NCBI GenBank assembly: GCA_026708055.1
Contig: JAPOVS010000035.1
Coordinates: 1-64,000 of the forward strand
Direction: 5' to 3'
Length of the DNA: 64,000 nt
Source: a bacterium
Lineage (GTDB): Bacteria; Actinomycetota; Acidimicrobiia; Acidimicrobiales; CATQHL01
In this document: piece by piece, positions 1 to 64,000 of the stretch
Layout of the letters: each line of letters starts with the position of its first letter
Numbering within the stretch: position 1 is the first letter of the stretch
The notes under the pieces: generated by a model
The model's database searches: none
The model's input: only the letters and a program-made list of their open reading frames with translations
What the model was told of the DNA's origin: nothing
Translations under genes and position numbers: made by a program

Positions 1-314
1 CCCTGCATGCCCCCAGGATCCCACACCCCGCACCGAAACGCGAGCCTTTCAGGCCGAATAAATCAGCAGTCTCCTAGGCGGCACAGCGGTGCCTCGACAG
101 GGCGGATCGGGGCGCAATGCGCTGAACGCCAGTCCGGAGGCCGGTCCCCGACACTGTCGCATCCTCGCGCCACACTGTCCGCATGGCACGGAGCGGACCC
201 GGCGAGCACTCCCGAACAGGCATGTCTCTGCTCGAACGGCGCCGGCAGTTTCCCGAGGAGGCGGTGCGGGCGTGGCCCGCCGCGGCGCGCCGTCGGCGCA
301 TCCACGGCTGCGGC
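1..314. other. No gene recognised
   Basis: Short open frames exist here on both strands, but they are rich in Arg, Pro, Ser and His, as expected for chance frames in GC-rich DNA. None shows a recognisable motif. The stretch probably belongs to the decayed mobile element whose transposase remnant begins near 315. Confidence 0.4.
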
Positions 315-483
315 GCTGTGGGCAGGTCCAACATCGTCGCTGCGAAAGACCGAGGACCGGGTCCTGTGACCACTAAGGTCGTCACCGGGACGGATGCGTA
401 CAGGCTGAGAGGGTTCGTGACCAACCACACCGCGCGAGGCGATCAGGTGTTTACCGACGACGCCGAGGGGAGGGTCGGGATGC
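315..483 (+). pseudogene. ISXO2/IS1595-like transposase fragment
   Basis: A stretch of about 56 codons inside a longer open frame (183-515) resembles the catalytic core of ISXO2-like (IS1595 family) transposases. It reads AAKDRGPG, then KVVTGTDAYRLRGFV, then VFTDDAEGRVGM. Known members show K-DR-TG-V-AKVV, T-A--L-GFV and VYTDE--AY-GL in that order. The zinc-binding N-terminus and the C-terminal catalytic end are missing, and the expected Tyr of the TDE--AY motif is not present, so this is a remnant. The frame ends at 515 in a TGA that overlaps the ATG of the methyltransferase. The family assignment comes from remembered motif patterns, not a search. Confidence 0.5.
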
Positions 484-511
484 GGACGCTCGACGTTGAC
501 CCGATTGCAGC

Positions 512-1531
512 ATGAATCTCACGGTTGAACGCAAGCTTGCGTTGCGGGCAGCGGTCAACGAGTGGATTTCCGTGAGCTTTCCTGAGCATCGGACCATGCT
601 CAGTCACGAGACGCCCGCGTACGCGCCAGACGTGGACGCGTGGACTGTTCTGCTCACCACCAAGCAGAACGGAGCCCGTGCGGTGCCGCTCGGCAGCGTG
701 GTCGTGGCGCACGACGCTTCGATCATCGCCGCGCCCGACCCTTCCGAAGTGCTGGCGCTGCTCGGCAACCAGCCGGACACGCGACCGCAGCCGTCCCGCG
801 ACTTGCTGTCAGGCGACGGGTACGAGTTCCGTTGCGGGGACGGCATCGAGGCCGCCGCCGACTTGCCGGACGGCAGCGTTGACTTGCTGCTCACCGATCC
901 GCCGTATGGGATCAGCCGCCGGTACACCTGCGAGGGGCAAGTGCCGCGTCGTCTTCGCAAGGATGGCAACGATTTTATCATGCCCCGCGGCCACTTCGGG
1001 GACTGGGACGAGGCTATCGACCCACATGAATGGACAGCGGTTGTGTTGCCGAAGGTCGCCGGGTGGGCGGTGACGTTCTGCGCGCAGGCGCAGATTGGCG
1101 CCTATTGCGACATCCTCACCGATCACGGTTTCGTAGCGGTCGGGCCGATGGTGTGGCAGAAAACGAATCCGGTGCCGTTCAATCACAAGTACAAGCCCGT
1201 GAACGCATGGGAGGCCGTGGTCGTCGGCAAGCGATCGGGCACCCCGTTCAACGGTCAGATGGTGCACAACGTCTTCGTACACAAGTCCCCGTCGCCTCAG
1301 CATCGCATTCACCCGACGCAGAAGCCGCTGCCGCTCGTGATGGAGTTCGTGCAGCTGTTCAGCCGTGTCGATGATCTCGTGTTCGATCCGTTCGCCGGCA
1401 GTGCCACGACTGTTATTGCTGCTCACGGGCAACGCCGACGTGTGATTGCGTACGAACGAGATCAAGCATTGTTCAGCACGGCGGTTCAGCGCGTTGAGGC
1501 CGAGACCGCCAGGATGCCGCTCTATGGCTGA
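512..1531 (+). CDS. DNA methyltransferase of a type II R-M system (N6-A or N4-C, beta class)
   Basis: This 339-residue protein is an S-adenosylmethionine-dependent DNA amino-methyltransferase. The catalytic motif IV, TDPPYG, lies near residues 128-133. The AdoMet-binding motif I, DPFAGSATT, lies near residues 292-300, preceded by HPTQKP. The order IV, then target-recognition region, then I is that of the beta class, which methylates adenine N6 or cytosine N4. The N-terminal 100 residues are not recognised. It overlaps the putative restriction gene by 8 nt, so the two are probably co-translated. Methylation would protect host sites from the nuclease. The recognition sequence cannot be read from the protein. 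Confidence 0.9.
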   Translation: MNLTVERKLALRAAVNEWISVSFPEHRTMLSHETPAYAPDVDAWTVLLTTKQNGARAVPLGSVVVAHDASIIAAPDPSEVLALLGNQPDTRPQPSRDLLSGDGYEFRCGDGIEAAADLPDGSVDLLLTDPPYGISRRYTCEGQVPRRLRKDGNDFIMPRGHFGDWDEAIDPHEWTAVVLPKVAGWAVTFCAQAQIGAYCDILTDHGFVAVGPMVWQKTNPVPFNHKYKPVNAWEAVVVGKRSGTPFNGQMVHNVFVHKSPSPQHRIHPTQKPLPLVMEFVQLFSRVDDLVFDPFAGSATTVIAAHGQRRRVIAYERDQALFSTAVQRVEAETARMPLYG

Positions 1532-2243
1532 CATCCATGACTTCGAGGCCACCTTTGACCGCGATACGAAGACGTGGATGGTGTACGCGGTGCTCCGCGA
1601 TCATCAATGGCACTGCCGTGAGTGCGAGTATGCTCATATCGGCATCACTCAGATCGCGGGCGGTTCCGGCATCCAGGGACTGCAACGCGGCACGAAATCG
1701 CGGCCCGGTCTGCTCATCGACAGCGACAACCACCTGTGCACAGACTGCGGACGCACGACGCGCCACGACCGTTGGCAGGGCAACTTCGCTCGAGCGATTC
1801 CGAGTTCGTCAATGCCGGTCGGGTTCGTACAACGTGCTGTTCGACTTCTCCACTCCCGTGACGTCGTGGAGTTGACCGAGCGATCCACGAATCAGCTGAC
1901 CGTTGATCACAAACTGCCGCAGATGCGCTGGAGTCCGGCAGAACAACAGCGGCAGACAGACTACAGCGGCATGAACGATGAAGAGATCCGCGAACGCTTC
2001 CAGCTGCTGAAGAAGTCGAATGGCAGCGTGAGCCACAATTTGCTCAAGTCACGAGCGTGTGAGCGTTGCTTCAAGTCGGGACAGCGTGGCACGCCCTTCG
2101 GGATCCGCTTCTTCTACTCCGGTGACGGCTCGTGGGCGCCACCGGACAAGCGGGATGCATCCGGCTGCGTCGGATGTGGTTGGTATGACTTCGACAAGTG
2201 GCGCAGTGCGCTCAACAGGACACTACGAGACGCAGACTCATGA
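1524..2243 (+). CDS. Putative HNH-type type II restriction endonuclease
   Basis: The start is the ATG at 1524, inside the last codons of the methyltransferase; the frame is open further upstream but only within that gene. The 239-residue product has four CxxC pairs (Cys31/34, 72/75, 179/182, 215/218) that could form zinc-binding sites. It also carries VDHKLP near residues 127-132 and HNLLKSR near 171-177, followed directly by CERC. An Asp-His followed by an Asn-x-x-Lys is the layout of the HNH (beta-beta-alpha metal) nuclease fold. Together with the overlap with the methyltransferase, this points to the cognate restriction enzyme. The fold call is by pattern only and the cleavage site is unknown. 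Confidence 0.7.
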   Translation: MADIHDFEATFDRDTKTWMVYAVLRDHQWHCRECEYAHIGITQIAGGSGIQGLQRGTKSRPGLLIDSDNHLCTDCGRTTRHDRWQGNFARAIPSSSMPVGFVQRAVRLLHSRDVVELTERSTNQLTVDHKLPQMRWSPAEQQRQTDYSGMNDEEIRERFQLLKKSNGSVSHNLLKSRACERCFKSGQRGTPFGIRFFYSGDGSWAPPDKRDASGCVGCGWYDFDKWRSALNRTLRDADS

Positions 2244-2316
2244 GGCGGGCCAGTCCGAGGCTCTCGCGGCTGCCGGCACCGAGTACAAGATAGAGAGTCG
2301 AGACGGGAGGGATACT

Positions 2317-2988
2317 TTGCCTGCACATGAGAGATTCAGTGTCGCCAGGCTTGGCGAGTTGCGGGCCCTGATCGGCGCGTCGCTCGTCTGCGACGCTCTG
2401 GACGATCTGGGGCGGCGGCACCAGTCCTTGGCACCGGGCTGTACCCCGCTGGTGGCCGGTCAGGTGCTCATGGGCTACGCCTTCCCCACGCGGGTGGCGC
2501 CTGCCGAGGAGATTCCCGAGGTGCCGTTCGTGGGTCTGCTGGCGGCTCTCGACGCCATCGGACCGGGCGAGGTCTGGGTCGGCGCAACCGGCGGGTTCCG
2601 CGGAGCGGCCCTCTGGGGGGAGCTACTGTCCACCGCCTCCATCGCCGCCGGTGCCGTCGGCGCGGTGCTGGACGGTTACGTCCGCGACGTCAGCGTCATC
2701 CGCAGCCTCGACTTCCCGGTGCTGTGCCGCGGCGTGGACCCCCGCAACATCAACGGCAGGGGAGAGGTGGTGGCGCACAACGTGACCGTCGAGGTGGGCG
2801 GCGTCGCCGTGGCGCCCGGCGACCTCGTCGTGGGCGACGACGACGGGGTGGTTATCGTGCCGCAGGCGCTCATCGACGAGGCCGTTGGCGCGGCCGTGGC
2901 GAAGACCGCCGGCGAGAGCCGGTTCCGCCAGGCGGTGCGAGAGGGAATGCCACCCGGCGAGGCGTTCAAGCACTTCGGCGTGCTCTGA
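2317..2988 (+). CDS. RraA-like protein (HMG aldolase / oxaloacetate decarboxylase family)
   Basis: I chose the TTG at 2317 because a GGAGG sits 6 nt upstream; the longer open frame overlaps the restriction gene. The 223-residue product resembles the RraA/MenG-like family, whose catabolic members are divalent-metal 4-hydroxy-4-methyl-2-oxoglutarate aldolases or oxaloacetate decarboxylases. Visible family features are VCDALDDLG near the start, the GAVLDGYVRD segment, and APGDLVVGDDDGVVIVP toward the C-terminus. A short-chain dehydrogenase follows 41 nt downstream. A second RraA-like gene lies at 15864-16529 in the same region. In a sugar-acid pathway it could cleave or decarboxylate a keto-acid intermediate. 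The substrate is not shown by the sequence. Confidence 0.85.
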   Translation: MPAHERFSVARLGELRALIGASLVCDALDDLGRRHQSLAPGCTPLVAGQVLMGYAFPTRVAPAEEIPEVPFVGLLAALDAIGPGEVWVGATGGFRGAALWGELLSTASIAAGAVGAVLDGYVRDVSVIRSLDFPVLCRGVDPRNINGRGEVVAHNVTVEVGGVAVAPGDLVVGDDDGVVIVPQALIDEAVGAAVAKTAGESRFRQAVREGMPPGEAFKHFGVL

Positions 2989-3029
2989 CGCGCTGGTCCC
3001 CGGATTCCGGCAGACAAGGAGAGAGGAAC

Positions 3030-3752
3030 ATGCCCAGGCATCTCGACCAACGGACCGCGCTCGTGACCGGCGCCGCCAGCGGCATCGGCCGGGCTTGCGC
3101 CGTACGGCTGGCCGAAGAGGGGCAGCGCGTCGCCGCCGCCGACCTGCAGACCGATCTCCTCGAGCAAATCGCCGACGACGTGGCCAGCATCCACACTCTC
3201 GACGTCACCGATTTCGCCGCGGTGCAGGCCACGGTGGCCGAGATCGGTCGCGTGGACGTGGTGGTGAACAGCGCCGGCATCATCGGTCCGCAGCTGCCCA
3301 TCTGGGAGGTGCCGCTGGAGGGCTGGGAGAAGACACTGGCGGTGAACCTCACCGGAACCTTCAACACCATCAAGGCCACGATGGGTGGCATGCGGGCGCG
3401 GGGCTGGGGCCGCATCGTGAACATAGCCAGCATCGCCGGCAAGGAGGGCAACCCGAACATGGTGGCCTACTCGGCCAGCAAGGCCGCCGTGATCGGCCTC
3501 ACCAAGTCGGTCGGCAAGGAGGCCTGCACCGACGGTGTGCTCGTCAACGCCGTGGCGCCCGCGGTCATCTCCACGCCCATGAACGCCGACACCGAGCCCG
3601 AGGTGATGGAATACATGATCTCGAAGATCCCCATGGGGCGCCTCGGCCTCGTCGACGAGGTGGCCGAACTCGTCTCGTGGCTGTCCTCGGACGCGTGCAG
3701 CTTCTCGACGGCCGCCGTCTACGACATCTCCGGGGGCCGGGCCACCTACTGA
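3030..3752 (+). CDS. Short-chain dehydrogenase/reductase
   Basis: The 240-residue protein is a classical SDR. The nucleotide-binding TGAASGIGRA lies near residues 12-21, NSAG near residue 81, the catalytic serine in the NIASIAG segment, and the YSASKAA active-site Tyr-Lys follows. The ATG at 3030 is preceded by AAGGAGAG. It probably forms an operon with the RraA-like gene. It is likely to oxidise a sugar, sugar acid or keto-deoxy sugar acid with NAD(P), but FabG-type annotation is equally possible from the sequence alone. The C-terminus ends just short of the convergent glycosylase gene, with 39 nt between them. Confidence 0.88.
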   Translation: MPRHLDQRTALVTGAASGIGRACAVRLAEEGQRVAAADLQTDLLEQIADDVASIHTLDVTDFAAVQATVAEIGRVDVVVNSAGIIGPQLPIWEVPLEGWEKTLAVNLTGTFNTIKATMGGMRARGWGRIVNIASIAGKEGNPNMVAYSASKAAVIGLTKSVGKEACTDGVLVNAVAPAVISTPMNADTEPEVMEYMISKIPMGRLGLVDEVAELVSWLSSDACSFSTAAVYDISGGRATY

Positions 3753-3791
3753 CCATCCGCTGCCGATCAGCGGCTCTCCCGGCCTTGTCAG

Positions 3792-4664
3792 CTACCAGCG
3801 GATCGGTTGCAGCCCCCGCTCGGCAAGGCGGAGGTTGCACACGGTGAGTGGATTCCCTCGCCGCAGGAGTTCGTCGCCTTCGGCGGGGTGGGGGTAATCC
3901 AGGTAGGCCACGCTGCCATCGGAGGCGAGGACGGCGGCGGGCAGCAGTGCTCGCAGGGCCGCATCGGCAAGCGTTCCGAAGCTGATGACCACCAGGGCCT
4001 GGTCCCGCCCCAGCAGGTAGTCGAGAAGACGCCGGAGCAGTGGCGCCCACAGCGGTCGGTGCCCCCGGGAATAGTGGGGATCGATGTCCAGCGAGAATCG
4101 GGTCAGGGTCAGGGAGGTATTGAGCAGGAGCACGCCCTGTGCCTTCCAGATATCGACCAGACCCTCCATCGGCTCGATTGCTCCGTGGCCGGCGCCGAAA
4201 TCGTCGCGGGCCCTGTGCCAGTCATTGATCGATGCGGCGTAGCCCGGATCACCGCTGCGATCTGCGACGATCAGTTGGAACAGTGTCCGCGTCAGCAGAC
4301 GCGAGAGTTCGTGCGCGACGGGTGCGTCGAGTGCGTGCCATGAGGCGAGTTGGCCGAACTCGAACCCGACGCCGGTCGCCTGGCCGACGGACGGATGCGG
4401 ATCCTGGCCCACCACGACGCAGCGGACACCGGCCGGATCCACGCCATCGAAAGCCTTGAACATGTGGGCGCCAGGTGGCGCTCCGAGCAGGGTCTGGTGA
4501 CGCCGCGGCGGGAAGACCGGCTCCCCGACATTGAGTTCGAGCGAAGGATCGATGTCCTCGAATCCCAATGCGGTGTCGCCGAGGATGGGGCGCCAGGCCG
4601 CGTCGAGGTCAGTCGGCCATCCCGCCAGTACCTCCTGCACCGCATCGCGCAGCCGGTAGGTCAC
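3792..4664 (-). CDS. Divergent uracil-DNA glycosylase
   Basis: The 290-residue product resembles family 1 uracil-DNA glycosylase (Ung), a base-excision repair enzyme that removes uracil from DNA. Motif A reads GQDPHPSVGQATGVGF near residues 86-101, where Ung normally has GQDPYHGPGQAHGL. The catalytic Asp is kept, but the usual Tyr-His pair is changed to His-Pro. WKAQGVLLLNTSLT matches the W--QGVLLLN-LT segment of the family. The C-terminal DYPHPAEG stands where HPSPLS is expected. The start is a GTG at 4664 that shares GTGA with the stop of the deaminase gene, so translation is probably coupled. It is longer than E. coli Ung (about 230 residues). Specificity may be altered. Confidence 0.75.
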   Translation of the reverse strand: MTYRLRDAVQEVLAGWPTDLDAAWRPILGDTALGFEDIDPSLELNVGEPVFPPRRHQTLLGAPPGAHMFKAFDGVDPAGVRCVVVGQDPHPSVGQATGVGFEFGQLASWHALDAPVAHELSRLLTRTLFQLIVADRSGDPGYAASINDWHRARDDFGAGHGAIEPMEGLVDIWKAQGVLLLNTSLTLTRFSLDIDPHYSRGHRPLWAPLLRRLLDYLLGRDQALVVISFGTLADAALRALLPAAVLASDGSVAYLDYPHPAEGDELLRRGNPLTVCNLRLAERGLQPIRW

Positions 4665-5134
4665 GTGCCCTCGGCGTTCGGCGGGCTGAATGCGTGGGGG
4701 AGAAGCGTGGCCGAGTCGGTCACGAGGAGATGGGAATGGCTGCGGTTCGCGCACAGGATCCGGATGGGTCGACCGAGCCGCAGAGAGAACTCATGGATGG
4801 TCTGGCGGCAGCGGCCGCAGGGGGTGCACGGCTCGTCGCCGTCCTCCCCGCCGGGGGCGCCGACCGTCGCGACCGCGACGATGTCGCGGTGCCCCGCCAT
4901 GTTCGCGGCGATGAACGCCGCCGGCTCGGCGCAGATCGTCTGCCCCATGGTGGCGTGCTCGAAGAACGAGCCGGTGAAGATCCCGCCGTCGCCGGTGCGA
5001 ACCGCAGCGCCAACATGCCAACCGGAATGGGGGTTGTACGCCCGCTCCATCACACCTGTGGCGGCATCGATGAGTTCGCGATCCTCCGCGCTGAGTTCGG
5101 CAGTGGGGCGTTGGGTCTCCGTTGGGTCGGACAT
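4661..5134 (-). CDS. Cytidine deaminase-like protein (CAE type)
   Basis: This 157-residue protein has the zinc-deaminase core. CAE lies at residues 68-70 and PCGRC at residues 105-109, giving three Cys ligands and the catalytic Glu. CAE instead of HAE is typical of cytidine deaminases and of blasticidin S deaminase. It would convert cytidine, deoxycytidine or an analogue to the uridine form. The ATG at 5134 has an AAAGG upstream. Its stop overlaps the glycosylase start. The GntR regulator lies 107 nt upstream on the same strand. The pairing with a uracil-DNA glycosylase may reflect pyrimidine handling or repair, unlike the sugar genes around them. Confidence 0.82.
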   Translation of the reverse strand: MSDPTETQRPTAELSAEDRELIDAATGVMERAYNPHSGWHVGAAVRTGDGGIFTGSFFEHATMGQTICAEPAAFIAANMAGHRDIVAVATVGAPGGEDGDEPCTPCGRCRQTIHEFSLRLGRPIRILCANRSHSHLLVTDSATLLPHAFSPPNAEGT

Positions 5135-5241
5135 GTCGTGGCTACCTTTCGAGGTCGAGCGTCGCAGAGATACCCCCCGCCGTTGTCGGCGCTGTGACTC
5201 GGTGTGCCGGTGTCCCGGGATCAGCGCGCGATCCGGTGCCC

Positions 5242-5979
5242 TCAGGAGATCGTTCCGAGCCAGAATTGCAGCCCGAAATCGAGATGTATCTCCATCTCGC
5301 GTCGTGCCCGCTCCGGATCGCGGTCGAGCACCGCCTCGCAGATCCGCGAGTGGTGCTCGAGTGCAGTCGAGAGCGTGTGGGCCATGGTGGTGGTCTTCAT
5401 GTGGCTGACGAGCAGCAGCTCCCGGCTGGTCTGGACGATGCGCCGGATGAAGCGGTTCTGGGCGGCGTCCGCCAGGATCGCGTGGAACGCCACATCGTGA
5501 CGCACGAAAGCCGGGGCATCGTCCAGCAGGCCGCGCATCTCCTCCACCTCGGCTGCGAGCGCCCTGCGCTGGTCGTCGTCGGCCAGGAGTGCGGCGCGCT
5601 CGGCAACCGCCGGCTCGATGAGCACCCGGGTCTCGTGCAACTCCGTGAGGATGTGGCGAACTTCCTCGGGATCGTCGAAGAACTCCAGCAGCGTCGGATT
5701 GAGGTAGTCCCAATCCTCGCGAGGTCGGACCTTCATCCGCTTGCCCTGAGAGACGTCGACCATGCCCAGCCGCGCCAGGGTCTGGACGACCTCGCGAGCG
5801 ACGGTACGCGAGACGGCAAAGGCCGCCGCCAGTTCGCTCTCCGACGGCATCGTCGTGGCCTCGGCGTCCTCCGAGGCGACCAGTCGCTGACCAACGACCT
5901 GTACGGCGCGGTCGGCCAGCTTCGGGGAGCGCTGGAAACCGTCTTCGGCGCCGGTCAGCATCGGTGTTGCATTCGTCAC
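5242..5979 (-). CDS. GntR-family (FCD) transcriptional regulator
   Basis: The 245-residue product has an N-terminal winged helix-turn-helix (about residues 22-85, including PSESELAAAFAVSRTVAREV) and an all-alpha FCD ligand-binding domain. The FCD metal-site pattern is visible as ETRVLIEPAVAERAA, the D--FH motif (HDVAFHAILADAA), and later HH--I (EHHSRICEAV). FCD regulators usually respond to a sugar acid or other carboxylate and often repress divergent catabolic genes. The gene is divergent from the SMP-30 lactonase gene. The 212-bp gap holds two copies of a 15-bp motif that also occurs before four other genes or operons up to 16.7 kb, so I infer that it controls this whole region. Confidence 0.88.
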   Translation of the reverse strand: MTNATPMLTGAEDGFQRSPKLADRAVQVVGQRLVASEDAEATTMPSESELAAAFAVSRTVAREVVQTLARLGMVDVSQGKRMKVRPREDWDYLNPTLLEFFDDPEEVRHILTELHETRVLIEPAVAERAALLADDDQRRALAAEVEEMRGLLDDAPAFVRHDVAFHAILADAAQNRFIRRIVQTSRELLLVSHMKTTTMAHTLSTALEHHSRICEAVLDRDPERARREMEIHLDFGLQFWLGTIS

Positions 5980-6056
5980 GCCTCATCACCTCAGCGTTCG
6001 TCCCGCGGATTCGAATGTCGACACGAGCCGATTGCGGGAGACTCGAATAGTCGTAT

Positions 6057-6071
6057 GAAAACCATATAAGT
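6057..6071 (-). promoter_or_regulatory. Operator-like site, copy 1
   Basis: On the minus strand this reads ACTTATATGGTTTTC. It fits the left half of the shared motif ACYTRT-ATG-AYRAGT found at six places between 6.0 and 16.7 kb. It lies in the divergent gap between the GntR gene and the SMP-30 gene, 44 nt from copy 2. Confidence 0.5.
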
Positions 6072-6114
6072 TCCGCGGCCCGCCACCAATCATTTGCCGC
6101 CGCTCGGCCGATCT

Positions 6115-6129
6115 ACTTGTCATATAGGT
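6115..6129 (-). promoter_or_regulatory. Operator-like site, copy 2
   Basis: On the plus strand this reads ACTTGTCATATAGGT, an imperfect palindrome of the TNGT-N3-ACNA type that GntR/FCD proteins bind. It differs by one base from copy 6 at 16691-16705. It overlaps the probable promoter of the SMP-30 gene, because a TAAGCT -10-like hexamer follows at 6133-6138. Confidence 0.6.
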
Positions 6130-6191
6130 CACTAAGCTAACATCACCGCGGGTTGGAGAATCCGTCACCGGGAGTGAAGGAGTCGTAGGCG

Positions 6192-7064
6192 ATGGTTGTA
6201 GAGCTTCACGCTGAGCAGGTGACGGACTCCATTACCTGGCACGGCGAGGGGCCCACGCCGCTGGACGAGGGATCGACGTTCGCCTGGTTGGACATGCTGG
6301 CAGGTGATGTGCTCATCCGAGCTTTCCCGGACGGCGCCATCGATCGGTACCCGGTCCACCCGGACGTCGTCTCCGTGGTGCGACCGCGTCTGGCCGGTGG
6401 GCTGGTCGTGACCACCGAACGTGACGTGGTCACCTATCCCGACGGCCTGGCTGGGTCGAGCAGCGTCCTGGCGACCCTCCCATTGCCTGAGGGGGTGCGA
6501 CTCAACGATGGCGGTTGCGACGCGCGGGGCAGGCTGTGGATCGGCTCGATGGCATACGACGTCACGCCGGGAGCCGGCGAACTCTACGTGGTCGACGAGG
6601 GCGGTTCGTTCGAGAGCGTGCTCACCGGTCTCACGATCTCCAACGGGCTCGCGTTCACCGCCGACGGGGCGCAGGCCTACTTCATCGACAGCACGACCCT
6701 GGCGGTGGATCGGCTCGTCCTCGGCGACGACGGCTCGGTCGAGTCGCGCCAGGTCTGGGCGACGGTGAAGGAAGGGTCGGGACTTCCCGACGGCTTGACC
6801 CTCGACGACGCCGGGGGAGTGTGGGTTGCGCTCTTCGGCGGTGGCACCGTGCTGAGGTTCGATGCCGGCGGCGAACTGGACACCATCGTCCGCCTTCCGG
6901 TCTCCCAGCCCACGGCGTGTTCCTTCCTGGGCACCACCGGGCGGCTCTTGATCACGACGTCCCGGTACGGGCTCGCCACCGATGCCGAGCTCCCGGCCGG
7001 CTCGCTCTTCGCCGTCGAGACCCCGCACCGCGGGCTGGCCCCCCACCCGTTCGGCTCGCGCTGA
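6192..7064 (+). CDS. SMP-30/gluconolactonase-like lactonase
   Basis: This 290-residue beta-propeller protein of the SMP-30/gluconolactonase/LRE family would hydrolyse a sugar lactone to the aldonate, using a divalent metal. Family marks are the metal-ligand Glu in HGEGP near residues 17-21, LNDGGCDARGRLWIG (Asn ligand), ISNGLAF (Asn ligand) and LPDGLTLDDAG (Asp ligand). An AAGGAG lies about 10 nt before the ATG. It is the first gene of a rightward cluster with an aldo/keto reductase and a dehydratase. This order suits oxidation of a sugar to its lactone, hydrolysis, and dehydration. Confidence 0.88.
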   Translation: MVVELHAEQVTDSITWHGEGPTPLDEGSTFAWLDMLAGDVLIRAFPDGAIDRYPVHPDVVSVVRPRLAGGLVVTTERDVVTYPDGLAGSSSVLATLPLPEGVRLNDGGCDARGRLWIGSMAYDVTPGAGELYVVDEGGSFESVLTGLTISNGLAFTADGAQAYFIDSTTLAVDRLVLGDDGSVESRQVWATVKEGSGLPDGLTLDDAGGVWVALFGGGTVLRFDAGGELDTIVRLPVSQPTACSFLGTTGRLLITTSRYGLATDAELPAGSLFAVETPHRGLAPHPFGSR

Positions 7065-7099
7065 CGGCCCGCCGCAGGCCGCGACGCTCAGGAGGCAGG

Positions 7100-8116
7100 A
7101 TGAGGACGAGACCGGTCGGCAGGACCGCACTGCGGGTCACCGAACTCGGCTTCGGGGGCGCCGGGCTGGGTGAACTCTTCGAACTCGTGTCCGAGCCCGA
7201 CGCCCAGGCCACGCTGGAGGCGGCGTGGAGCGCCGGGGTTCGCTACTTCGACACCGCGCCGTGGTACGGCCACGGTCTCAGCGAGCATCGCATCGGACAC
7301 TTCCTCCGCCAGAAGAGCCGCGCCGATTACGTCCTGTCCACCAAGGCCGGTCGGGTCTACACCGCGAAGGGCCGGGAGTCGACCTTCGACGGGGCGCCAT
7401 GGGTGGGCGGGCTGGATTTCGAACTGCGGTTCGACTACACCCGCAGCGGCATTCTGAGGTCCTACGAGGACAGCCTGCAACGATTCGGCATCAGCCGGGT
7501 GGACATCCTCAACGTCCACGATCTCGACCCCCTGTACCACGGCGAGGAAGGGGTCGCCGGCCGGCTGGACGAACTCGATGCGGGGGGCGGGTTCGGTGCC
7601 CTCGAGGAGTTGAAGTCGGCCGGTGTGATCGGCGCAATCGGCGCCGGGATCAACGAGCTGGGGATGATTCCGAGATTCCTGGAGCGATTCGACCTCGACC
7701 TGTTCGTGGTGGCGATGCCCTATACCCTGCTCGACCAGGAAGCCTTGGACGTCGAACTCCCGGCATGCTCGGCACGCGGGGTCGGCGTCGTGGTCGGCGC
7801 CCCGTTCGCCTCAGGGGTGCTGGCGACCGGCCCGAACGCCGAGGCCAAGTATGCCTACGCGACCCCTCCCACCGAGGTGACGGCGCGTGTCGAGCGGATG
7901 CGAGGTATCGCCGCCGCATTCGGCGTCAGCCTCATCGGCGCTGCCTTGCAGTTCCCACTCGGCCATCCCTCCGTGTGCGCGGTCATCCCCGGTGCCACGG
8001 CCGCCCATCAGGTCATCCAGAACACCGACGCCTTCGCCCGTGCCATCCCCCCTGACTTCTGGAAGGCTCTGCGGGACCAGGGCCTGATCCGCGCTGACGC
8101 GCCGCTTCCCGCCTAG
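7100..8116 (+). CDS. Aldo/keto reductase (aldose or fucose dehydrogenase-like)
   Basis: The 338-residue product is an AKR with the catalytic tetrad visible: Asp and Tyr in FDTAPWYGHG, Lys in STKAG, and His in LNVHD. The layout, with GFGGAGLGEL at the start and FDTAPWYG-G-SE, resembles the D-threo-aldose 1-dehydrogenase/L-fucose dehydrogenase and pyridoxal dehydrogenase branch, which oxidises a pyranose to the 1,5-lactone with NAD(P)+. The ATG at 7100 has an AGGAGG 6 nt upstream. It lies between the lactonase and an enolase-superfamily dehydratase, matching the first step of a non-phosphorylative pathway. The exact sugar is not determined. Confidence 0.87.
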   Translation: MRTRPVGRTALRVTELGFGGAGLGELFELVSEPDAQATLEAAWSAGVRYFDTAPWYGHGLSEHRIGHFLRQKSRADYVLSTKAGRVYTAKGRESTFDGAPWVGGLDFELRFDYTRSGILRSYEDSLQRFGISRVDILNVHDLDPLYHGEEGVAGRLDELDAGGGFGALEELKSAGVIGAIGAGINELGMIPRFLERFDLDLFVVAMPYTLLDQEALDVELPACSARGVGVVVGAPFASGVLATGPNAEAKYAYATPPTEVTARVERMRGIAAAFGVSLIGAALQFPLGHPSVCAVIPGATAAHQVIQNTDAFARAIPPDFWKALRDQGLIRADAPLPA

Positions 8117-8125
8117 GGGGATGGC

Positions 8126-9226
8126 ATGAAGATCACCGACGTGGAGATCCGGACATGCGGGGTCACCGAACTGTCGTCGGCCGAGCGCGGCAAGCTCCGG
8201 GGGCACCACACCCCTGACGTCGTGGTGATCACGCTCACGACCGACGAGGGACTCAGCGGCACCGCGTTCGGGTTCGGCGGACTCGACGCCAAGATTTGCG
8301 CACCGTCCTTCGAGGCGGTCAAACCCTTCATCATCGGGCGCGACCCCATGGCGCGGGAGAAGAACTTCCAGGACTTCCAGTTCTTCGACCGGCGCTGGAA
8401 CGTCCTCCCGATCTGGGTCTGGGGGCCATTCGACGTGGCGTGCTGGGACATCGCGGGCCAGGCTGCGGGCCTGCCCATCTACCAACTCCTGGGTGCGGCG
8501 CGCGAACGCGTCCCCGTCTATGCCAGCTCGATGTTCCTGGAGACCGACCAGGACTACCTCGATGAGGCGCTGGAGGTGCAGCGGCGCGGCTACCGGGGCT
8601 ACAAGCTGCACCCGCCGGGGCCGGCCGAACGTGACATGGCCCTGTACACCGCAGTCCGGGAGCTGGTCGGCCCCGACTACGCACTCATGACCGACCCGGT
8701 GGCGACACACAGCTATGCGGAGGCGGTGCGGGTGGGGCGCCACCTCGAATCTCTCGGCTACCTGTGGTTCGAGGAGCCCATCTGCGATCACGACATGTAC
8801 ACGCTGCAGAAGCTGACCGCCACGTTGGACATCCCGATCGCGGCCACCGAGGCCATCGCCGGGCTCCACACCTCGACAGCCAGCTACATCGCCAACCGGG
8901 CGTGTGACATCGTGCGGGCCGACGTCTCTTGGCGGGGCGGCATCACCGGCGTCATGAAGATCGCCACGCTGGCCGAAGCCTTCGGGATGAAGTGCGAGAT
9001 ACACACGTCGATCTACGAGGCCCTGGAGTTCGGCAACCTGCACTGCGCCCTCGCCGTCTCGAACTCCGACTTCCTGGAGTTGCTCTACCCCGTCGAGGAC
9101 TACTCGTTCGGCATCCGCCACGGCCTCCCCATCAGCGACGGGTATGCCTCAGCGCCCGAACTCCCGGGGCTGGGGGTGGAGTACGACTGGGACTGGATCG
9201 ACGACGCCACCATCGCCAAGTCGTAG
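8126..9226 (+). CDS. Enolase-superfamily sugar acid dehydratase-like protein
   Basis: The 366-residue product has the mandelate racemase/muconate lactonizing enzyme N-terminal capping domain and a C-terminal TIM barrel. Metal-ligand candidates are Asp in MTDPVA, Glu in FEEPI, and Glu in ATEAI. The second-strand region reads GYKLHPPGP, a K-x-H in place of the more common KxK. Members with such layouts dehydrate aldonates (for example rhamnonate, fuconate, galactonate) to 2-keto-3-deoxy acids. It is 9 nt downstream of the aldo/keto reductase and the last gene before a hairpin. Racemase or cycloisomerase activity cannot be excluded. Confidence 0.85.
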   Translation: MKITDVEIRTCGVTELSSAERGKLRGHHTPDVVVITLTTDEGLSGTAFGFGGLDAKICAPSFEAVKPFIIGRDPMAREKNFQDFQFFDRRWNVLPIWVWGPFDVACWDIAGQAAGLPIYQLLGAARERVPVYASSMFLETDQDYLDEALEVQRRGYRGYKLHPPGPAERDMALYTAVRELVGPDYALMTDPVATHSYAEAVRVGRHLESLGYLWFEEPICDHDMYTLQKLTATLDIPIAATEAIAGLHTSTASYIANRACDIVRADVSWRGGITGVMKIATLAEAFGMKCEIHTSIYEALEFGNLHCALAVSNSDFLELLYPVEDYSFGIRHGLPISDGYASAPELPGLGVEYDWDWIDDATIAKS

Positions 9227-9277
9227 ATCTCCCCGGGGCCGGGCCGCGCCGGACGCGTCACTCCGGTCGAAAACTGC

Positions 9278-9309
9278 GGCAGCCCGGGCCTCCCAGGACC
9301 CGGGCCGCC
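9278..9309. terminator. Hairpin between convergent genes
   Basis: GGC-A-GCCCGGG is followed by a 10-nt loop and CCCGGGC-C-GCC, giving a strong stem with one mismatch. It lies between the dehydratase gene (ends 9226, plus) and the solute-binding protein gene (ends 9349, minus). No U-run follows, so function as a terminator on both strands is inferred from position and stem strength. Confidence 0.5.
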
Positions 9310-9348
9310 GTTCTCACGAGCAACTCAGCGGCCGCTTAGTTGCTCCGG

Positions 9349-10815
9349 TCAGTTGTCCTGGGCAAGGATCCCCGGTGTCTCGGAGACGATGATGTCGACG
9401 GCTTCGTCCACGCTGATGTCGCCGGCCATGGCGCCGATCAGCGTCTCGCCGAACAGGGCAGAGGCTTCGTTCTCGCCAAGCGTGGACGGAGCCTTCTTCC
9501 CGAACGACGACGCAGCCAGCAGGTAGGCGCCGAGCAGTGGGTTCTCCTGCACGGCTGGGCTGTCGAAGAGAGCCGGATGGCTCGGGATGCTCCCCGCCAG
9601 GTTGAGGAAGTTCTCCTGCGCCTCGGCGTCCATGATCGCCAGTCGGGCGAACTCGAAGCCGAGCTCGGGACTCTCGCCGAAGGCGCCGATGCTGAACCCC
9701 TCGCCGGAGACGTACACGCCTCCGTCGCAGGTGGCGCCGGGCATCGGAATGTTGGCCAGGGTGAAGTCAGCGCTGTCGACGATGCGAGTGAGGTCCCAGT
9801 TGCCCGCCGTGGCGAATACGTACTCGCCCGTCAGGAACTGGCTGACCGCGCCGGACTGGTCGTAGGTCACCACCTCGGGCGTCATGAGGCCTTCGGTGAC
9901 CCAGCGCACAGGGCGCTCGATGGCGGCTCGGACCACGGCCTCGTCGCTCATGGTCAGGTCACCGCACTCGGCGAACACGTACGGCATGCCGGTCCACCAG
10001 CCCAGAAGCGGAATGTTGAATCCTGAGGCTATTCCCTTGTAGCCGGCGTCGGCAGCCTGCCGCATGATCGCTTCCATGTCGTCCATGGACGTGGGCGGCT
10101 CGGCGCCGAGTTCCGCCAGGAGATCGGCGTTGTACCACAACGCAATCAGGTTGCCGTAGACACGAACCGAGTAGATCTCGTCGCCAACCCGGTTGACGCC
10201 CGAGTCAGGCACCTGGTCGGCATCGGCGTACGTTGCCCAGTACGGATCGATCGGCCGGAGGGCGTTCACCTCGAGGAGCGAAACCTGGTCGGCCCAGTTG
10301 TAGAACATGAAGTCCGGCCCGGTCTGGGCTGCGGCCGAGGTGAGCACCTTCCCGGTGAAGTCCCCGTAGGGGAAGACCTCCACCGAGAGGTTGACGTTGG
10401 GGTATGCGGCCCGGAAACGATCGATGCCTGCGTTGATGGAGTCAAGCGGACCCTCGTTGTTGAAGTAGTGCCACACAACGAGGTCATCCTCGCGGTCCGA
10501 AGGGTTGTCCGGTGTGGCCACGCCGGGGGCATCGTCCGCAGCCGGAGCCGGAGCCGGCGCAGGGGCCGCCTCGTCGGCAGTGTCATCCGCGGCAGGGGCC
10601 GGAGCGGGCGCGGGCTCTTCGGCCGGAGCCGGAGCCGGAGCGGGCGCGGGCTCTTCGGCTGGAGCCGGAGCGGGCGCGGGCGCCTCAGCCGGAGCCGCGG
10701 GCGGGTCGGCCGGAGCCGGGGCCGCGCCGTCCGTGTCGTCGTCGCCACATGCGCTTGCGATCAGCGTGAGGGCAAACAGGGCTGCGAGCAATCGCAGCGC
10801 GGGCCGTCGTTTCAT
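9349..10815 (-). CDS. Carbohydrate ABC transporter substrate-binding lipoprotein
   Basis: This 488-residue extracellular lipoprotein belongs to the family 1 (MalE/UgpB-like) solute-binding proteins. The signal peptide ends in the lipobox IASAC (Cys23). A tether of roughly 80 residues, almost only Pro, Ala, Glu and Asp, follows before the folded domain begins near VVWHYFNNEG. The mature part shows a family-typical LIALWYNADLLAELG and a later DWTGMPY-like region (LLGWWTGMPYVFAEC). A GGAGGAGG lies ahead of the ATG at 10815. It is divergent from the two permease genes and shares the operator-bearing gap with them. The ligand is probably a sugar or oligosaccharide. The tether is encoded by short GC-rich tandem repeats. 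Confidence 0.9.
   Translation of the reverse strand: MKRRPALRLLAALFALTLIASACGDDDTDGAAPAPADPPAAPAEAPAPAPAPAEEPAPAPAPAPAEEPAPAPAPAADDTADEAAPAPAPAPAADDAPGVATPDNPSDREDDLVVWHYFNNEGPLDSINAGIDRFRAAYPNVNLSVEVFPYGDFTGKVLTSAAAQTGPDFMFYNWADQVSLLEVNALRPIDPYWATYADADQVPDSGVNRVGDEIYSVRVYGNLIALWYNADLLAELGAEPPTSMDDMEAIMRQAADAGYKGIASGFNIPLLGWWTGMPYVFAECGDLTMSDEAVVRAAIERPVRWVTEGLMTPEVVTYDQSGAVSQFLTGEYVFATAGNWDLTRIVDSADFTLANIPMPGATCDGGVYVSGEGFSIGAFGESPELGFEFARLAIMDAEAQENFLNLAGSIPSHPALFDSPAVQENPLLGAYLLAASSFGKKAPSTLGENEASALFGETLIGAMAGDISVDEAVDIIVSETPGILAQDN
10601..10680 (+). repeat. GC-rich tandem repeat encoding the lipoprotein tether
   Basis: The segment GGAGCGGGCGCGGGCTCTTC begins at 10601 and again at 10637. 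A shortened copy begins at 10667. Simple GGAGCC units fill the spaces. It lies inside the substrate-binding protein gene and codes on the minus strand for alternating Pro/Ala with EE pairs. Such repeats can change length by slippage. Confidence 0.65.
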
Positions 10816-10851
10816 TGCAGGGTCCTCCTCCGGATGGGCAGTATGCCACCT

Positions 10852-10866
10852 ACTCATATGATAACC
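10852..10866 (+). promoter_or_regulatory. Operator-like site, copy 3
   Basis: ACTCATATGATAACC lies in the 87-bp divergent gap between the solute-binding protein gene and the first permease gene, with an ATG centre and partial dyad symmetry. It matches the motif shared with five other promoter regions of the cluster. A regulator bound here could act on both transcription units. Confidence 0.55.
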
Positions 10867-10902
10867 TGATGTCAGGTCTTCCGCAAGGGTCCGGAGATTC
10901 AT

Positions 10903-11856
10903 TTGGCCGGCGCTACGCACACGGGCTCCAAGCTCAGATCGGAGGGACGGCTCGCCCGGGCCGCCAGGTGGCGAATGCCCCGCCGTCGTGCTCGCCGAGA
11001 GACCGTCGCCGGGGCAGCGACACTCCCGGCGCTCGCCTTCCTCGCCGTCTTCGCCGTGCTCCCGCTGTACGAGATGGTCAGCATGGCGTTCGGCGAGGTC
11101 GGTTTTGCCGAGGTGGTCACCGGCGAGTGGGAGCACACCACCAGCAACTTCAGGGACCTTCCCGAGAGCCGCGGATTCTTGGATGCGCTCGAGAACACGC
11201 TCGTGTTCGTCGCAATAGTGGTCGTCGCAAGCATCGCACTCGGCCTTGCCACGGCTCACGTCATCCGCCTCGAGCGACTCAGCCGGCGCACGCTGCAGAC
11301 GATGATGGTGTTCGCCTGGGCGCTGCCCCCGATCATCAGCGGAAGCGTGTGGAAGTTCATCCTGTCCGGCAACGGCGTCGCCAACGCGCTGCTCGGCCTC
11401 GTCGGGGTGGATCGCCAGCTCTGGCTCGCCGATCCCGGCAAGTCTCTCTACTCGGTCGCCTTCGTCACCGCGTGGCAGGCCGTTCCCTTCGCCGCGCTGG
11501 TGCTGAAGGCCGCACTCCTCGACGTCCCTCCCGAACAGGTCGAGGCGGCCGCGGTCGATGGAGCGACGAGGCGGCACGTCTTCGTGCACGTCACACTTCC
11601 CCATCTGAAGCCCGTACTGGTGGTCCTCACCGTACTCATCACGGTGTATGCGTTCCGTAGCTTCGACCTCTTGTTCGTGATGACCCAGGGTGGGCCCGGC
11701 ACCTCATCGACGACCCTGCCGTTCCTTGCCTGGCGAAGAGCGTTCGAGTTCGGGCACTTCGGCGAGGGTGCCGCGCTGGCGTGCATCTCCTCTGCCTTCA
11801 TCGTCGCCGCGGCGGCGTACTACTCGCGAGTGAGCCGTCGGCTCGACGAGGGGTAG
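10903..11856 (+). CDS. Carbohydrate ABC transporter permease (MalF-like)
   Basis: The 317-residue integral membrane protein has about six hydrophobic segments. It carries the cytoplasmic EAA loop as EAAAVDGATRRHVFVHVTLP near residues 208-227, which docks the ATPase. The TTG at 10903 is chosen because GGAG lies 6 nt upstream. It is followed 6 nt later by the second permease gene. With the divergent lipoprotein they make a CUT1-type sugar importer. No ATP-binding subunit gene is present in the cluster, so a shared ATPase encoded elsewhere (MsmK/MsiK-like) is inferred. Confidence 0.9.
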   Translation: MAGATHTGSKLRSEGRLARAARWRMPRRRARRETVAGAATLPALAFLAVFAVLPLYEMVSMAFGEVGFAEVVTGEWEHTTSNFRDLPESRGFLDALENTLVFVAIVVVASIALGLATAHVIRLERLSRRTLQTMMVFAWALPPIISGSVWKFILSGNGVANALLGLVGVDRQLWLADPGKSLYSVAFVTAWQAVPFAALVLKAALLDVPPEQVEAAAVDGATRRHVFVHVTLPHLKPVLVVLTVLITVYAFRSFDLLFVMTQGGPGTSSTTLPFLAWRRAFEFGHFGEGAALACISSAFIVAAAAYYSRVSRRLDEG

Positions 11857-11862
11857 ATCACG

Positions 11863-12693
11863 ATGGCCATCGTCGGCTCCGAGCGTAGGTCCCTGGCGAG
11901 GTACCTGGTGCTCGGCCTGCTGTTCTTCCTGTACGGCATTCCGATCCTGTACCTGGTCGTCACGTCGTTCAAAGCCGCCTCGGAGATACCGGTGACTCCG
12001 GCGGCGGTGGTCTTCACGCCGTTGCTGGACTCCGTTCGGGCTGTGTGGGATGACGCCCTCTGGACCGCGGCGAAGAACTCCGCCTATATCGCGTTCGGTA
12101 CGGCCATCGTCGTGGTGGGACTGGCGACGCCCGCCGCGTACGGCTTGGCACGCATGCGCAGCGGCCGGATCCTGTCGTTCCTTCTCTTCAGCCTGATCGT
12201 TCTCCAGATGGTGCCGCAGGCGAACTCGGTGATCCCGCTTCTCCGAGTCCTCGTGAGGCTCGACCTTCTCGGGAGCAGGCTGGGGATTATTTTCGCGCTC
12301 AGCGCGCTGCTCCTGCCTTTCGCGGTCATCATCCTCCGGCCTTTCTTCGCATCGCTCCCGCCCGAGACCATCGAGGCTGCCCGACTCGATGGCGCCTCGG
12401 AACTGGCCGTCTTCTATCGAATCGCAATCCCGCTGGCGCGCAACGGCATCGCCACCATCGCCGTTCTCGTCTGGATCCTGGGCTGGGGCGAGTTCCTCTA
12501 CTCGGTCAGCTTCCTCCCGAAGACCGATCTCCTACCGATGTCGGCCCTGATGAGCCTGCAGGTCTCCTCCGAAGGTGTGCGCTGGGGTCCCTTGATGGCG
12601 CTGGCGATGTTCACCGCCCTTCCGATCGTGGCGGTCTTCATCGCCACCCAGCGGCTGCTGGCCACGGGACTCACGCTCGGGGCGGTGAAGTAG
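11863..12693 (+). CDS. Carbohydrate ABC transporter permease (MalG-like)
   Basis: The 276-residue product is the second transmembrane subunit of the sugar importer. It has six predicted membrane segments and the EAA loop EAARLDGASELAVFYRIAIP near residues 168-187. The N-terminus (RYLVLGLLFFLYGIPILYLV) and the PLLRVLVRLDLLGSRLGII segment are typical of MalG-type permeases. It is separated by 6 nt from the MalF-like gene. The downstream gap to the convergent LLM gene contains a compound inverted repeat (CGAACC near 12699 with GGTTCG near 12736, and an inner GTGGC-GAC-GCCAC) that may end transcription. Confidence 0.9.
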   Translation: MAIVGSERRSLARYLVLGLLFFLYGIPILYLVVTSFKAASEIPVTPAAVVFTPLLDSVRAVWDDALWTAAKNSAYIAFGTAIVVVGLATPAAYGLARMRSGRILSFLLFSLIVLQMVPQANSVIPLLRVLVRLDLLGSRLGIIFALSALLLPFAVIILRPFFASLPPETIEAARLDGASELAVFYRIAIPLARNGIATIAVLVWILGWGEFLYSVSFLPKTDLLPMSALMSLQVSSEGVRWGPLMALAMFTALPIVAVFIATQRLLATGLTLGAVK

Positions 12694-12776
12694 GGGACCG
12701 AACCTCGGCGCTCCGGGCGTGGCGACGCCACTGCCGGTTCGTGCGGCGCACCGCCATTGTCGTTGGAGGTGCCCGG

Positions 12777-13697
12777 TCAGTTCCGCCGCAGCACCCCCAC
12801 GACAGGAGCGAACGCCTCGGCGTCGGTGACGACGAAGTGCGATATCCCGAGCTCGGCTCGGGTTCGGCGGACTTTGCCGGCCACCTCTTCGACGCCTCCC
12901 GCCAGGACGAAGGGTGAGTCCTGGATTTCCTGGAGTCCAAGCCCTGTGCGCTCCGCGACGGCGCCGGAGATGGCCTCGAAGGGCGTCCCGATGTGCAGTT
13001 CCGTGATGATGATGGACAACTCGATCTGCTCGGCGCGCCGCCCGGCGTGGCGCTGGAGCCTGCCGATGCGGTCGACGAGCGCCGACCGGTGATAGCCCGA
13101 CTGCCGCGGCGTCCCGTCGGGGAGGTGTGCGAGTCCGGTGAACTGGAAGATGTCCGCGTGGCGTCCGGCCAGTTCCAGCATGCGGTCCCCGGAACCGCCG
13201 AGGAGCAGCGGGATCCGATCTCGGGGCAACTCCACGCCGAGGGTGTCGGACCTCGTGTCGGCGTCGCCGCCGTCGAGGTCGGCCTCTCCGGGCCGCAGGA
13301 GGGGAGCCACCACGGCGAGCGTCTCGCTCAGGATCTCGACACGCCGGCGGCCAGTGGGGAAGTCGATGCCGAGCGTGTCGTGTTCGGCCTTCGCCCAGCC
13401 GGCCCCCAGCCCGAGCACCAAGCGGCCGGAGGTCAGCTGGTCGAGCGTTGCGGCGGTGCGCGCCAGCAGCCCGGGGTTGTAGAAGCCGGCGTTGAGGACC
13501 AGCGGCCCGACCCGGAGATCGGTGGTGGCCTCGGATGCGATGAGCAGCGGGAGGAACGGGTCCACGGATCCGAAGTGGTCGAAGGTGTAGAACTCGTCGA
13601 AACCGGCGCTCTCGGCGTGCTGCGCGGCGACGATGATCGCTTCGCGGCCCGCGGCCGATGCTGCCGCCGCCTGGACGCCGAAGGTGAATGGCCGCAT
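12777..13697 (-). CDS. LLM-class flavin/F420-dependent oxidoreductase
   Basis: The 306-residue TIM-barrel protein belongs to the luciferase-like monooxygenase superfamily, whose actinobacterial members often use coenzyme F420. Features seen are AESAGFDEFYTFDHFG near the start, LGPLV-like RVGPLVLN, LDQLTSGRLVLGLGAGW in the middle and PLLLGGSG further on. The ATG at 13697 is used because GAGGAGG lies before it; the longer frame reads into the promoter. The gene is divergent from the second enolase-superfamily gene, with an operator-like site in the gap. Its substrate and its place in the sugar pathway are unknown. Confidence 0.87.
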   Translation of the reverse strand: MRPFTFGVQAAAASAAGREAIIVAAQHAESAGFDEFYTFDHFGSVDPFLPLLIASEATTDLRVGPLVLNAGFYNPGLLARTAATLDQLTSGRLVLGLGAGWAKAEHDTLGIDFPTGRRRVEILSETLAVVAPLLRPGEADLDGGDADTRSDTLGVELPRDRIPLLLGGSGDRMLELAGRHADIFQFTGLAHLPDGTPRQSGYHRSALVDRIGRLQRHAGRRAEQIELSIIITELHIGTPFEAISGAVAERTGLGLQEIQDSPFVLAGGVEEVAGKVRRTRAELGISHFVVTDAEAFAPVVGVLRRN

Positions 13698-13768
13698 GTG
13701 TCCCTCCTCGGACCTCAGGGTGACGGGTCGCGTCCGGTCGGGCCGGTCCCTGTGCGTTCCACCTATCA

Positions 13769-13783
13769 TCTCATATGATTAGT
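13769..13783 (+). promoter_or_regulatory. Operator-like site, copy 4
   Basis: TCTCATATGATTAGT fits the shared motif and contains the perfect 8-bp palindrome TCATATGA at 13771-13778. It lies in the gap between the LLM gene (start 13697, minus) and the enolase-superfamily gene (start 13827, plus). Confidence 0.55.
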
Positions 13784-13826
13784 TGGACGGCAAAGAAGTA
13801 AAGAAGTCTAGACGGGGTAAAGGGGA

Positions 13827-15053
13827 ATGGCGCCGGCAGAGACCGACCTTGAAATCACCGCGGTCACCACCATCAGGTGTCAGCGGCAACCGAACGTGCT
13901 GTGGGTCCAGCTGACCTGCTCGACGGGAGAGGTCGGACTCGGCGAGACGTGGTTCGGGGTCGGGCCCACCGAGACGCACATTCACGACCTCGCCGCGCCC
14001 TACCTGCTCGGTGCCGATCCCGGGTTGATCCGTCGACACCAGCAGGAACTCATGATGCTGTGGTCGCGCAAGGGCGTCGGCGCCGAGGCCAGAGGGGCGT
14101 CCGCGGTGGAGGTGGCGCTGTGGGACCTCGTCGGGAAGGTCCGGGGACTGCCGATCCATCGGATGTTGGGCGGCGCCAGCCGGGATCGGGTGCCCGTGTA
14201 CAACACGTGCGTCGGCCCCGGGTACATGAAGACGCCGCTGGCGGTCGGCAACGACCTGTTCTCGCCGCCGGAGCCAGGAGGCCGCCACGAGGACATGCAG
14301 GCGACGCTCGAAGCGCCCGGCGACCTCGCTCGTGATCTGCTGGATTCCGGGATCAGGACGATGAAGATCCTTCCGTTCGACGCCCGTCTGGCCTACGGCG
14401 ACGGTGACATCTTCCGGCTCGAGGATCTGGAACGAGGTCTTCGCATCCTCGCTGAGATCCGCGGCGCGGTGGGCGACGCCATGGAGATCGCGATCGAGTG
14501 CCGGGGCCGTTGGAACGTGCCCGCCGCCAAGCGGATGATGGGTGCGATAGCCGAGTTCGAACCGGTTTGGGTCGAGGACCCGATCCGGAACGAGAACGCG
14601 GCCGCGCTGGCCGAGGTGCGGGCGGCTGGGATCACGCCGATCGCGGCGGGTGAGTCGCTGGGGATTCCCTACCGTCATCTCGAGCTGATTCAGGCCGGCG
14701 CGGCCGACATCGTCCTGACCGACGTGGTCTGGAACGGCGGGATCGGCCCGGCACGGACGGTGTGCGACCTGGCGTCGCTGCACTTGCTGTCGGCGGGTCT
14801 GCACGACTGCACCGGACCGGTCGGCCTCGCCGCCAGCGTGCACCTGGCACTGCACCACCCCGCCACCTTCGGTCAGGAGATCGTACGGGCCTATCTCCAC
14901 GGGTGGTACGAGGACGTCGCCGTGGGCCTTCCCACGCTGGCCGACGGCGAGATGTCCGTCGCTGGCGCGCCGGGGCACGGGGTCGAGCTGCGCGGTGACT
15001 TCCTCACCGACACCGGGACCGCGATGCGAACCACGACGAGGGAGGACAGGTGA
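13827..15053 (+). CDS. Enolase-superfamily dehydratase/racemase-like protein
   Basis: The 408-residue protein is a second mandelate racemase/muconate lactonizing enzyme-type member. Candidate metal ligands are Glu in AIECRGRW, Glu in WVEDPI and Glu in AAGES. The general-base region reads IRTMKILPF, so only one Lys of the usual KxK is clear. A conserved LHDCTGPVGL follows toward the C-terminus. It starts with an ATG 27 nt after a TAG in the leader, and its last codons overlap the next SDR gene by 4 nt (GTGA). With that SDR it forms an operon that may act on a second aldonate. Family membership is solid; reaction type is not. Confidence 0.85.
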   Translation: MAPAETDLEITAVTTIRCQRQPNVLWVQLTCSTGEVGLGETWFGVGPTETHIHDLAAPYLLGADPGLIRRHQQELMMLWSRKGVGAEARGASAVEVALWDLVGKVRGLPIHRMLGGASRDRVPVYNTCVGPGYMKTPLAVGNDLFSPPEPGGRHEDMQATLEAPGDLARDLLDSGIRTMKILPFDARLAYGDGDIFRLEDLERGLRILAEIRGAVGDAMEIAIECRGRWNVPAAKRMMGAIAEFEPVWVEDPIRNENAAALAEVRAAGITPIAAGESLGIPYRHLELIQAGAADIVLTDVVWNGGIGPARTVCDLASLHLLSAGLHDCTGPVGLAASVHLALHHPATFGQEIVRAYLHGWYEDVAVGLPTLADGEMSVAGAPGHGVELRGDFLTDTGTAMRTTTREDR

Positions 15054-15826
15054 CCGACCTGCGACTCGACGGCCAGTCCATCGCAATCACCGGGGCGTTG
15101 GGCGACATCGGCTCGGCGATCGCCCACGAGGTGCTCCGTCTCGGCGCCGATGCCATGATCATCGATCTCGCCGCCGAGGCCGACGCGCAGGGCCTGCTGG
15201 AGCCGTTCCGTCGGCACGGACCGGAGGTTCGCTATGCGCAGGCCGACGTGCGCGACTTCGCGCAGGTCGAGGCCGCCTTGGCTGCTGTGCCGGATCTGAC
15301 CGGTGTGGTCGGCAACGCCGGCATCGGCATCATGGCGCCGTTCCTGGAGATGACCCCCCAGATCTGGTCCGAACAGATCGACACCAACCTGACCGGGTGC
15401 TTCAACACCGGACTGGCCGCGGCGCGCCGGCTGGCGGGCAACGGGGGATCAGTGGTGTTCACGAGCAGCTGGATCGGCAGCGTGCCGTGGCCCGGCATGG
15501 CGGCCTACTGCGCCAGCAAGGGCGGTCTGGAGATGCTGATGAAGGTGATGGCGCGGGATCTTGCCGACCTCGGCATCCGTGTGAACGCCGTGGCGCCGGG
15601 GATCGTGAATGCGGGCGCCGCCCGGAAGGTCGCCGAGGAGAACCCCGAGTTCGCGGCGGTCATGGGCAGGGTGATCCCGCTCGGAGGGCTGGGAGCTCCC
15701 GAGCAGGTGGCGCACGCTGTGGCGTTCCTCATGAGCGATGCCAGCACCTACATGACGGGCAGCGTGGTGACGGTGGACGGTGGTTGCTCGCTGTTCAAGT
15801 ACGAGACTGACGACTCGGGGACGTGA
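15050..15826 (+). CDS. Short-chain dehydrogenase/reductase
   Basis: The 258-residue SDR starts with a GTG inside the stop of the preceding gene, giving coupled translation. The nucleotide-binding loop is ITGALGDIGSA near residues 13-23, NAGIGIMAPF is the NAG region, and the active-site segment is TSSWIG followed by YCASKGG. The Asp at IIDLAA suggests an NAD preference. It probably oxidises the product of the adjacent enolase-superfamily enzyme, for instance a 2-keto-3-deoxy sugar acid, as is known for related SDRs in non-phosphorylative routes. The gene ends 37 nt before a convergent RraA-like gene. Confidence 0.87.
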   Translation: MTDLRLDGQSIAITGALGDIGSAIAHEVLRLGADAMIIDLAAEADAQGLLEPFRRHGPEVRYAQADVRDFAQVEAALAAVPDLTGVVGNAGIGIMAPFLEMTPQIWSEQIDTNLTGCFNTGLAAARRLAGNGGSVVFTSSWIGSVPWPGMAAYCASKGGLEMLMKVMARDLADLGIRVNAVAPGIVNAGAARKVAEENPEFAAVMGRVIPLGGLGAPEQVAHAVAFLMSDASTYMTGSVVTVDGGCSLFKYETDDSGT

Positions 15827-15863
15827 CCCCCTCGAGCGGCCCGACGCGCCCGATCCCGGCTGG

Positions 15864-16529
15864 TCAGAGCACGCCGTATTGTTCGAAGGCCTCGGTCGCG
15901 GTCATGCCGTTCTCGATGTCCTTCAGCACGAGACTCTCCGTGGCGACCTTCTCGAGCGCGCGCTCGATCACCTCGTCCTCGATCTCGGCCGGAACGATCA
16001 CCACCCCGTCACGGTCACCGATGACCAGGTCGCCGGGCGCGATCCTGACGGGACCGATCTCGATGGCCACGCCGAAGTCCACGACCGACGAACGCACGCC
16101 GGCGTCCTGTCCGTAGGCCCCTCGGGAGAAGATGGGAAAGCCCCTGTCGAGGACGAGTTTGGTGTCGCGGTGGTAGCCGTCGATGACGGCGCCGCTCGCA
16201 CCGTTCCGCTGAGCGACGGCGGTGAGGATCTCTCCCCATGCGGCGCAGGGAGTTCGTGCGCCACGAGCCACGTACACATCGTCGGGCCCGAGGGCGTCCA
16301 GTGCCGCGGTGAGCGCACCGAAGGGCCTCGCCTGAGGTCCGAACACGTCAGCCATGAGGACGGGCATCGCCCGCCCGACGAGGACGAGTTCCGGGTCGAG
16401 CGGTCGTATCGCCGGCGGGAGGAATTGACGGCTGCGCCCCAGGGCGTCGAGGACGTCACCGACGACCGCTGTGTGGAGTTGCTCTCGGATTCTGTGGTTC
16501 ACAGCCACTGCTTCTGGACCGGCGTTCAT
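15864..16529 (-). CDS. RraA-like protein (second copy)
   Basis: The 221-residue product resembles the RraA/HMG aldolase family and the first copy at 2317-2988. Similar blocks are VVGDVLDALGRS near the N-terminus, GASGAVIDGYHRDT in the middle, and APGDLVIGDRDGVVIVP near the C-terminus. The ATG at 16529 is preferred over the upstream GTG or TTG codons of the longer frame because GGAG lies about 12 nt before it. The two copies differ widely in sequence, so they are not a recent duplication. The gene is divergent from the nucleoside-hydrolase-like gene, and the gap contains two operator-like sites. Confidence 0.85.
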   Translation of the reverse strand: MNAGPEAVAVNHRIREQLHTAVVGDVLDALGRSRQFLPPAIRPLDPELVLVGRAMPVLMADVFGPQARPFGALTAALDALGPDDVYVARGARTPCAAWGEILTAVAQRNGASGAVIDGYHRDTKLVLDRGFPIFSRGAYGQDAGVRSSVVDFGVAIEIGPVRIAPGDLVIGDRDGVVIVPAEIEDEVIERALEKVATESLVLKDIENGMTATEAFEQYGVL

Positions 16530-16596
16530 GAGCGTGCTCTCTCCGGAGTTCCGGCGAGCCGCCCCGCCACGCACTCCTAAGCTAACACACTTGCAA

Positions 16597-16611
16597 TCTC
16601 ATCATATAAGT
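16597..16611 (-). promoter_or_regulatory. Operator-like site, copy 5
   Basis: On the minus strand this reads ACTTATATGATGAGA, a match to the shared motif. It lies 68 nt before the RraA-like start at 16529. The nearby TTAGCTTAG (minus strand, about 16577-16585) also occurs near copy 2 before the SMP-30 gene, which suggests similar promoter architecture. Confidence 0.55.
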
Positions 16612-16690
16612 CTCTCGCCCGTTCTGTCAGATCCGTTTTGCTGCTGTGTGCCGCGGGTCCCCGTTCATGGACCCGTCACAGGGGCCGGTA

Positions 16691-16705
16691 ACCTGTATGA
16701 CAAGT
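16691..16705 (+). promoter_or_regulatory. Operator-like site, copy 6
   Basis: ACCTGTATGACAAGT is the best dyad of the set: ACCTGT and ACAAGT pair around a central ATG with one mismatch, close to the TNGT-N3-ACNA consensus of GntR/FCD operators. It lies 46 nt upstream of the nucleoside-hydrolase-like start. Confidence 0.6.
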
Positions 16706-16751
16706 TTTCGCGACGCCTGGCGGCGCCGGGTTGCCGGGAAGGAGAGATGTC

Positions 16752-17738
16752 TTGGCGGATGGCTCACGGGTGATCGACGGCTTCCTGGACGCGCCGCCCC
16801 GGCGCCGGGTCGTGATCAGCACGGATGTGGCGAACGAGGCCGACGACGCGTTCGCCGTGGCGTACGCGCTTCTCTCGCCAAGCCTCGATGTGCGATGCGT
16901 GGTGCCGACGCACTTCGGCCAGCGCGGGGTGGCGGACAGCCTGGGCGCCAGCAGGGACGAACTGGGGCGTCTGCTGGCGGCGATGGATCGCACGGACTCC
17001 GTGGTGGTGCGCGACGGTTCACCGAGGGCGATGTCCGACGCGCTGACGCCGGTGGACAGTCCCGGGGCGCGGGCCATCGTCGCCGAGGCGCTGCGGGACG
17101 ACCCGCTGCCCCTGTTCGTTCTCTGTCTCGGTTCCCTGACCGACATGGCCTCCGCTCTGCTGCTGGCGCCGGCAATCGCTGAGAGGGACGTGACCGTCGT
17201 CTGGATCGGGGGCCCGAGCAATCCTCCGGATCCTGTCCCGCTCTACTGGCCGGAATTCAACCTCTCCAACGACCTCGTCGCGGCCAACGTGGTGTTCGGT
17301 TCCGCTGCTCAGCTCTGGCAGATCCCGATGAACACGTACGCGTCGTGTGCCGTGTCGTACGCCGAGCTGCTGGGTCGGGTGGCGCCCCAGGGCGAACTGG
17401 GCCAGTACCTGATGCGCCAGCTCTACGACTGGGCCGAGGGGTTCGGCTGGGACTGGGAGCTGAAGCACCTGTCCGACTGCGCTGCCGTCGGAGCCGTCAT
17501 CCGGGACGACTTCGGGCGGTTCGACCTGATCCCGGCCCCGCAGTTCAGCGAGGCGTTCCACAATGCGGCGACCGACGGGAACCGGCCGATTCGGGTCTAC
17601 CAGGAGGTGGACCGCCGGTTTCTCTTCGAGGACCTGTTCGGGAAGATCAAGCTCTTCGCCTCTGCCGGCGGCTCGGACTCCTACCCGCCGCGGCATCCCG
17701 TGAAGGAGGGGGTCGCCTGGGGCTGGCAGCCGCACTGA
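16752..17738 (+). CDS. Nucleoside hydrolase-like protein
   Basis: The TTG at 16752 is chosen because AAGGAG lies 7 to 8 nt upstream; an ATG at 16747 is out of frame. The 328-residue product resembles inosine-uridine-preferring nucleoside hydrolases and related glycosidases. VVISTDVANEADDAFAVAYAL near the N-terminus stands in for the D-D-G-DDA-A calcium-binding motif, with NEADDA replacing DPG-DDA. LCLGSLTDMASAL matches the LGPLTN-A segment. It would cleave an N-glycosidic or related bond and release a sugar. An operator-like site upstream links it to the sugar cluster. DUF1593-type sugar-binding hydrolases are an alternative. Confidence 0.75.
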   Translation: MADGSRVIDGFLDAPPRRRVVISTDVANEADDAFAVAYALLSPSLDVRCVVPTHFGQRGVADSLGASRDELGRLLAAMDRTDSVVVRDGSPRAMSDALTPVDSPGARAIVAEALRDDPLPLFVLCLGSLTDMASALLLAPAIAERDVTVVWIGGPSNPPDPVPLYWPEFNLSNDLVAANVVFGSAAQLWQIPMNTYASCAVSYAELLGRVAPQGELGQYLMRQLYDWAEGFGWDWELKHLSDCAAVGAVIRDDFGRFDLIPAPQFSEAFHNAATDGNRPIRVYQEVDRRFLFEDLFGKIKLFASAGGSDSYPPRHPVKEGVAWGWQPH

Positions 17739-17931
17739 GCCTGCGGCCCGCCGACCGGCCGATCAGTCCCGGATGGCGAGGCGGGTGTCAGACCCCACCG
17801 GATCATTCCTCGCCTCTGCTGACCCGGCCGCGCCGGAGCGCCGGAAAGCCGGGCGGGAATACTCTCATCGGCGGGAACCAGGCGGCGGCGTCGTTCGTCT
17901 GATGTTTCGCGAGCGAGGGAGGAGATGAGGC

Positions 17932-20900
17932 GTGCGCCGACTGTTCGCCACCTGCCTGGTCCTTGCCGCACTTGCCTCCGCCTGCGCAGCCGACCGGCAG
18001 ACAGAGGAACGAGCGACATCCGTCCCGGGGACAGGGACGACCGCGCCCGTACAGGCTGTCGGCCCTCCCGTCGCCGCCGGCAACAAGGCCAAGGAGGGCG
18101 CCGCGACCGAGGGAACCGCCCCCCGGCCGCCCGGGGAGTCGACAGGCGGCGGCGACGGCCAGGAGGCCCCGGTCGCCGATCCCGCACAGCCGGAGGCGGC
18201 CCGGCCACTCGAGGAGTTGGAGGAGGCCAAGCAGGAGGAGGCCAAGCAGGAGGACGTCGAGCCGCCGGAGGTCGAGCAGGAGGCGCTGAAGCCGACGGAC
18301 CTGGAGCAGGAGTACCCCGAGTCGGCGGAGGCCGGTCGGGGGGCGCCCGAGGCCGAGGTCGAACAGGGGGCGCCCGAGCCGGCCGAGGTCGAACAGGAGG
18401 CGCCCGAGGCGGCGGCGGGCTTCGTTGCCGTCAGTTCGGGTCTGGCCCACTCGTGCGGGGTGCGGGCCGACGGCAGCATCGCCTGCTGGGGTTGGAACGA
18501 CTACCGGCAGGCGGAGCCGCCGGCGATAGAACCCAGCGACCGCGCCAGGGTGCCCGACGGGCGATTCAGCACCCTGTCGGCCGGCGACGCGCACTCCTGC
18601 GGGCTGCGCCCCGGCGGCGCCATCGAGTGCTGGGGATGGAACACCGATACCCGGTTCGTGGATGTGGCGGCCGGCGACTTCCACACGTGCGGCCTGCAAG
18701 CCGACGGTCTGGTCGAGTGCTGGGGGCGCAGCGCGCGCGGGCGGCTGGACGCGCCGCCTGGGCGGTTCGCCGCCGTCGCCGCGGGCGAGAGCGGCTCGTG
18801 CGGGTTGCGCGTCGACGGTTCCATCGAGTGCTGGGGCGACGTCTACGGCCCTTACGACATCCCCGACGGGCGGTTCGTCGACATCGACACCGCGTTCTGG
18901 CAGTCGTGCGCGTTGCGAGACGACGGGACCATCGACTGCTGGAGTGACACATGGTGGGACGTGGCCCCGCCGGAGGGGAGATTCACCGACCTGGCCGTGG
19001 CCTACGAGCATTCCTGCGCGGTGCGCTTCGACGGCGGGATCGAATGCTGGTTCAGCGAGAACCTCGACCGGGGCCCTGTGCCCGAGAAGGCCAGTCCGCC
19101 CGGCGGGGAGTTCACCGCCGTCGCCGCCGGCCTCGGCCACACCTGCGGACTGCGCACCGACGGCGCCATCGAGTGCTGGGGCGACGACGGGGAGGGTCAG
19201 GCCACCCCACCCGCCGGCCGGTTCATCGACGTGACGGCGGGCGGGTCCCACTCGTGCGGGTTGCGCGACGACGGGATCATCGAATGCTGGGGTCTCGAGT
19301 CGGTTGTCACGGCGCCCGACGGCGTGCACTTCGCGGGCGCAGACGGCGTCGTCGAGGAGATCGTGTCCCCGGAGAGACCGTTCGCCGGTCTGGCCGCCGG
19401 GCCGTGGCACACGTGCGGCGTGCGCCGCGATGGCGCCGTCGACTGCTGGGGCGACAGCTGGGGGAGGGACGCCCATCCGCCCGGCGGCCGGTTCACCGCC
19501 GTGACTCTCGGCGAGGGCCATTCCTGCGGCCTGCGCACCGACGGCACCGTCCAGTGCTGGGGCCTGAACCTGCAGCGACAGCTGGGTGCCCCAAGCGGGC
19601 GGTTCGCCGCGATCGGCGCGGGTGGGCGGCATTCGTGCGGCGTGCGCGTCGACGGCTGGATCGACTGCTGGGGCACCGACTGGCAGGGGCTCGCCACGCC
19701 GCCGGACGGCCTGTTCACGTCAGTCTCGGCCGGCGACGAGCACAACTGCGGCGTACACACCGACGGCACCGTCGAGTGCTGGGGTCACGACGAGTGGGGA
19801 CAGGCTGACCCCCCCGAGGGACGCTTCGAGGTCGTGGACGCCGGCTGGCGGCACTCCTGTGGGGTGCGCGTCGGCGGTGCCGTGGACTGCTGGGGTGACA
19901 ACGAGTGGGGGCAGGCTGAACCGCCCGAAGGACGGTTCTCGGCCGTGGCGAGCGGCTGGCTCCACTCGTGCGGGCTGCGCGTCGACGGCACGATCGACTG
20001 CTGGGGCAGCAACGGGTACGAGGTCCTCGACGCGCCCGAAGGACGCTTCGAGGACGTGACGGTGGGCCAGCGCTACTCCTGCGGCCTGCGCACCGACGGC
20101 GCTGCCGTCTGCTGGGGCCTCATGCTGGTGGTCCCGACCCCGGAGGGCGTCCGGTCGACGGGTTTCGGCGAGACTCCGCAGCCCGAACAGGTCGACGATT
20201 CCGTCGGCGACATGACTCCCCCTGCCGTTCCCTTCACCGCGGTCGCCGCCGGTCTCGCGCATTCGTGCGGGTTGCGTGACGATGGTGCTGTGGAGTGCTG
20301 GGGCGCCAACGCGTACGGGCAGGCCGAACCGCCCGAGGCGAAGTTCATCGCCGTAGCCGCCGGTGATGACTACACATGCGGGTTGCGTGACGATGGTGCT
20401 GTGGAGTGCTGGGGCGCCGACGCGTACGGGCAGATCGAACCGCCCGAGGGGCGGTTCACGGCCTTCTCCTCAGGGAGGCGCCATTCGTGCGGGTTGCGTG
20501 ACGATGGTGCTGTGGAGTGCTGGGGTGCCGACGTGTACGGGCAGGCCGAACCGCCTGAGGGGCGGTTCACGGCGGTTGCGGCCGGCTGGTTCCGGTCTTG
20601 TGGGTTGCGTGCCGGCGGCGCTGTGGAGTGCTGGGGCAGCGCCGACATCGCCTGGGCGGACCCTCCAGCCGGCGAGATGCTCGCTGTGACCGCGGGCCTT
20701 CATCATTCGTGCGGGTTGCGTGCCGGCGGCGACGTGGAGTGCTGGGGCGCAGACGGCAGCTCGGCCGATCGGCCGCGTGGAACGTTCAGCGCGCTCGCCG
20801 CGGGCAACTATCACTTGTGCGGGATACGGACCGACGGCACGGTCGATTGCTGGGTCGGCCCCGGTTTCGCGCCGGTCGCGACACCGCGCGGTCAATTCAC

Positions 20901-21849
20901 AGCCGTTGCCGCCGGTGCTGGGCACTCGTGCGGTCTGCGCGCCGACGGTTGGATCACCTGCCAGAACCTCGCATCGGCCGTGCCTGCGCCGGACGGTGTG
21001 TGGTACCCGCCTCCCGATGGCGCCGTTCCGGACGAGACCCGTCCTGCCGTTGCGTTCGCTGCTGTCGCCGCCGGCAGGTCGCATTCGTGCGGGTTGCGCA
21101 GCGACGGGACAGTCAGTTGCTGGGGCGGCAATCGTTCAGGCGTGGCTGATGCCCCGGAGGGACGGTTCACCTTCGTGGCGGCGGGAAACGGGCATACGTG
21201 CGGGTTGCGAGCCGACGGCACAGTTCTCTGCTGGGGAGCCAACGAGGCTGGGCAAGCCGACGCTCCGGACGGCCGGTTCACCGCTCTGGCAGCCGGTGCC
21301 CGACATTCGTGTGGGTTGCGAGTCGACGGCACAGCTGTCTGCTGGGGAGGCGTTCGCTTCGGGGAGGCCGACGCTCCGGACGGCCGGTTCACCGCTCTGG
21401 CAGCCGGATTCTGGCATTCGTGCGGGTTGCGTGATGACGGCACGGTCACCTGCTGGGGAAGCAACGAGTACGGGCAGGCCGAGGCGGTTGACGGCCAGTA
21501 CGTGTCCGTCGTCGCCGGGTACGCGTTCTCGTGCGCCTTGCGGAGTGACGGCACGGTCACCTGCTGGGGAAGCAACGACTCGGGTCAGGCCAGCCCACCC
21601 TCCGGCCCGTTCAACGCGATAGCCGCCGGCGATGCGCACGCGTGCGGCCTGCGTGCAGACGGCCGGGTGGCCTGCTGGGGCAACAACTCGAGTGGGCAAC
21701 TGGACGCTCCGTCAGCCCGGTTCACTGCGGTGGCTGCCGGCGGCGCGCACTCGTGCGGCGTGCGGACGACCGGCGACGTGCTGTGCTGGAGCCGTCCGAC
21801 GTTCCTCCCGGCACCCGAGGGTGTTATCAACGTGGACGCGGCGGATTAG
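17932..21849 (+). CDS. Large RCC1-repeat lipoprotein
   Basis: The 1305-residue product starts with a lipoprotein signal peptide (lipobox LASAC, Cys18). A linker of roughly 140 residues follows that becomes rich in Glu, Pro and Gln. Then come 29 RCC1-like units of about 37 residues, each close to F-AVAAG--HSCGLR-DG-V-CWG-N--GQ--PP-GR. Units 8, 15, 22 and 29 carry an aberrant tail with APDGV/TPEGV. The units therefore fall into blocks of eight, seven, seven and seven, as expected for four tandem seven-bladed beta-propellers. Two Cys per unit suggest disulfides outside the cell. It is probably a surface adhesion or binding protein. A GAGGAG precedes the GTG start. No partner gene is evident. Confidence 0.9.
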   Translation: MRRLFATCLVLAALASACAADRQTEERATSVPGTGTTAPVQAVGPPVAAGNKAKEGAATEGTAPRPPGESTGGGDGQEAPVADPAQPEAARPLEELEEAKQEEAKQEDVEPPEVEQEALKPTDLEQEYPESAEAGRGAPEAEVEQGAPEPAEVEQEAPEAAAGFVAVSSGLAHSCGVRADGSIACWGWNDYRQAEPPAIEPSDRARVPDGRFSTLSAGDAHSCGLRPGGAIECWGWNTDTRFVDVAAGDFHTCGLQADGLVECWGRSARGRLDAPPGRFAAVAAGESGSCGLRVDGSIECWGDVYGPYDIPDGRFVDIDTAFWQSCALRDDGTIDCWSDTWWDVAPPEGRFTDLAVAYEHSCAVRFDGGIECWFSENLDRGPVPEKASPPGGEFTAVAAGLGHTCGLRTDGAIECWGDDGEGQATPPAGRFIDVTAGGSHSCGLRDDGIIECWGLESVVTAPDGVHFAGADGVVEEIVSPERPFAGLAAGPWHTCGVRRDGAVDCWGDSWGRDAHPPGGRFTAVTLGEGHSCGLRTDGTVQCWGLNLQRQLGAPSGRFAAIGAGGRHSCGVRVDGWIDCWGTDWQGLATPPDGLFTSVSAGDEHNCGVHTDGTVECWGHDEWGQADPPEGRFEVVDAGWRHSCGVRVGGAVDCWGDNEWGQAEPPEGRFSAVASGWLHSCGLRVDGTIDCWGSNGYEVLDAPEGRFEDVTVGQRYSCGLRTDGAAVCWGLMLVVPTPEGVRSTGFGETPQPEQVDDSVGDMTPPAVPFTAVAAGLAHSCGLRDDGAVECWGANAYGQAEPPEAKFIAVAAGDDYTCGLRDDGAVECWGADAYGQIEPPEGRFTAFSSGRRHSCGLRDDGAVECWGADVYGQAEPPEGRFTAVAAGWFRSCGLRAGGAVECWGSADIAWADPPAGEMLAVTAGLHHSCGLRAGGDVECWGADGSSADRPRGTFSALAAGNYHLCGIRTDGTVDCWVGPGFAPVATPRGQFTAVAAGAGHSCGLRADGWITCQNLASAVPAPDGVWYPPPDGAVPDETRPAVAFAAVAAGRSHSCGLRSDGTVSCWGGNRSGVADAPEGRFTFVAAGNGHTCGLRADGTVLCWGANEAGQADAPDGRFTALAAGARHSCGLRVDGTAVCWGGVRFGEADAPDGRFTALAAGFWHSCGLRDDGTVTCWGSNEYGQAEAVDGQYVSVVAGYAFSCALRSDGTVTCWGSNDSGQASPPSGPFNAIAAGDAHACGLRADGRVACWGNNSSGQLDAPSARFTAVAAGGAHSCGVRTTGDVLCWSRPTFLPAPEGVINVDAAD
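18421..21849 (+). repeat. 29 tandem RCC1-type coding repeats in four blocks
   Basis: The repeat period is about 111 bp. Block boundaries are at 18421, 19381, 20233 and 21055, and each block closes with a divergent unit. Units 16 to 18 (from 20233) are almost identical at DNA level over about 50 bp each, which points to recent duplication or gene conversion inside the third block. Confidence 0.88.
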
Positions 21850-21859
21850 CGAGCGACCC

Positions 21860-21899
21860 GCCGGCCGGTGCGGCCCTTGGCGTTCGGAATCCGGCCGGC
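21860..21899. terminator. Possible hairpin after the RCC1 gene
   Basis: GCCGGCCGG at 21860-21868 pairs with CCGGCCGGC at 21891-21899 across a 22-nt loop, 11 nt after the RCC1 stop and before the convergent cupin gene. There is no U-run, so it is a candidate only. Confidence 0.35.
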
Positions 21900-21936
21900 A
21901 GGACCGCGAACGCCGTCGGTGGCTGTGGGCCTGGAG

Positions 21937-22338
21937 TCAGCGCTCCACGTGCAGGGAGGATCCCAGGTCGCCGAGGACCAGGTCGCGGTCGAAGTCGGGC
22001 ACGTGGTCGCGGGGGACCGGCGCCAGGGCCTCGATGAACGTGCAGCCCGTCTCGGAGTACAGCTCGTGGGGTACGCGGCGGTTCATGACGGCCACGTCGC
22101 CGGCGACGAGGTGGCGCTGCTCGTTGCCGATGGTGAGGGTCATCTCACCCTCGGTCAGCACCACGATCTGCTCGGTGGCCTCGTGGTGGTGGCGGGCCAC
22201 CGTCGTGCCGGGCTCGTAGGTCACCCGGCAGAGCAGCACCTGCTCGCCACCGATTGCGTGCAGGTGCACGCCGGGAAAGAACTCGAGCGGCTCCACCCCG
22301 TTCCAGGTGCGGAACGGCGAGGTGTCTTCGGTGCTCAT
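21937..22338 (-). CDS. Cupin-domain protein
   Basis: The 133-residue protein is a single cupin beta-barrel. The first motif is visible as RHHHEATEQIVVLTEGEMTLTIG, with His and Glu metal ligands. The second runs through AGDVAVMNRRVPHELYSE. It lies 37 nt downstream of the molybdopterin subunit gene on the same strand and is probably the last gene of that operon. Small cupins beside catabolic oxidoreductases act as isomerases, dioxygenases or sugar/phenol-binding proteins. Nothing in the sequence decides between these. Confidence 0.82.
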   Translation of the reverse strand: MSTEDTSPFRTWNGVEPLEFFPGVHLHAIGGEQVLLCRVTYEPGTTVARHHHEATEQIVVLTEGEMTLTIGNEQRHLVAGDVAVMNRRVPHELYSETGCTFIEALAPVPRDHVPDFDRDLVLGDLGSSLHVER

Positions 22339-22375
22339 CGCTTCTCGAGATCCCCCGGCGTCGCCGCGTGGCCGC

Positions 22376-23479
22376 TCAGACCTCGGAGGTCCAACTGAGG
22401 CCGGTGCCGACGGTGTTGATCGAGATCTCCTCGTCGAAGATCACCTGCTTGCCCTCGCGGCGGGGGCCGGCGCCGGCGTCGCGGGCGTCGAGGGCCTTCA
22501 GCACCCGCTCGGGGGTGATGGGCAACTCGGTCACCCACACGCCCACGGCGTCGTAGACGGCGGTGGCGATGGCAGCCGGCTGGGCGTTGTTGGACATCTC
22601 GCCGATGCCCTTGGCGCCGTAGGGTCCGTCGGCGGACGGGTTCTCGATGATGATGTTGTGCAACTCCGGCAGATCGGCCGAGGACGGGTTGTAGTAGCTG
22701 CCGAAGTCGCCGCCGCGGTGCTCCGCGGAGGGGTAGTACGGATAGCTGTCCTCCAGCACGCCGAGGCCGAGGCCCATGATGGCCCCGCCCTCGATCTGGC
22801 CCTCCACCAGCGCCGGGTTGATGGCCTTGCCCACGTCGTAGGCCTGCGTGAGCTTCAGCACCCGCACCTCGCCGGTCTCGTCGTTCACCGCAACCTCGGC
22901 CGCGCAGGCGGCGTAGGAGATGGCGGCGTGCGGTACGCCGTCCACCTCGCCGGTGGTCGGATCCGAGATGGCGGCGTAGGGGTTCAGCTGGGCGCCGGTG
23001 CCGGTGATCAGTTCGCCGTGGCCCCACGTGGCGGCTGCGGCCACGTCGCCCACGCTCAACTTCTTCGTGGGAGCGCCCTTGGCCAGCACGTCGCCGTCGT
23101 CGATCTCCAGGTCCTCGGGACTGATCTCCATCTCCTGCCCGGCGACCTCCAGGATCCGCTCCCGGACGCGCTGGGCGGCCTTCAGCACCGCCTTGCCGGC
23201 CACGAATGTGGCGCGCGAGGCGAACGTGCCGGTGCACACCGGCGAGGAGTCCGTGTTGGAGTTGTCGTAGGTGACCCAGTCGTAGGGCACGCCGATGGTG
23301 TCGGCCACGATCTGTGTCTGGATGGTCTTCGAGCCGTTGCCGATGTCCGACGTGCCGCTGAACACGTCGATGCGGCCGTCGGGCTTGACCTTGATCCAGG
23401 CCTGCGACGGGTCGCCGTTCTGGTTCATGCCGGTGGGGTATTCGATGGACGCGATGCCGCGTCCCCTGTGGATGGCCAT
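22376..23479 (-). CDS. Molybdenum hydroxylase, C-terminal half of molybdopterin-binding subunit
   Basis: The 367-residue product matches the second half of xanthine dehydrogenase family large subunits. It has FSGTSDIGNGSKTIQTQIVAD, the YAACAAEVAVNDETGEV segment and, near the end, YGAKGIGEMSNN, which holds the active-site Glu (GxKGxGE). Its ATG overlaps the stop of the upstream gene by one base (TGATG), so the two halves are translated separately but coupled. A natural split of this subunit is known from the four-subunit nicotinate dehydrogenase of Eubacterium barkeri. Here it likely pairs with the N-half, 2Fe-2S and FAD subunits encoded just upstream. Confidence 0.88.
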   Translation of the reverse strand: MAIHRGRGIASIEYPTGMNQNGDPSQAWIKVKPDGRIDVFSGTSDIGNGSKTIQTQIVADTIGVPYDWVTYDNSNTDSSPVCTGTFASRATFVAGKAVLKAAQRVRERILEVAGQEMEISPEDLEIDDGDVLAKGAPTKKLSVGDVAAAATWGHGELITGTGAQLNPYAAISDPTTGEVDGVPHAAISYAACAAEVAVNDETGEVRVLKLTQAYDVGKAINPALVEGQIEGGAIMGLGLGVLEDSYPYYPSAEHRGGDFGSYYNPSSADLPELHNIIIENPSADGPYGAKGIGEMSNNAQPAAIATAVYDAVGVWVTELPITPERVLKALDARDAGAGPRREGKQVIFDEEISINTVGTGLSWTSEV

Positions 23480-24849
23480 CAGTGGTCCTCCGGGTCTCCG
23501 AGTTGGCCGACGAGGTGCTCCGGCAACCACTCGCCGTGGCGCATCTCGCGGGTGGTGTTGCTGTAGAGCGCCGCCAGTTCGGTGTCGGTGGCGCCGGCGA
23601 GGGCGTGCAGCACATCCACCGTCGACGGGTCGGTGTAGGTGATGCCGTTCGGCGAGGTGTCGCCGATGCGGTTTGCGTTCTTGAGGCGCAACTCGAACGG
23701 GTCGGCGCCCAACTCTTCGGCGATGCGGCTCATGTGGGTCTCCACGGCGAAGGACACCGACGTCACCCCGTAGCCCCGCATGGCCGAGGTGGGCACCCGG
23801 TTGGTGAAGCACACGTAGCCGTCGAAGTGCAGGTTGGGGATGGTGTAGGCGCCGGTGTGGTGGAAGCTGTGCTTGGTGACGCCGTAGGGCGAGAAGCGGG
23901 CATACCCACCGGCGTCGTGCAGCGTGAGCATCTTGCGGCCCAGGATCCAGCCGTCGGAGGTCACTGCGTCGATGATCTCCATGTGCCACGGCGCCCGCGT
24001 GCTGGAGCAGAGGAACTCCTCCTCGCGGGTCCAGCGCCACTTCACGGGCCGGCCGGACTTCTGGGCCAGCAGCGTGCAGAGCGTCTCGGTGGCGGTGTCC
24101 ACCTTGCCGCCGAAGCCGCCCCCCACGGTGCCGCCCACGAACTTGAACTTGTTCAGCGGCATCTGCAGGTGCGCCGCCACGACCCCCATGGAGAAGTACA
24201 GCGCCTGCGTGCAGGAGTAGATCGTGAAGCGCCCGTCGGGCTCTGGCACCGCCAGGCCGACCTGGGTCTCGAGTGGCATCTGCTCGATGGCGGCGGGGCG
24301 GTAGACGCCCTGGATGATCTTGTCCGCCTGCTCGAAAGCCTCGTGGATGTTGCCCTTGCGGATCTGCCGGACGTTCATCCCGCCCTCGAAGTGGGGATAG
24401 ATGGTGCCCCAGTGGTGGATCTGCGGGGCGTCGTCGTCGAACGCCTTGCGCATGTCGAACAGTGCCGGCAACTCCTCGAACTCGATGTCGATGGCGTCGA
24501 CGGCGGCTTGGGCGGCGTCGGTGTCCTCGGCCGCCACCACGGCGATGGGCTGGCCCTTGTAGCGCACGTCCTCGGCGCCCAGCAGTGGCTCGTCGGCAGG
24601 GATCCCCAGCGCCGAGAGGTGCCCGTACACCAGCAGTGGCACGTCGGCGTGCGTGACGATGGCCGCCACGCCGGGCATCTGTTCGGCCCGGGACGTGTCG
24701 AGGTGTTTGATTGCGGCATGGTGGTACGGCGAGCGCAGGGCCTTCACGTGAAGCGTCCCGTTCACTCGCACGTCGTCCACGTAGACGGTGCGCCCCGTCG
24801 CGTGACCGACCCCGTCGTAGCGGGGTAGACGTGCTCCTACTGCCTTCAT
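23479..24849 (-). CDS. Molybdenum hydroxylase, N-terminal half of molybdopterin-binding subunit
   Basis: The 456-residue product has the family N-terminal domain (RYDGVGHATGRTVYVDDV near residues 9-26, then YKGQPIAVVAAED). It also has the first molybdopterin-binding domain with VGGGFGGK and AMRGYGV. It ends where the large subunit of most relatives continues, and the rest is supplied by the next gene. The ATG at 24849 lies at the second copy of a 17-bp direct repeat, the first copy of which (ATG at 24866) reads only five further codons. The substrate is probably an N-heterocycle, purine or aldehyde, as for relatives. Confidence 0.88.
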   Translation of the reverse strand: MKAVGARLPRYDGVGHATGRTVYVDDVRVNGTLHVKALRSPYHHAAIKHLDTSRAEQMPGVAAIVTHADVPLLVYGHLSALGIPADEPLLGAEDVRYKGQPIAVVAAEDTDAAQAAVDAIDIEFEELPALFDMRKAFDDDAPQIHHWGTIYPHFEGGMNVRQIRKGNIHEAFEQADKIIQGVYRPAAIEQMPLETQVGLAVPEPDGRFTIYSCTQALYFSMGVVAAHLQMPLNKFKFVGGTVGGGFGGKVDTATETLCTLLAQKSGRPVKWRWTREEEFLCSSTRAPWHMEIIDAVTSDGWILGRKMLTLHDAGGYARFSPYGVTKHSFHHTGAYTIPNLHFDGYVCFTNRVPTSAMRGYGVTSVSFAVETHMSRIAEELGADPFELRLKNANRIGDTSPNGITYTDPSTVDVLHALAGATDTELAALYSNTTREMRHGEWLPEHLVGQLGDPEDH

Positions 24850-24866
24850 GCTCCTACTTCCTTCAT
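24833..24866 (-). repeat. 17-bp direct duplication at a gene start
   Basis: On the minus strand ATGAAGGAAGTAGGAGC is followed directly by ATGAAGGCAGTAGGAGC, with one mismatch. The second ATG starts the molybdopterin N-half. The first gives a stop after six codons. The duplication supplies an extra ribosome-binding-like AAGGA upstream of the real start. Confidence 0.75.
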
Positions 24867-24905
24867 GTCGTCTCCCTCGCCTGGACTCCCGGGACGTGGT
24901 GCCGG

Positions 24906-25406
24906 TTATGTGACAACGGTGGTGTGCGGGCTCTCTGCTGTGGTGGACATGTCGAAGCCGCCGTCGCGGGCCGCGGCCACGGCGTCGACGATCTTCAGGT
25001 AGCCGGTGCAGCGGCACACGTGGCCGGCGAGCGCCTCGGTGATCTCGGTCCGGTCGGCGCTGCCGCCGCCCTCGAGGTAGGCGGTCGCCGCCAGGATCAT
25101 GCCGGGAGTGCAGAAGCCGCATTGCGCGGCGCAGTAGTGGACGAACGCCTGCTGCACCGCCGACATGTCCCCGGGTGTCCCGAGACCTTCCACGGTGGTG
25201 ACCTCGGCGCCGTCGATCGAACCCACCGCCGTCAGGCAGGAGCGCCGCGGCTCCCCGTCGATGAGCACCGTGCAGGCGCCGCAGCCGCCGTTCTCGCAAC
25301 CGGCCTTGGGGCTGAGGACGTCCAGTTCCTCCCGCAGCACGTGCAGCAGGGGAGTGAGCGGTGAACTCTCCACCGCCCGGTTCGTGCTGTTGACGACGAT
25401 GTTCAC
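24906..25406 (-). CDS. Molybdenum hydroxylase 2Fe-2S subunit
   Basis: This 166-residue electron-transfer subunit has both iron-sulfur motifs of the xanthine dehydrogenase/CO dehydrogenase small-subunit family. The plant-type cluster is CENGGCGAC followed by SC, and the C-terminal four-Cys domain is CGFCTPGM followed by CRCTGY. The GTG at 25406 is used because GGAGGAG precedes it and it overlaps the stop of the FAD subunit gene as GTGA. Electrons would pass from the molybdenum centre through these clusters to the FAD subunit. Confidence 0.93.
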   Translation of the reverse strand: MNIVVNSTNRAVESSPLTPLLHVLREELDVLSPKAGCENGGCGACTVLIDGEPRRSCLTAVGSIDGAEVTTVEGLGTPGDMSAVQQAFVHYCAAQCGFCTPGMILAATAYLEGGGSADRTEITEALAGHVCRCTGYLKIVDAVAAARDGGFDMSTTAESPHTTVVT

Positions 25407-26179
25407 GCGCTCTCCTCCAAGTCGTTGAGTACCTGCGTGACCAGAGCGGGCAGTGTGCGCGCCCGGTACCAACCCGATGCCAGTGGATCGTCGGACGGCG
25501 CCACCTCGCCGGCAGCGGCTCGTCCCGCCGCCTCGGGGTCGGTGGCCAGCGCCTCGGCGCCGCGCAGCCGCGCACCGACACCGCCGGCGCCCACGACCGC
25601 CAGTTGCACCGCGCCGCCGGAGGTCCGGACCCCGGACACCGCCATCACCGTGTAGTGATGGGCGTGCGGGCGTCCCAGGCCGGCGAAGGAACCGGCGGCA
25701 GGCTCGCTGTAGGTGACGTCGAGCAGCAACCGTCCCTCGCGGTCCGCCAGGAAGTCCTCCAGTGACTCGCTGCGCTCCCCGCCGGCGCCGGCGCTGCGGG
25801 CGGTTGCCCCGAGTGCCAGCAGCGGGCCCTGCAGATCACCGAATCCAGCCGGGGCGCAGAGGTTCCCGCCGACGGTGGCCTGGGCCCGGATCTCGTTGTC
25901 GCCGATCGAGGCGGCGCACGGCCCGAGCGGCGCGGCTTCGCCGACGAGGGCGACGACCGGCGTCGTGGCGCCGATGGTCACCGTGCCGTTCGAGTTCGAG
26001 ACGTAGTCCAGCCCGGCTTCACCCAGCATGATTACCCGCTCGGGCCGCGACCGGCCGAAGTGCAGGTCGGGCACCAAGAGCGTGCCGCCCGCCAGGACGG
26101 CGACCCCGGCCCCGTCTCCGAAGGCCGAAGCAGCGTCGGACGGCGAACCGGGCTGGACCACCTCCGCGGTTGATCCCAT
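25403..26179 (-). CDS. Molybdenum hydroxylase FAD-binding subunit
   Basis: The 258-residue protein is the medium subunit of a molybdenum hydroxylase (CoxM/XdhB-like). It has the FAD pyrophosphate-binding LAGGTLLVPDLHFG near residues 29-42 and the second flavin motif ATVGGNLCAPAGFGDLQGPLLALGA in the middle. It is the first gene of the leftward operon FAD, 2Fe-2S, molybdopterin N-half, molybdopterin C-half and probably cupin. A GGAAGGGAG lies before the ATG. It is somewhat shorter than the usual 280 to 290 residues. Confidence 0.88.
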   Translation of the reverse strand: MGSTAEVVQPGSPSDAASAFGDGAGVAVLAGGTLLVPDLHFGRSRPERVIMLGEAGLDYVSNSNGTVTIGATTPVVALVGEAAPLGPCAASIGDNEIRAQATVGGNLCAPAGFGDLQGPLLALGATARSAGAGGERSESLEDFLADREGRLLLDVTYSEPAAGSFAGLGRPHAHHYTVMAVSGVRTSGGAVQLAVVGAGGVGARLRGAEALATDPEAAGRAAAGEVAPSDDPLASGWYRARTLPALVTQVLNDLEESA

Positions 26180-26214
26180 CGACGCACTCCCTTCCTGTTC
26201 TCGGAGTTTGCCGG

Positions 26215-26220
26215 ACTATA
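26215..26220 (-). promoter_or_regulatory. Likely -10 element of the molybdenum hydroxylase operon
   Basis: TATAGT on the minus strand lies 35 nt before the ATG of the FAD subunit gene, in the divergent gap to the second SMP-30 gene. No convincing -35 hexamer was seen. Confidence 0.45.
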
Positions 26221-26389
26221 GCAAGGGAGGGTCGCGGGCATCGAAGCCGCGGTGCGCCCGAGCGCACGGACTCACGCGCGGGCGCATTGGCCGCAGGTGC
26301 GAGATTCCGCTACTTTGTCGATCACTTCGCCGCGGGCGGCCGTGCTGTCGGCGCGCCCTGACACCGACCGAGGAGACAAGGGGGACGAG

Positions 26390-27301
26390 GTGGCAAACGT
26401 TCAAGCCCACGCCGAGGCAGTGTGGGAGCTGGTCGAGAGGGACGCCGAGGTGGAACAGGTCGCCACGGGTTTCACTTTCACCGAAGGTCCCATCTGGCAC
26501 CCCACCGAGAATCATCTCCTCTTCAGTGACATGCCCGGCGATGTGCGCCGCAAGTACACCCCCGACGGCACGGTCACCGAGGTCATGCGGCCGTCGAACA
26601 AGTGCAACGGCATGACCTACGACGCCGACCTGAACCTGATCGTGTGCGAGCACGTGACCTCGACGCTCGTGCGGGAGAACACCGACGGGACCCGGGAGGT
26701 GGTGGCCTCACACTTCGAGGGCAAGGAGTTGAACAGCCCCAACGACGTCGTGGTCGGCTCCGACGGCTCCATCTACTTCTCCGACCCCTGGTTCGGGCGC
26801 ATGCCCGTCTTCGGCCTCGAGCGGGAGCGGGACCTGGGCTGGCAGGGCGTGTTCAGGGTCCCGCCCGGCGGCGGGATCGAACTCGTGACCGAGCGCGACG
26901 CCTACGACCAGCCCAACGGTCTGTGCTTCTCGCCCGACGAGTCGCTCATGTACATCAACGACACCATGCGGGGGCTCATCAACGTCTATGACGTGAACCC
27001 CGACGGGAGCCTCAGCAACGAGCGCCTGTTCTTCGACGGCATCGGCACCGGTGTCATCGAGGACGGCATCCCCGACGGCATGAAGTGCGACGAGCGGGGC
27101 AACATCTGGGTGACGGGTCCGGGCGGGGTGTGGATCATCAGTGCGGCCGGCGAGCGGCTCGGCACCGTGGCCGTGCCCGAGAACGTCGGCAACCTCACCT
27201 GGGGCGGCGCCGACTGGCACACCCTGTTCATGCCGTCGTGCACCTCGCTGTACACGCTGCGCACGCGGGTGGGCCCGCACCGCGAGCCGTACATGGGCTG
27301 A
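26390..27301 (+). CDS. SMP-30/gluconolactonase-like protein (second copy)
   Basis: The GTG at 26390 is used, with AAGGGGG about 8 nt upstream. The 303-residue product is an SMP-30/LRE-type beta-propeller. The metal-ligand Glu lies in FTEGPIW near residues 28-34, ELNSPNDVVVGSDGSIYFSDP supplies the central Asn, PNGLCFSPDES is the next ligand block, and the Asp block is IPDGMKCDERGNIWV. It is only distantly similar to the first SMP-30 protein at 6192. It is divergent from the molybdenum hydroxylase operon and precedes the isochorismatase-like gene. Lactonase activity on a sugar lactone or ring-opened product is likely. Confidence 0.87.
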   Translation: MANVQAHAEAVWELVERDAEVEQVATGFTFTEGPIWHPTENHLLFSDMPGDVRRKYTPDGTVTEVMRPSNKCNGMTYDADLNLIVCEHVTSTLVRENTDGTREVVASHFEGKELNSPNDVVVGSDGSIYFSDPWFGRMPVFGLERERDLGWQGVFRVPPGGGIELVTERDAYDQPNGLCFSPDESLMYINDTMRGLINVYDVNPDGSLSNERLFFDGIGTGVIEDGIPDGMKCDERGNIWVTGPGGVWIISAAGERLGTVAVPENVGNLTWGGADWHTLFMPSCTSLYTLRTRVGPHREPYMG

Positions 27302-27356
27302 GCGGGGCCCGGCGGCGCCGACAACCGAACAAGACACCGACCGAGAGGGGAAGCCG

Positions 27357-27971
27357 ATGAGCGACCTGTCACTGGATGCGAGCCGCTGCGCACTCATCAT
27401 CCAGGATCTCCAGAACGATGTGATCACCGAGGGCGGGGCGTTCGGCGAGTCCGGTTCGCCGCAGCACGCCATCGAGCAGGACGTGGTCGCCAACGTGGCC
27501 CGCCTGGCCGATGTCTGCCGCGGCCTCGAGGTACCCGTCATCCACGTCTGGTACATCGTCGAGGCGGGCGCTCCGGGCCTGAAGCTCAACGCCCCGCTGT
27601 TCCAGGGGGTGAAGGACACCGACGGCCTGGTGCGCGGCTCCTGGGGGGCGGCCCCCGTCGACGGGCTCGAGGCCCAGGAGGGTGACTTCATCGTCGAGAA
27701 GATGCGGATGAGCGCCTGGCAGGGAACCAAGCTCGAGAACCTCCTCGCCGGCACCGGCCGCGACACCGTCATCGTCACCGGGGCCTGGACGAACATGTCC
27801 GTCGAGCACACGGCCCGCACCGGCGCCGACAAGGGCTACTACATGGTCGTTCCCGAGAACGGCTGCTCCACCATGAGCGCCGACTGGCACAACGCCTCCA
27901 TCAACTACGCTCTCCAGAACGTCTCGACGGTGACCGACGTCGACTCAGTGATTTCCGCCCTGGAGGCATGA
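27357..27971 (+). CDS. Isochorismatase-fold hydrolase-like protein lacking the catalytic Cys
   Basis: The 204-residue product has the cysteine hydrolase/isochorismatase fold: Asp17 in IIQDLQND, Lys115 in IVEKMRMSAW, and TGAWTNMSVEHTAR at 141-154. In amidohydrolases such as nicotinamidase or maleamate amidohydrolase the position of Ser148 is the nucleophilic Cys. Here Ser stands in that place. It may act by the Cys-independent isochorismatase mechanism, use Ser as nucleophile, or be inactive. It lies 55 nt after the SMP-30 gene and 52 nt before the transporter genes, so it is probably co-transcribed with them. Confidence 0.8.
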   Translation: MSDLSLDASRCALIIQDLQNDVITEGGAFGESGSPQHAIEQDVVANVARLADVCRGLEVPVIHVWYIVEAGAPGLKLNAPLFQGVKDTDGLVRGSWGAAPVDGLEAQEGDFIVEKMRMSAWQGTKLENLLAGTGRDTVIVTGAWTNMSVEHTARTGADKGYYMVVPENGCSTMSADWHNASINYALQNVSTVTDVDSVISALEA

Positions 27972-28023
27972 GCCGGCCGTCACGCCGAGCGGGGAGGGAC
28001 CAGCAGATGGGAGTGCACAGGCT

Positions 28024-29109
28024 GTGACCACTGTTGTGGCCGGCGCCGTTGACGCCCTGCTGGGGCGCCGCGGGCGGCAGGTGCGGTGGCAGCGCGCCGT
28101 CACGCGCCTGCTGATCACGGCGGCCATCACCTTCGTCATCGTCTGGATCGTGTTCCTGGCAGGCAACACCTCCAATGGTCCCGCCGTCAGCGAGCCGACC
28201 GATTTCCTGAAGAGCGTCCTCAACGCGCTGACGATCAGTGGCCTCTACTTCATCGTCGCCTCGGGCTTCACGCTCGTCTTCGGGCTCATGCGCACGGTGC
28301 AGATGGCCCACGGTTCGCTGTTCCTGCTGGCCGGCTACTTCGCACTGGAGTACCAACTCGACTTCGTCGGCGTGACCGCGACGCCCGACCGCAACATGGT
28401 GGGTTGGGCCGATTGGTGGTTGCCCCTGGTGATCGGCGTGGTGATCGTCAGCGGCCTGGGACTGTTCATTCAGCAGGTCTTCCTGCGCTGGAACCAGGGG
28501 CAGGATCTGCGCCAGGCGCTTATCACAATCGCCATCTCCATCGTGCTCGGCGACCAGATGATCCAGCACTTCGGCGGCGTCGCCGAGCCCATCACCTTCA
28601 CGCACGAGATCCATGGCTATGTGGAGTTCATCGGAATCCGCTACGGCATCCACCAGTTCTTCGTCATCGGCATGGCGCTCGGTGTCGGCGCCGGTCTCTG
28701 GCTGCTGCTCAAGAAGACCCGCACCGGCATGGTCATCCGCGCCGGGGTGGACGACACGCCGATGGTGCAGGCCTTGGGCATCAACGTGCAGAAGGTGTTC
28801 GCCGTGGCGTTCGTGCTCGGCTCGGCGCTGGCCGGCCTGGGCGGCGTGATCGCCGGCTCGTCGGTCACGAGCCTCTCCCCCGGCGTGGACGGCCAGTGGC
28901 TGCTGCACTCCCTCGTGGTCGTGATCATCGGCGGCATGGGATCGCTGGGAGGTGCCGCGGCCGGCTCGCTGCTGTACGGCGTCGTCACCGCGTTCGCGCC
29001 GGCCTACCTACCCACCGACTACGCCTACTACTCGATCATCGCCACGTTCGTCATCCTGGCGCTCGTGTTGGCGCTCCGTCCCTACGGACTGTTCGGGAGG
29101 CCGGCGTGA
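28024..29109 (+). CDS. Branched-chain amino acid-type ABC permease (LivH-like)
   Basis: The 361-residue membrane protein resembles LivH. ALTISGLYFIVASGFTLVFGLMRTVQMAHGSLFLLAGYF is the conserved first membrane region. Later come GVDDTPMVQALGINVQKVFAVAFVLGSALAGLGG and VVVIIGGMGSLGGAAAGSLL near the C-terminus. An extra N-terminal hydrophobic stretch (residues 28-47) precedes this core. The start is a GTG at 28024. The stop overlaps the LivM-like gene as GTGA. The cassette holds all five Liv components. Members of this family import amino acids but also amides, urea, and aromatic or heterocyclic carboxylates. Confidence 0.9.
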   Translation: MTTVVAGAVDALLGRRGRQVRWQRAVTRLLITAAITFVIVWIVFLAGNTSNGPAVSEPTDFLKSVLNALTISGLYFIVASGFTLVFGLMRTVQMAHGSLFLLAGYFALEYQLDFVGVTATPDRNMVGWADWWLPLVIGVVIVSGLGLFIQQVFLRWNQGQDLRQALITIAISIVLGDQMIQHFGGVAEPITFTHEIHGYVEFIGIRYGIHQFFVIGMALGVGAGLWLLLKKTRTGMVIRAGVDDTPMVQALGINVQKVFAVAFVLGSALAGLGGVIAGSSVTSLSPGVDGQWLLHSLVVVIIGGMGSLGGAAAGSLLYGVVTAFAPAYLPTDYAYYSIIATFVILALVLALRPYGLFGRPA

Positions 29110-30380
29110 TCCTGTCCCGCCTGCGTGGCGATCCCGGCGGCACAGCTCGCAGCGTCGGCACCGGCGACTACGCCCGCAACACCCGCCGGATCGCCGCAGC
29201 TCTCTTCGTGGCCCTCGTTCTGGTTGGCGTGTTCCAGGCCACCACACCGGGCGTCTTCCGCCACTACTTCGTGGACGTGGTGATGACTCGGTCGCTGCTG
29301 TTCGGCGTCGCCGCGGCCAGCATCGTCTTCCTCTCGGCCTTCGGGGGGATGATTTCCCTGGCGCAGACGCTCATGTACGGCGTGTGTGCGTTCACCATCG
29401 GCAACGCCGTCACCACCGGGGGCAGCAAGGGGCTGAACCTGGGTTGGAACCCCTGGGTCGGGGTCGCGTTGGGCATCGGTGTCACGACGGCGCTGGGATT
29501 CGTGATGGGACTCATCGCCAGCCGCTCCAGCGGGCTCTACTACCTCATGATCACGCTCGCCTACGGCGTCATCGGGTTCTACTTCTTCGGCCAGGTGACG
29601 GTGCTGTCGGGCTTCGGTGGCGTCAATCAGGTGCGCGCGCCCGACTTCATCGGAGAACCGACGGACCCCACCAACCCCGAGCGTCTGTTCTTCACCTGCT
29701 TGGTGGTCGCGGCGGTGGTCTACCTGCTGCTGCGATACGTGTCGCGCACGCCGTTCGGGCTGGCTCTGCAAGGGGTGCGCGACGACCCCGTGCGCATGAA
29801 CTCCCTGGGCTTCAACGTGGCCATGCACCGCACCTGGGCCTTCACGCTTGCGGCCTTCGTTGCGTCTCTGGGCGGTGTTCTCTACGTCTGGGAGCAGCGA
29901 GCGATCTCACCCACCACGATCAGCCTCGTGGGCATCCTGAACCTGCTCATCATGGCGATCATCGGCGGGGTGCTCGTCCTGGAGGGGGCATGGCTGGGGG
30001 CGTTCATCTACGTGGCGTTGGAGAACTATGTCCGCAACGTGGTGTTCCTGAACAACTGGATCGAGGAGGCGCGCTTCCGCACACTGGCGGGGGCGATCGT
30101 GCTGATCCTGGTGCTTGCGTGTCCCGACGGGGTGGTGGGGCTGCGCAAGGTGCGCGGTGCAACGACGTTCGCGTTGATCGGCGCCGCGGTCTGGGGCACC
30201 GTCGGGGGTCTGCAAGAAGGTGACCGCGGTGCCATCGCGGGCGTCATCGTCGGCGCGGTGGCGGGAATCGGCGCGGCAGGTCTCGTGGGTTGGCTGTCGG
30301 GTCATCGCGACACCGCCCGTGGCGCCTGGTCGAGGCTGCTGGCCACCGGGCGGCCCGGCCGGGTCCACGCGGGGAACTAG
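29106..30380 (+). CDS. Branched-chain amino acid-type ABC permease (LivM-like)
   Basis: The 424-residue second permease has the LivM-type segments LSAFGGMISLAQTLMYGVCAF, ITLAYGVIGFYFF, and GLALQGVRDDPVRMNSLGFNVAMHRTWAFTLAAFVASLGGVLYVW. A C-terminal extension follows YVALENYV. It contains two further hydrophobic segments and a short positively charged tail. Its GTG start lies within the LivH stop, so the pair is translationally coupled. The gap to the substrate-binding protein gene is 231 nt. Confidence 0.9.
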   Translation: MILSRLRGDPGGTARSVGTGDYARNTRRIAAALFVALVLVGVFQATTPGVFRHYFVDVVMTRSLLFGVAAASIVFLSAFGGMISLAQTLMYGVCAFTIGNAVTTGGSKGLNLGWNPWVGVALGIGVTTALGFVMGLIASRSSGLYYLMITLAYGVIGFYFFGQVTVLSGFGGVNQVRAPDFIGEPTDPTNPERLFFTCLVVAAVVYLLLRYVSRTPFGLALQGVRDDPVRMNSLGFNVAMHRTWAFTLAAFVASLGGVLYVWEQRAISPTTISLVGILNLLIMAIIGGVLVLEGAWLGAFIYVALENYVRNVVFLNNWIEEARFRTLAGAIVLILVLACPDGVVGLRKVRGATTFALIGAAVWGTVGGLQEGDRGAIAGVIVGAVAGIGAAGLVGWLSGHRDTARGAWSRLLATGRPGRVHAGN

Positions 30381-30611
30381 ACGGCGGCGGTCTCCGCAGC
30401 GACGCCGGCACACACGGGAGAGACTCAGACAGGACCGAAGCGGGAGGGGAGACAGACGAAGGCACCAAACAGAGAACAAGCACCAAGACCGCCGCAACAC
30501 GGCGCGAGACGCAGGGCGGGTCCACCGACCTGTTAGAGAGATCGAGTGCGATCGGACGAGTGCACTCGAGGAACCACCCAAGACAGCACTGGAAACCACA
30601 AGGAGGAGATA
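30381..30611 (+). promoter_or_regulatory. Purine-rich leader of the Liv-type binding protein gene
   Basis: This gap is unusually rich in A and G and poor in T for the region, and holds no gene. It contains the perfect 12-bp palindrome CGAGTGCACTCG at 30557-30568, with a half-copy CGAGTGCG at 30543-30550. AAGGAGGAGAT precedes the GTG at 30612. A separate promoter with regulation for high expression of the binding protein is plausible but not proven. Confidence 0.4.
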
Positions 30612-32408
30612 GTGCGAACCGTACGGAAGAATTCAACCTGGCTCAGGTTGTCGGTTGCGGCCATGGCATTGGCCCTGCTGGCGGCAGCCTGCGCCAGCGA
30701 CAGCGGCGCCGAGGACGCGGATGCAGCTCTCACGGCAGCTCAGAGCGCGCGGGGTGAGGCATCGACGGCCCTTGCCGACGCGGCCGCGGCATCTGCTGCT
30801 GCGGACGCGGCGCTTGCGGCCGCCGAGGCTGCACAGGCCGCCGCCGATCTGGCACAGGCCACTGCCACGGGCAACGCGGCCGACGTGGCCGCCGCCGAAG
30901 CGGCTCTGGCCGACGCGCAAGCGGCTGCCGACAGCGCGCGGGAGCAGGCCGCCCAAGCCGAGCAGGAGGCAGCGGACGCTCGCGCGGCGGCTGCCGCCGC
31001 TGAGGAGCAGGCCGCCGCGGCTGCTGCCGCCGAGGCAGCGCCGCCGCCACCCGAGCCGCCACCGCCGCCGCCTGAGGACGACATGGACGATGCGACGACG
31101 GTCATCAACGTCGCCATCCTCTCGGACTGCGAGGGCGCCTTCGGGGCCTTCCACGACAGGGACATCGCGGGCGTCGTCACCGCTTTCGCCGAGCACGCAG
31201 GCGCCACGGTCAACGACCGCACCGCTCCGCAGGCCGGTTGGAGCAACGCCTCCATCAACGGCATTCCCGTCGAGTTGGTGGGCATCGGCTGTGCCGACGA
31301 CACCGCTGAGGCCGCACTGCGCGAGACGCGCCGTCTCATGGAGGACATCGGCGCCGACATCATGATCGGCCCGCTGTCCGGTGACGAGAGCATCGCCGTG
31401 GCCAACTACGCCAAGGACCACCCGGACCAGACGTTCGTGAACGGCACGTCGGGTGCGCAGGACTCCACCATGGCTGTCCGCGCGCCCAACTTCTTCCGCT
31501 TCAACGGTGACGGGGCGCAGTGGAACGCCGGTCTCGGCGACATCGCCCACAACGTCCTGGGGTGGGAGACCGCAGCGGTCATCGGTGACGACTACAGCTT
31601 CGCCTGGACCTCCACGGCGGGCTTCATCGCCGAGTTCTGCGCCGCCGGCGGCGACGTGATCAGCCGGGTGTACCCGCCGCTGAACACCACCGACTACTCC
31701 GGTTTCGTGGAGCAGCTGCCCGGCCCGGACGAGGTCGACGGCTACTTCTGGGCCGTGGGTGGCGCCGGTCTGGTGCCGGCCCTGAACGCCTTCGAGGACG
31801 CCAAGGGTGAGATCGTGGGTGACCAGCACATGGGCAACCTGTTCTGGGGTATCCCCGACGTGTTCCGGGCGATCGGCCCGCGCGTCGTGGGTTCCTACTC
31901 CGGCGGCTTCGGCAACGCCCCTGATCTGCAGACCGAGAAGGCAGCGGCGTTCCGCGCGATCATCAACAGTCACTTCGACGAGATCCCGTTCGGTGGCGCA
32001 CCGGCACCGGCGGATGCCGCGTACTTCGACGCCTTCTTCATGAACTACTACAACAACGCCTGGGGCCTGATCGAGGGTCTCAAGGCGGTCGGCGGCGACA
32101 TCTCCGGCGGCCAGCGGGCGTTGCAGGCAGCCATCGGCGAGGTGGTGCTCGACGCCGCGTTCGGCGAGATCAGCCTTGACTCCAACCGGACGGCCATCCA
32201 GGACCAGTACGTCGGACGCATCTACATGGATGACAACGGCGAGATGCAGTCCAGCACGGTGGCGTTCGTCCCGCAGGTCGACCAGACCTTCGGCGGCACG
32301 TTCACGGGTGATCCGCCGCCGAGCAGGGACTTCCCGCCCTGTGAGGTGCGCGATCTGCCTTGGATCGGCAACGCCACCCCGGTCGTCGACGGCGTCCTGC
32401 AGAACTAG
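30612..32408 (+). CDS. Liv-type ABC substrate-binding lipoprotein with long alanine-rich tether
   Basis: The 598-residue lipoprotein has a lipobox LAAAC (Cys27). An Ala-dominated segment of about 110 residues with regularly spaced Asp, Glu, Gln and Arg, probably a helical coiled coil, follows. Then comes a proline run (PPPPEPPPPPP), and then the type I periplasmic binding domain (VINVAILSDCEGAFGAFHDRD onward). The domain shows the family pattern RRLMEDIGADIMIGPLSGDES and FFRFNGDGAQWNAGLGDIA. A GGAGGAG precedes the GTG. It belongs to the Liv cassette, between the permeases and the ATPases. The tether is unusual and may lift the binding domain away from the membrane. The ligand is unknown. Confidence 0.88.
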   Translation: MRTVRKNSTWLRLSVAAMALALLAAACASDSGAEDADAALTAAQSARGEASTALADAAAASAAADAALAAAEAAQAAADLAQATATGNAADVAAAEAALADAQAAADSAREQAAQAEQEAADARAAAAAAEEQAAAAAAAEAAPPPPEPPPPPPEDDMDDATTVINVAILSDCEGAFGAFHDRDIAGVVTAFAEHAGATVNDRTAPQAGWSNASINGIPVELVGIGCADDTAEAALRETRRLMEDIGADIMIGPLSGDESIAVANYAKDHPDQTFVNGTSGAQDSTMAVRAPNFFRFNGDGAQWNAGLGDIAHNVLGWETAAVIGDDYSFAWTSTAGFIAEFCAAGGDVISRVYPPLNTTDYSGFVEQLPGPDEVDGYFWAVGGAGLVPALNAFEDAKGEIVGDQHMGNLFWGIPDVFRAIGPRVVGSYSGGFGNAPDLQTEKAAAFRAIINSHFDEIPFGGAPAPADAAYFDAFFMNYYNNAWGLIEGLKAVGGDISGGQRALQAAIGEVVLDAAFGEISLDSNRTAIQDQYVGRIYMDDNGEMQSSTVAFVPQVDQTFGGTFTGDPPPSRDFPPCEVRDLPWIGNATPVVDGVLQN

Positions 32409-32449
32409 CGGACGCACACTGACCACGAGGTAGAGGGACGCCACCGATC

Positions 32450-33215
32450 ATGACGACGACGGCAGCGAACGGAGCACCTGTGCTGCGGCTGCGGGACCTC
32501 AGCATGTCCTTCGGTGGCGTCCACGCCCTGAGCGGCATCGACATCGATGTCGCTCAGGGCGAACGCCTCGTCATCCTCGGGCCCAACGGGGCCGGCAAGA
32601 CGACGCTGTTCAACGTCGTGGCCGGAGACCTGCGGCCCACCGCCGGTACCGTCGAGATCGACGGTCTGAATGTGGAGGAGTTGCCGGCCCGGCGGCGCCC
32701 GCAACTCGGTATGTCCCGCACCTACCAGCGCTCCCGCCTCTTCGCCGGCCTCACGGTGGAGGAGAACCTCTATCTCGCCGTCCTCGGCAAGGAGGGCCGG
32801 CGCTTCCGTCTCCGGATGGGGCGCCGGGACGCCGCCTACCGCGACCGCGCCCGGCGCGCTGCGGCCAACGTCTGGCTTGAGGGGCGCCTCGACACGCTGA
32901 CCTCCGACCTGTCCCACGGTGAGCAGCGCCAGTTGGAACTGGGCCTCGCCACGGTCACCGAGCCCCGCGTGCTGATGCTCGACGAGCCGGCGTCGGGGCT
33001 GTCACGCGGTGAGCGTGAGCGGCTCACCGAATTGCTGATCTCGCTGGAACGAGCGGTGACGCTGCTGCTCATCGACCATGACATGGACGTGGCGCTGAGG
33101 GTTGCCGAGCGCGTGGTCGTGATGCACGACGGCATCAAGATCACCGAGGGAACGCCCGACGAGATCCGCGCCAACCCGCAGGTGCACGACATCTACCTCG
33201 GGCGGGGGATCGAAC

Positions 33216-33223
<8 letters not shown>
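32450..33223 (+). CDS. Branched-chain amino acid-type ABC ATPase (LivG-like)
   Basis: The 257-residue ATPase has Walker A GPNGAGKTT near residues 44-52. The Q-loop region TYQRSRLFAGLTVEENLYLA is LivG-like. The signature is LSHGEQRQLELGLA, Walker B is VLMLDEPASGL, and the switch His is in LIDHDMDVAL. The signature motif has SHGEQ instead of SGGQ, as is common in this subfamily. The ATG at 32450 is 41 nt after the binding protein gene, and the gene overlaps the LivF-like gene by 8 nt. Confidence 0.92.
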
Positions 33224-33944
<721 letters not shown>

Positions 33945-33995
33945 CCGACACCGGAGCCTGACTCCGCTGTCATCCCGGCGCCGCCCCCTCTTTTC

Positions 33996-34022
33996 GTCAT
34001 TCCGGCGAAGGCCGGAATCCAG
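33996..34022. repeat. REP-like palindrome, copy A
   Basis: GTCATTCCGGCGAAGGCCGGAATCCAG contains an 8-bp perfect stem (ATTCCGGC / GCCGGAAT) with a 4-nt loop. It lies between convergent genes ending at 33944 and 34036. A related copy lies at 39099-39123. Such elements act as transcription or mRNA-stability hairpins and occur widely in bacteria. Confidence 0.65.
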
Positions 34023-34035
34023 CACCCCCGGCGGG

Positions 34036-37000
34036 CTAGGCGCTGGTCCCTGCCGGAACCGCTTCGCAGAAGCTCTTCACCCGCCCGCTCAACTCCTCCC
34101 GGTAGGTCGCCACGCGGCTCATCTTGAGGTCCTCGTAGCCGCGGATCTGATCGACCAGATCGGCGATCTCGACCGCTTCGTCCCGGTTGATGGCGTCAAG
34201 CGTGCCCAGCAGCCCCCGGATCGCCGCGCGGTACTCGTCGGGCAGCCGGCGCTCGCAGCGACGCACCCGGGCGTAGCCGAAGAGGTCCAAAGGTGTGCCG
34301 CGCAACCGCTTGGCAGCCCGGAGCCCGACCAGCAAGGGGCGGGCCCAGCGTCCCAGTCTCAGTTTGCGGGACACGCCGAGTGCACGGAGGAACGGGGGGT
34401 GCAGGTGCCAGACGAGTCGGGCGCCGGGGCCCGCGATCGACTCGGCCTGTGTCGCCGCGGCCGGCTCGAGCAACAGCCGGGCCACCTCGTACTCGTCCTT
34501 GTAGGCCATCAGCTTGTGCAGGCTGCGCGCCACCGTCTCTGTGAGGTCCCAGCCGACGAGGTCCTCCTCGGCGTCGGCCACCTCGGCCACGAAGCGCAGG
34601 AATTCCTCGGCATAGCCCGGCGACTGGTAGGTAGTCAGGTCGGCGGAAAGCATCTCCAGCAGATCGCCGAGGCCGGTGCGTGCGGCAAGTGGATCCAGGA
34701 GCCGGCGGACCGGCGGTGCGAGGGCGTCCCCGCTGTCGATCTGGGATCCCTCGGCGTCGTCGTCGGGGGGCGGGCTGACCCCGATCAAGGCGGCGTTCGC
34801 GGCGGCCAACTCCACGCCGGCGGGATCGATCACCCATTGCCGGCCCCAGCGGAAGGCCTCACGGTTGCGCTCGGCGGCCACGCCGTTCAGGTCGACGGCG
34901 GACTCGAACGAAGCGGCGGTTATCGGCAGCGCCCCGCACTGGTAGGCCACGCCGATCAGGAACACGTTGGCCGACGTGGTGTTGCCGAAGAGGCGCCGCG
35001 TGATGGCGCCCGCGTCCACCCAGCGGTTCTCACCTGCCCGCGAGGTGGCGTCGACGACCGACCGCAACTCTTCGGTTCTGGGATAGCCCTGCTCGGGGTG
35101 CACAACCATCTGGCCCGTGCTGGTGGGTGTGACCGAGGCCACCACCAGGGTGCGCTCGGCAGAGGCGCCCGACAGTCCCCCCGGGGCGGCGGCGGTGAGC
35201 AGGTCGAAGGCCAGGTAGAGGTCCACCATCCCCTCCGTGGCCTTGTTGGAGGCGATCGGCTCCTCCGCGCTGATGCGCACGTCGCTCAGTACGGGGCCCG
35301 CTTTCTGCGACAGCCCGGTCTGGTCGAGTCCCTGCACGTGCCGCCCGCTCAGCAGGGCAGCGGTTCCCAGCAGGTGCGAGGCGGTCACGACGCCGGTGCC
35401 GCCGATTCCTGCCATCCGCACGGTCATGTTCCCGGGTCCCGCGGCTGCCGGCTCGGCGATCTCGTCCGGTGGCTGGGGCCGGACTCGCTCAGCCAGCGCC
35501 GGCGTGGCCGCGGCCCTCTTGCGTGCGATGCGGCGTTGGCGGCCGGCGCGAGCGGAGCGCACCGTGGCGAAGGAGGGGCAGTCACCGTCGATGCAGGAGT
35601 AGTCGAAGTTGCACGTCGTCTGGTCGATCTTGGTCTTCCGGCCGTAAGGCGTGTCGACCGGCTGCACCGACAGGCAGTTGCTCACGTCGCCGCAGTCGCC
35701 GCAGCCCTCGCAGACCCGCTCGTTGATGAGCACCCGGGTCTTGGGCGTGGGTCGCTGGCCGCGGCGGCGGGCCCGGCGCAGCTCGGCGGCACAGAACTGG
35801 TCGTGGATCAGGACGGTCACGCCTTCGACGTCGCGCAGCTTCTCCTGCGCTTCGATCAGGCGCTTGCGGTCCCAGACCTCGACGCCGGTCGGCAACGTGA
35901 CGCGCTTGTAGCGGCCGAGATCCTCGGTGGTGATCAGGACCTGACGCACACCCTGGGCAAGCAGGATCCTGGCCATCTCCGGGACGCCCACGATGCCGGT
36001 TGGATCCTGCCCGCCGGTCATGGCCACGGCGCCGTTGTACAGCAGCTTGAACGTGATGTTCACCCCGGCCGCCACGGCGAATTGGATGCCCAACTGGCCG
36101 GAGTGGGCGTAGGTGCCGTCGCCGAGGTTCTGGATGGAATGGGCCCGCTCGGTGAACGGCGACATGCCCACCCAGGTGGCGCCCTCGGCGCCCATCGAGC
36201 ACACCGAACTCCACTGGCCCACCCGCTCGGGTTCCATGAGCGAGACCATGCCGTGGCAGCCGATTCCGACGCCCACCAGCGAGCCGTCGGGGACCCGGGT
36301 GCTGGAGTTGTGCGGGCAGCCCGAGCAGAAGTAGGGAGTGCGGCGGGCACCGACGGGCAGCGACTGTCCGCGGCGCGGCGCCGCCGGCGGCGGGCCGAGG
36401 CGGTCATCGCTGAGGTGCGCGGAGAGCCGTGCATGCAGCGGGCCGGTGAGCGCGTCGGCGTCGAGGCCGGCGTGGCGGGCCAGCAGCGGCTCGCCCCGGT
36501 CGTCCCGCTTGCCCACCACGGCGGGCCGGTCGGCCAGCGGGTACAGGGCGTCCTTCACGAACAGCTCCAGGTGCGGGTCCTTCTCCTCCAGCACGATCAC
36601 CTCGGAGAGCCCGGCGGCGAAGCTCCGCACGAAGGCGCCCTCCAGCGGGTAGGGGAGCGAGAACTTCGCCAGGCGGATGCCGGCGCCGGCGATGTCACCG
36701 ATGCTGGGAAGGCCCAGCAGGCGCAGCGCCTCCAGCATCTCGTGGTAGCAGTTCCCGGAGGCGACGATCCCCACCCGCGCGGGGCCATCGGGGGTGGTGA
36801 GGCGGTTCAGCCCGTTGCGGGACCCGTAGCTGCGGGCCAGCTCCAGACGAACCTCGACGAGGTCCCGCTCGATGTCGTTGGTGTACGGGGGCATGAGGTT
36901 GCCGTCGGGCCGGTGGCGGTACGGCTCGGGTGGGCCGTCGTGACCGGGCAGCACGGGCAGGCGGTAGGGCGCGGCGGTGCCGCCGCCGCGGCCGTTGGCT

Positions 37001-37599
37001 GCTCCCCAGCCGTCGCCCCCCAGATCCACCGAGCCGGTGCCGTCGGCGACGCCGGCCACGATCCGCAACGCCGTCACCACCCCGCACGACCGGGACAGGG
37101 CGATGGCGTGGCGCCCCAAGTCGAGCGCCTCCTGCGGGTCGCCGGGCACCAGGAAGGGCATGCGCAGCGCCGCCAGGGTGCCCTCGGAGGAACTGCCGAC
37201 GGTGGAGGACTTGGCGTAGGGGTCGTCGCCGACCAGCATCACCGCCCCGCCGAGCGGCGACGTCCCGGTCAGCACGGCGTGGCGCATGGCGTCACAGGCC
37301 CGGTCCAACCCCGGGGCCTTGCCGTACCACACGCCCAGGACCCCGTCCTTGGTGGCATCGCTGAACCCTGCCACGAGTTGGCTGCCCATGACCGCGGCCG
37401 CGGCCAGTTCCTCGTTGAGACCGGGCTGGTGGACGAGCTGCAGCCCGGCGGCCTCGGCCAGCCCGGCCACCCGGGTGGCCTCCATGTCGAGGGTGGCCAG
37501 GGGCGACCCCGGGTAGCCGCAGACGAAGGCGGCGGTGTCGTGGCCGGCTGCGCGGTCGCGGCGCAACTGCTCGAACGGCAGCCTGGCCAGGATCTGCAC
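34036..37599 (-). CDS. Fused indolepyruvate ferredoxin oxidoreductase
   Basis: This 1187-residue protein (from the first usable start, a GTG at 37599) fuses the parts of a 2-oxoacid:ferredoxin oxidoreductase. The N-terminal domain has CGYPGSPLATLDME. The TPP domain has GIGCHGM, GAEGATWVG and NLGDGTYAHSG. A ferredoxin-like Cys region follows (CEGCGDC, then C, then CNFDYSC and C). The gamma domain has MAGIGGTGVVTASHLLG, then a conserved C-terminal domain. It converts arylpyruvates or other 2-oxoacids to acyl-CoA with ferredoxin. Conserved-looking codons (YRLDDRYL..EGRVFASG, from 37653) lie in frame upstream of the GTG, but no ATG, GTG or TTG precedes them before a TAG at 37722. Confidence 0.88.
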   Translation of the reverse strand: MQILARLPFEQLRRDRAAGHDTAAFVCGYPGSPLATLDMEATRVAGLAEAAGLQLVHQPGLNEELAAAAVMGSQLVAGFSDATKDGVLGVWYGKAPGLDRACDAMRHAVLTGTSPLGGAVMLVGDDPYAKSSTVGSSSEGTLAALRMPFLVPGDPQEALDLGRHAIALSRSCGVVTALRIVAGVADGTGSVDLGGDGWGAANGRGGGTAAPYRLPVLPGHDGPPEPYRHRPDGNLMPPYTNDIERDLVEVRLELARSYGSRNGLNRLTTPDGPARVGIVASGNCYHEMLEALRLLGLPSIGDIAGAGIRLAKFSLPYPLEGAFVRSFAAGLSEVIVLEEKDPHLELFVKDALYPLADRPAVVGKRDDRGEPLLARHAGLDADALTGPLHARLSAHLSDDRLGPPPAAPRRGQSLPVGARRTPYFCSGCPHNSSTRVPDGSLVGVGIGCHGMVSLMEPERVGQWSSVCSMGAEGATWVGMSPFTERAHSIQNLGDGTYAHSGQLGIQFAVAAGVNITFKLLYNGAVAMTGGQDPTGIVGVPEMARILLAQGVRQVLITTEDLGRYKRVTLPTGVEVWDRKRLIEAQEKLRDVEGVTVLIHDQFCAAELRRARRRGQRPTPKTRVLINERVCEGCGDCGDVSNCLSVQPVDTPYGRKTKIDQTTCNFDYSCIDGDCPSFATVRSARAGRQRRIARKRAAATPALAERVRPQPPDEIAEPAAAGPGNMTVRMAGIGGTGVVTASHLLGTAALLSGRHVQGLDQTGLSQKAGPVLSDVRISAEEPIASNKATEGMVDLYLAFDLLTAAAPGGLSGASAERTLVVASVTPTSTGQMVVHPEQGYPRTEELRSVVDATSRAGENRWVDAGAITRRLFGNTTSANVFLIGVAYQCGALPITAASFESAVDLNGVAAERNREAFRWGRQWVIDPAGVELAAANAALIGVSPPPDDDAEGSQIDSGDALAPPVRRLLDPLAARTGLGDLLEMLSADLTTYQSPGYAEEFLRFVAEVADAEEDLVGWDLTETVARSLHKLMAYKDEYEVARLLLEPAAATQAESIAGPGARLVWHLHPPFLRALGVSRKLRLGRWARPLLVGLRAAKRLRGTPLDLFGYARVRRCERRLPDEYRAAIRGLLGTLDAINRDEAVEIADLVDQIRGYEDLKMSRVATYREELSGRVKSFCEAVPAGTSA

Positions 37600-37830
37600 G
37601 CCCGAGGCGAAGACCCTGCCCTCGTCGCGCAGGTACCGGTCGTCGAGGCGGTACGCCGGGGTCCCTACGCTCGGGTCACCAGATGTCGCCGGGTTCGTCG
37701 TGGGGTCTATACGTGCAGGCTACCGCGGGGGTCCCCGACTGTCCCGCGCGGAGTGCTGCGGGGCGCCACGAGCCGCTGCGCAGGCAGATGCAGGTACGCG
37801 TCGGCTGCTCGCGGCCTCGCCCGCTCCGCC

Positions 37831-37836
37831 TAACAT
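37831..37836 (+). promoter_or_regulatory. -10-like TAACAT, leaderless start of acyl-CoA dehydrogenase
   Basis: TAACAT ends 7 nt before the GTG at 37844 and there is no Shine-Dalgarno sequence. This is consistent with transcription starting at the start codon. The same arrangement recurs at six other genes in the window. Confidence 0.5.
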
Positions 37837-37843
37837 CCGCAGC

Positions 37844-39004
37844 GTGAACGTGGATCCCGAGGTGGCCGACGAACTCGTCGCCACCATTGCAGCCTGGGTG
37901 GACCGGGAAGTGGTCCCGACGGCGAGCCGATTCGAGCACGCCGACGAGTTCCCCGAGGCCATGTTCACCCGGATGTGCGACTTCGGCCTCTTCGGCGCCA
38001 CGATCGCCCCGAACTACGGCGGCCTCGGACTCGACGCCCTGACCTACGCCCGCATCGTTGAGGAGTTGTCCCGGGGTTGGATGTCCCTCGCGGGAATCCT
38101 CAACACCCACATGCTGTCCGTGGCCATGATCAGCCGCTTCGGAACTCCCGAGCAGCAGGCACGGTTCCTGCCCCGCATGGTGGACGGCTCGCTGCGGGCC
38201 GCCTTCTCGCTGTCGGAGCCCGACGCCGGCAGCGACACCCGGAACATCCGCTGCCGGGCCGTCCCCGACGGCGACGAGTGGCTCGTGAACGGCACCAAGA
38301 TGTGGGTCACCAACGGCATGCGCGCCGGGCTCGTGATGCTGCTGGCGCGGACCCCCGACGACCGGATCACCTGCTTCATCGTGGAGAAGGCCCCGGGCCC
38401 GGCTGACGGGGGGCTGACAATCAGCCGCAAGATCGACAAGCTGGGCTACAAGGGCGTCGAGACGGTGGAGATGTCCTACGTCGACCACCGTGTGCCCGAC
38501 GCCAACATGCTCGGCGGCCCCGAGGGTCTGGGCAAGGGTCTGCGCTACGCGCTCGCCGCCCTCGAGCTGGGAAGGGTGAACATCGCCGCCCGCGCCGTGG
38601 GCGTGGCACAGGCGGCATACGACGCCGCCATGGCCTACGCCCAGGAGCGTCATACGTTCGGCAAGCCCATCTTCGAGCACCAGGCCGTGCGGTTCATGCT
38701 GGCGGAGATGGCGACCAAGCTGCATGCCGCCCGACTACTTACCTACGACGCCGCCCGGCGTTACGACGAGGGGCAGCGCATCGACCTCGAGGCGGGCATG
38801 GCCAAGCTCTTCGCCTCCGAGGCCGCCTACGAGATCGCCACCGACGCCATGCGCATCCACGGTGGTTACGGTTACACCACCGAGTACCCCGTGGAGCGCT
38901 ACTACCGGGACGTCCCGCTGATGATCATCGGCGAGGGCACCAACGAGATCCAGAAACTCGTCATCGCCCGCCAGCTCCTAGCCCGCTGGCTGGAGAAGAA
39001 CTAG
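37844..39004 (+). CDS. Acyl-CoA dehydrogenase
   Basis: The 386-residue flavoprotein has the acyl-CoA dehydrogenase signatures AFSLSEPDAGSD near residue 120 and, in the last third, a conserved YAQERHTFGKPIFEHQAVRFMLAEMA. It ends with DAMRIHGGYGYTTEYPVERYYRDVPLMIIGEGTNEIQKLVIA, the flavin-binding and catalytic region. Gly stands where many members have the catalytic Glu (IHGGYGYT with EGTNEIQ downstream, as in short- and branched-chain enzymes). It oxidises an acyl-CoA to the enoyl-CoA. It is divergent from the indolepyruvate oxidoreductase gene, which produces arylacetyl-CoA, so a role in aromatic or branched amino acid breakdown is likely. Confidence 0.92.
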   Translation: MNVDPEVADELVATIAAWVDREVVPTASRFEHADEFPEAMFTRMCDFGLFGATIAPNYGGLGLDALTYARIVEELSRGWMSLAGILNTHMLSVAMISRFGTPEQQARFLPRMVDGSLRAAFSLSEPDAGSDTRNIRCRAVPDGDEWLVNGTKMWVTNGMRAGLVMLLARTPDDRITCFIVEKAPGPADGGLTISRKIDKLGYKGVETVEMSYVDHRVPDANMLGGPEGLGKGLRYALAALELGRVNIAARAVGVAQAAYDAAMAYAQERHTFGKPIFEHQAVRFMLAEMATKLHAARLLTYDAARRYDEGQRIDLEAGMAKLFASEAAYEIATDAMRIHGGYGYTTEYPVERYYRDVPLMIIGEGTNEIQKLVIARQLLARWLEKN

Positions 39005-39098
39005 CTCCTGCAGGGCCAGGCCGGGCCGTCGGTGGCGCTCCGGCGGCCTCTGAGAATGGCCGCTGCGGCGTCCAGCGGCACCCCCGCCCTTCCTGGAT

Positions 39099-39123
39099 GT
39101 CATTCCGTCGAAGGCAGGAACCA
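39099..39123. repeat. REP-like palindrome, copy B
   Basis: GTCATTCCGTCGAAGGCAGGAACCAG is a degenerate relative of copy A at 33996. Both lie between convergent genes (here the dehydrogenase ending at 39004 and a gene ending at 39211). The stem is weaker because of two or three mismatches. Confidence 0.55.
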
Positions 39124-39210
39124 GTGCCCAGCGGTCGGCGCGGTGCGGCCGGTCTTCCGCGATGGTGGGGCGGCCTGATCCGGGTTACAAAGGCTGATTT
39201 TCGGCGCTGT

Positions 39211-40110
39211 CTAGCGGGCAAAAACGAGCGACTTGTAGGCCTCGACGCCTTCGCCGTAGCGGTCGGTGACGCACGCCTCGTGCGCGTCCCACGTGGCTAA
39301 GACCGTCTCGTTGCCCGCGGCGGTCCATTCCTCCCAGCCGTCGCTTCCGGGCTCATGGCCGAGTGCCCTTGCTGTCTCCCAATCGTCGTTCGAGGCGGCC
39401 TGCGCGGCGAGCGCCAGCGCATACTCACCAGAACAGTCGGCGAACGTCAGACATCCGGGATGCGCCGCGTTCGCAGCGTCGAGGCAGTCAACGTGGCCCC
39501 ACTGCTCGTACTCGGTCTGCTGGCGGTCCAACACGAGAGCGATGACCACGTCGATCGGACATGGCGCGCCTTCGACCAACTCGCACGCCGTGTTGTATTC
39601 GTAGGCATGCTCCGAAAATCCCGCCAGGGTCACCCGCGGTGGGAGTTGGCGCGTGGACACCTCGTTCGTGACGGTGCGGACGAAGCTTGCGAATGCCTCA
39701 CGGGACACCCCCAAGCCGTTCGCGATCTGGCTGAGTGTCCTCGAAGCGCTGTCGTGGGGCGTTGTGTCCGTCTCCTCCCAGGCGGCCAACAGCAGGGCCG
39801 CATCGAGGTCGCTCAAGTCAGCGGCGCCGAATGTGGCCCGCAGTGCCGCCACGACATTGGCGGCGGCGTCGGCGGTGATCTCCTGATCGCGGAGGGCGGC
39901 GGCGAGGTCTCGCTCTGCCTCGTCCGTCACTCCGCGGCGCGCCAGATTGGCCTCGATCTCAGAAGCCTCGTTGGCCTCCTCGTTGGCTTGAGTAAGCAGA
40001 CGCGCACCCACAGCCAGCCCGACAGCCACTATGGCGAGCAACACGAGTCGTCGCCAGTGGCGGTGTAGCAGCCGACGCACCATTCGGAGTTCCGCGGCGG
40101 ACCGGCGCAT
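39211..40110 (-). CDS. Uncharacterised single-pass membrane protein
   Basis: I do not recognise this 299-residue protein. It has a basic N-terminus, one membrane segment at about residues 23-41 (LVLLAIVAVGLAVGARLL), then an acidic, Ala-rich helical region, and a C-terminal part with five Cys (including CELVEGAPC and CLDAANAAHPGC) that could form disulfides outside the cell. It probably starts at the ATG at 40110, with a CAGACT -10-like hexamer 6 nt upstream and no Shine-Dalgarno sequence. Neighbours give no functional hint. The C-terminal part is rich in Trp and acidic residues, which suggests a small extracellular domain. Confidence 0.6.
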   Translation of the reverse strand: MRRSAAELRMVRRLLHRHWRRLVLLAIVAVGLAVGARLLTQANEEANEASEIEANLARRGVTDEAERDLAAALRDQEITADAAANVVAALRATFGAADLSDLDAALLLAAWEETDTTPHDSASRTLSQIANGLGVSREAFASFVRTVTNEVSTRQLPPRVTLAGFSEHAYEYNTACELVEGAPCPIDVVIALVLDRQQTEYEQWGHVDCLDAANAAHPGCLTFADCSGEYALALAAQAASNDDWETARALGHEPGSDGWEEWTAAGNETVLATWDAHEACVTDRYGEGVEAYKSLVFAR

Positions 40111-40168
40111 GATGCGAGTCTGCCTGCGGCGTCCGGCAGTTCCACACTGAGATTGGCGACCGACCGTA

Positions 40169-40190
40169 CTTAGTCAGTAAGCTGGCTAAG
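40169..40190. promoter_or_regulatory. Inverted repeat upstream of toxin-antitoxin pair
   Basis: CTTAGTCAG-TAAG-CTGGCTAAG has 9-bp arms with one mismatch and lies 40 nt before the antitoxin ATG. Phd/VapB-type antitoxins usually repress their own operon through such dyads, so this is a likely autoregulatory operator. Confidence 0.55.
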
Positions 40191-40229
40191 CTTGGATTGT
40201 GAGGTATGCCGTACTAGGGAGAAGAGGGA

Positions 40230-40469
40230 ATGGTCAGCGTCGGCGTGCATGAGGCCAAGACGACGCTTTCAAGACTGCTGCGTCGTGCCAGCGCGGGTGA
40301 GGACGTCGTGATCACCCGCGGCGGTGAGCCGGTTGCGCGGCTCGTCCCGGTCGAACAATCGGGACGGAGAGAGTTGGGGCAGGACATCGGTGTCTTTGAG
40401 TACCCGGAGGACTTCAACGAGCCGCTGCCAGCGGCTCTGCTCGGTGCCTTCGAGGGTGAGAGCGCGTGA
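40230..40469 (+). CDS. Antitoxin of Phd/YefM type
   Basis: The 79-residue protein begins VSVGVHEAKTTLSRLLRRASAGEDVVITRGGEPVARLVPV, the pattern of Phd/YefM-type antitoxins (HEAK-xLS-LL at the start, GE-V-ITR-G-PVARL at the end of the DNA-binding domain). The acidic C-terminal part would neutralise the toxin. GAAGAGGG lies before the ATG. Its stop overlaps the toxin GTG as GTGA, a coupling typical of toxin-antitoxin operons. It probably autoregulates through the inverted repeat at 40169-40190. Confidence 0.88.
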   Translation: MVSVGVHEAKTTLSRLLRRASAGEDVVITRGGEPVARLVPVEQSGRRELGQDIGVFEYPEDFNEPLPAALLGAFEGESA

Positions 40470-40873
40470 GGGTACTGATCGACACATGCGTGTTCCTATG
40501 GATGAGGATGGCACCGGATCGACTCGCCCCGAAGGTGCGCGAGACCCTTGTGGACAGAGGAAACGATGTCCTGTTTTCGGCCGTGTCCTCCTGGGAGATC
40601 GCAATCAAGTACACGGTGGGGCGCCTCGCGTTGCCCGAAGAGCCTGACGTCTTTGTCTCCGAGCGGATTGCCTCGAGCGGGCTCACGCCACTCGCCGTCG
40701 AGCATTCCCACGCCCTCCGGGTTGCCTCGCTGCCGATGCACCACCGAGATCCGTTCGACCGCCTGCTGATTGCCCAGGCGGTTGAGTTGCAGGTGCCGGT
40801 CATCACCGACGATCGGCAGTTCGACCTGTACGGGATCGACGTGATCTCGGCTGTGCCCCGGCCGGTCGCTTAG
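40466..40873 (+). CDS. PIN-domain toxin (VapC-like)
   Basis: The 135-residue protein is a PIN-domain ribonuclease. The acidic residues are visible as Asp6 (LIDTCVF), Glu44 (SSWEIAIK), Asp98 (HRDPFDRLLIAQA) and Asp115/116 (ITDDRQF). It is of the branch with the SSWEI-IK and MHHRDPFDRLL motifs that usually pairs with Phd-type antitoxins. It would cut RNA, often tRNA or rRNA, when free of the antitoxin. The tRNA-Arg gene begins 66 nt downstream; toxin genes beside tRNA genes are common, but nothing here shows that this tRNA is a target or an integration site. Confidence 0.9.
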   Translation: MRVLIDTCVFLWMRMAPDRLAPKVRETLVDRGNDVLFSAVSSWEIAIKYTVGRLALPEEPDVFVSERIASSGLTPLAVEHSHALRVASLPMHHRDPFDRLLIAQAVELQVPVITDDRQFDLYGIDVISAVPRPVA

Positions 40874-40923
40874 GGGCGGTCTCGACTGCTGTGGGAGGAG
40901 CGGCTCATGCCGCAACCGTTTCG

Positions 40924-40929
40924 TAGACT
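40924..40929 (+). promoter_or_regulatory. -10-like TAGACT of tRNA-Arg
   Basis: TAGACT ends 9 nt before the first base of the tRNA, so the primary transcript would have almost no 5' leader. No clear -35 hexamer is seen. Confidence 0.5.
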
Positions 40930-40938
40930 GGTCTCCCC

Positions 40939-41011
40939 GCCCCCGTAGCTCAGGGGACAGAGCAGGGGACTTCTAATCCCAAGGCCGCAGGTTCGAATCC
41001 TGCCGGGGGCG
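40939..41011 (+). tRNA. tRNA-Arg (anticodon TCT)
   Basis: The cloverleaf is complete. The acceptor stem GCCCCCG pairs with CGGGGGC, and the D-arm holds GCTC-AGGGGACA-GAGC. The anticodon stem GGGGA/TCCCA-type pairing carries the loop CTTCTAA with anticodon TCT. The T-arm is GCAGG-TTCGAAT-CCTGC and the discriminator base is G. CCA is not encoded. The next gene starts at 41015, only 3 nt later. Confidence 0.95.
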
Positions 41012-41014
41012 CTG

Positions 41015-43405
41015 ATGAGTCAACGCACCGACACCACCAGAGCAGAGGCTGAGGCCGGCCCGGACGCGGCGCGGCCGGTTCCCGATCTGGATGTCCTCGA
41101 CAGCATCCAGCGGCGGCTGCTGTGGCTGGCGACTCGCATCGTGGACGTGGCCAACCGGCGGGAGGGGCTGGAGATCAAGGTCGGGGGACATCAGGCTTCC
41201 TCGGCGTCGATGGTGTCGATCATGACGGCGCTGTGGTTCGCCCACATCGACGGCAACGACAAGGTGGCCGTCAAGCCGCACGCCTCGCCCGTGTACCACG
41301 CCATCAAGTACCTCACCGGCGAGCTGGACCGCTCGTACCTCACCACGCTGCGCAAGCGCGGCGGCCTGCAGGCCTACCCGTCGCGCACCAAGGACCCCGA
41401 CGTGGCCGACTTCTCGACGGGGTCGGTGGGCCTCGGGGCGGTGGCGCCGCTGTTCTCGGCGCTGGTGCGGCGCTATACCGACGCCCACTTCGATCCGTCG
41501 CCGCCGGCCCGCTTCATTGCCACCGTCGGGGACGCCGAGCTGGACGAGGGAAACGTCTGGGAGGCCATCGCCGATCCGGTCACGCATGGGCTGGGCAACT
41601 TCACGATGGTGGTGGACCTCAACCGCCAGAGCCTCGACCGGGTCATCCCCGACATCGCCGCCATCCGCCTGAAGAGCTTCTTCAGCCACGCCGGCTGGCA
41701 CGTGGCCGAGGCCAAGTACGGCGCCCGGCTGCGGCGGCTGTTCTCCGAGCCCGGCGGCGACGCCCTGCGAGCCCACATCGACGCCATGTCCAACGAGGCC
41801 TATCAGGCGCTGTTCACCTACCAGGGTGCCGAGCGGCGCAAGAAGTTCCTCCAGGGCGCCGACGCCGCGGTGTGTCGCCTAACCGACGCCTTCGACGACG
41901 ACGAGCTCTTCGCCCACGTCACCGACCTGGGCGGCCACGACCTCGGCCAGCTCATCGACTGCTTCAAGGCCTGCGACATCGAGTCCGACCGCCCCAGCGT
42001 GGTGTTCGCCTACACCGTCAAGGGCTGGGGGCTGCCCATGGCCGGCGACCCGCTCAATCACGCCGTGTTGCTGAACCCCGACCAGATCGACGCGCTGCGG
42101 GCCACCGTCGGGCTCACCGAGGCCACCGAGTTCGACCGCTTCGACCCCGACAGCCCCGAGGGCCGTGTGTGCGCCTCGGTCGGCTCGGACATCAACAACC
42201 CGCCACCCGTGCCCCGGCCCCGGCTGGCGGTGCCGGATGCGGCGGGCCCGCCGACGCTGCGAGGCAAGGTCTCCACCCAGGAGGCGTTCGGTCGCACACT
42301 CACCCGCCTCGCGGACGTGGCCGAGGTGGGCAAGCGGTTGGTGACCACCGCCCCCGACGTGTCGATCTCCACCAACCTGGGCGGCTGGGTGAACAAGGCG
42401 GGCGTCTACTGGCACGAGCACCGGGACGACCACGGCGGCGCCGAGCGGCTGCTGCGCTGGGCGCCCTCGCCGGACGGCCAGCACATCGAGCTGGGCCTCT
42501 CGGAGATGAACATGTTCATGCTGCTGGGCCAGCTGGGACTGTCGCACGACCACCACGGGCAGCACCTGCTGCCGGTGGGCACCGTGTACGACCCGTTCGT
42601 GCTGCGGGGCCTCGACGCGTTCATCTACAGCCTCTACAACGACGCCCGTTTCGTGGTCGCCGGCACGCCGTCGGGCATCAGCCTCGCCCCCGAGGGCGGC
42701 GCCCATCAGTCCACGATCACCGCCGGCGTGGGGGCCGAGTTGCCGGGGCTCACCTACTTCGAACCGGCCTACGCCACCGAGGTGGACTGGCTGCTGTGCG
42801 ACGCCCTGGACGGCCTCAGCCGCCCCGACGGCGAGAGCGCCTACTTCCGTCTCAGCACCCGGCCGCTGGACCAGGCGCCGTTCGCGGCGGCAGCCGAGCG
42901 CCTCGGCACCGACGAGCTGCGCCGGCAGGTGCTCTCGGGCGGGTATCGGCTGCGGCCCGCGCCGCTGACAGACCGCCCCGGCGTCACCATCGTCACCACC
43001 GGGGTGATGGCACCCGAGGCGCTGGCCGCCGCCGACGCACTGGGATCCGAGGGCGTGGACGCCGCCGTGGTCCACCTCACCAGCCCCGACCTGGTCTACC
43101 GCAGCTGGCAGGGCACCTACCGGGCCGCCGCCGCGACGGCCACGGTGGTGCGGCGCCCCAGCCGGATGCACCAGCTGATCCCTGCTGAGGAGCGCCACCG
43201 CCCCGTGGTCAGCGTGCACGACGCCTCCAGCCACGCCCTGGCCTGGCTGGGCGCGGCGGTGGGCTCGCGGCACATCCCGCTGGGGGTTGACCGCTTCGGC
43301 GAGTCCGGCACGATCGCCGACCTGCACGCCATCGCCGGCATCTCCACCGGCGACATCGTCAACGCCGCCCTCATCGCCGTCTACGAGAGCACCGACACCG
43401 AGTAG
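41015..43405 (+). CDS. AceE/transketolase-like thiamine pyrophosphate enzyme
   Basis: The 796-residue product resembles the homodimeric pyruvate dehydrogenase E1 (AceE) and transketolase group. It has GGHQASSASMVSIMTALWF near residue 60 and SVGLGAVAPLFSAL. The TPP motif starts GDAELDEGNVWEAI and ends in VDLNRQSLD. The pyrimidine-domain half starts near TQEAFGRTL, with LSEMNMFMLLGQLG and GISLAPEGGAHQS. It is about 90 residues shorter than E. coli AceE, and no E2 or E3 gene is nearby. It could decarboxylate a 2-oxoacid or transfer ketol groups. The ATG lies 3 nt after the tRNA, without a Shine-Dalgarno sequence. Confidence 0.85.
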   Translation: MSQRTDTTRAEAEAGPDAARPVPDLDVLDSIQRRLLWLATRIVDVANRREGLEIKVGGHQASSASMVSIMTALWFAHIDGNDKVAVKPHASPVYHAIKYLTGELDRSYLTTLRKRGGLQAYPSRTKDPDVADFSTGSVGLGAVAPLFSALVRRYTDAHFDPSPPARFIATVGDAELDEGNVWEAIADPVTHGLGNFTMVVDLNRQSLDRVIPDIAAIRLKSFFSHAGWHVAEAKYGARLRRLFSEPGGDALRAHIDAMSNEAYQALFTYQGAERRKKFLQGADAAVCRLTDAFDDDELFAHVTDLGGHDLGQLIDCFKACDIESDRPSVVFAYTVKGWGLPMAGDPLNHAVLLNPDQIDALRATVGLTEATEFDRFDPDSPEGRVCASVGSDINNPPPVPRPRLAVPDAAGPPTLRGKVSTQEAFGRTLTRLADVAEVGKRLVTTAPDVSISTNLGGWVNKAGVYWHEHRDDHGGAERLLRWAPSPDGQHIELGLSEMNMFMLLGQLGLSHDHHGQHLLPVGTVYDPFVLRGLDAFIYSLYNDARFVVAGTPSGISLAPEGGAHQSTITAGVGAELPGLTYFEPAYATEVDWLLCDALDGLSRPDGESAYFRLSTRPLDQAPFAAAAERLGTDELRRQVLSGGYRLRPAPLTDRPGVTIVTTGVMAPEALAAADALGSEGVDAAVVHLTSPDLVYRSWQGTYRAAAATATVVRRPSRMHQLIPAEERHRPVVSVHDASSHALAWLGAAVGSRHIPLGVDRFGESGTIADLHAIAGISTGDIVNAALIAVYESTDTE

Positions 43406-43720
43406 CAGGTTCGGCCAGGGTCCCGGCCCTCCGGGCTGTCACAGGGGTTGGCTATCCTGCGGCATGGTGATCGCTGGGCGCTGCCCCGTGGTCGCCGACT
43501 TGGCCGGTCGCCGTGTTGTCCGGAATCGGCAGTGCCGAGCCGTGCCGATCCGAGCCCCCTGCCTGATTGCCCTATTGCGACTGCCCTTGCCAGATCGGGC
43601 CCCGTTGTCTCCGGCCGCCTGCTGCGATGCTCAGCAGGTATCGGGGCGGAGACCCACCACCGCTTCGACCCGACAGCGCCCGCCCGTGCGACGCGCCCGA
43701 TCCGCCAGTAGGGGGAACGA
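43406..43720. other. Intergenic region without recognised gene
   Basis: This 315-nt gap separates the AceE-like gene from the YgjP-like gene. Open frames here have no conserved features and read like noise. A CGGCA-GTGCCG inverted repeat near 43526 and a GGGGGAAC just before 43721, the likely ribosome-binding site, are the only signals I see. Confidence 0.4.
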
Positions 43721-44371
43721 ATGAGAACGATGCCGAACTCCGTCCGGAGCCAGACCAACGGATCCCAGAACACCGCCATCGGTGAACTCGCCGAGGAGTG
43801 CCGCCCGCTGCCGGGAGAGGATGGCACCGACGAGTTGGAGGAGTTCGAGCCGCCCCCGGTCGTCATGCCGTTCCGCGTCAATGTCATCCGCAGCGCGAAC
43901 CGGCACAAGACCGTGTCCTCCCGTCTGGCGGGCGGGGTCCTCGAGATCCGGATACCGGCCTGGATGTCCGACTTCGACGAGGCCGAGGTCGTCAACAACT
44001 TCTGTCGACGATTCGAGGAGCGCCACCGTTGCTGGGAGGTTGATCTGGGCGCCCGCGCGCGCGACCTCGCTGCCCGCTACGACCTTCCCGAACCCCGCGC
44101 CATCCGCTGGTCCACCCGGCAGCGCCAGCGTTGGGGTTCCTGCAGCACATTGAAGGGTGAGATCCTGATCTCGCACCGGCTGACCGAGGTGCCGCCATGG
44201 GTGCTCGACTACGTCATCGTCCACGAGTTGGCCCATCTGCTCGAGTCGGATCACTCAGCGGCCTTCGACGCGCTGGTGGCGCGCTACCCGCTCACGGAGC
44301 GGGCCATCGGCTACCTCGAGGCGTTCGGGGCGTGGGCGGACGGCGTCCTTGAACGGAGCCCGGGGAGTTGA
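43721..44371 (+). CDS. YgjP-like zinc metalloprotease (DUF45 family)
   Basis: The 216-residue protein has the YgjP/DUF45 pattern. A beta-rich N-terminal part (PFRVNVIRSANRHKTVSSRLAGGVLEIRIP) is followed by RWSTRQRQRWGSCSTLKGEILISHRL, then the zinc motif HELAHLLESDHS with a further downstream acidic region. The Trp-Gly-Ser-Cys segment is the family hallmark before the HExxH motif. Two ATG codons (43721 and 43730) are possible starts, with GGGGGAAC before the first. It probably acts as a cytoplasmic peptidase of unknown substrate. Confidence 0.85.
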   Translation: MRTMPNSVRSQTNGSQNTAIGELAEECRPLPGEDGTDELEEFEPPPVVMPFRVNVIRSANRHKTVSSRLAGGVLEIRIPAWMSDFDEAEVVNNFCRRFEERHRCWEVDLGARARDLAARYDLPEPRAIRWSTRQRQRWGSCSTLKGEILISHRLTEVPPWVLDYVIVHELAHLLESDHSAAFDALVARYPLTERAIGYLEAFGAWADGVLERSPGS

Positions 44372-44463
44372 CGCCGCCGTGAGCGGCCGACGCCGTTCGC
44401 CACGGGATTGACCGCTCTCGGGGGCTCCCGTATGGTTCGCCGAACCGGCTGGTGAGGAGCAAT

Positions 44464-44874
44464 ATGACCGTCAACGCACTCGACCACTACAACATCCAGA
44501 CGGCTCGGCTCGACGAGACGGTCGAGTTCTACGTCGATGTGCTCGGCTTCGCCAGGGGCTACCGGCCGGGCGTGCGGGGGACCGGGGCATGGCTCTACGC
44601 CGGCGGCCGCCCGTACGTGCACATCAACGTGATCGACGACGACATGGCCGGACCCACCGGCCCCATCAACCACGTCGCCTTCGAGACGGCGAACGAGCCC
44701 GGCGACTACGACGCCATGCAGCGGAGGCTGACCGAGCGCGGGCTGCCGTTCGAGGTGAACGACAGCAGGCCCGACATCCCGCTCCGGCAGATCTTCCTGC
44801 ACGACCCCAACGGCATCCGCCTCGAGCTCAACTACCGCGACGCCCCCTTGGTGCCGGACCCGGTGGACGCCTGA
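44464..44874 (+). CDS. VOC-family (glyoxalase/dioxygenase fold) protein
   Basis: The 136-residue protein has the vicinal oxygen chelate fold with metal-ligand candidates His in LDHYNIQT, His in INHVAFE, and Glu in RLELNYR. GAGGAGC lies ahead of the ATG at 44464. It resembles small ring-cleavage dioxygenases and glyoxalase-like isomerases. It lies 9 nt before an SDR gene, with which it is probably co-transcribed. The substrate cannot be read from the sequence. Confidence 0.85.
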   Translation: MTVNALDHYNIQTARLDETVEFYVDVLGFARGYRPGVRGTGAWLYAGGRPYVHINVIDDDMAGPTGPINHVAFETANEPGDYDAMQRRLTERGLPFEVNDSRPDIPLRQIFLHDPNGIRLELNYRDAPLVPDPVDA

Positions 44875-44883
44875 GTCGCGACC

Positions 44884-45696
44884 ATGACCTGGATTCCGAG
44901 TTGCGCGCTCGTGACCGGAGCGACCAGCGGCATCGGGGAGGCCGCCGCGCTGGCTCTCGCCGAGGCGGGCGTCGGCGGTTTCGTTATCACGGGGCGGCAC
45001 GCCGGGCGGGCGGAGGACGTTTGCAGTCGCCTCAGGGGCCTTGGAGCGTCGGCCGAGGCGGTGCTGGCCGACCTGTCCGAGGCAGGGGCCGCTGACGCGA
45101 TCTTCGCTGAGATCGACGGCCGCGGACTGTTGGCGGACACGCTCGTCAACGCCGCCGGGCTGACGACCCGCGCCTCTGCCCTCGACGTCGACGCGGCGAC
45201 CTTCGATGAGCTCTTCGCCGTCAACGTGCGCTCGCCGGTGCTGCTGAGCGGTCGGTTCGCCCGGCGGCTTCAAGCAGCCGGGGCACCGGGGACGGTCGTG
45301 GACGTGCTGAGCGTGGCCATGCACGGCGGGGCGCCGTTGATCAGCGTCTACTCGATGACCAAGGCGGCCCTGGGCATCCACACCCGCAACGCCGCCCATG
45401 CGCTGCGCGGCGACGGGATCCGGGTCAACGGGCTGGCGATGGGCTGGACGCTGACGCCGGGCGAGGACTCGGTGCGGCGGAACGTCCACGGCGACGGGGA
45501 CGGCTGGGAGGCATTGCACGCCGCCGATCTGCCGCTGGGTCGTCTCATGCGCCCCGGCGAGGTGGCCCGCGCCATCCGCTATCTCGCTACCGGGGAGTCG
45601 GCGCCGATGACCGGATCCATCGTGACGTTCGATCAGGCCTCCTACGGCATCTCCGATCTCCATCTCGAAGAGCCGCCCGCCGGTCGGCCGGGGTAG
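44884..45696 (+). CDS. Short-chain dehydrogenase/reductase
   Basis: The 270-residue SDR has TGATSGIGEAA near residues 11-21, VITGRH at the cofactor-specificity position, NAAGLTTRASAL in the NAG position, and the catalytic residues in DVLSVAMHGG followed by YSMTKAALG. The Arg after ITG suggests NADP preference. The ATG at 44884 is directly after the VOC gene. A C-terminal tail of about 20 residues (EEPPAGRPG) extends past the usual SDR end. The oxidised substrate is unknown. Confidence 0.87.
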   Translation: MTWIPSCALVTGATSGIGEAAALALAEAGVGGFVITGRHAGRAEDVCSRLRGLGASAEAVLADLSEAGAADAIFAEIDGRGLLADTLVNAAGLTTRASALDVDAATFDELFAVNVRSPVLLSGRFARRLQAAGAPGTVVDVLSVAMHGGAPLISVYSMTKAALGIHTRNAAHALRGDGIRVNGLAMGWTLTPGEDSVRRNVHGDGDGWEALHAADLPLGRLMRPGEVARAIRYLATGESAPMTGSIVTFDQASYGISDLHLEEPPAGRPG

Positions 45697-45724
45697 GCCG
45701 GTGCGGCCGAAGGCGGGCGGCCGC

Positions 45725-46291
45725 TCAGCCCAGCGGCCAGATGCGGCGGGCCAGGTGCCCCAGCACCGTGCCGGTGAGGAGACCTCCGGCCACGTCGGAG
45801 GCGTGGTGGATGCGCACATGGATGCGGCTGAGCGCCACCGTCGCTGCCAGTAGCCACAGCAGGCCCCGCCAGCGGCGCCCGCCCGACTCGCCCAGCAGCA
45901 TCGCGGCCACCACCGCGCTGGAGGCGTGACCGCTGGGGAAGGCGGTCGTGATGGGCCGGCGCAGGTAGAGGGGCCGCTCACCGTCGTCGACGAGGGGACG
46001 CGAGCGCCTGACCAGCGACTTCAGGAGACCGTTCACGAACATCGAGTCGAGCCCCAGGACGGCGGCAACCCGCCAGATGTTCCGCTCGGCGCGCCGCGAG
46101 CCGCCGACGGCGGCCAACGCCGCCAGCAGTAGCCAGATCAACCCGTAGTCGCCGAGTTGCGACGCCGTGTAGAACACCCGGTCGGCCCAAGGGCGCCCGC
46201 GCAGCTTGTCGAAGAGGGTGTCGACGCGGTCATCGAAGTCGGCCGCACGTTCGAGGATCCTCCCGAGAGTGAAGCCGCCCACGTGGTCCAT
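45725..46291 (-). CDS. PAP2-family phosphatase
   Basis: The 188-residue membrane protein has all three lipid phosphatase motifs: K-x6-RP as KSLVRRSRP, SGH in FPSGHASSA, and the catalytic SRIHVRIHHASD. About four hydrophobic segments surround them. It would dephosphorylate undecaprenyl pyrophosphate, phosphatidic acid or a similar lipid on the outer face of the membrane. The ATG at 46291 is used; the longer frame runs through the divergent promoter. It is separated by 201 nt from the glnS start. Confidence 0.88.
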   Translation of the reverse strand: MDHVGGFTLGRILERAADFDDRVDTLFDKLRGRPWADRVFYTASQLGDYGLIWLLLAALAAVGGSRRAERNIWRVAAVLGLDSMFVNGLLKSLVRRSRPLVDDGERPLYLRRPITTAFPSGHASSAVVAAMLLGESGGRRWRGLLWLLAATVALSRIHVRIHHASDVAGGLLTGTVLGHLARRIWPLG

Positions 46292-46492
46292 GCTATGGCG
46301 CGGCGTGTCGCGGGACGATTCGGAGGTGCCCGGTGCGGGGCGACCGGCCCGCGGCGCGCACTGCGGGCCTGCTGCCACAGCACCGCCCCCGGCAGCCTCG
46401 CTGGAGCGCCAACCGGCCCGCGGCGTGCGCCGAGCGCTCACCGGGGCGCTCAGCCGTTGGTGCGTCGCGTGTGGGCTGCTAGATGTAGATGC

Positions 46493-48268
<1,776 letters not shown>

Positions 48269-48278
48269 GAGGTCGACA

Positions 48279-48701
48279 ATGGAAGTCTCAGAAGCAACCG
48301 CCTGGGCCGCGGCGCGGAGCCTGGGCGTGCTCATCACGATCCGCTCCGACGGCCGGCCGCAATCGTCGGACATCGTGTACGACCTCGACGGGGGCGCGTT
48401 CGTGATCTCGGTCACCGAGGGCCGGGCCAAGACCGCCAACCTGCGCCGCGACCCTCGCGCCGTTCTGCACGTCTCCGACGCCGCCTCTTGGTCGTACGTG
48501 TCCTTCGACGGTGCCGTGGAGTTGTCACAGGCGGCGAGCAGCCCCGACGACGCAACCTGTGACGCGCTGGTCAGGTACTACGAGCGCGTGACGGGCAAAC
48601 CGCATCCGGATTGGGCGGAGTACCGCCGGGCCATGGTCGACGAGCGTCGCCTCATCGTGCGCTTCACTCCCAAGGCTGCGACGGGGATGATCCGCGCCTG
48701 A
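48279..48701 (+). CDS. PPOX-class F420-dependent protein
   Basis: The 140-residue protein has the split beta-barrel pattern of the pyridoxamine 5'-phosphate oxidase-like superfamily. The segments GVLITIRSDGRPQSSDIVYDLDGGAFVISVTEGRAKTANLRRDPRAVLHV match the actinobacterial F420-dependent branch (TIGR03618-type). An AGGAGG lies 7 nt before the ATG. It likely reduces an unknown substrate with F420H2, or binds a flavin. Confidence 0.85.
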   Translation: MEVSEATAWAAARSLGVLITIRSDGRPQSSDIVYDLDGGAFVISVTEGRAKTANLRRDPRAVLHVSDAASWSYVSFDGAVELSQAASSPDDATCDALVRYYERVTGKPHPDWAEYRRAMVDERRLIVRFTPKAATGMIRA

Positions 48702-48796
48702 GATCATCCGGGGTTCATCTGGACCGCCCGACCCACGGATCGGACACGCCGCGCAATAGAGTCCCCGCTGGTGTCTCCCAGGGAGGTATGCGAGTC

Positions 48797-51331
48797 ATGG
48801 AGAGAGAGTCGAGGCTGCGCCGGTGGATGTTCGCCGGTCTGGCGGCCGCGCTGGTCGGAAGCGTCCTGGCGATCGCCGGTACCGGTGTCGCCTCCGGAGA
48901 GGAAACGGCCTCGGAACAGGAGCCGGCTGGCTGCCCGGTCACGAGCATGGGCACGCTCGGCGCTCCGACCGGCAGCGCTGTGCGGGCGGAGGGTCGCTGG
49001 ACCACCGAGGACTGCGAGTCGCGCTTCCGTCCCGGCAACGACGCCCACACCTACAGCTTCGAGGTGCGCAGCCCGGGCCGGATCCGCATCGAGCTGACCT
49101 CGCCCGAGGCTGATCCGTACCTCTATCTGCTCGCGGCCGACGGCACTCGGCTCGCGGACGATGACGACGGCGGCGCGGGCCTCGCCGCCCGTGTCGAGCG
49201 CGACCTGCTGCCGGGCGTCTACCTGGTGGAGGCCACCACGGTCGGCGGCCGCGGCGCGGCGGACTTCACGCTCAGCGCCAGCCGTGTCGCCGGCTGTGAC
49301 GTCGTGCAGCTCGGGACGCTGGCGCCGGACGTCGACCTGACCGCCATGGGTTCGTGGTCGCTGGACACCTGCGGCTCCCGGATCGTGGCGAGCCACCCCG
49401 CGTACAACTACTCGTTCGTTCTGCCGGTCGACGGGCGCGTGCGGATCGACCTGACCTCCGAGAGCGGCGATCCCGTGCTCTCGCTGGCGTCGCTCGAGGG
49501 AGCCGTGATCGGTGCCAACGACGACGGCGGAGGTGCGCTCAACTCGCGCATCGAGCAGTACCTGGCGGCCGGCGTGTACTTCATCGAGGCCACCACGTAC
49601 CTGGCCCGCGACCTCCAGCCGCTGCGGGCCGACTTCACGCTCACCGTGCACTTCGTGGACGAGTTGGCACAACAGCAGGACTTCCAACTCAAGGTCGAGA
49701 AGGTCCACCTCCCCGACGAGGTGGTCGCGGGGGACCCGGTCATGGTGAACTACCGGGTGGGCAACGCCGGAGGCGGCGATCTGCCCGGCGGCGGGAACCT
49801 CACCTTCGTCTACGCCGTGGGGCGCGTCGAGGGAGGGCGCCGCGTCATCGACTTCCATGGCCCGGTCGCCGGAGCCGGGGGACGCTGGCCCGCGCGGACG
49901 TCCTACCACTCCGATGATGCGGTGGCGAGCGCCACGAGCCAGGCGAACCCCGCCATGAGGCCGCTCGAGATCAGCTTCGAGGCAGCCGGCTCGGCCTGGC
50001 TGTTCGTCGGCATCTTCACCGAGGACGAGGACGAGAACGAACTCGGGTTCCACGGCTCCTGGCACAACCTGATGGTGCTCAGCGGCCCGGCCTTCGACCC
50101 TGTCGAGGCGACCGTCGACGGCACGGCCTATCGCGTGTCCGCGGAAGCCGACGAGGAGGGGGCGGTCACGACAACGGTGACGCCGGTCGCCGATCCGGAG
50201 GCCGAGGTCGACGAGAGCACTCAGGCCAAGGCGATCTACACGGCGGGCGTGCGCACGCAACTGCTGGCCGGCGTCTTCGAGCGACCCGCTCTGGCCGCTC
50301 TGGCCGGTGTGGACGAGACATTGGTGACGCCGGTCGTGGCTCTGCCGTCGGATCCTTCCTCCGGCAGCCTTCTCGAGACGTTCGGGGCGGCGTACGCGAC
50401 GTTGATCGGCTCATCCGGGCCGGCCGAGTCGGTGGCCGCCGGCGAGGCGATCAACCCGCTCGCAGCGGAGGAGTTGGTGCTCGCGGTCGCCGCGAGGGCA
50501 TCGGGCCGCTTCACTTCGCTGGCATCGTCCTGGAGCGCACTGCTGGAGAGGCTGGAGGGGGGCGCGGCGCTGCGACTCGACGAGGCGTTGTCCTTCCAGT
50601 CCGAACTCGCCTACACCGAGGCGGTGGTGGCCCCGGCGGCGACGGCGGGGAGGATCGTCGCCGCGGCCCGCGAGGCCGAGACGCGCTGGGAGGATCCGGG
50701 CGTTCGCGCCATGATCGCCGAGTTGGGTTCCTGCGGTGACGGAGGGGCCGATCTCGCCGTCGCCCTCGCCGCGGCCACCCAGGCCGCCGTCGACGAACTA
50801 GTGCTGCTCGACACCGAGATGCGCGCGGTGCTGCCGGTCTGGGGTCCCGCTGTCGACGGCATCCTCTGCGCCGCCGCGGCCGCCGACGCGGTGAACTTCC
50901 GGTTCCTGGAGCGGCTGGCACTCGACGAGAGCGAGGAGCTGCGCGAGCTGCTGCTCCCGGCGGAGCCCGAAGAGGATCCGGAACCGCGGACGTACCGGCT
51001 GCGCGTCATCGCCCGCCTGGGCACCGACGGTCGCGTCGAACACGGCGTCGAGCTCGTCCCCGGAGTCGCGCTCCTGCCGGACGTCCGCTACCTGCGGGCG
51101 GACGCCCCGGTCGGCGAATGGCGGGAGAGCAGCGACGTCGAGTCGGGCGACGAGGCGCTCGGGCGGGTCCGCGCCCGGCGCCTGGCCGACGGCCGCGTCG
51201 AGATGGGCTTCGTCGCCGGTGGCGAGGAGCACGAACTCGACATCCGCTACCTGCCCGCCGACCTCCCCTCCGATGTCTGGTTCCGCAGCAGCGAGATCGA
51301 GGTGACGTCCGCCCCTGCTCCCTCCGGGTAG
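48797..51331 (+). CDS. Large secreted protein with PPC-like domains and a C-terminal repeat module
   Basis: The 844-residue product has a signal peptide (hydrophobic WMFAGLAAALVGSVLAIAGTGVAS). Two PPC-like beta-sandwich repeats of about 115 residues follow (each with Y-F-----GRIRIDLTS and GVYF/LVEATT). Then come a CARDB-like stretch (VVAGDPVMVNYRVGNAGGGDLPGG), an Ala-rich helical part, and two copies of a 45-residue module (about 50990-51310) with DGRVE and RYL-AD-P---W--SS. The same module occurs in the small secreted protein at 57801. The ATG at 48797 is used because GGAGG lies 10 nt upstream; an ATG at 48788 directly abuts it. It is probably a surface or cell-wall protein of unknown role. 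Confidence 0.72.
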   Translation: MERESRLRRWMFAGLAAALVGSVLAIAGTGVASGEETASEQEPAGCPVTSMGTLGAPTGSAVRAEGRWTTEDCESRFRPGNDAHTYSFEVRSPGRIRIELTSPEADPYLYLLAADGTRLADDDDGGAGLAARVERDLLPGVYLVEATTVGGRGAADFTLSASRVAGCDVVQLGTLAPDVDLTAMGSWSLDTCGSRIVASHPAYNYSFVLPVDGRVRIDLTSESGDPVLSLASLEGAVIGANDDGGGALNSRIEQYLAAGVYFIEATTYLARDLQPLRADFTLTVHFVDELAQQQDFQLKVEKVHLPDEVVAGDPVMVNYRVGNAGGGDLPGGGNLTFVYAVGRVEGGRRVIDFHGPVAGAGGRWPARTSYHSDDAVASATSQANPAMRPLEISFEAAGSAWLFVGIFTEDEDENELGFHGSWHNLMVLSGPAFDPVEATVDGTAYRVSAEADEEGAVTTTVTPVADPEAEVDESTQAKAIYTAGVRTQLLAGVFERPALAALAGVDETLVTPVVALPSDPSSGSLLETFGAAYATLIGSSGPAESVAAGEAINPLAAEELVLAVAARASGRFTSLASSWSALLERLEGGAALRLDEALSFQSELAYTEAVVAPAATAGRIVAAAREAETRWEDPGVRAMIAELGSCGDGGADLAVALAAATQAAVDELVLLDTEMRAVLPVWGPAVDGILCAAAAADAVNFRFLERLALDESEELRELLLPAEPEEDPEPRTYRLRVIARLGTDGRVEHGVELVPGVALLPDVRYLRADAPVGEWRESSDVESGDEALGRVRARRLADGRVEMGFVAGGEEHELDIRYLPADLPSDVWFRSSEIEVTSAPAPSG

Positions 51332-51335
51332 CTCG

Positions 51336-51351
51336 GGCGGGCGCGCCCGCC
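51336..51351. terminator. Perfect 16-bp palindrome after the large secreted protein gene
   Basis: GGCGGGCGCGCCCGCC is a perfect palindrome 4 nt after the stop. As RNA it could fold only with a minimal loop, so it may end transcription or act as a protein-binding site. No U-run follows. Confidence 0.35.
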
Positions 51352-51496
51352 TGGGCGGTGACCCAGATGCAACGAATTCGGCACCGGCGCGCCCGCGGGG
51401 ATCCGGTCCGGCAGCGAGACCGGTGCATTGGGTGCGTGAGATTCTTCGGCTTCGCGCCAAACGCGGTACACCGACAAACTGAGCGGGGAGGTGACC

Positions 51497-53236
51497 GTGG
51501 CCGCTGGGGGAGATGACAGGTCTGTCCGCTACGAGCCGGAGGATCGTCCGCCGGCGCTCGTGACCGCCGGCGTGGGGCTGCAGGCGGCGATGACGATCAT
51601 CGCGCCGGTCGCCCTGACCGTCGTCATCGTGGCGCGGATCGCCGGGCAACCGGACTCGTACATTTCGTGGGGAGTCGTGGCGGCGCTGCTGGTCAGTGGG
51701 GTCGCGACCGTTCTGCAGGCGGTGCGACTCAGGCGGATCGGGTCCGGACACGTGCTGGCGATGGGGACCTCCGGCGCGTTCATCGCGGTTTGCGTCGCCG
51801 CGCTCGAAGCGGGCGGTCCGTCCCTGATGGCCTCGCTCGTCGTCGTCTCGTCGCTGGTCCAATTCGTGCTGGCCGCTCGCCTGTCGATGTTGCGCCGGGT
51901 GTTCACGCCGGTCGTCTCCGGGACGGTCGTCATGCTCATCGCGGTCACCGTGGCTCCCGTCCTCTTCGACACCATGGGAGACGTGCCCGACGGCACGGGG
52001 CGGGCTGCGGCTCCGGTCGCGGCACTCGTCACCATCGTGACGGTCGCTGCCCTGGTCCTTCGTGGCTCCCCGTCCGTGCGGCTGTGGTCGCCGGTCGTCG
52101 GTATCGCCGTGGGCTGCGCGGCAGCCGCACCGTTCGGGATCTATGACACGGATGCCGTGGTGGCGGCGCCCTGGGTCGGTTTCCCGGTGGCCTCCTGGCC
52201 GGGATTCGATCTGTCTCTGGATGCCGACTTCTGGGCTCTCCTTCTACCGTTCGTGGTCGTCACCATCGTGGGTGCGGTCGAGACCATCGGCGACGGGATC
52301 GCGATCCAGCAGGTCTCGAGGCGCGACCCGCGGGCCACCGACTTCCGGGTCGTGCAGGGGGCTCTCAACGCCGACGGCGTGGGCAACCTGCTCTCGGGCA
52401 TCGCGGGCACGCTTCCGAACACCACGTATTCCTCCAGCCTGGCGCTTGCGGAGGTCACGGGAGTCGCGGCGCGGCGTGTCGGGGTCGTCATCGGCGGCGT
52501 CTTCATCGGAGTGGCGTTCTTCCCGAAGCTCTCCGCGCTGCTCATCGCCATCCCCGGACCTGTGGCGGCGGCATACGTGCTCCTCCTGATCGGGATGCTC
52601 TTCGTGCAGGGCATGCGACTCGTCGTTCAGGATGGTCTCAATCATCGGAAGGCGACTGTCGTCGGACTGTCGTTCTGGCTGGGGGTCGGCTTCCAGAACC
52701 GGTGGATCTTCCCCGACGTACTGGGCGACGGTTTCGTCGGGGTACTGCTCGGGAACGGCATGACCGCGGGAACGATCTCGGCGGTCGCGATGGTCGTCTT
52801 CATGGACCTGACCGGCTCGCGTCGGCGGCGCCTGCGGGTTCGGTTGGACGCCGCGGCCCTACCGCGCGTGCGAGAGTTCCTCGGTGGGTTCGCCTCGAGA
52901 GCCCAGTGGAGTGAGACGGCGACCGAGAGGCTGACCTCGGCAGGCGAAGAGGCCCTGGCCGTCCTCCTGCAGGAGGACGGTGAGCGCTCCGACGGCGCCC
53001 GGCGGCGCCTCGCCGTGACCGCTCGCATCGAGGGTGCATCGGCGGTCGTGGAGTTGGTGACCGTCCTGGAGGGACAGAATCTGGAAGACCATCTCGCCTA
53101 TCTGAGCGAACTGCCTCCTGCTCCCGATGAGCGGGAGGTGTCGTTCCGGCTGCTCCGGCACTACGCCGCCGCCGTGCGCCATCAGAAGTATCACGGAGTC
53201 GACATCGTCGAGATGACGGTGGACCGGCACCACTAG
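51497..53236 (+). CDS. NCS2-type nucleobase permease with HATPase-like C-terminal domain
   Basis: The 579-residue protein has a UraA/PbuX-type (NCS2) membrane part of about 12 hydrophobic segments through residue 430. It includes VETIGDGIAIQQVSRRDPRATDFRVVQGALNADGVGNLLSGIAGTLPNTTYSSS, the family core with its Glu and the NTTY segment. After it comes a soluble tail of about 145 residues. The tail (LPRVREFLGGF, ATERLTSAGEEALAVLL, and SFRLLRHYAAAVRHQKYHGVDIVEMTV) resembles an anti-sigma-type GHKL ATPase fold. The typical Asn of the N-box is absent. I prefer the GTG at 51497 because GGGGAG lies 6 nt upstream. Import of xanthine, uracil or uric acid is likely. Confidence 0.78.
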   Translation: MAAGGDDRSVRYEPEDRPPALVTAGVGLQAAMTIIAPVALTVVIVARIAGQPDSYISWGVVAALLVSGVATVLQAVRLRRIGSGHVLAMGTSGAFIAVCVAALEAGGPSLMASLVVVSSLVQFVLAARLSMLRRVFTPVVSGTVVMLIAVTVAPVLFDTMGDVPDGTGRAAAPVAALVTIVTVAALVLRGSPSVRLWSPVVGIAVGCAAAAPFGIYDTDAVVAAPWVGFPVASWPGFDLSLDADFWALLLPFVVVTIVGAVETIGDGIAIQQVSRRDPRATDFRVVQGALNADGVGNLLSGIAGTLPNTTYSSSLALAEVTGVAARRVGVVIGGVFIGVAFFPKLSALLIAIPGPVAAAYVLLLIGMLFVQGMRLVVQDGLNHRKATVVGLSFWLGVGFQNRWIFPDVLGDGFVGVLLGNGMTAGTISAVAMVVFMDLTGSRRRRLRVRLDAAALPRVREFLGGFASRAQWSETATERLTSAGEEALAVLLQEDGERSDGARRRLAVTARIEGASAVVELVTVLEGQNLEDHLAYLSELPPAPDEREVSFRLLRHYAAAVRHQKYHGVDIVEMTVDRHH

Positions 53237-53279
53237 CGGTCGGGGGGATTCGCGCCGGGAGCGCCGCCGGTGGTGCCCG

Positions 53280-53285
53280 TAGGCT
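53280..53285 (+). promoter_or_regulatory. -10-like TAGGCT, leaderless start of OsmC gene
   Basis: TAGGCT ends 6 nt before the ATG at 53292 and no Shine-Dalgarno sequence is present. Confidence 0.5.
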
Positions 53286-53291
53286 CGGGCC

Positions 53292-53735
53292 ATGACCACC
53301 ATCACCGCCGACCTGAAGGTCGAGCCCGGCGCCGAGTTCCGCGTGGAACTGCGGGCCGGGGAACACGTCTGGGGTGCCGACGAGCCCACCGATCTCGGGG
53401 GCGGTGACACCGGTCCCAACCCCTACGAGTTGCTGCTCTCCTCCGTCGCGGCCTGCGCGTGCATCACCGTGTCGATGTACTGCCGGCGCAAGGGCTGGAA
53501 GCTCCACTCCATCTCCGCTCGCTACACCCACGACCGGGTCCACGCCCGCGACTGCGAGGACTGCGAGGCCGAGGCCTCCGGCTACATCGACCGGGTCCGC
53601 AGCCAGATCTTCATCGAGGGCGACTTCGACGACGAGCAGCGAGAGAGGCTGGTCGACATCGCCCGGCGCTGCCCCGTGCACAAGACCCTCCAGCGGGGCG
53701 TGTCCTTCACCACCGAGGCGGTGTTCGCCGGCTAG
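53292..53735 (+). CDS. OsmC-family protein
   Basis: The 147-residue protein shows the OsmC/Ohr fold pattern. PNPYELLLSSVAACACITVSMYCRRKGW carries the first redox-active Cys region, and RCPVHKTLQRGV the second, near residues 126-137. It has two adjacent Cys in SVAACAC and an extra DCEDCEAEA. Members reduce organic hydroperoxides or respond to osmotic and oxidative stress. It ends 9 nt from the convergent YihY/BrkB gene. Confidence 0.88.
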   Translation: MTTITADLKVEPGAEFRVELRAGEHVWGADEPTDLGGGDTGPNPYELLLSSVAACACITVSMYCRRKGWKLHSISARYTHDRVHARDCEDCEAEASGYIDRVRSQIFIEGDFDDEQRERLVDIARRCPVHKTLQRGVSFTTEAVFAG

Positions 53736-53744
53736 GACCGGGCG

Positions 53745-54653
53745 CTACGCCGGTGCGTCGCCGGGCGTGACGCCCTGGCGGCGACCGGCGAGCAGGCTGT
53801 TGACAACAGCGCCGACGAGCAGCCCCATCGCCAGCAGGTACAGCCAGAACAGCAGGCTCAGCACGCCGCCCAGCAGGCCGAACACCGTGTTCATACCGCT
53901 GGAGGCCAGGTCGAGATAGAAGCGGAAGGCGGTCGAGGCGACCAGCCACCAGGCGGTGGCCACCGCGGCGCCGGGCAACTCGTGGCGCCAGGAGGATCGC
54001 CGCCTCGGTGCGACGTGGTAGAGGGTTGCGGCCCACAGCACGACGGCGACGGCCACGAGGGGCCAGCGGAGCCACACCCACGCCGTGGCGAACGCGTCTC
54101 CGCGGCCGAGCCGCTCGGCCACGTCCTCTCCGCTGCCGAGCAGAGGCCCCAACACGACCATGACGGCGACCAGGGCGGCGACGATCACGGTCACGATGGT
54201 GATTCCGAACCCGACGAGACGCGTCGCCAGCCAGCGCCGACGATGTTCGTGGCCGTAGGTGACGTCGAGAGCGCGCACCACGGCGATGAACCCGCGTGAG
54301 GAGGCATACAGCGTGAGGACGGCGCCCAGCGTGATGACACCGGCGTTCGACCGGGTGAAGAGGTCGGTGACCGTGCCGCGCAGGGTGCTGTCCCCCCCGA
54401 AGGTTTCGCTGACCCGGTCCAGCAGCCAGCCCTCGATGTCGGCGGCGGCCGCCGCGCCGATGACCGCGTCGAGCGAGCCGAGCATCCCGGCGAACAGGAG
54501 GACCGCGGGAAACAGCCCCAGCAGGGCGTAGAAGGCGATCTCGGCGGAGAGCCCCGGCAGACGCACTCGCAGCCAGTGCCGGCGGAACTCATCGACGAGA
54601 TCCAGAGCCTGTCGCCGGAGCGGCCCGAACCGGGACCAGTCGAGGCGGATCAT
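53745..54653 (-). CDS. YihY/virulence factor BrkB family membrane protein
   Basis: The 302-residue membrane protein has the YihY/BrkB pattern: ALLGLFPAVLLFAGMLG at the first membrane segment, ITLGAVLTLYASSRGFIAVVRALDVTYG in the middle, and ELPGAAVATAWWLVASTAFRFYL followed by VFGLLGGVLSLLFWLYL near the C-terminus. About six membrane segments are expected. The ATG at 54653 is used. The function of the family is uncertain (ribonuclease BN naming is not supported for most members). It shares a strand with the upstream O-methyltransferase, 23 nt away. Confidence 0.88.
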   Translation of the reverse strand: MIRLDWSRFGPLRRQALDLVDEFRRHWLRVRLPGLSAEIAFYALLGLFPAVLLFAGMLGSLDAVIGAAAAADIEGWLLDRVSETFGGDSTLRGTVTDLFTRSNAGVITLGAVLTLYASSRGFIAVVRALDVTYGHEHRRRWLATRLVGFGITIVTVIVAALVAVMVVLGPLLGSGEDVAERLGRGDAFATAWVWLRWPLVAVAVVLWAATLYHVAPRRRSSWRHELPGAAVATAWWLVASTAFRFYLDLASSGMNTVFGLLGGVLSLLFWLYLLAMGLLVGAVVNSLLAGRRQGVTPGDAPA

Positions 54654-54676
54654 GCGCCGCCGATGCCGCGGGGGAC

Positions 54677-55333
54677 TCAACCCGGCGTGATGACCGTGAG
54701 GCCGTCCCCAACGGGCAGCATCGCCACTTGCGAGCGGGGATCGGCCGCGGCATGGGCATTGAAGGCGCGCAGGGCCTCGGTGGTGTCGTCGTCCTGGTCC
54801 GGGTTGGCCACGCCGCCACCCCAGAGCACGTTGTCCACCAGGATGATCCCCTGAGGCGACAGTCGAGGTAGCAGTTCCTCGTAGTAGTTGATGTAGTTGG
54901 CCTTGTCGGCGTCGATGAAGGCGAAGCCCACCTCGGGCCCGGGCGGCAGGCTTCGCAGCGTCTCCAGCGCCGGGGCGATGCGCAGGTCGATGCGGTCGGC
55001 CACGCCGGCGCGCTCCCAGTACGACCGGGCGATGGCCGTCCACTCCACCGAGACGTCGCAGCACAGCAGCCGCCCGCCCGGCGGCAGGCCCTTGGCTACC
55101 GCCAGCGCCGAATAGCCGGTGAACGTGCCGACCTCCACCGCCAAGCGCGGTTGCAGAAGGCGAACCAGCATCATCATGAACGATCCCTGCACGGCGCCGA
55201 TCTGCATGCGGCCCGCGTCGCCGAGCGCCTCGGTGACGGCGATGAGGTCCCGCTGCACTGCATCGGGGGGACTGGAGTGAGCGTCCATGTAGGCCAGCAG
55301 AGCCTCGTCGATCTGCGTGATCTGCGAACTCAC
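54677..55333 (-). CDS. Class I SAM-dependent O-methyltransferase
   Basis: The 218-residue protein belongs to the caffeoyl-CoA/catechol O-methyltransferase family (Methyltransf_3). AdoMet binding is seen in AVEVGTFTGYSALAVAKGLP near residues 65-84, the metal- and catalysis-related Asp in FAFIDADKANYINYYEELLPRL, and VDNVLWGGGVANPDQDD follows. It would methylate a catechol-like hydroxyl with Mg2+. The start is a GTG at 55333 with TAGGAT 7 nt upstream, so it appears leaderless. It lies 10 nt after the end of the MFS gene on the same strand, so read-through is also possible. Confidence 0.92.
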   Translation of the reverse strand: MSSQITQIDEALLAYMDAHSSPPDAVQRDLIAVTEALGDAGRMQIGAVQGSFMMMLVRLLQPRLAVEVGTFTGYSALAVAKGLPPGGRLLCCDVSVEWTAIARSYWERAGVADRIDLRIAPALETLRSLPPGPEVGFAFIDADKANYINYYEELLPRLSPQGIILVDNVLWGGGVANPDQDDDTTEALRAFNAHAAADPRSQVAMLPVGDGLTVITPG

Positions 55334-55340
55334 CGGGCCG

Positions 55341-55346
55341 ATCCTA
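55341..55346 (-). promoter_or_regulatory. -10-like TAGGAT, leaderless start of O-methyltransferase
   Basis: On the minus strand TAGGAT ends 7 nt before the GTG at 55333, without a Shine-Dalgarno sequence. It overlaps the last codons of the MFS gene. Confidence 0.45.
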
Positions 55347-56699
55347 CGAGCTGTCGCCCCCCGCGGGTTCGCCGACGAGGCCGGGTGGTGGCACCCGACG
55401 GGCGACAGCCACCGGGACAGCGGCGACCGCGAACAGGCCGGCGGCGGTCGCCAGCGCGACCGGCACCGAGACGAACTGTGCCACGAGGCCCAACGTCACG
55501 CCTCCGAGAACCTGGCCCAGTGCTTCTGCCTGGCCCAAGAACGAGATGACCGTGGCTCGCACCCCCGAGGAGGCCTCGCGGTTCGCCATGGCCTCGGCGA
55601 GCGGGTAGGTCGTCTCGCCCGCCACGTCGAGGATCGTCCAGCCGGCCAGCGCCAGGGCGAAGATCGGGCTGATCGCCAGGGCCAGCGCGCCGACGCTGGC
55701 AACTGCCAGGAGCCGGACCAGGAGCCGGGCGTCCCGGGGCGTGTCTGGTGTGGCGAGGCGGCGGCGCAGCCAGACCATCACGGGAATCGACAGCCCCGCC
55801 ATGATGAACCAGACGACTCCGAAGAACACGACGGCCTCGCCGCCGTCGTAATCGGGCAGGCCCAACGTCACCAGTCGCAACGTGTCGAGCCGCTCGATGG
55901 CCTCGCCGGCGAAGCCAGCGATGACCGCTGAGGAGACGACGCCCAGCAGCATCCGGCGCCGCAGCGTGAGGGCGGCCCCGTGACTCCATAGGGCACGGGC
56001 CTCTCGCCACGCACCCCGTGCGATCCGGCGGTCCGGGGTGTCTCGGCGGAAGGAGGTCTCGGCCATGGCGCCGACGAGATAGGCGGCGAATCCCAGCGTC
56101 AGAGCGCCGGCGATGACCAGCGCGCCGCGCAATGACCACGATCCCGCCCCCACCATCACCGCCACGCCGACCATGACGCCGACGGCCCGCCACATGGCGT
56201 GGCGCACGATCAGCTGATCCAGCAGGGCTGCGCGGGGACCGTCGTGGCGCGGTTCGGCGGGCGACGGCGCGCCGCCGCCGTCAGTGGATGCGCCGCCCGC
56301 CTCATCGCCCGCCGGCGGCCGTCCCGACCCCGTGAGCAGCTCGTCGGTGACCCAGGCCGTCGCCGCGCCGCTCTGCATGGTCCAACCCACGGCCCAGACC
56401 GCCTGCCAACCGATCAGAGCGCCGAAGGCCGGCGATGCAGCCATGAGCCCGATCGCCGCGCCCATCACGGCGAAGGAGGCCACCACCGAAGGCTTGCGGC
56501 CGTGCAGGTCCGCCAGCACGCCCGTGGGCGCTTCTGCCAGCAGGATGGTCAGCACGAGCGCGGTCCCCAGGAGCGCCAGCTGCAGCGGCGAGAGTCGCAA
56601 CTCCACGACCCACCACACGACCGCCGGCAGCCCCGCCGACCAGGCGAGTCCCTGCACTCCGCCAGTGAGGAGGAACAAGCGATCGGGCCGGCGGCGCAC
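55344..56699 (-). CDS. MFS transporter
   Basis: The 451-residue protein (from the GTG at 56699) is a 12-segment major facilitator. The motif A-like ADLHGRKPSV between segments 2 and 3 is clear. A long hydrophilic central loop (about residues 130-170) holds GGASTDGGG. The second half starts near LTLRRRMLLGVVSSAV. It resembles drug-proton antiporters of the tetracycline/macrolide type. The frame stays open to 56774, but TATGCT ends 8 nt before 56699 and fits a leaderless start there. Neither candidate start has a Shine-Dalgarno sequence. The substrate is unknown. Confidence 0.82.
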   Translation of the reverse strand: MRRRPDRLFLLTGGVQGLAWSAGLPAVVWWVVELRLSPLQLALLGTALVLTILLAEAPTGVLADLHGRKPSVVASFAVMGAAIGLMAASPAFGALIGWQAVWAVGWTMQSGAATAWVTDELLTGSGRPPAGDEAGGASTDGGGAPSPAEPRHDGPRAALLDQLIVRHAMWRAVGVMVGVAVMVGAGSWSLRGALVIAGALTLGFAAYLVGAMAETSFRRDTPDRRIARGAWREARALWSHGAALTLRRRMLLGVVSSAVIAGFAGEAIERLDTLRLVTLGLPDYDGGEAVVFFGVVWFIMAGLSIPVMVWLRRRLATPDTPRDARLLVRLLAVASVGALALAISPIFALALAGWTILDVAGETTYPLAEAMANREASSGVRATVISFLGQAEALGQVLGGVTLGLVAQFVSVPVALATAAGLFAVAAVPVAVARRVPPPGLVGEPAGGDSS

Positions 56700-56765
56700 G
56701 ACCGCGCAGCATAGGAACGGCGACTGGTGCTGGTAGCGTCGTCGCACCGCCCAAGGGAACGAATC

Positions 56766-56970
56766 ATGCAGCACCTCGTAGAAGTCGATACATGAGCGCT
56801 ACCTCGCACACGAGGAACCTGATGGAACCCTCGTCCTCACCCCGGCGGTCGTGATGTCGGCCCATGAAGCCGCTCTGTTGCGTCACCCCGAACTTGTCGA
56901 GCAGATCAACGCCGATCTGGCGGATCCGTCGGCGGCCCTCTCCTCCTCAGCAGGCCGACGCGAGCGCTGA
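56766..56970 (+). pseudogene. Frameshifted small antitoxin-like gene
   Basis: An ATG at 56766 with AAGGGAAC upstream and a TAGCGT -10-like hexamer at 56734 reads MQHLVEVDT and stops at 56795. One base out of frame, from 56791, the sequence continues as HERYLAHEEPDGTLVLTPAV and then reads HEAALLRHPELVEQI before a TGA at 56970. The join suggests a single-base frameshift in a gene of about 68 codons. The EPDGT-VLTPAVV and ALL--P-LV-QI pattern recalls small actinobacterial antitoxin-like proteins, though I cannot name the family. A partner toxin is not evident. Confidence 0.45.
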
Positions 56971-57204
56971 CTCGCACCGCGTCCACACTCTTGATGCCGA
57001 CTGCCCGATTTTCCCGCCCTCAATGTGAACGGCGACCCGTTCAGAGGGCCGCTGCGGTCCCCTCGTTCACCTCTGCGAAGCGCGACGCGCTGCTGGCGGA
57101 CTACCGCTTCGGCTGGTCGTACGCTCCGTGGCGCGGGGGTCGCGCGCTGGAGGCACCGCTTGCCGTACCCGACGACCTGTCGGTGCCGGGGGCGGAGAAC
57201 ATCT

Positions 57205-57636
57205 GTGACTGGAGAACAGCCAGGTAATCCCCACAATCCCCTGCACGAACAGGAGAGCAACGATCCCCAGCGGAGAGTTTGGCGCCATGGGTACCGTGCC
57301 TACTGCTCGGAACACGACCCGCCCGGCTGGGACCCTGAGGTGCGCTTGGTCCGCTGGGCGGACACCGGTGAAGTTGCTGGGGACGACCGGGCGTGCGCCG
57401 CTTGTGGGCTTGAGTTCCGCCCCTGTGACCACGAAGACTGCGTGTTCGAGGATTGGGCGGATGTCCACGACCCGTGCATTGGGCACTTGGACTTGGGCTC
57501 GGACGTCGAAGTGAGGTCGGCCTGTTGTGGCCACGGCGTGGAGACTGGCCACCTCAGAGTCGCAATCTATGTTGACCTGCCGCCCGACTCGGGGTGGGGG
57601 CCGCGAATCGCTGCGGTGCCCGAGGAGGAGGCGTGA
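57205..57636 (+). CDS. Uncharacterised Cys-rich protein
   Basis: The product of about 143 residues is not recognised. It has CAACG followed by CDHEDC, then HDPC and CCGHG, so one or two zinc sites are likely. Its composition (acidic, with HDPPGWDPEVRLVRWADTGEVAGDD) looks like a real globular protein, unlike the Arg/Pro-rich noise of the other frames. The start is uncertain; the GTG at 57205 is used because the upstream part of the frame is noise-like. A different short frame before it (about 57066-57227, reading SAKRDALLADYRFGWSYAPW) also looks protein-like and may be another remnant. Confidence 0.5.
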   Translation: MTGEQPGNPHNPLHEQESNDPQRRVWRHGYRAYCSEHDPPGWDPEVRLVRWADTGEVAGDDRACAACGLEFRPCDHEDCVFEDWADVHDPCIGHLDLGSDVEVRSACCGHGVETGHLRVAIYVDLPPDSGWGPRIAAVPEEEA

Positions 57637-57800
57637 TCGCGAGCGCCTGGGACCCTGCGCGCACTTGACGTCACCGCGGTCGCCAAGCCCCTGAATGACG
57701 ATCGGACGCCGCGACGAGCACGTCTCGCGGCTCCCTTCGGATTCGGTCTCCGAGTATCGTGACGGCGAAACGATGCTCAATCCCTCGAAGGGAGCCACCC

Positions 57801-58334
57801 GTGAGACGCCGACTGCTCGCCAGCCTTGCCGCGCTCGTCGCGCTGGGCGCGCTCGTACCCGCCACCGCGGTCGGGAGTCAGGAATCCGAGGTGACGATCC
57901 GCATCGTCGCCCAGCGCCTTGAAGATGGTCGCGTTGAGTTCGGCATCCAGCAGCAGCTGAACGGCACTTGGGGCGACCGCCTCCTGCCGAGGGCCCGCTA
58001 TTTCCCCGCTGGTACCGAAGTCGGCCGCTGGCTGCGCAGCAGCCCCATCGACCTCACCTCCGCAGGCACCCCCCAGGCAGCGCCGGCGCCGCGCAGCGGT
58101 CTGTATGTCGCCGATAGCTACTGGTCTGACGACCGGGACGAGTACTTCGTGGTCGTCGGCGGCCTCTCATCGTCGCACACCTACTGTGAAGTCCACCTCA
58201 CTCGCGACGGGCGACGCATCGGCGAATGGAGCAACGAACTGTGGTCCGGCAGTCGCTCGGAAGTAATCGTGACGATCTACCTCGGGCCCCAGTTCGACAG
58301 CACGTTCGACGGCGTCGATGTCGAGTGCTCCTGA
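57801..58334 (+). CDS. Small secreted protein with the DGRVEFG module
   Basis: The 177-residue product has a signal peptide (RRRLLASLAALVALGALVPATAVGS). One copy of a 55-residue module follows: IRIVAQRLEDGRVEFGIQQ and LLPRARYFPAGTEVGRWLRSS. A C-terminal domain of about 90 residues (YVADSYWSDDRDEYFVVVGG onward) carries two Cys that could pair. The GTG at 57801 has AAGGGAG 6 nt upstream. The module is clearly related to two copies at the end of the 844-residue secreted protein at 48797. Its role is unknown; a cell-surface binding function is a guess. Confidence 0.7.
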   Translation: MRRRLLASLAALVALGALVPATAVGSQESEVTIRIVAQRLEDGRVEFGIQQQLNGTWGDRLLPRARYFPAGTEVGRWLRSSPIDLTSAGTPQAAPAPRSGLYVADSYWSDDRDEYFVVVGGLSSSHTYCEVHLTRDGRRIGEWSNELWSGSRSEVIVTIYLGPQFDSTFDGVDVECS

Positions 58335-58524
58335 CCCCCGGCCACTTGTATACGACCAGTGTGCGGGTTCGCTACCCCTACGACATCCAACCTCCTGTGC
58401 CCGTCGACATCCGTCTGGGCCGACGGGCACCGTCAAATGCGGCCGTTCTCCAGGTGTCGATGTCGAAGCGTTCGGGAAAGCGTTTCGGGGCGAGCGAGAT
58501 GTACGTCGCCTGTTCGCCGCCGCG

Positions 58525-58530
58525 TAGACT
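58525..58530 (+). promoter_or_regulatory. -10-like TAGACT, leaderless start of MNT-HEPN gene
   Basis: TAGACT, identical to the hexamer before tRNA-Arg, ends 6 nt before the ATG at 58537. There is no Shine-Dalgarno sequence. Confidence 0.5.
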
Positions 58531-58536
58531 GGCCCC

Positions 58537-59535
58537 ATGGCGGTTGTTGCGCCACCTGAGGCACCGACTCGGGAGGATGCGGAGGCCGCGGCGGCGGCGC
58601 TGCTCGCCGCTGGCGTCGACGAGGTGCTGCTGTTCGGGTCGGTCGCCCGTGGCACGGCGAGTTCGTTCAGCGATATCGATCTGGTGGCGATCTTCGCTGA
58701 TCTGGATTACTCCGAGCGCCGCGTGCGCCGACAGGAACTGGAGGCGACGGCCGGGGCGGTCGTGGCGTGGCCGGTGCAGGTGCACGTGACGGACCGCCCG
58801 GAGTGGCGGGCCCGCGTGGAACGGGTGTCCACGTCGTTCGAGCGCAGGATCGCCGTGGAGGCGGTTCCGGTGGCGGCCGCCGCCGACGGGCGCCCCGTGG
58901 ATTGGGGCAAGGAGATGGTGTTGCCGATGAGCGATCCGCAGCAGGCACTGCGCTACTTCGACGCCCGGGTCGTCCCGCGGTTGCGGGACGTAGCCGCCGC
59001 CGCAACCCGGGGCCACGCCGAGTCGGATCCGCATCTGTCGCCGGCCCGCCAGGAACGCGCACGCCTCCAGCGTCTGGCGACCCTGTGCACCGCGGCGGCA
59101 CTGACCGCCGAGACCTCCCTGAAGGCGCTCGCCGTGCTGCACGGCGAGACCGCTCCGACCGAGAAGGAGATGAAGCGCGCGGGCCACAGCATCGCCAGGG
59201 GCCTCGGCCTCGTGCCCGACGCGGCGCGCCCGGAGGCGGCGGCCGTGTTCGACCGCCACGGCGTGGACCCCGACGTGCTGTCCGCGTGGCGTGAGCGCAA
59301 CACCTACCCGGACGACGCGGACGTGCTCCATGCCGACGCCGGGCGTCTCGCGCCTGCCTACGCGGCGATGGCGGCGGAGATCACCGCGCTGCTGGCGGCG
59401 CACCTGCGACAGAGGACTGAACCCGGCCCGGCGCTCGAGGAGGCCGTGGCGCAGCGGGACAGTCACGCTTTGCTGATCGGCGCCGTCGACGTGCAGTCGG
59501 GCGTACCGACGCTGCCGGACGGCATCGACCTCTGA
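58537..59535 (+). CDS. Nucleotidyltransferase-HEPN-like fusion protein
   Basis: The 332-residue product starts with a minimal nucleotidyltransferase domain: LFGSVARGTASSFSDIDLVAIF near residues 31-52 gives the GS-x-RG and D-x-D motifs. The C-terminal half is all-helical and resembles HEPN domains (ARLQRLATLCTAAALTAETSLKALAVLHG, KRAGHSIARG, WRERNTYPDD). MNT and HEPN proteins usually occur as adjacent toxin-antitoxin genes; here they appear fused. The RX4-6H ribonuclease motif of active HEPN toxins is not evident, so the protein may modify a substrate by adenylylation instead. Confidence 0.75.
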   Translation: MAVVAPPEAPTREDAEAAAAALLAAGVDEVLLFGSVARGTASSFSDIDLVAIFADLDYSERRVRRQELEATAGAVVAWPVQVHVTDRPEWRARVERVSTSFERRIAVEAVPVAAAADGRPVDWGKEMVLPMSDPQQALRYFDARVVPRLRDVAAAATRGHAESDPHLSPARQERARLQRLATLCTAAALTAETSLKALAVLHGETAPTEKEMKRAGHSIARGLGLVPDAARPEAAAVFDRHGVDPDVLSAWRERNTYPDDADVLHADAGRLAPAYAAMAAEITALLAAHLRQRTEPGPALEEAVAQRDSHALLIGAVDVQSGVPTLPDGIDL

Positions 59536-59660
59536 CAGCGCACCGGTTGTCCTGGATGGCCGCTAGCTGGAGGTTGCCGAAGGATCTGCAACGACACGCC
59601 AGGTCAGCGCGGCCGCAGAGACAATCTCCCGACGTGACCTGACTCACTGCGAGGGCGGTG

Positions 59661-59731
<71 letters not shown>

Positions 59732-59742
59732 GGGCCTCGATC

Positions 59743-59748
59743 AGGCTA
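59743..59748 (-). promoter_or_regulatory. -10-like TAGCCT of tRNA-Gly
   Basis: On the minus strand TAGCCT ends 11 nt before the first base of tRNA-Gly. It resembles the TAGACT of tRNA-Arg and the hexamers before the leaderless genes. Confidence 0.45.
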
Positions 59749-59875
59749 GCGAGGCCGCGGGCGGTCCCCGGCGGCCACGGCGCAGGTCCGGGTGCGGGAG
59801 TCCACGCTGATGCGACCCGGGGGAGAGCGGCGGGAGGCCCCGGGACCCCAGAGGGGGCGAATCCGACCGCGCCGG

Positions 59876-59881
59876 TAGGGT
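59876..59881 (+). promoter_or_regulatory. -10-like TAGGGT, leaderless start of tig
   Basis: TAGGGT ends 7 nt before the GTG at 59889. The spacer is TTTTGCC and has no Shine-Dalgarno sequence. Confidence 0.5.
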
Positions 59882-59888
59882 TTTTGCC

Positions 59889-61532
59889 GTGGAGAGCACG
59901 CTGGCGCAGGCCGACGACGGCAAGGTCAGGATCTCGATCAGCCTCGACCGCCAGGAGATGGACGCGGCCGAGGAGGCCGCCTACCGCCGGATCGTCCGCC
60001 AGGTGCGTCTCCCCGGGTTCCGGCCCGGTCGGGCGCCTCGCAAGGTCCTGGAGGCCCGCCTGGGAACCGGGTACATCCGTGCCGAGGCGATGCAGGACGC
60101 CCTGGGGGCCTACTACCAGCAGGCGGTGGTCCGCCACGACGTGGACGTCATCGCCCCGCCCGAGATCGACATCACCGCAGGGCAGGAAGAGGGTCCGGTG
60201 ACCTTCGAGGCGCTCGTCGAGGTGCGCCCGACGGTCAGCGTGGACGGCTACGACACGCTGGCTGTGGAGATTCCGAGCCCGCTGCCGACCGACGACGAGG
60301 TCGAGCTGGCCGTCGACAACCTGCGTGCGCAGTTCAGCGAGTTGGAGACGGTCGGGCGACCGGCCATCGACACCGACCATGTGACCATCAACGTGGTCGG
60401 AAGACAGGACGGCGTCGAAGTGGAGGGCCTGACCGTCTCGGACTACACCTACGAGGTGGGATCGGGCGCCGTCGTCCCGGAGATCGACGAGAACCTGCGC
60501 GGCGCTCGCCCCGGCGACATCCTGGAGTTCAACGCCCGCCACCCCGATGAGTCCGTCGAGGATCTGCTGCGGTTCCGCATCCTGGTGAAGGAGGTGCAGG
60601 CCCGAATCCTTCCCGACCTCGACGACGACCTGGTCCGCTCGGTCAGCGAGTTCGAGACGGTCGCCGAGCTGCGCGACGACCTCGCCGAGCGCCTCGGGGA
60701 GGAGAAGCGTGCGAGGGCCAGGATGCTGCTGCGCGAGCAGGTCGCCGAAGCCGTTGCCGGACTCGTCGTGGCCGACCTGCCCGAGGCTCTGGTGGCCTCC
60801 GAGGCCGATCGGCGCCTGGAGCGGCTGCAGAAGGTGCTGGGGGACCACCAAGGCGACCTCGCGGGTTACCTGGCCGCGCGCGGCGTACCCGAGGAGCAGC
60901 TGCACTCAGAGGTGCGCCGAGATGCCGAGGCGAGCGTGCGGCTCGATCTCGGGCTGCGGGCAGTGGCCGACGCGGAGGCCTTGGAGGTGACCGACGCCGA
61001 TCTGGCCGACGAGGCCGACCGCGTCGCTGCGCTCATGGAACTAGACCCCGAGGAGTTCCGCCGCAAGCTGGACGAGAGCGGCGGCTGGTCTCCGATGCGC
61101 GCCGGGCTCCGCAAGGAACTCGCCCTCCAATGGCTGGCGGAGAACGCTGCGCTGCGCGACCCCGACGGCGCGAGCATCGCCGGCGAACTGCTCTCGGGGC
61201 CGAACGCCGAGGGCCTCGGCGCCGTCGCCTCGTCGGGGCCCGACGGCGCCGTGACCCTGGACCTCTTCGACGGGGAGTACGGCGGCGGTCTCGACGAGGA
61301 GGATGCCGACGGCGGCGAACTCGACGGGAACGGCTCCGGCGACGATCCGTCAGCCGGCCCCGCAGTCGACTCGGGTCCGGACACCGGTCTCGCGGCCGGC
61401 GGCGACGGGCCCGGAGCCGGCGATCCCGGTAACGTGCCGCAGGGCGAGGCCCGGGCCGTATCCTCTACAGATGAAGATGCGCCCGAGGACGCCCGCAGCT
61501 CGTGGCTGCGTCGCCGGGCACAGAGGCGCTAG
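59889..61532 (+). CDS. tig: Trigger factor
   Basis: The 547-residue ribosome-associated chaperone has the N-terminal ribosome-binding domain with the signature loop [19 protein letters not shown] near residues 38-56. An FKBP-like domain follows ([18 protein letters not shown] to [12 protein letters not shown], about residues 159-220), then a long helical chaperone domain (through [14 protein letters not shown]). About 120 C-terminal residues form an acidic, Gly- and Asp-rich, probably disordered tail that ends in [11 protein letters not shown]. The usual length is 430 to 480 residues, so the tail is an extension. It starts an apparent operon with clpP and clpX. Confidence 0.92.
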
Positions 61533-61545
61533 GAGCCGCCGGCCC

Positions 61546-62190
61546 GTGACCGCACCCCGCAACTACCTGGTCCCCACCGTCATCGAGCAGACGACGCGCG
61601 GCGAGCGGGCCTTCGACCTCTACTCCCGCCTGCTGAAGGAGCACATCGTGTTCCTCGGCACGCCGATCGACGACACCATCGCCAACCTCACGTGCGCCCA
61701 GCTGCTGCACCTCGAGTCGGAGAACCCCGACAAGGACATCAGCCTCTACATCAACTCACCGGGCGGCGACATCAACGCCCTGTTCGCCGTCTACGACACC
61801 CTGCAGTACATCCGCCCCGACGTGACGACGATCTGCTTCGGTCAGGCGGCCTCCGCCGCGGCGGTGCTGCTGGCGGCCGGCGCGCCGGGCAAACGTCTGG
61901 CTCTGCCGCACTCGCGCATCCTCATCCACCAGCCCTACGCCGGGGCGCACGGTCAGGTCTCCGACATCGAGATCGCCAGCCGGGAGATCCAGCGCCTCAA
62001 GACGCAGCTCGAAGAGGTCCTCGCCCGCCACACCGGCCAGACCCTCGAGAAGATCCAGACCGACACCGACCGTGACTACGTTATGACCGCGGCCGAAGCG
62101 CAGGAATATGGGATAATCGACGAGATCATCGAGTCTCGCGGCCTCACGACCAGCGCGGACGAGCCGCCGAGGATCAGCGCCGTGCCCTAG
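61546..62190 (+). CDS. clpP: ATP-dependent Clp protease proteolytic subunit
   Basis: The 214-residue serine peptidase has the triad Ser103 (FGQAASAA), His128 (ILIHQP) and Asp177 (DTDRDYVM). SLYINSPGG and [14 protein letters not shown] are also family-typical. The GTG at 61546 is used, with AGGAGCC about 9 nt upstream; the longer frame reads into tig. It is 13 nt after tig and 69 nt before clpX, so the three genes are probably co-transcribed. It forms the proteolytic chamber that works with ClpX. Confidence 0.94.
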
Positions 62191-62259
62191 GCGCGCGCCG
62201 AGCCGTGAACCGAACGATCAGGAACCGACCGATCAGCACGAGCAGCAGGAGGAGGACTG

Positions 62260-63528
62260 TTGGCCAAGCTTGGTGAGGGCGAACTCCTCAAGTGCTCCTT
62301 CTGCGGGAAGACCCAGAAGCAGGTCAAGAAGCTCATCGCCGGTCCCGGTGTCTACATCTGCGACGAGTGCATCGATCTCTGCAACGAGATCATCCGCGAG
62401 GAGCTCGAACCGCCGGAGGTCCCGATGGGGGACCTGCCGAAGCCCGCGGAGATCTTCGAGTTCCTGAACGACTACATCGTGGGCCAGGAGCGGGCCAAGA
62501 AGATCCTCTCCGTGGCGGTCTACAACCACTACAAGCGCCTCCAGCTTGGCACCTCCGCCGGCGGCGGCGAGGACGTGGAGCTGGCCAAGTCCAACGTGCT
62601 GCTCATCGGCCCGACGGGCTGCGGCAAGACCCTCATGGCCCAGACCCTGGCGAAGATCCTGAACGTGCCGTTCGCCATCGCCGACGCCACGGTCCTCACC
62701 GAGGCCGGCTACGTGGGCGAGGACGTCGAGAACATCCTGCTGAAGCTCATCCAGGCCGCCGACTACGAGGTGAAGCGGGCCGAGACGGGCATCATCTACA
62801 TCGACGAGATCGACAAGATCGCCCGCAAGAGCGAGAACCCCTCGATCACCCGGGACGTGTCCGGCGAGGGCGTGCAGCAGGCGCTGCTGAAGATCCTGGA
62901 GGGCACCACCGCCTCGGTGCCGCCCCAGGGAGGACGCAAGCACCCGCACCAGGAGCTCATCCAGATCGACACCACCAACATCCTGTTCGTCTGCGGCGGG
63001 GCGTTCGCCGGCCTCGACACGATCGTGGAGAACCGCATCGGCCGCAAGGGAGTCGGATTCGGCGCGGACGTGCGCCCGATCGAGGAGAAGGACCTCGGCG
63101 AGCTCTACAGCAAGGTGCAGCCGGAGGACCTGCTGCGCTTCGGCATGATCCCCGAGCTGGTCGGGCGGCTGCCGGTGGTGGGCGCCGTGTCGAACCTCGA
63201 GCAGGACGCCCTGGTGCGCATCCTCGTGGAGCCCAGGAACTCCCTCACGAAGCAGTACCGCAAGAAGTTCGAGTACGAGAACGTCGAGTTGGAGTTCACA
63301 CAGGAGGCCCTCGAGGCTGTGGCGGAAGTGGCAATGGCCCGTGGCACCGGGGCCCGCGGCCTGCGGGCTGTCATGGAAGAGGTACTGCTGGACCTCATGT
63401 TCGAGCTTCCGGGGCGCACCGACATCGAGCGTTGCGTCATCGACGCCGCCACCGTTCGCGCCAACGCCAACCCCACCCTGGTTCCACGCCTGCGTCCCGC
63501 CGAGGCCTCGAGGCGCGCTGCTTCCTGA
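62260..63528 (+). CDS. clpX: ATP-dependent Clp protease ATP-binding subunit ClpX
   Basis: The 422-residue AAA+ unfoldase has the N-terminal zinc-binding domain with CSFC (residues 12-15) and CDECIDLC. Walker A is GPTGCGKT, and Walker B is [38 protein letters not shown]. The pore-loop GYVGED, sensor VVEN-IG and the IGF-loop region ([10 protein letters not shown], giving GVGFG in place of IGF) follow. The TTG at 62260 has AGGAGGA upstream. It delivers unfolded substrates to ClpP. Confidence 0.95.
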
Positions 63529-63602
63529 GCCTGGGCTGTCCCACGCCATCCGTTGCGTGATTCGTCTGTCCCACGACGCCGTGGAGCGGTTCCCCGCCGG
63601 CG

Positions 63603-64000
63603 ATGACACTGCGTGATGCCATGGCGTGGCTGGACCGCCACGTCAACCTGGAGGCCGCCGCCGGAAAGGTGCACGGTCTGTCGCTGGACCGGATGCGGTC
63701 GCTGGCGGCGGTGTTGGGGGACCCCCAGCGGGACTTCCCGGCGGTCCACATCACCGGTACCAACGGCAAGGGATCCACGGCGCACCTGATCAGCCGCCTG
63801 TTGGCGGCGAGGGGGCTGTACGCCGGGACCTACATGAGCCCGCATGTCAGCAGCATCAACGAGCGCATACAGCTGGCCGGCACCCCCGTCACCGACGACA
63901 TGCTCGCCGGACTGCTGGGGGACGTGCGGCGGGTGGTCGAGGCCGCCGGGCTCGAACCCTCCTGGTTCGAGATCATGACCGGCGCGGCGCTGCGCTGCTT
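63603..64000 (+). CDS. folC: Folylpolyglutamate/dihydrofolate synthase, 5' part
   Basis: The first 132 codons are visible before the window ends; the rest lies outside. The sequence MTLRDAMAWLDRHVN, LDRMRSLAAVLGDPQRDFPAVHITGTNGKGSTAHL contains the Mur-ligase-type ATP-binding P-loop TGTNGKGST. GLYAGTYMSPHVSSINERIQL, the second family motif, follows. The ATG at 63603 has no strong Shine-Dalgarno sequence. It adds glutamates to folate, or makes dihydrofolate from dihydropteroate. It follows clpX by 74 nt in the conserved actinobacterial order. Confidence 0.93.
   Translation, partial: MTLRDAMAWLDRHVNLEAAAGKVHGLSLDRMRSLAAVLGDPQRDFPAVHITGTNGKGSTAHLISRLLAARGLYAGTYMSPHVSSINERIQLAGTPVTDDMLAGLLGDVRRVVEAAGLEPSWFEIMTGAALRC

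Follow-up and report, generated by a model that had tools for sequence, protein, structure and literature searches.

BLIP-II (PDB 1jtd, 3qhy and 3qi0) is a secreted actinobacterial seven-bladed propeller with units of about 37–40 residues. The ectodomain of CRINKLY4/ACR4 (PDB 7a0j and 7a0k), a plant receptor kinase with other domains, is an extracellular seven-bladed propeller with Cys-bearing units of the CGL...CWG type, and the RCC1/UVR8/HERC2 RLD propellers have seven blades of the RCC1 repeat fold. RCC1-repeat effectors exist in Legionella (PMC7157520). WRAP (Npun_R6612) of Nostoc has 14 near-identical blades forming two seven-bladed propellers, and is an earlier bacterial example of recently amplified propellers in tandem (PMC6805158).

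The window analysed here is a stretch of 64,000 nucleotides (positions 1–64,000 of contig JAPOVS010000035.1, assembly GCA_026708055.1) from a bacterium of the order Acidimicrobiales. It contains a gene for a putative RCC1-type lipoprotein, which is a real, well-formed propeller-string variant of an already known kind of propeller. The protein was matched by a BLIP-II profile (E 1.5e-26), and it agrees with BLIP-II in fold and unit length, but BLIP-II is a single propeller without Cys pairs and is not a lipoprotein. The best PDB sequence match was CRINKLY4/ACR4, which has one propeller only. The RCC1/UVR8/HERC2 propellers differ in being eukaryotic and intracellular, with longer units that lack Cys pairs. 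WRAP is a WD40 and not an RCC1 protein and has two propellers, and no lipid anchoring was found described for it (PMC6805158).

Gene, N-terminus and repeat units

The gene is a single ORF of 1305 aa at 17932–21849 (+), running from a GTG at 17932 to a stop at 21849, and a Shine–Dalgarno-like AGGGAGGAG (17916–17924, +) was read directly 7 nt upstream of the GTG. An antisense ORF of 609 aa (17803–19632, −) overlaps the gene and was read as a shadow, since third-position GC was highest in the sense frame (0.84 versus 0.73 in the antisense frame). The N-terminus (17932–17985, +) reads as a signal peptide with a lipobox-like LASA|C segment. This segment (MRRLFATCLVLAALASAC) reads as a permissive lipobox, short of ideal in having Ala at −3, with Cys18 as the putative lipidation site; clearer lipoboxes (LAGC, LVAGAC, LLASAC) are present in many RCC1 paralogues, and Cys18 is predicted to be lipidated. 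It is followed by an acidic Pro/Glu-rich stalk of about 137 residues (17986–18396, +), encoded partly by 15-nt repeats (VEQEA-like).

A script that took the Cys pair as its anchor delimited 29 RCC1 units with a C-x9-C pair. The match to Pfam RCC1_2 (PF13540) was far beyond chance, with E 2.8e-177 and 571 bits against a gathering score of 22, over 25 stretches; NCBIfam gave no match for the protein. A closing motif of the APDGV/TPEGV type was found in units 8, 15, 22 and 29 only, as TAPDGV, TPEGV, PAPDGV and PAPEGV, respectively, and in each case at equal distance from the unit start. These units measure 53, 62, 53 and 50 aa, the last being the end of the series, and most other units 36–37 aa. 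On the forward strand, block 1 (units 1–8) extends over 18397–19356 with its closing APDGV at 19312–19326, and block 2 (units 9–15) over 19357–20208 with TPEGV at 20137–20151, followed by a predicted disordered linker to 20208. Block 3 (units 16–22) lies at 20209–21030 and is closed by APDGV at 20986–21000, and block 4 (units 23–29, seven units) at 21031–21846, with APEGV at 21811–21825 near the C-terminus. The units, blocks and longer closing units reported in the preliminary description were thereby confirmed from the sequence, and the lipid anchor proposed there is upheld as a prediction from the lipobox-like LASAC and the clearer lipoboxes of the paralogues.

Block 1 has eight units, and its irregular lengths fall in unit 1 (48 aa), unit 2 (30 aa) and unit 6 (43 aa). 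The surplus unit had been placed at the start of the protein. Unit 1 lacks the P-x-G-R-F entry, as do the other block-first units 9, 16 and 23, and the irregular units of the block are 2 and 5/6; at the junction of units 2 and 3 (18631–18660, +) the blade link is some seven residues shorter than usual. Because unit 1 has block-first features and unit 2 lacks these link residues, the earlier placement was not accepted, and the surplus unit is probably not unit 1. An artefact of assembling a repeat-rich MAG appears quite unlikely as the source of the eighth unit, or indeed of the exact unit total: in this genome many of the RCC1 genes are cut by contig ends and repeats are hard to assemble, but the frame is open over 3.9 kb, the unit lengths are irregular but in phase, and a relative (L067) likewise has an eight-unit block.

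Predicted propellers and cysteine pairs

AlphaFold (AF2) models were made of block 1 and of units 9–22. The latter model (mean pLDDT 86) contains two compact seven-bladed propellers, which part exactly at the closing insert of unit 15, with strands in threes and seven such sets per block; the sole long stretch below 50 pLDDT (model residues 257–283) is this insert. Block 2 corresponds to model residues 1–247 and block 3 to residues 281–529. Structural comparison with VIA-align placed units 16–22 on BLIP-II with Z 31.8 and an rmsd of 1.8 Å (239 of 271 residues aligned), and units 9–15 on RPGR, HERC2 and RCC1 with Z 24–28. Seven blades per closed ring, as had been expected from the seven units per block, are seen in the models of blocks 2 and 3. 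Some UVR8 alignments of this model span residues 6–548 with about 267 residues aligned, which tentatively hints that in this model the closing tail of the last block may dock on the first propeller.

The model of block 1 (pLDDT 80, pTM 0.80) aligned to UVR8 with Z 28.6 and an rmsd of 2.4 over 261 residues. Unit 5 was left out of this model at low confidence, and because the alignment gap falls at the same place, the model gives no independent choice of the surplus unit. The propeller reading of the RCC1 blocks is well supported. Of the four seven-bladed propellers first suggested, blocks 2 and 3 are borne out by the models and block 4, with seven units, is expected to fold likewise; block 1 departs from the scheme by its eight units.

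Each of the 29 units contains both Cys, and these 58 residues together with Cys8 and the lipobox Cys18 account for the 60 Cys of the protein. When 847 units drawn from the genus, family and order were aligned, both Cys were found in 846, neither in one and a lone Cys in none; the HMM used favours Cys units, yet a unit scoring 30–50 bits would forfeit just a few of them by losing one Cys. A pair that is never half-lost is to be expected if a disulfide joins strands B and C, and such a bond is likely to be present in each blade, in agreement with the regular disulfides of the preliminary description.

Unit numbers and origin of the repeats

Units were counted in relatives with an HMM built from the window protein, using only frames not cut by contig ends. 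Within the order, totals were multiples of seven in 36/53 closed frames, where 1/7 would be expected (p ~1e-18), and in other taxa in 34/47 frames, one of them with 42 units (p ~4e-19); the frames are related to one another, and both p values overstate their independence. The counts within the order were 7 (8 frames), 14 (23 frames), 21 (five frames) and few others. For counts above 7 alone, multiples of seven made up 28/42 frames within the order and 12/20 in other taxa. Unit numbers in relatives are therefore not random, as the four-propeller proposal had supposed, and cluster on 7, 14, 21 and 42. The 17 of 53 frames that depart from multiples of seven include clear HMM double hits (L069, L076) as well as real exceptions such as L067, which has eight units in its first half. 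Counts in whole multiples of seven offer a clean natural test of fold closure filtering repeat amplification.

In relatives with 14 units the P-x-G-V closing segment occurs at the last unit only, barring ordinary units that match the motif by chance, whereas in the window protein each propeller is closed separately. The same internal closing insert (PTPDGV) and a lipobox were found in a protein of the same genus (L073, G001:C47:40000-44023), which lies at a different locus and has its first part split over two frames by a frame change. A protein of a sister genus (L075) also has a lipobox, an acidic/Pro-Thr linker and 28 units, at a locus different from that of the window gene. Two further relatives were observed. 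A 3425-aa frame from an Actinomycetota MAG (L123, SXJP01000029) has 42 units arranged as six sevens with long inserts between them, of which several look Calx-beta-like, and amounts to six propellers in one protein. A lipoprotein of the window genome (L053, G000:C83) has just six units, including a nearly identical pair, and an LPEGI closing segment; it may be either a six-unit propeller or an assembly collapse.

The gene is flanked by a nucleoside-hydrolase-like gene (16731–17738, +; PF01156, 1.7e-17), which has a 93% identical orthologue in genome G004, and by a cupin gene (21937–22338, −; PF07883), which is kept in six relatives without an RCC1 neighbour. A search through these flanking genes found no syntenic RCC1 orthologue in the slot of the relatives compared. 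In G004 the flanking genes are 90–96% identical and the slot between them holds other genes and no RCC1 gene; in G002 and G005 a FAD oxidoreductase-like gene without an RCC1 match lies beside the cupin gene. As the slot is empty of RCC1 genes in relatives, the window gene reads as an accessory insertion.

Units within a block were more alike than units of different blocks (DNA 0.678 versus 0.650, reached in 0/5000 permutations). Units seven apart were no more alike than those at other spacings, and duplication of whole propellers as the sole source of the blocks was rejected on this account. Likeness within blocks without a special likeness at spacing seven suggests that amplification or homogenisation acted mostly blade by blade, locally. 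This would fit the view, put forward in the WRAP study, that propellers keep arising from single blades, with blade-wise amplification in other propellers (PMC6805158).

Variable face and proposed function

Entropy among units was highest at positions 8, 9, 25, 27 and 28. Positions 8–9 belong to the A–B loop and 25, 27 and 28 to the C–D loop, and both loops lie on one face of the disk. When BLIP-II was mapped onto the units by profile alignment, its hot-spot residues F74, W152, Y191, F230, W269, W53, D131, D167, D206 and F209 fell at the same unit positions. Between orthologous pairs of family members, dN/dS was 0.63 at the variable loop positions and 0.35 at most others. The units are under purifying selection, and the variable face is freer to change than the rest of the unit; positions 35 and 37, outside both loops, change as fast between orthologues. 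Positive selection was not found at the loop positions of the putative binding face in these pairs, where dN/dS was below 1.

In this monoderm member of the Acidimicrobiia, the protein would be secreted and would sit by its lipid anchor in the outer leaflet of the cytoplasmic membrane, and the acidic Pro/Glu-rich stalk would lift four tandem seven-bladed RCC1-type propellers off the membrane, with surface exposure as the expected outcome. Each blade would be a 37-residue, three-strand unit in which one disulfide pins the second strand to the third, and each propeller would end in its own P-x-G-V closing segment. The variable A–B and C–D loop residues would lie on the face by which BLIP-II grips its protein target. 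Because the variable residues occupy a face of the BLIP-II binding type, we favour, with moderate confidence, an anchored four-propeller lipoprotein that most likely serves as a multivalent binding scaffold, be it an adhesin, a receptor or an inhibitor.

Other functions were weighed against the binding scaffold. The propellers might act like BLIP-II and, instead of mediating adhesion, clamp extracellular cell-wall enzymes or beta-lactamases, whether the producer's or those of competitors. BLIP-II, a secreted actinobacterial propeller, is the closest structural match by Z and its contact positions coincide with the variable loop positions; on the other side, it is a single soluble propeller without Cys pairs, an identity of 31% between members of a repeat family is a poor guide to the target, and the diversity of the loop residues argues for many targets across paralogues, so that this specific role is unlikely. 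We give similarly little weight to a ligand-free role in which the propeller string would be a spacer or a structural element associated with the wall, acting as rigid rod or as decoration, and its variability would be neutral drift of exposed loops. The dN/dS of 0.63 at the variable positions fits relaxed constraint and exposed loops drift in any propeller, but loops diversified over about 20 paralogous loci per genome, on a core under purifying selection, suggest more than filler.

Far less probable is a host-directed eukaryotic mimic, a Ran/RCC1-type effector like Legionella LegG1/PieG delivered into sponge or amoeba cells, even though RCC1 effectors are found in Legionella (PMC7157520) and one member of the genus is sponge-dwelling. 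The lipoprotein-type N-terminus, the two Cys per blade and the lipobox relatives speak for a protein anchored outside the cytoplasm, the repeat resembles BLIP-II and the CR4 ectodomains more than RCC1, and the family is widespread in the order. Given the extracytoplasmic features, a role in Ran guanine exchange of the RCC1 type appears unlikely.

The window gene is one of about 20 RCC1_2 loci in its own genome (G000), where unit and gene counts are lower bounds because RCC1 genes on contigs C44, C76, C74, C28 and C38 lie at or near contig ends. RCC1_2 loci were present in 8/8 genomes of the genus and PF13540 in 111/298 genomes of the order, and a single-protein scan of genome contigs found relatives in Myxococcota, Gemmatimonadota, Chloroflexi and archaea; the viral contigs scanned contained none. 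The habitat of the genus is known from one member, the sponge MAG G001 (JAGWAL 277c_6, identified by a sequence, L074, contained exactly in L122); specimen 277c was a Petrosia ficiformis sponge (PMC8941161). The preliminary description had taken the repeats as eukaryote-like and frequent in symbionts. The link to a symbiont genus stands, but 'eukaryote-like' is a misleading label for repeats that many bacteria and archaea carry. A restriction to host-associated bacteria or a eukaryotic derivation was rejected on the same distribution. Repeats so common in the order and beyond are not specific to eukaryotes and do not mark symbiosis.

More speculatively, and with considerable doubt, the roughly 20 surface propeller-string proteins per genome may together serve sponge-associated Acidimicrobiia as a modular system of recognition, with each propeller of a string binding its own target. 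Diversified BLIP-II-like binding faces would then be kept by blade-level amplification together with selection for closed sevens. If the binding faces are real, they would give uncultured sponge-associated bacteria, about whose surface biology very little is known, a repertoire for recognition. The family also provides ready-made propeller scaffolds, predicted to be disulfide-pinned, with one variable face.

In six relatives (L059, L058, L065, L066, L069 and L072), at least two copies of a segment of about 60–70 aa were observed upstream of the RCC1 units. Its consensus, VRIxARRLxDGRxEFxLQQR...LLPxxRFFPxxARVGRWLxSSPL, recurs in many RCC1 paralogues of the genus and has no Pfam match; the segment is possibly an undescribed surface domain. 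Elsewhere in the window, a long ORF without a Pfam match (33913–37833, +) looks like a shadow and lies opposite an indolepyruvate ferredoxin oxidoreductase-like gene with DUF6537, POR and TPP domains (34036–37599, −).
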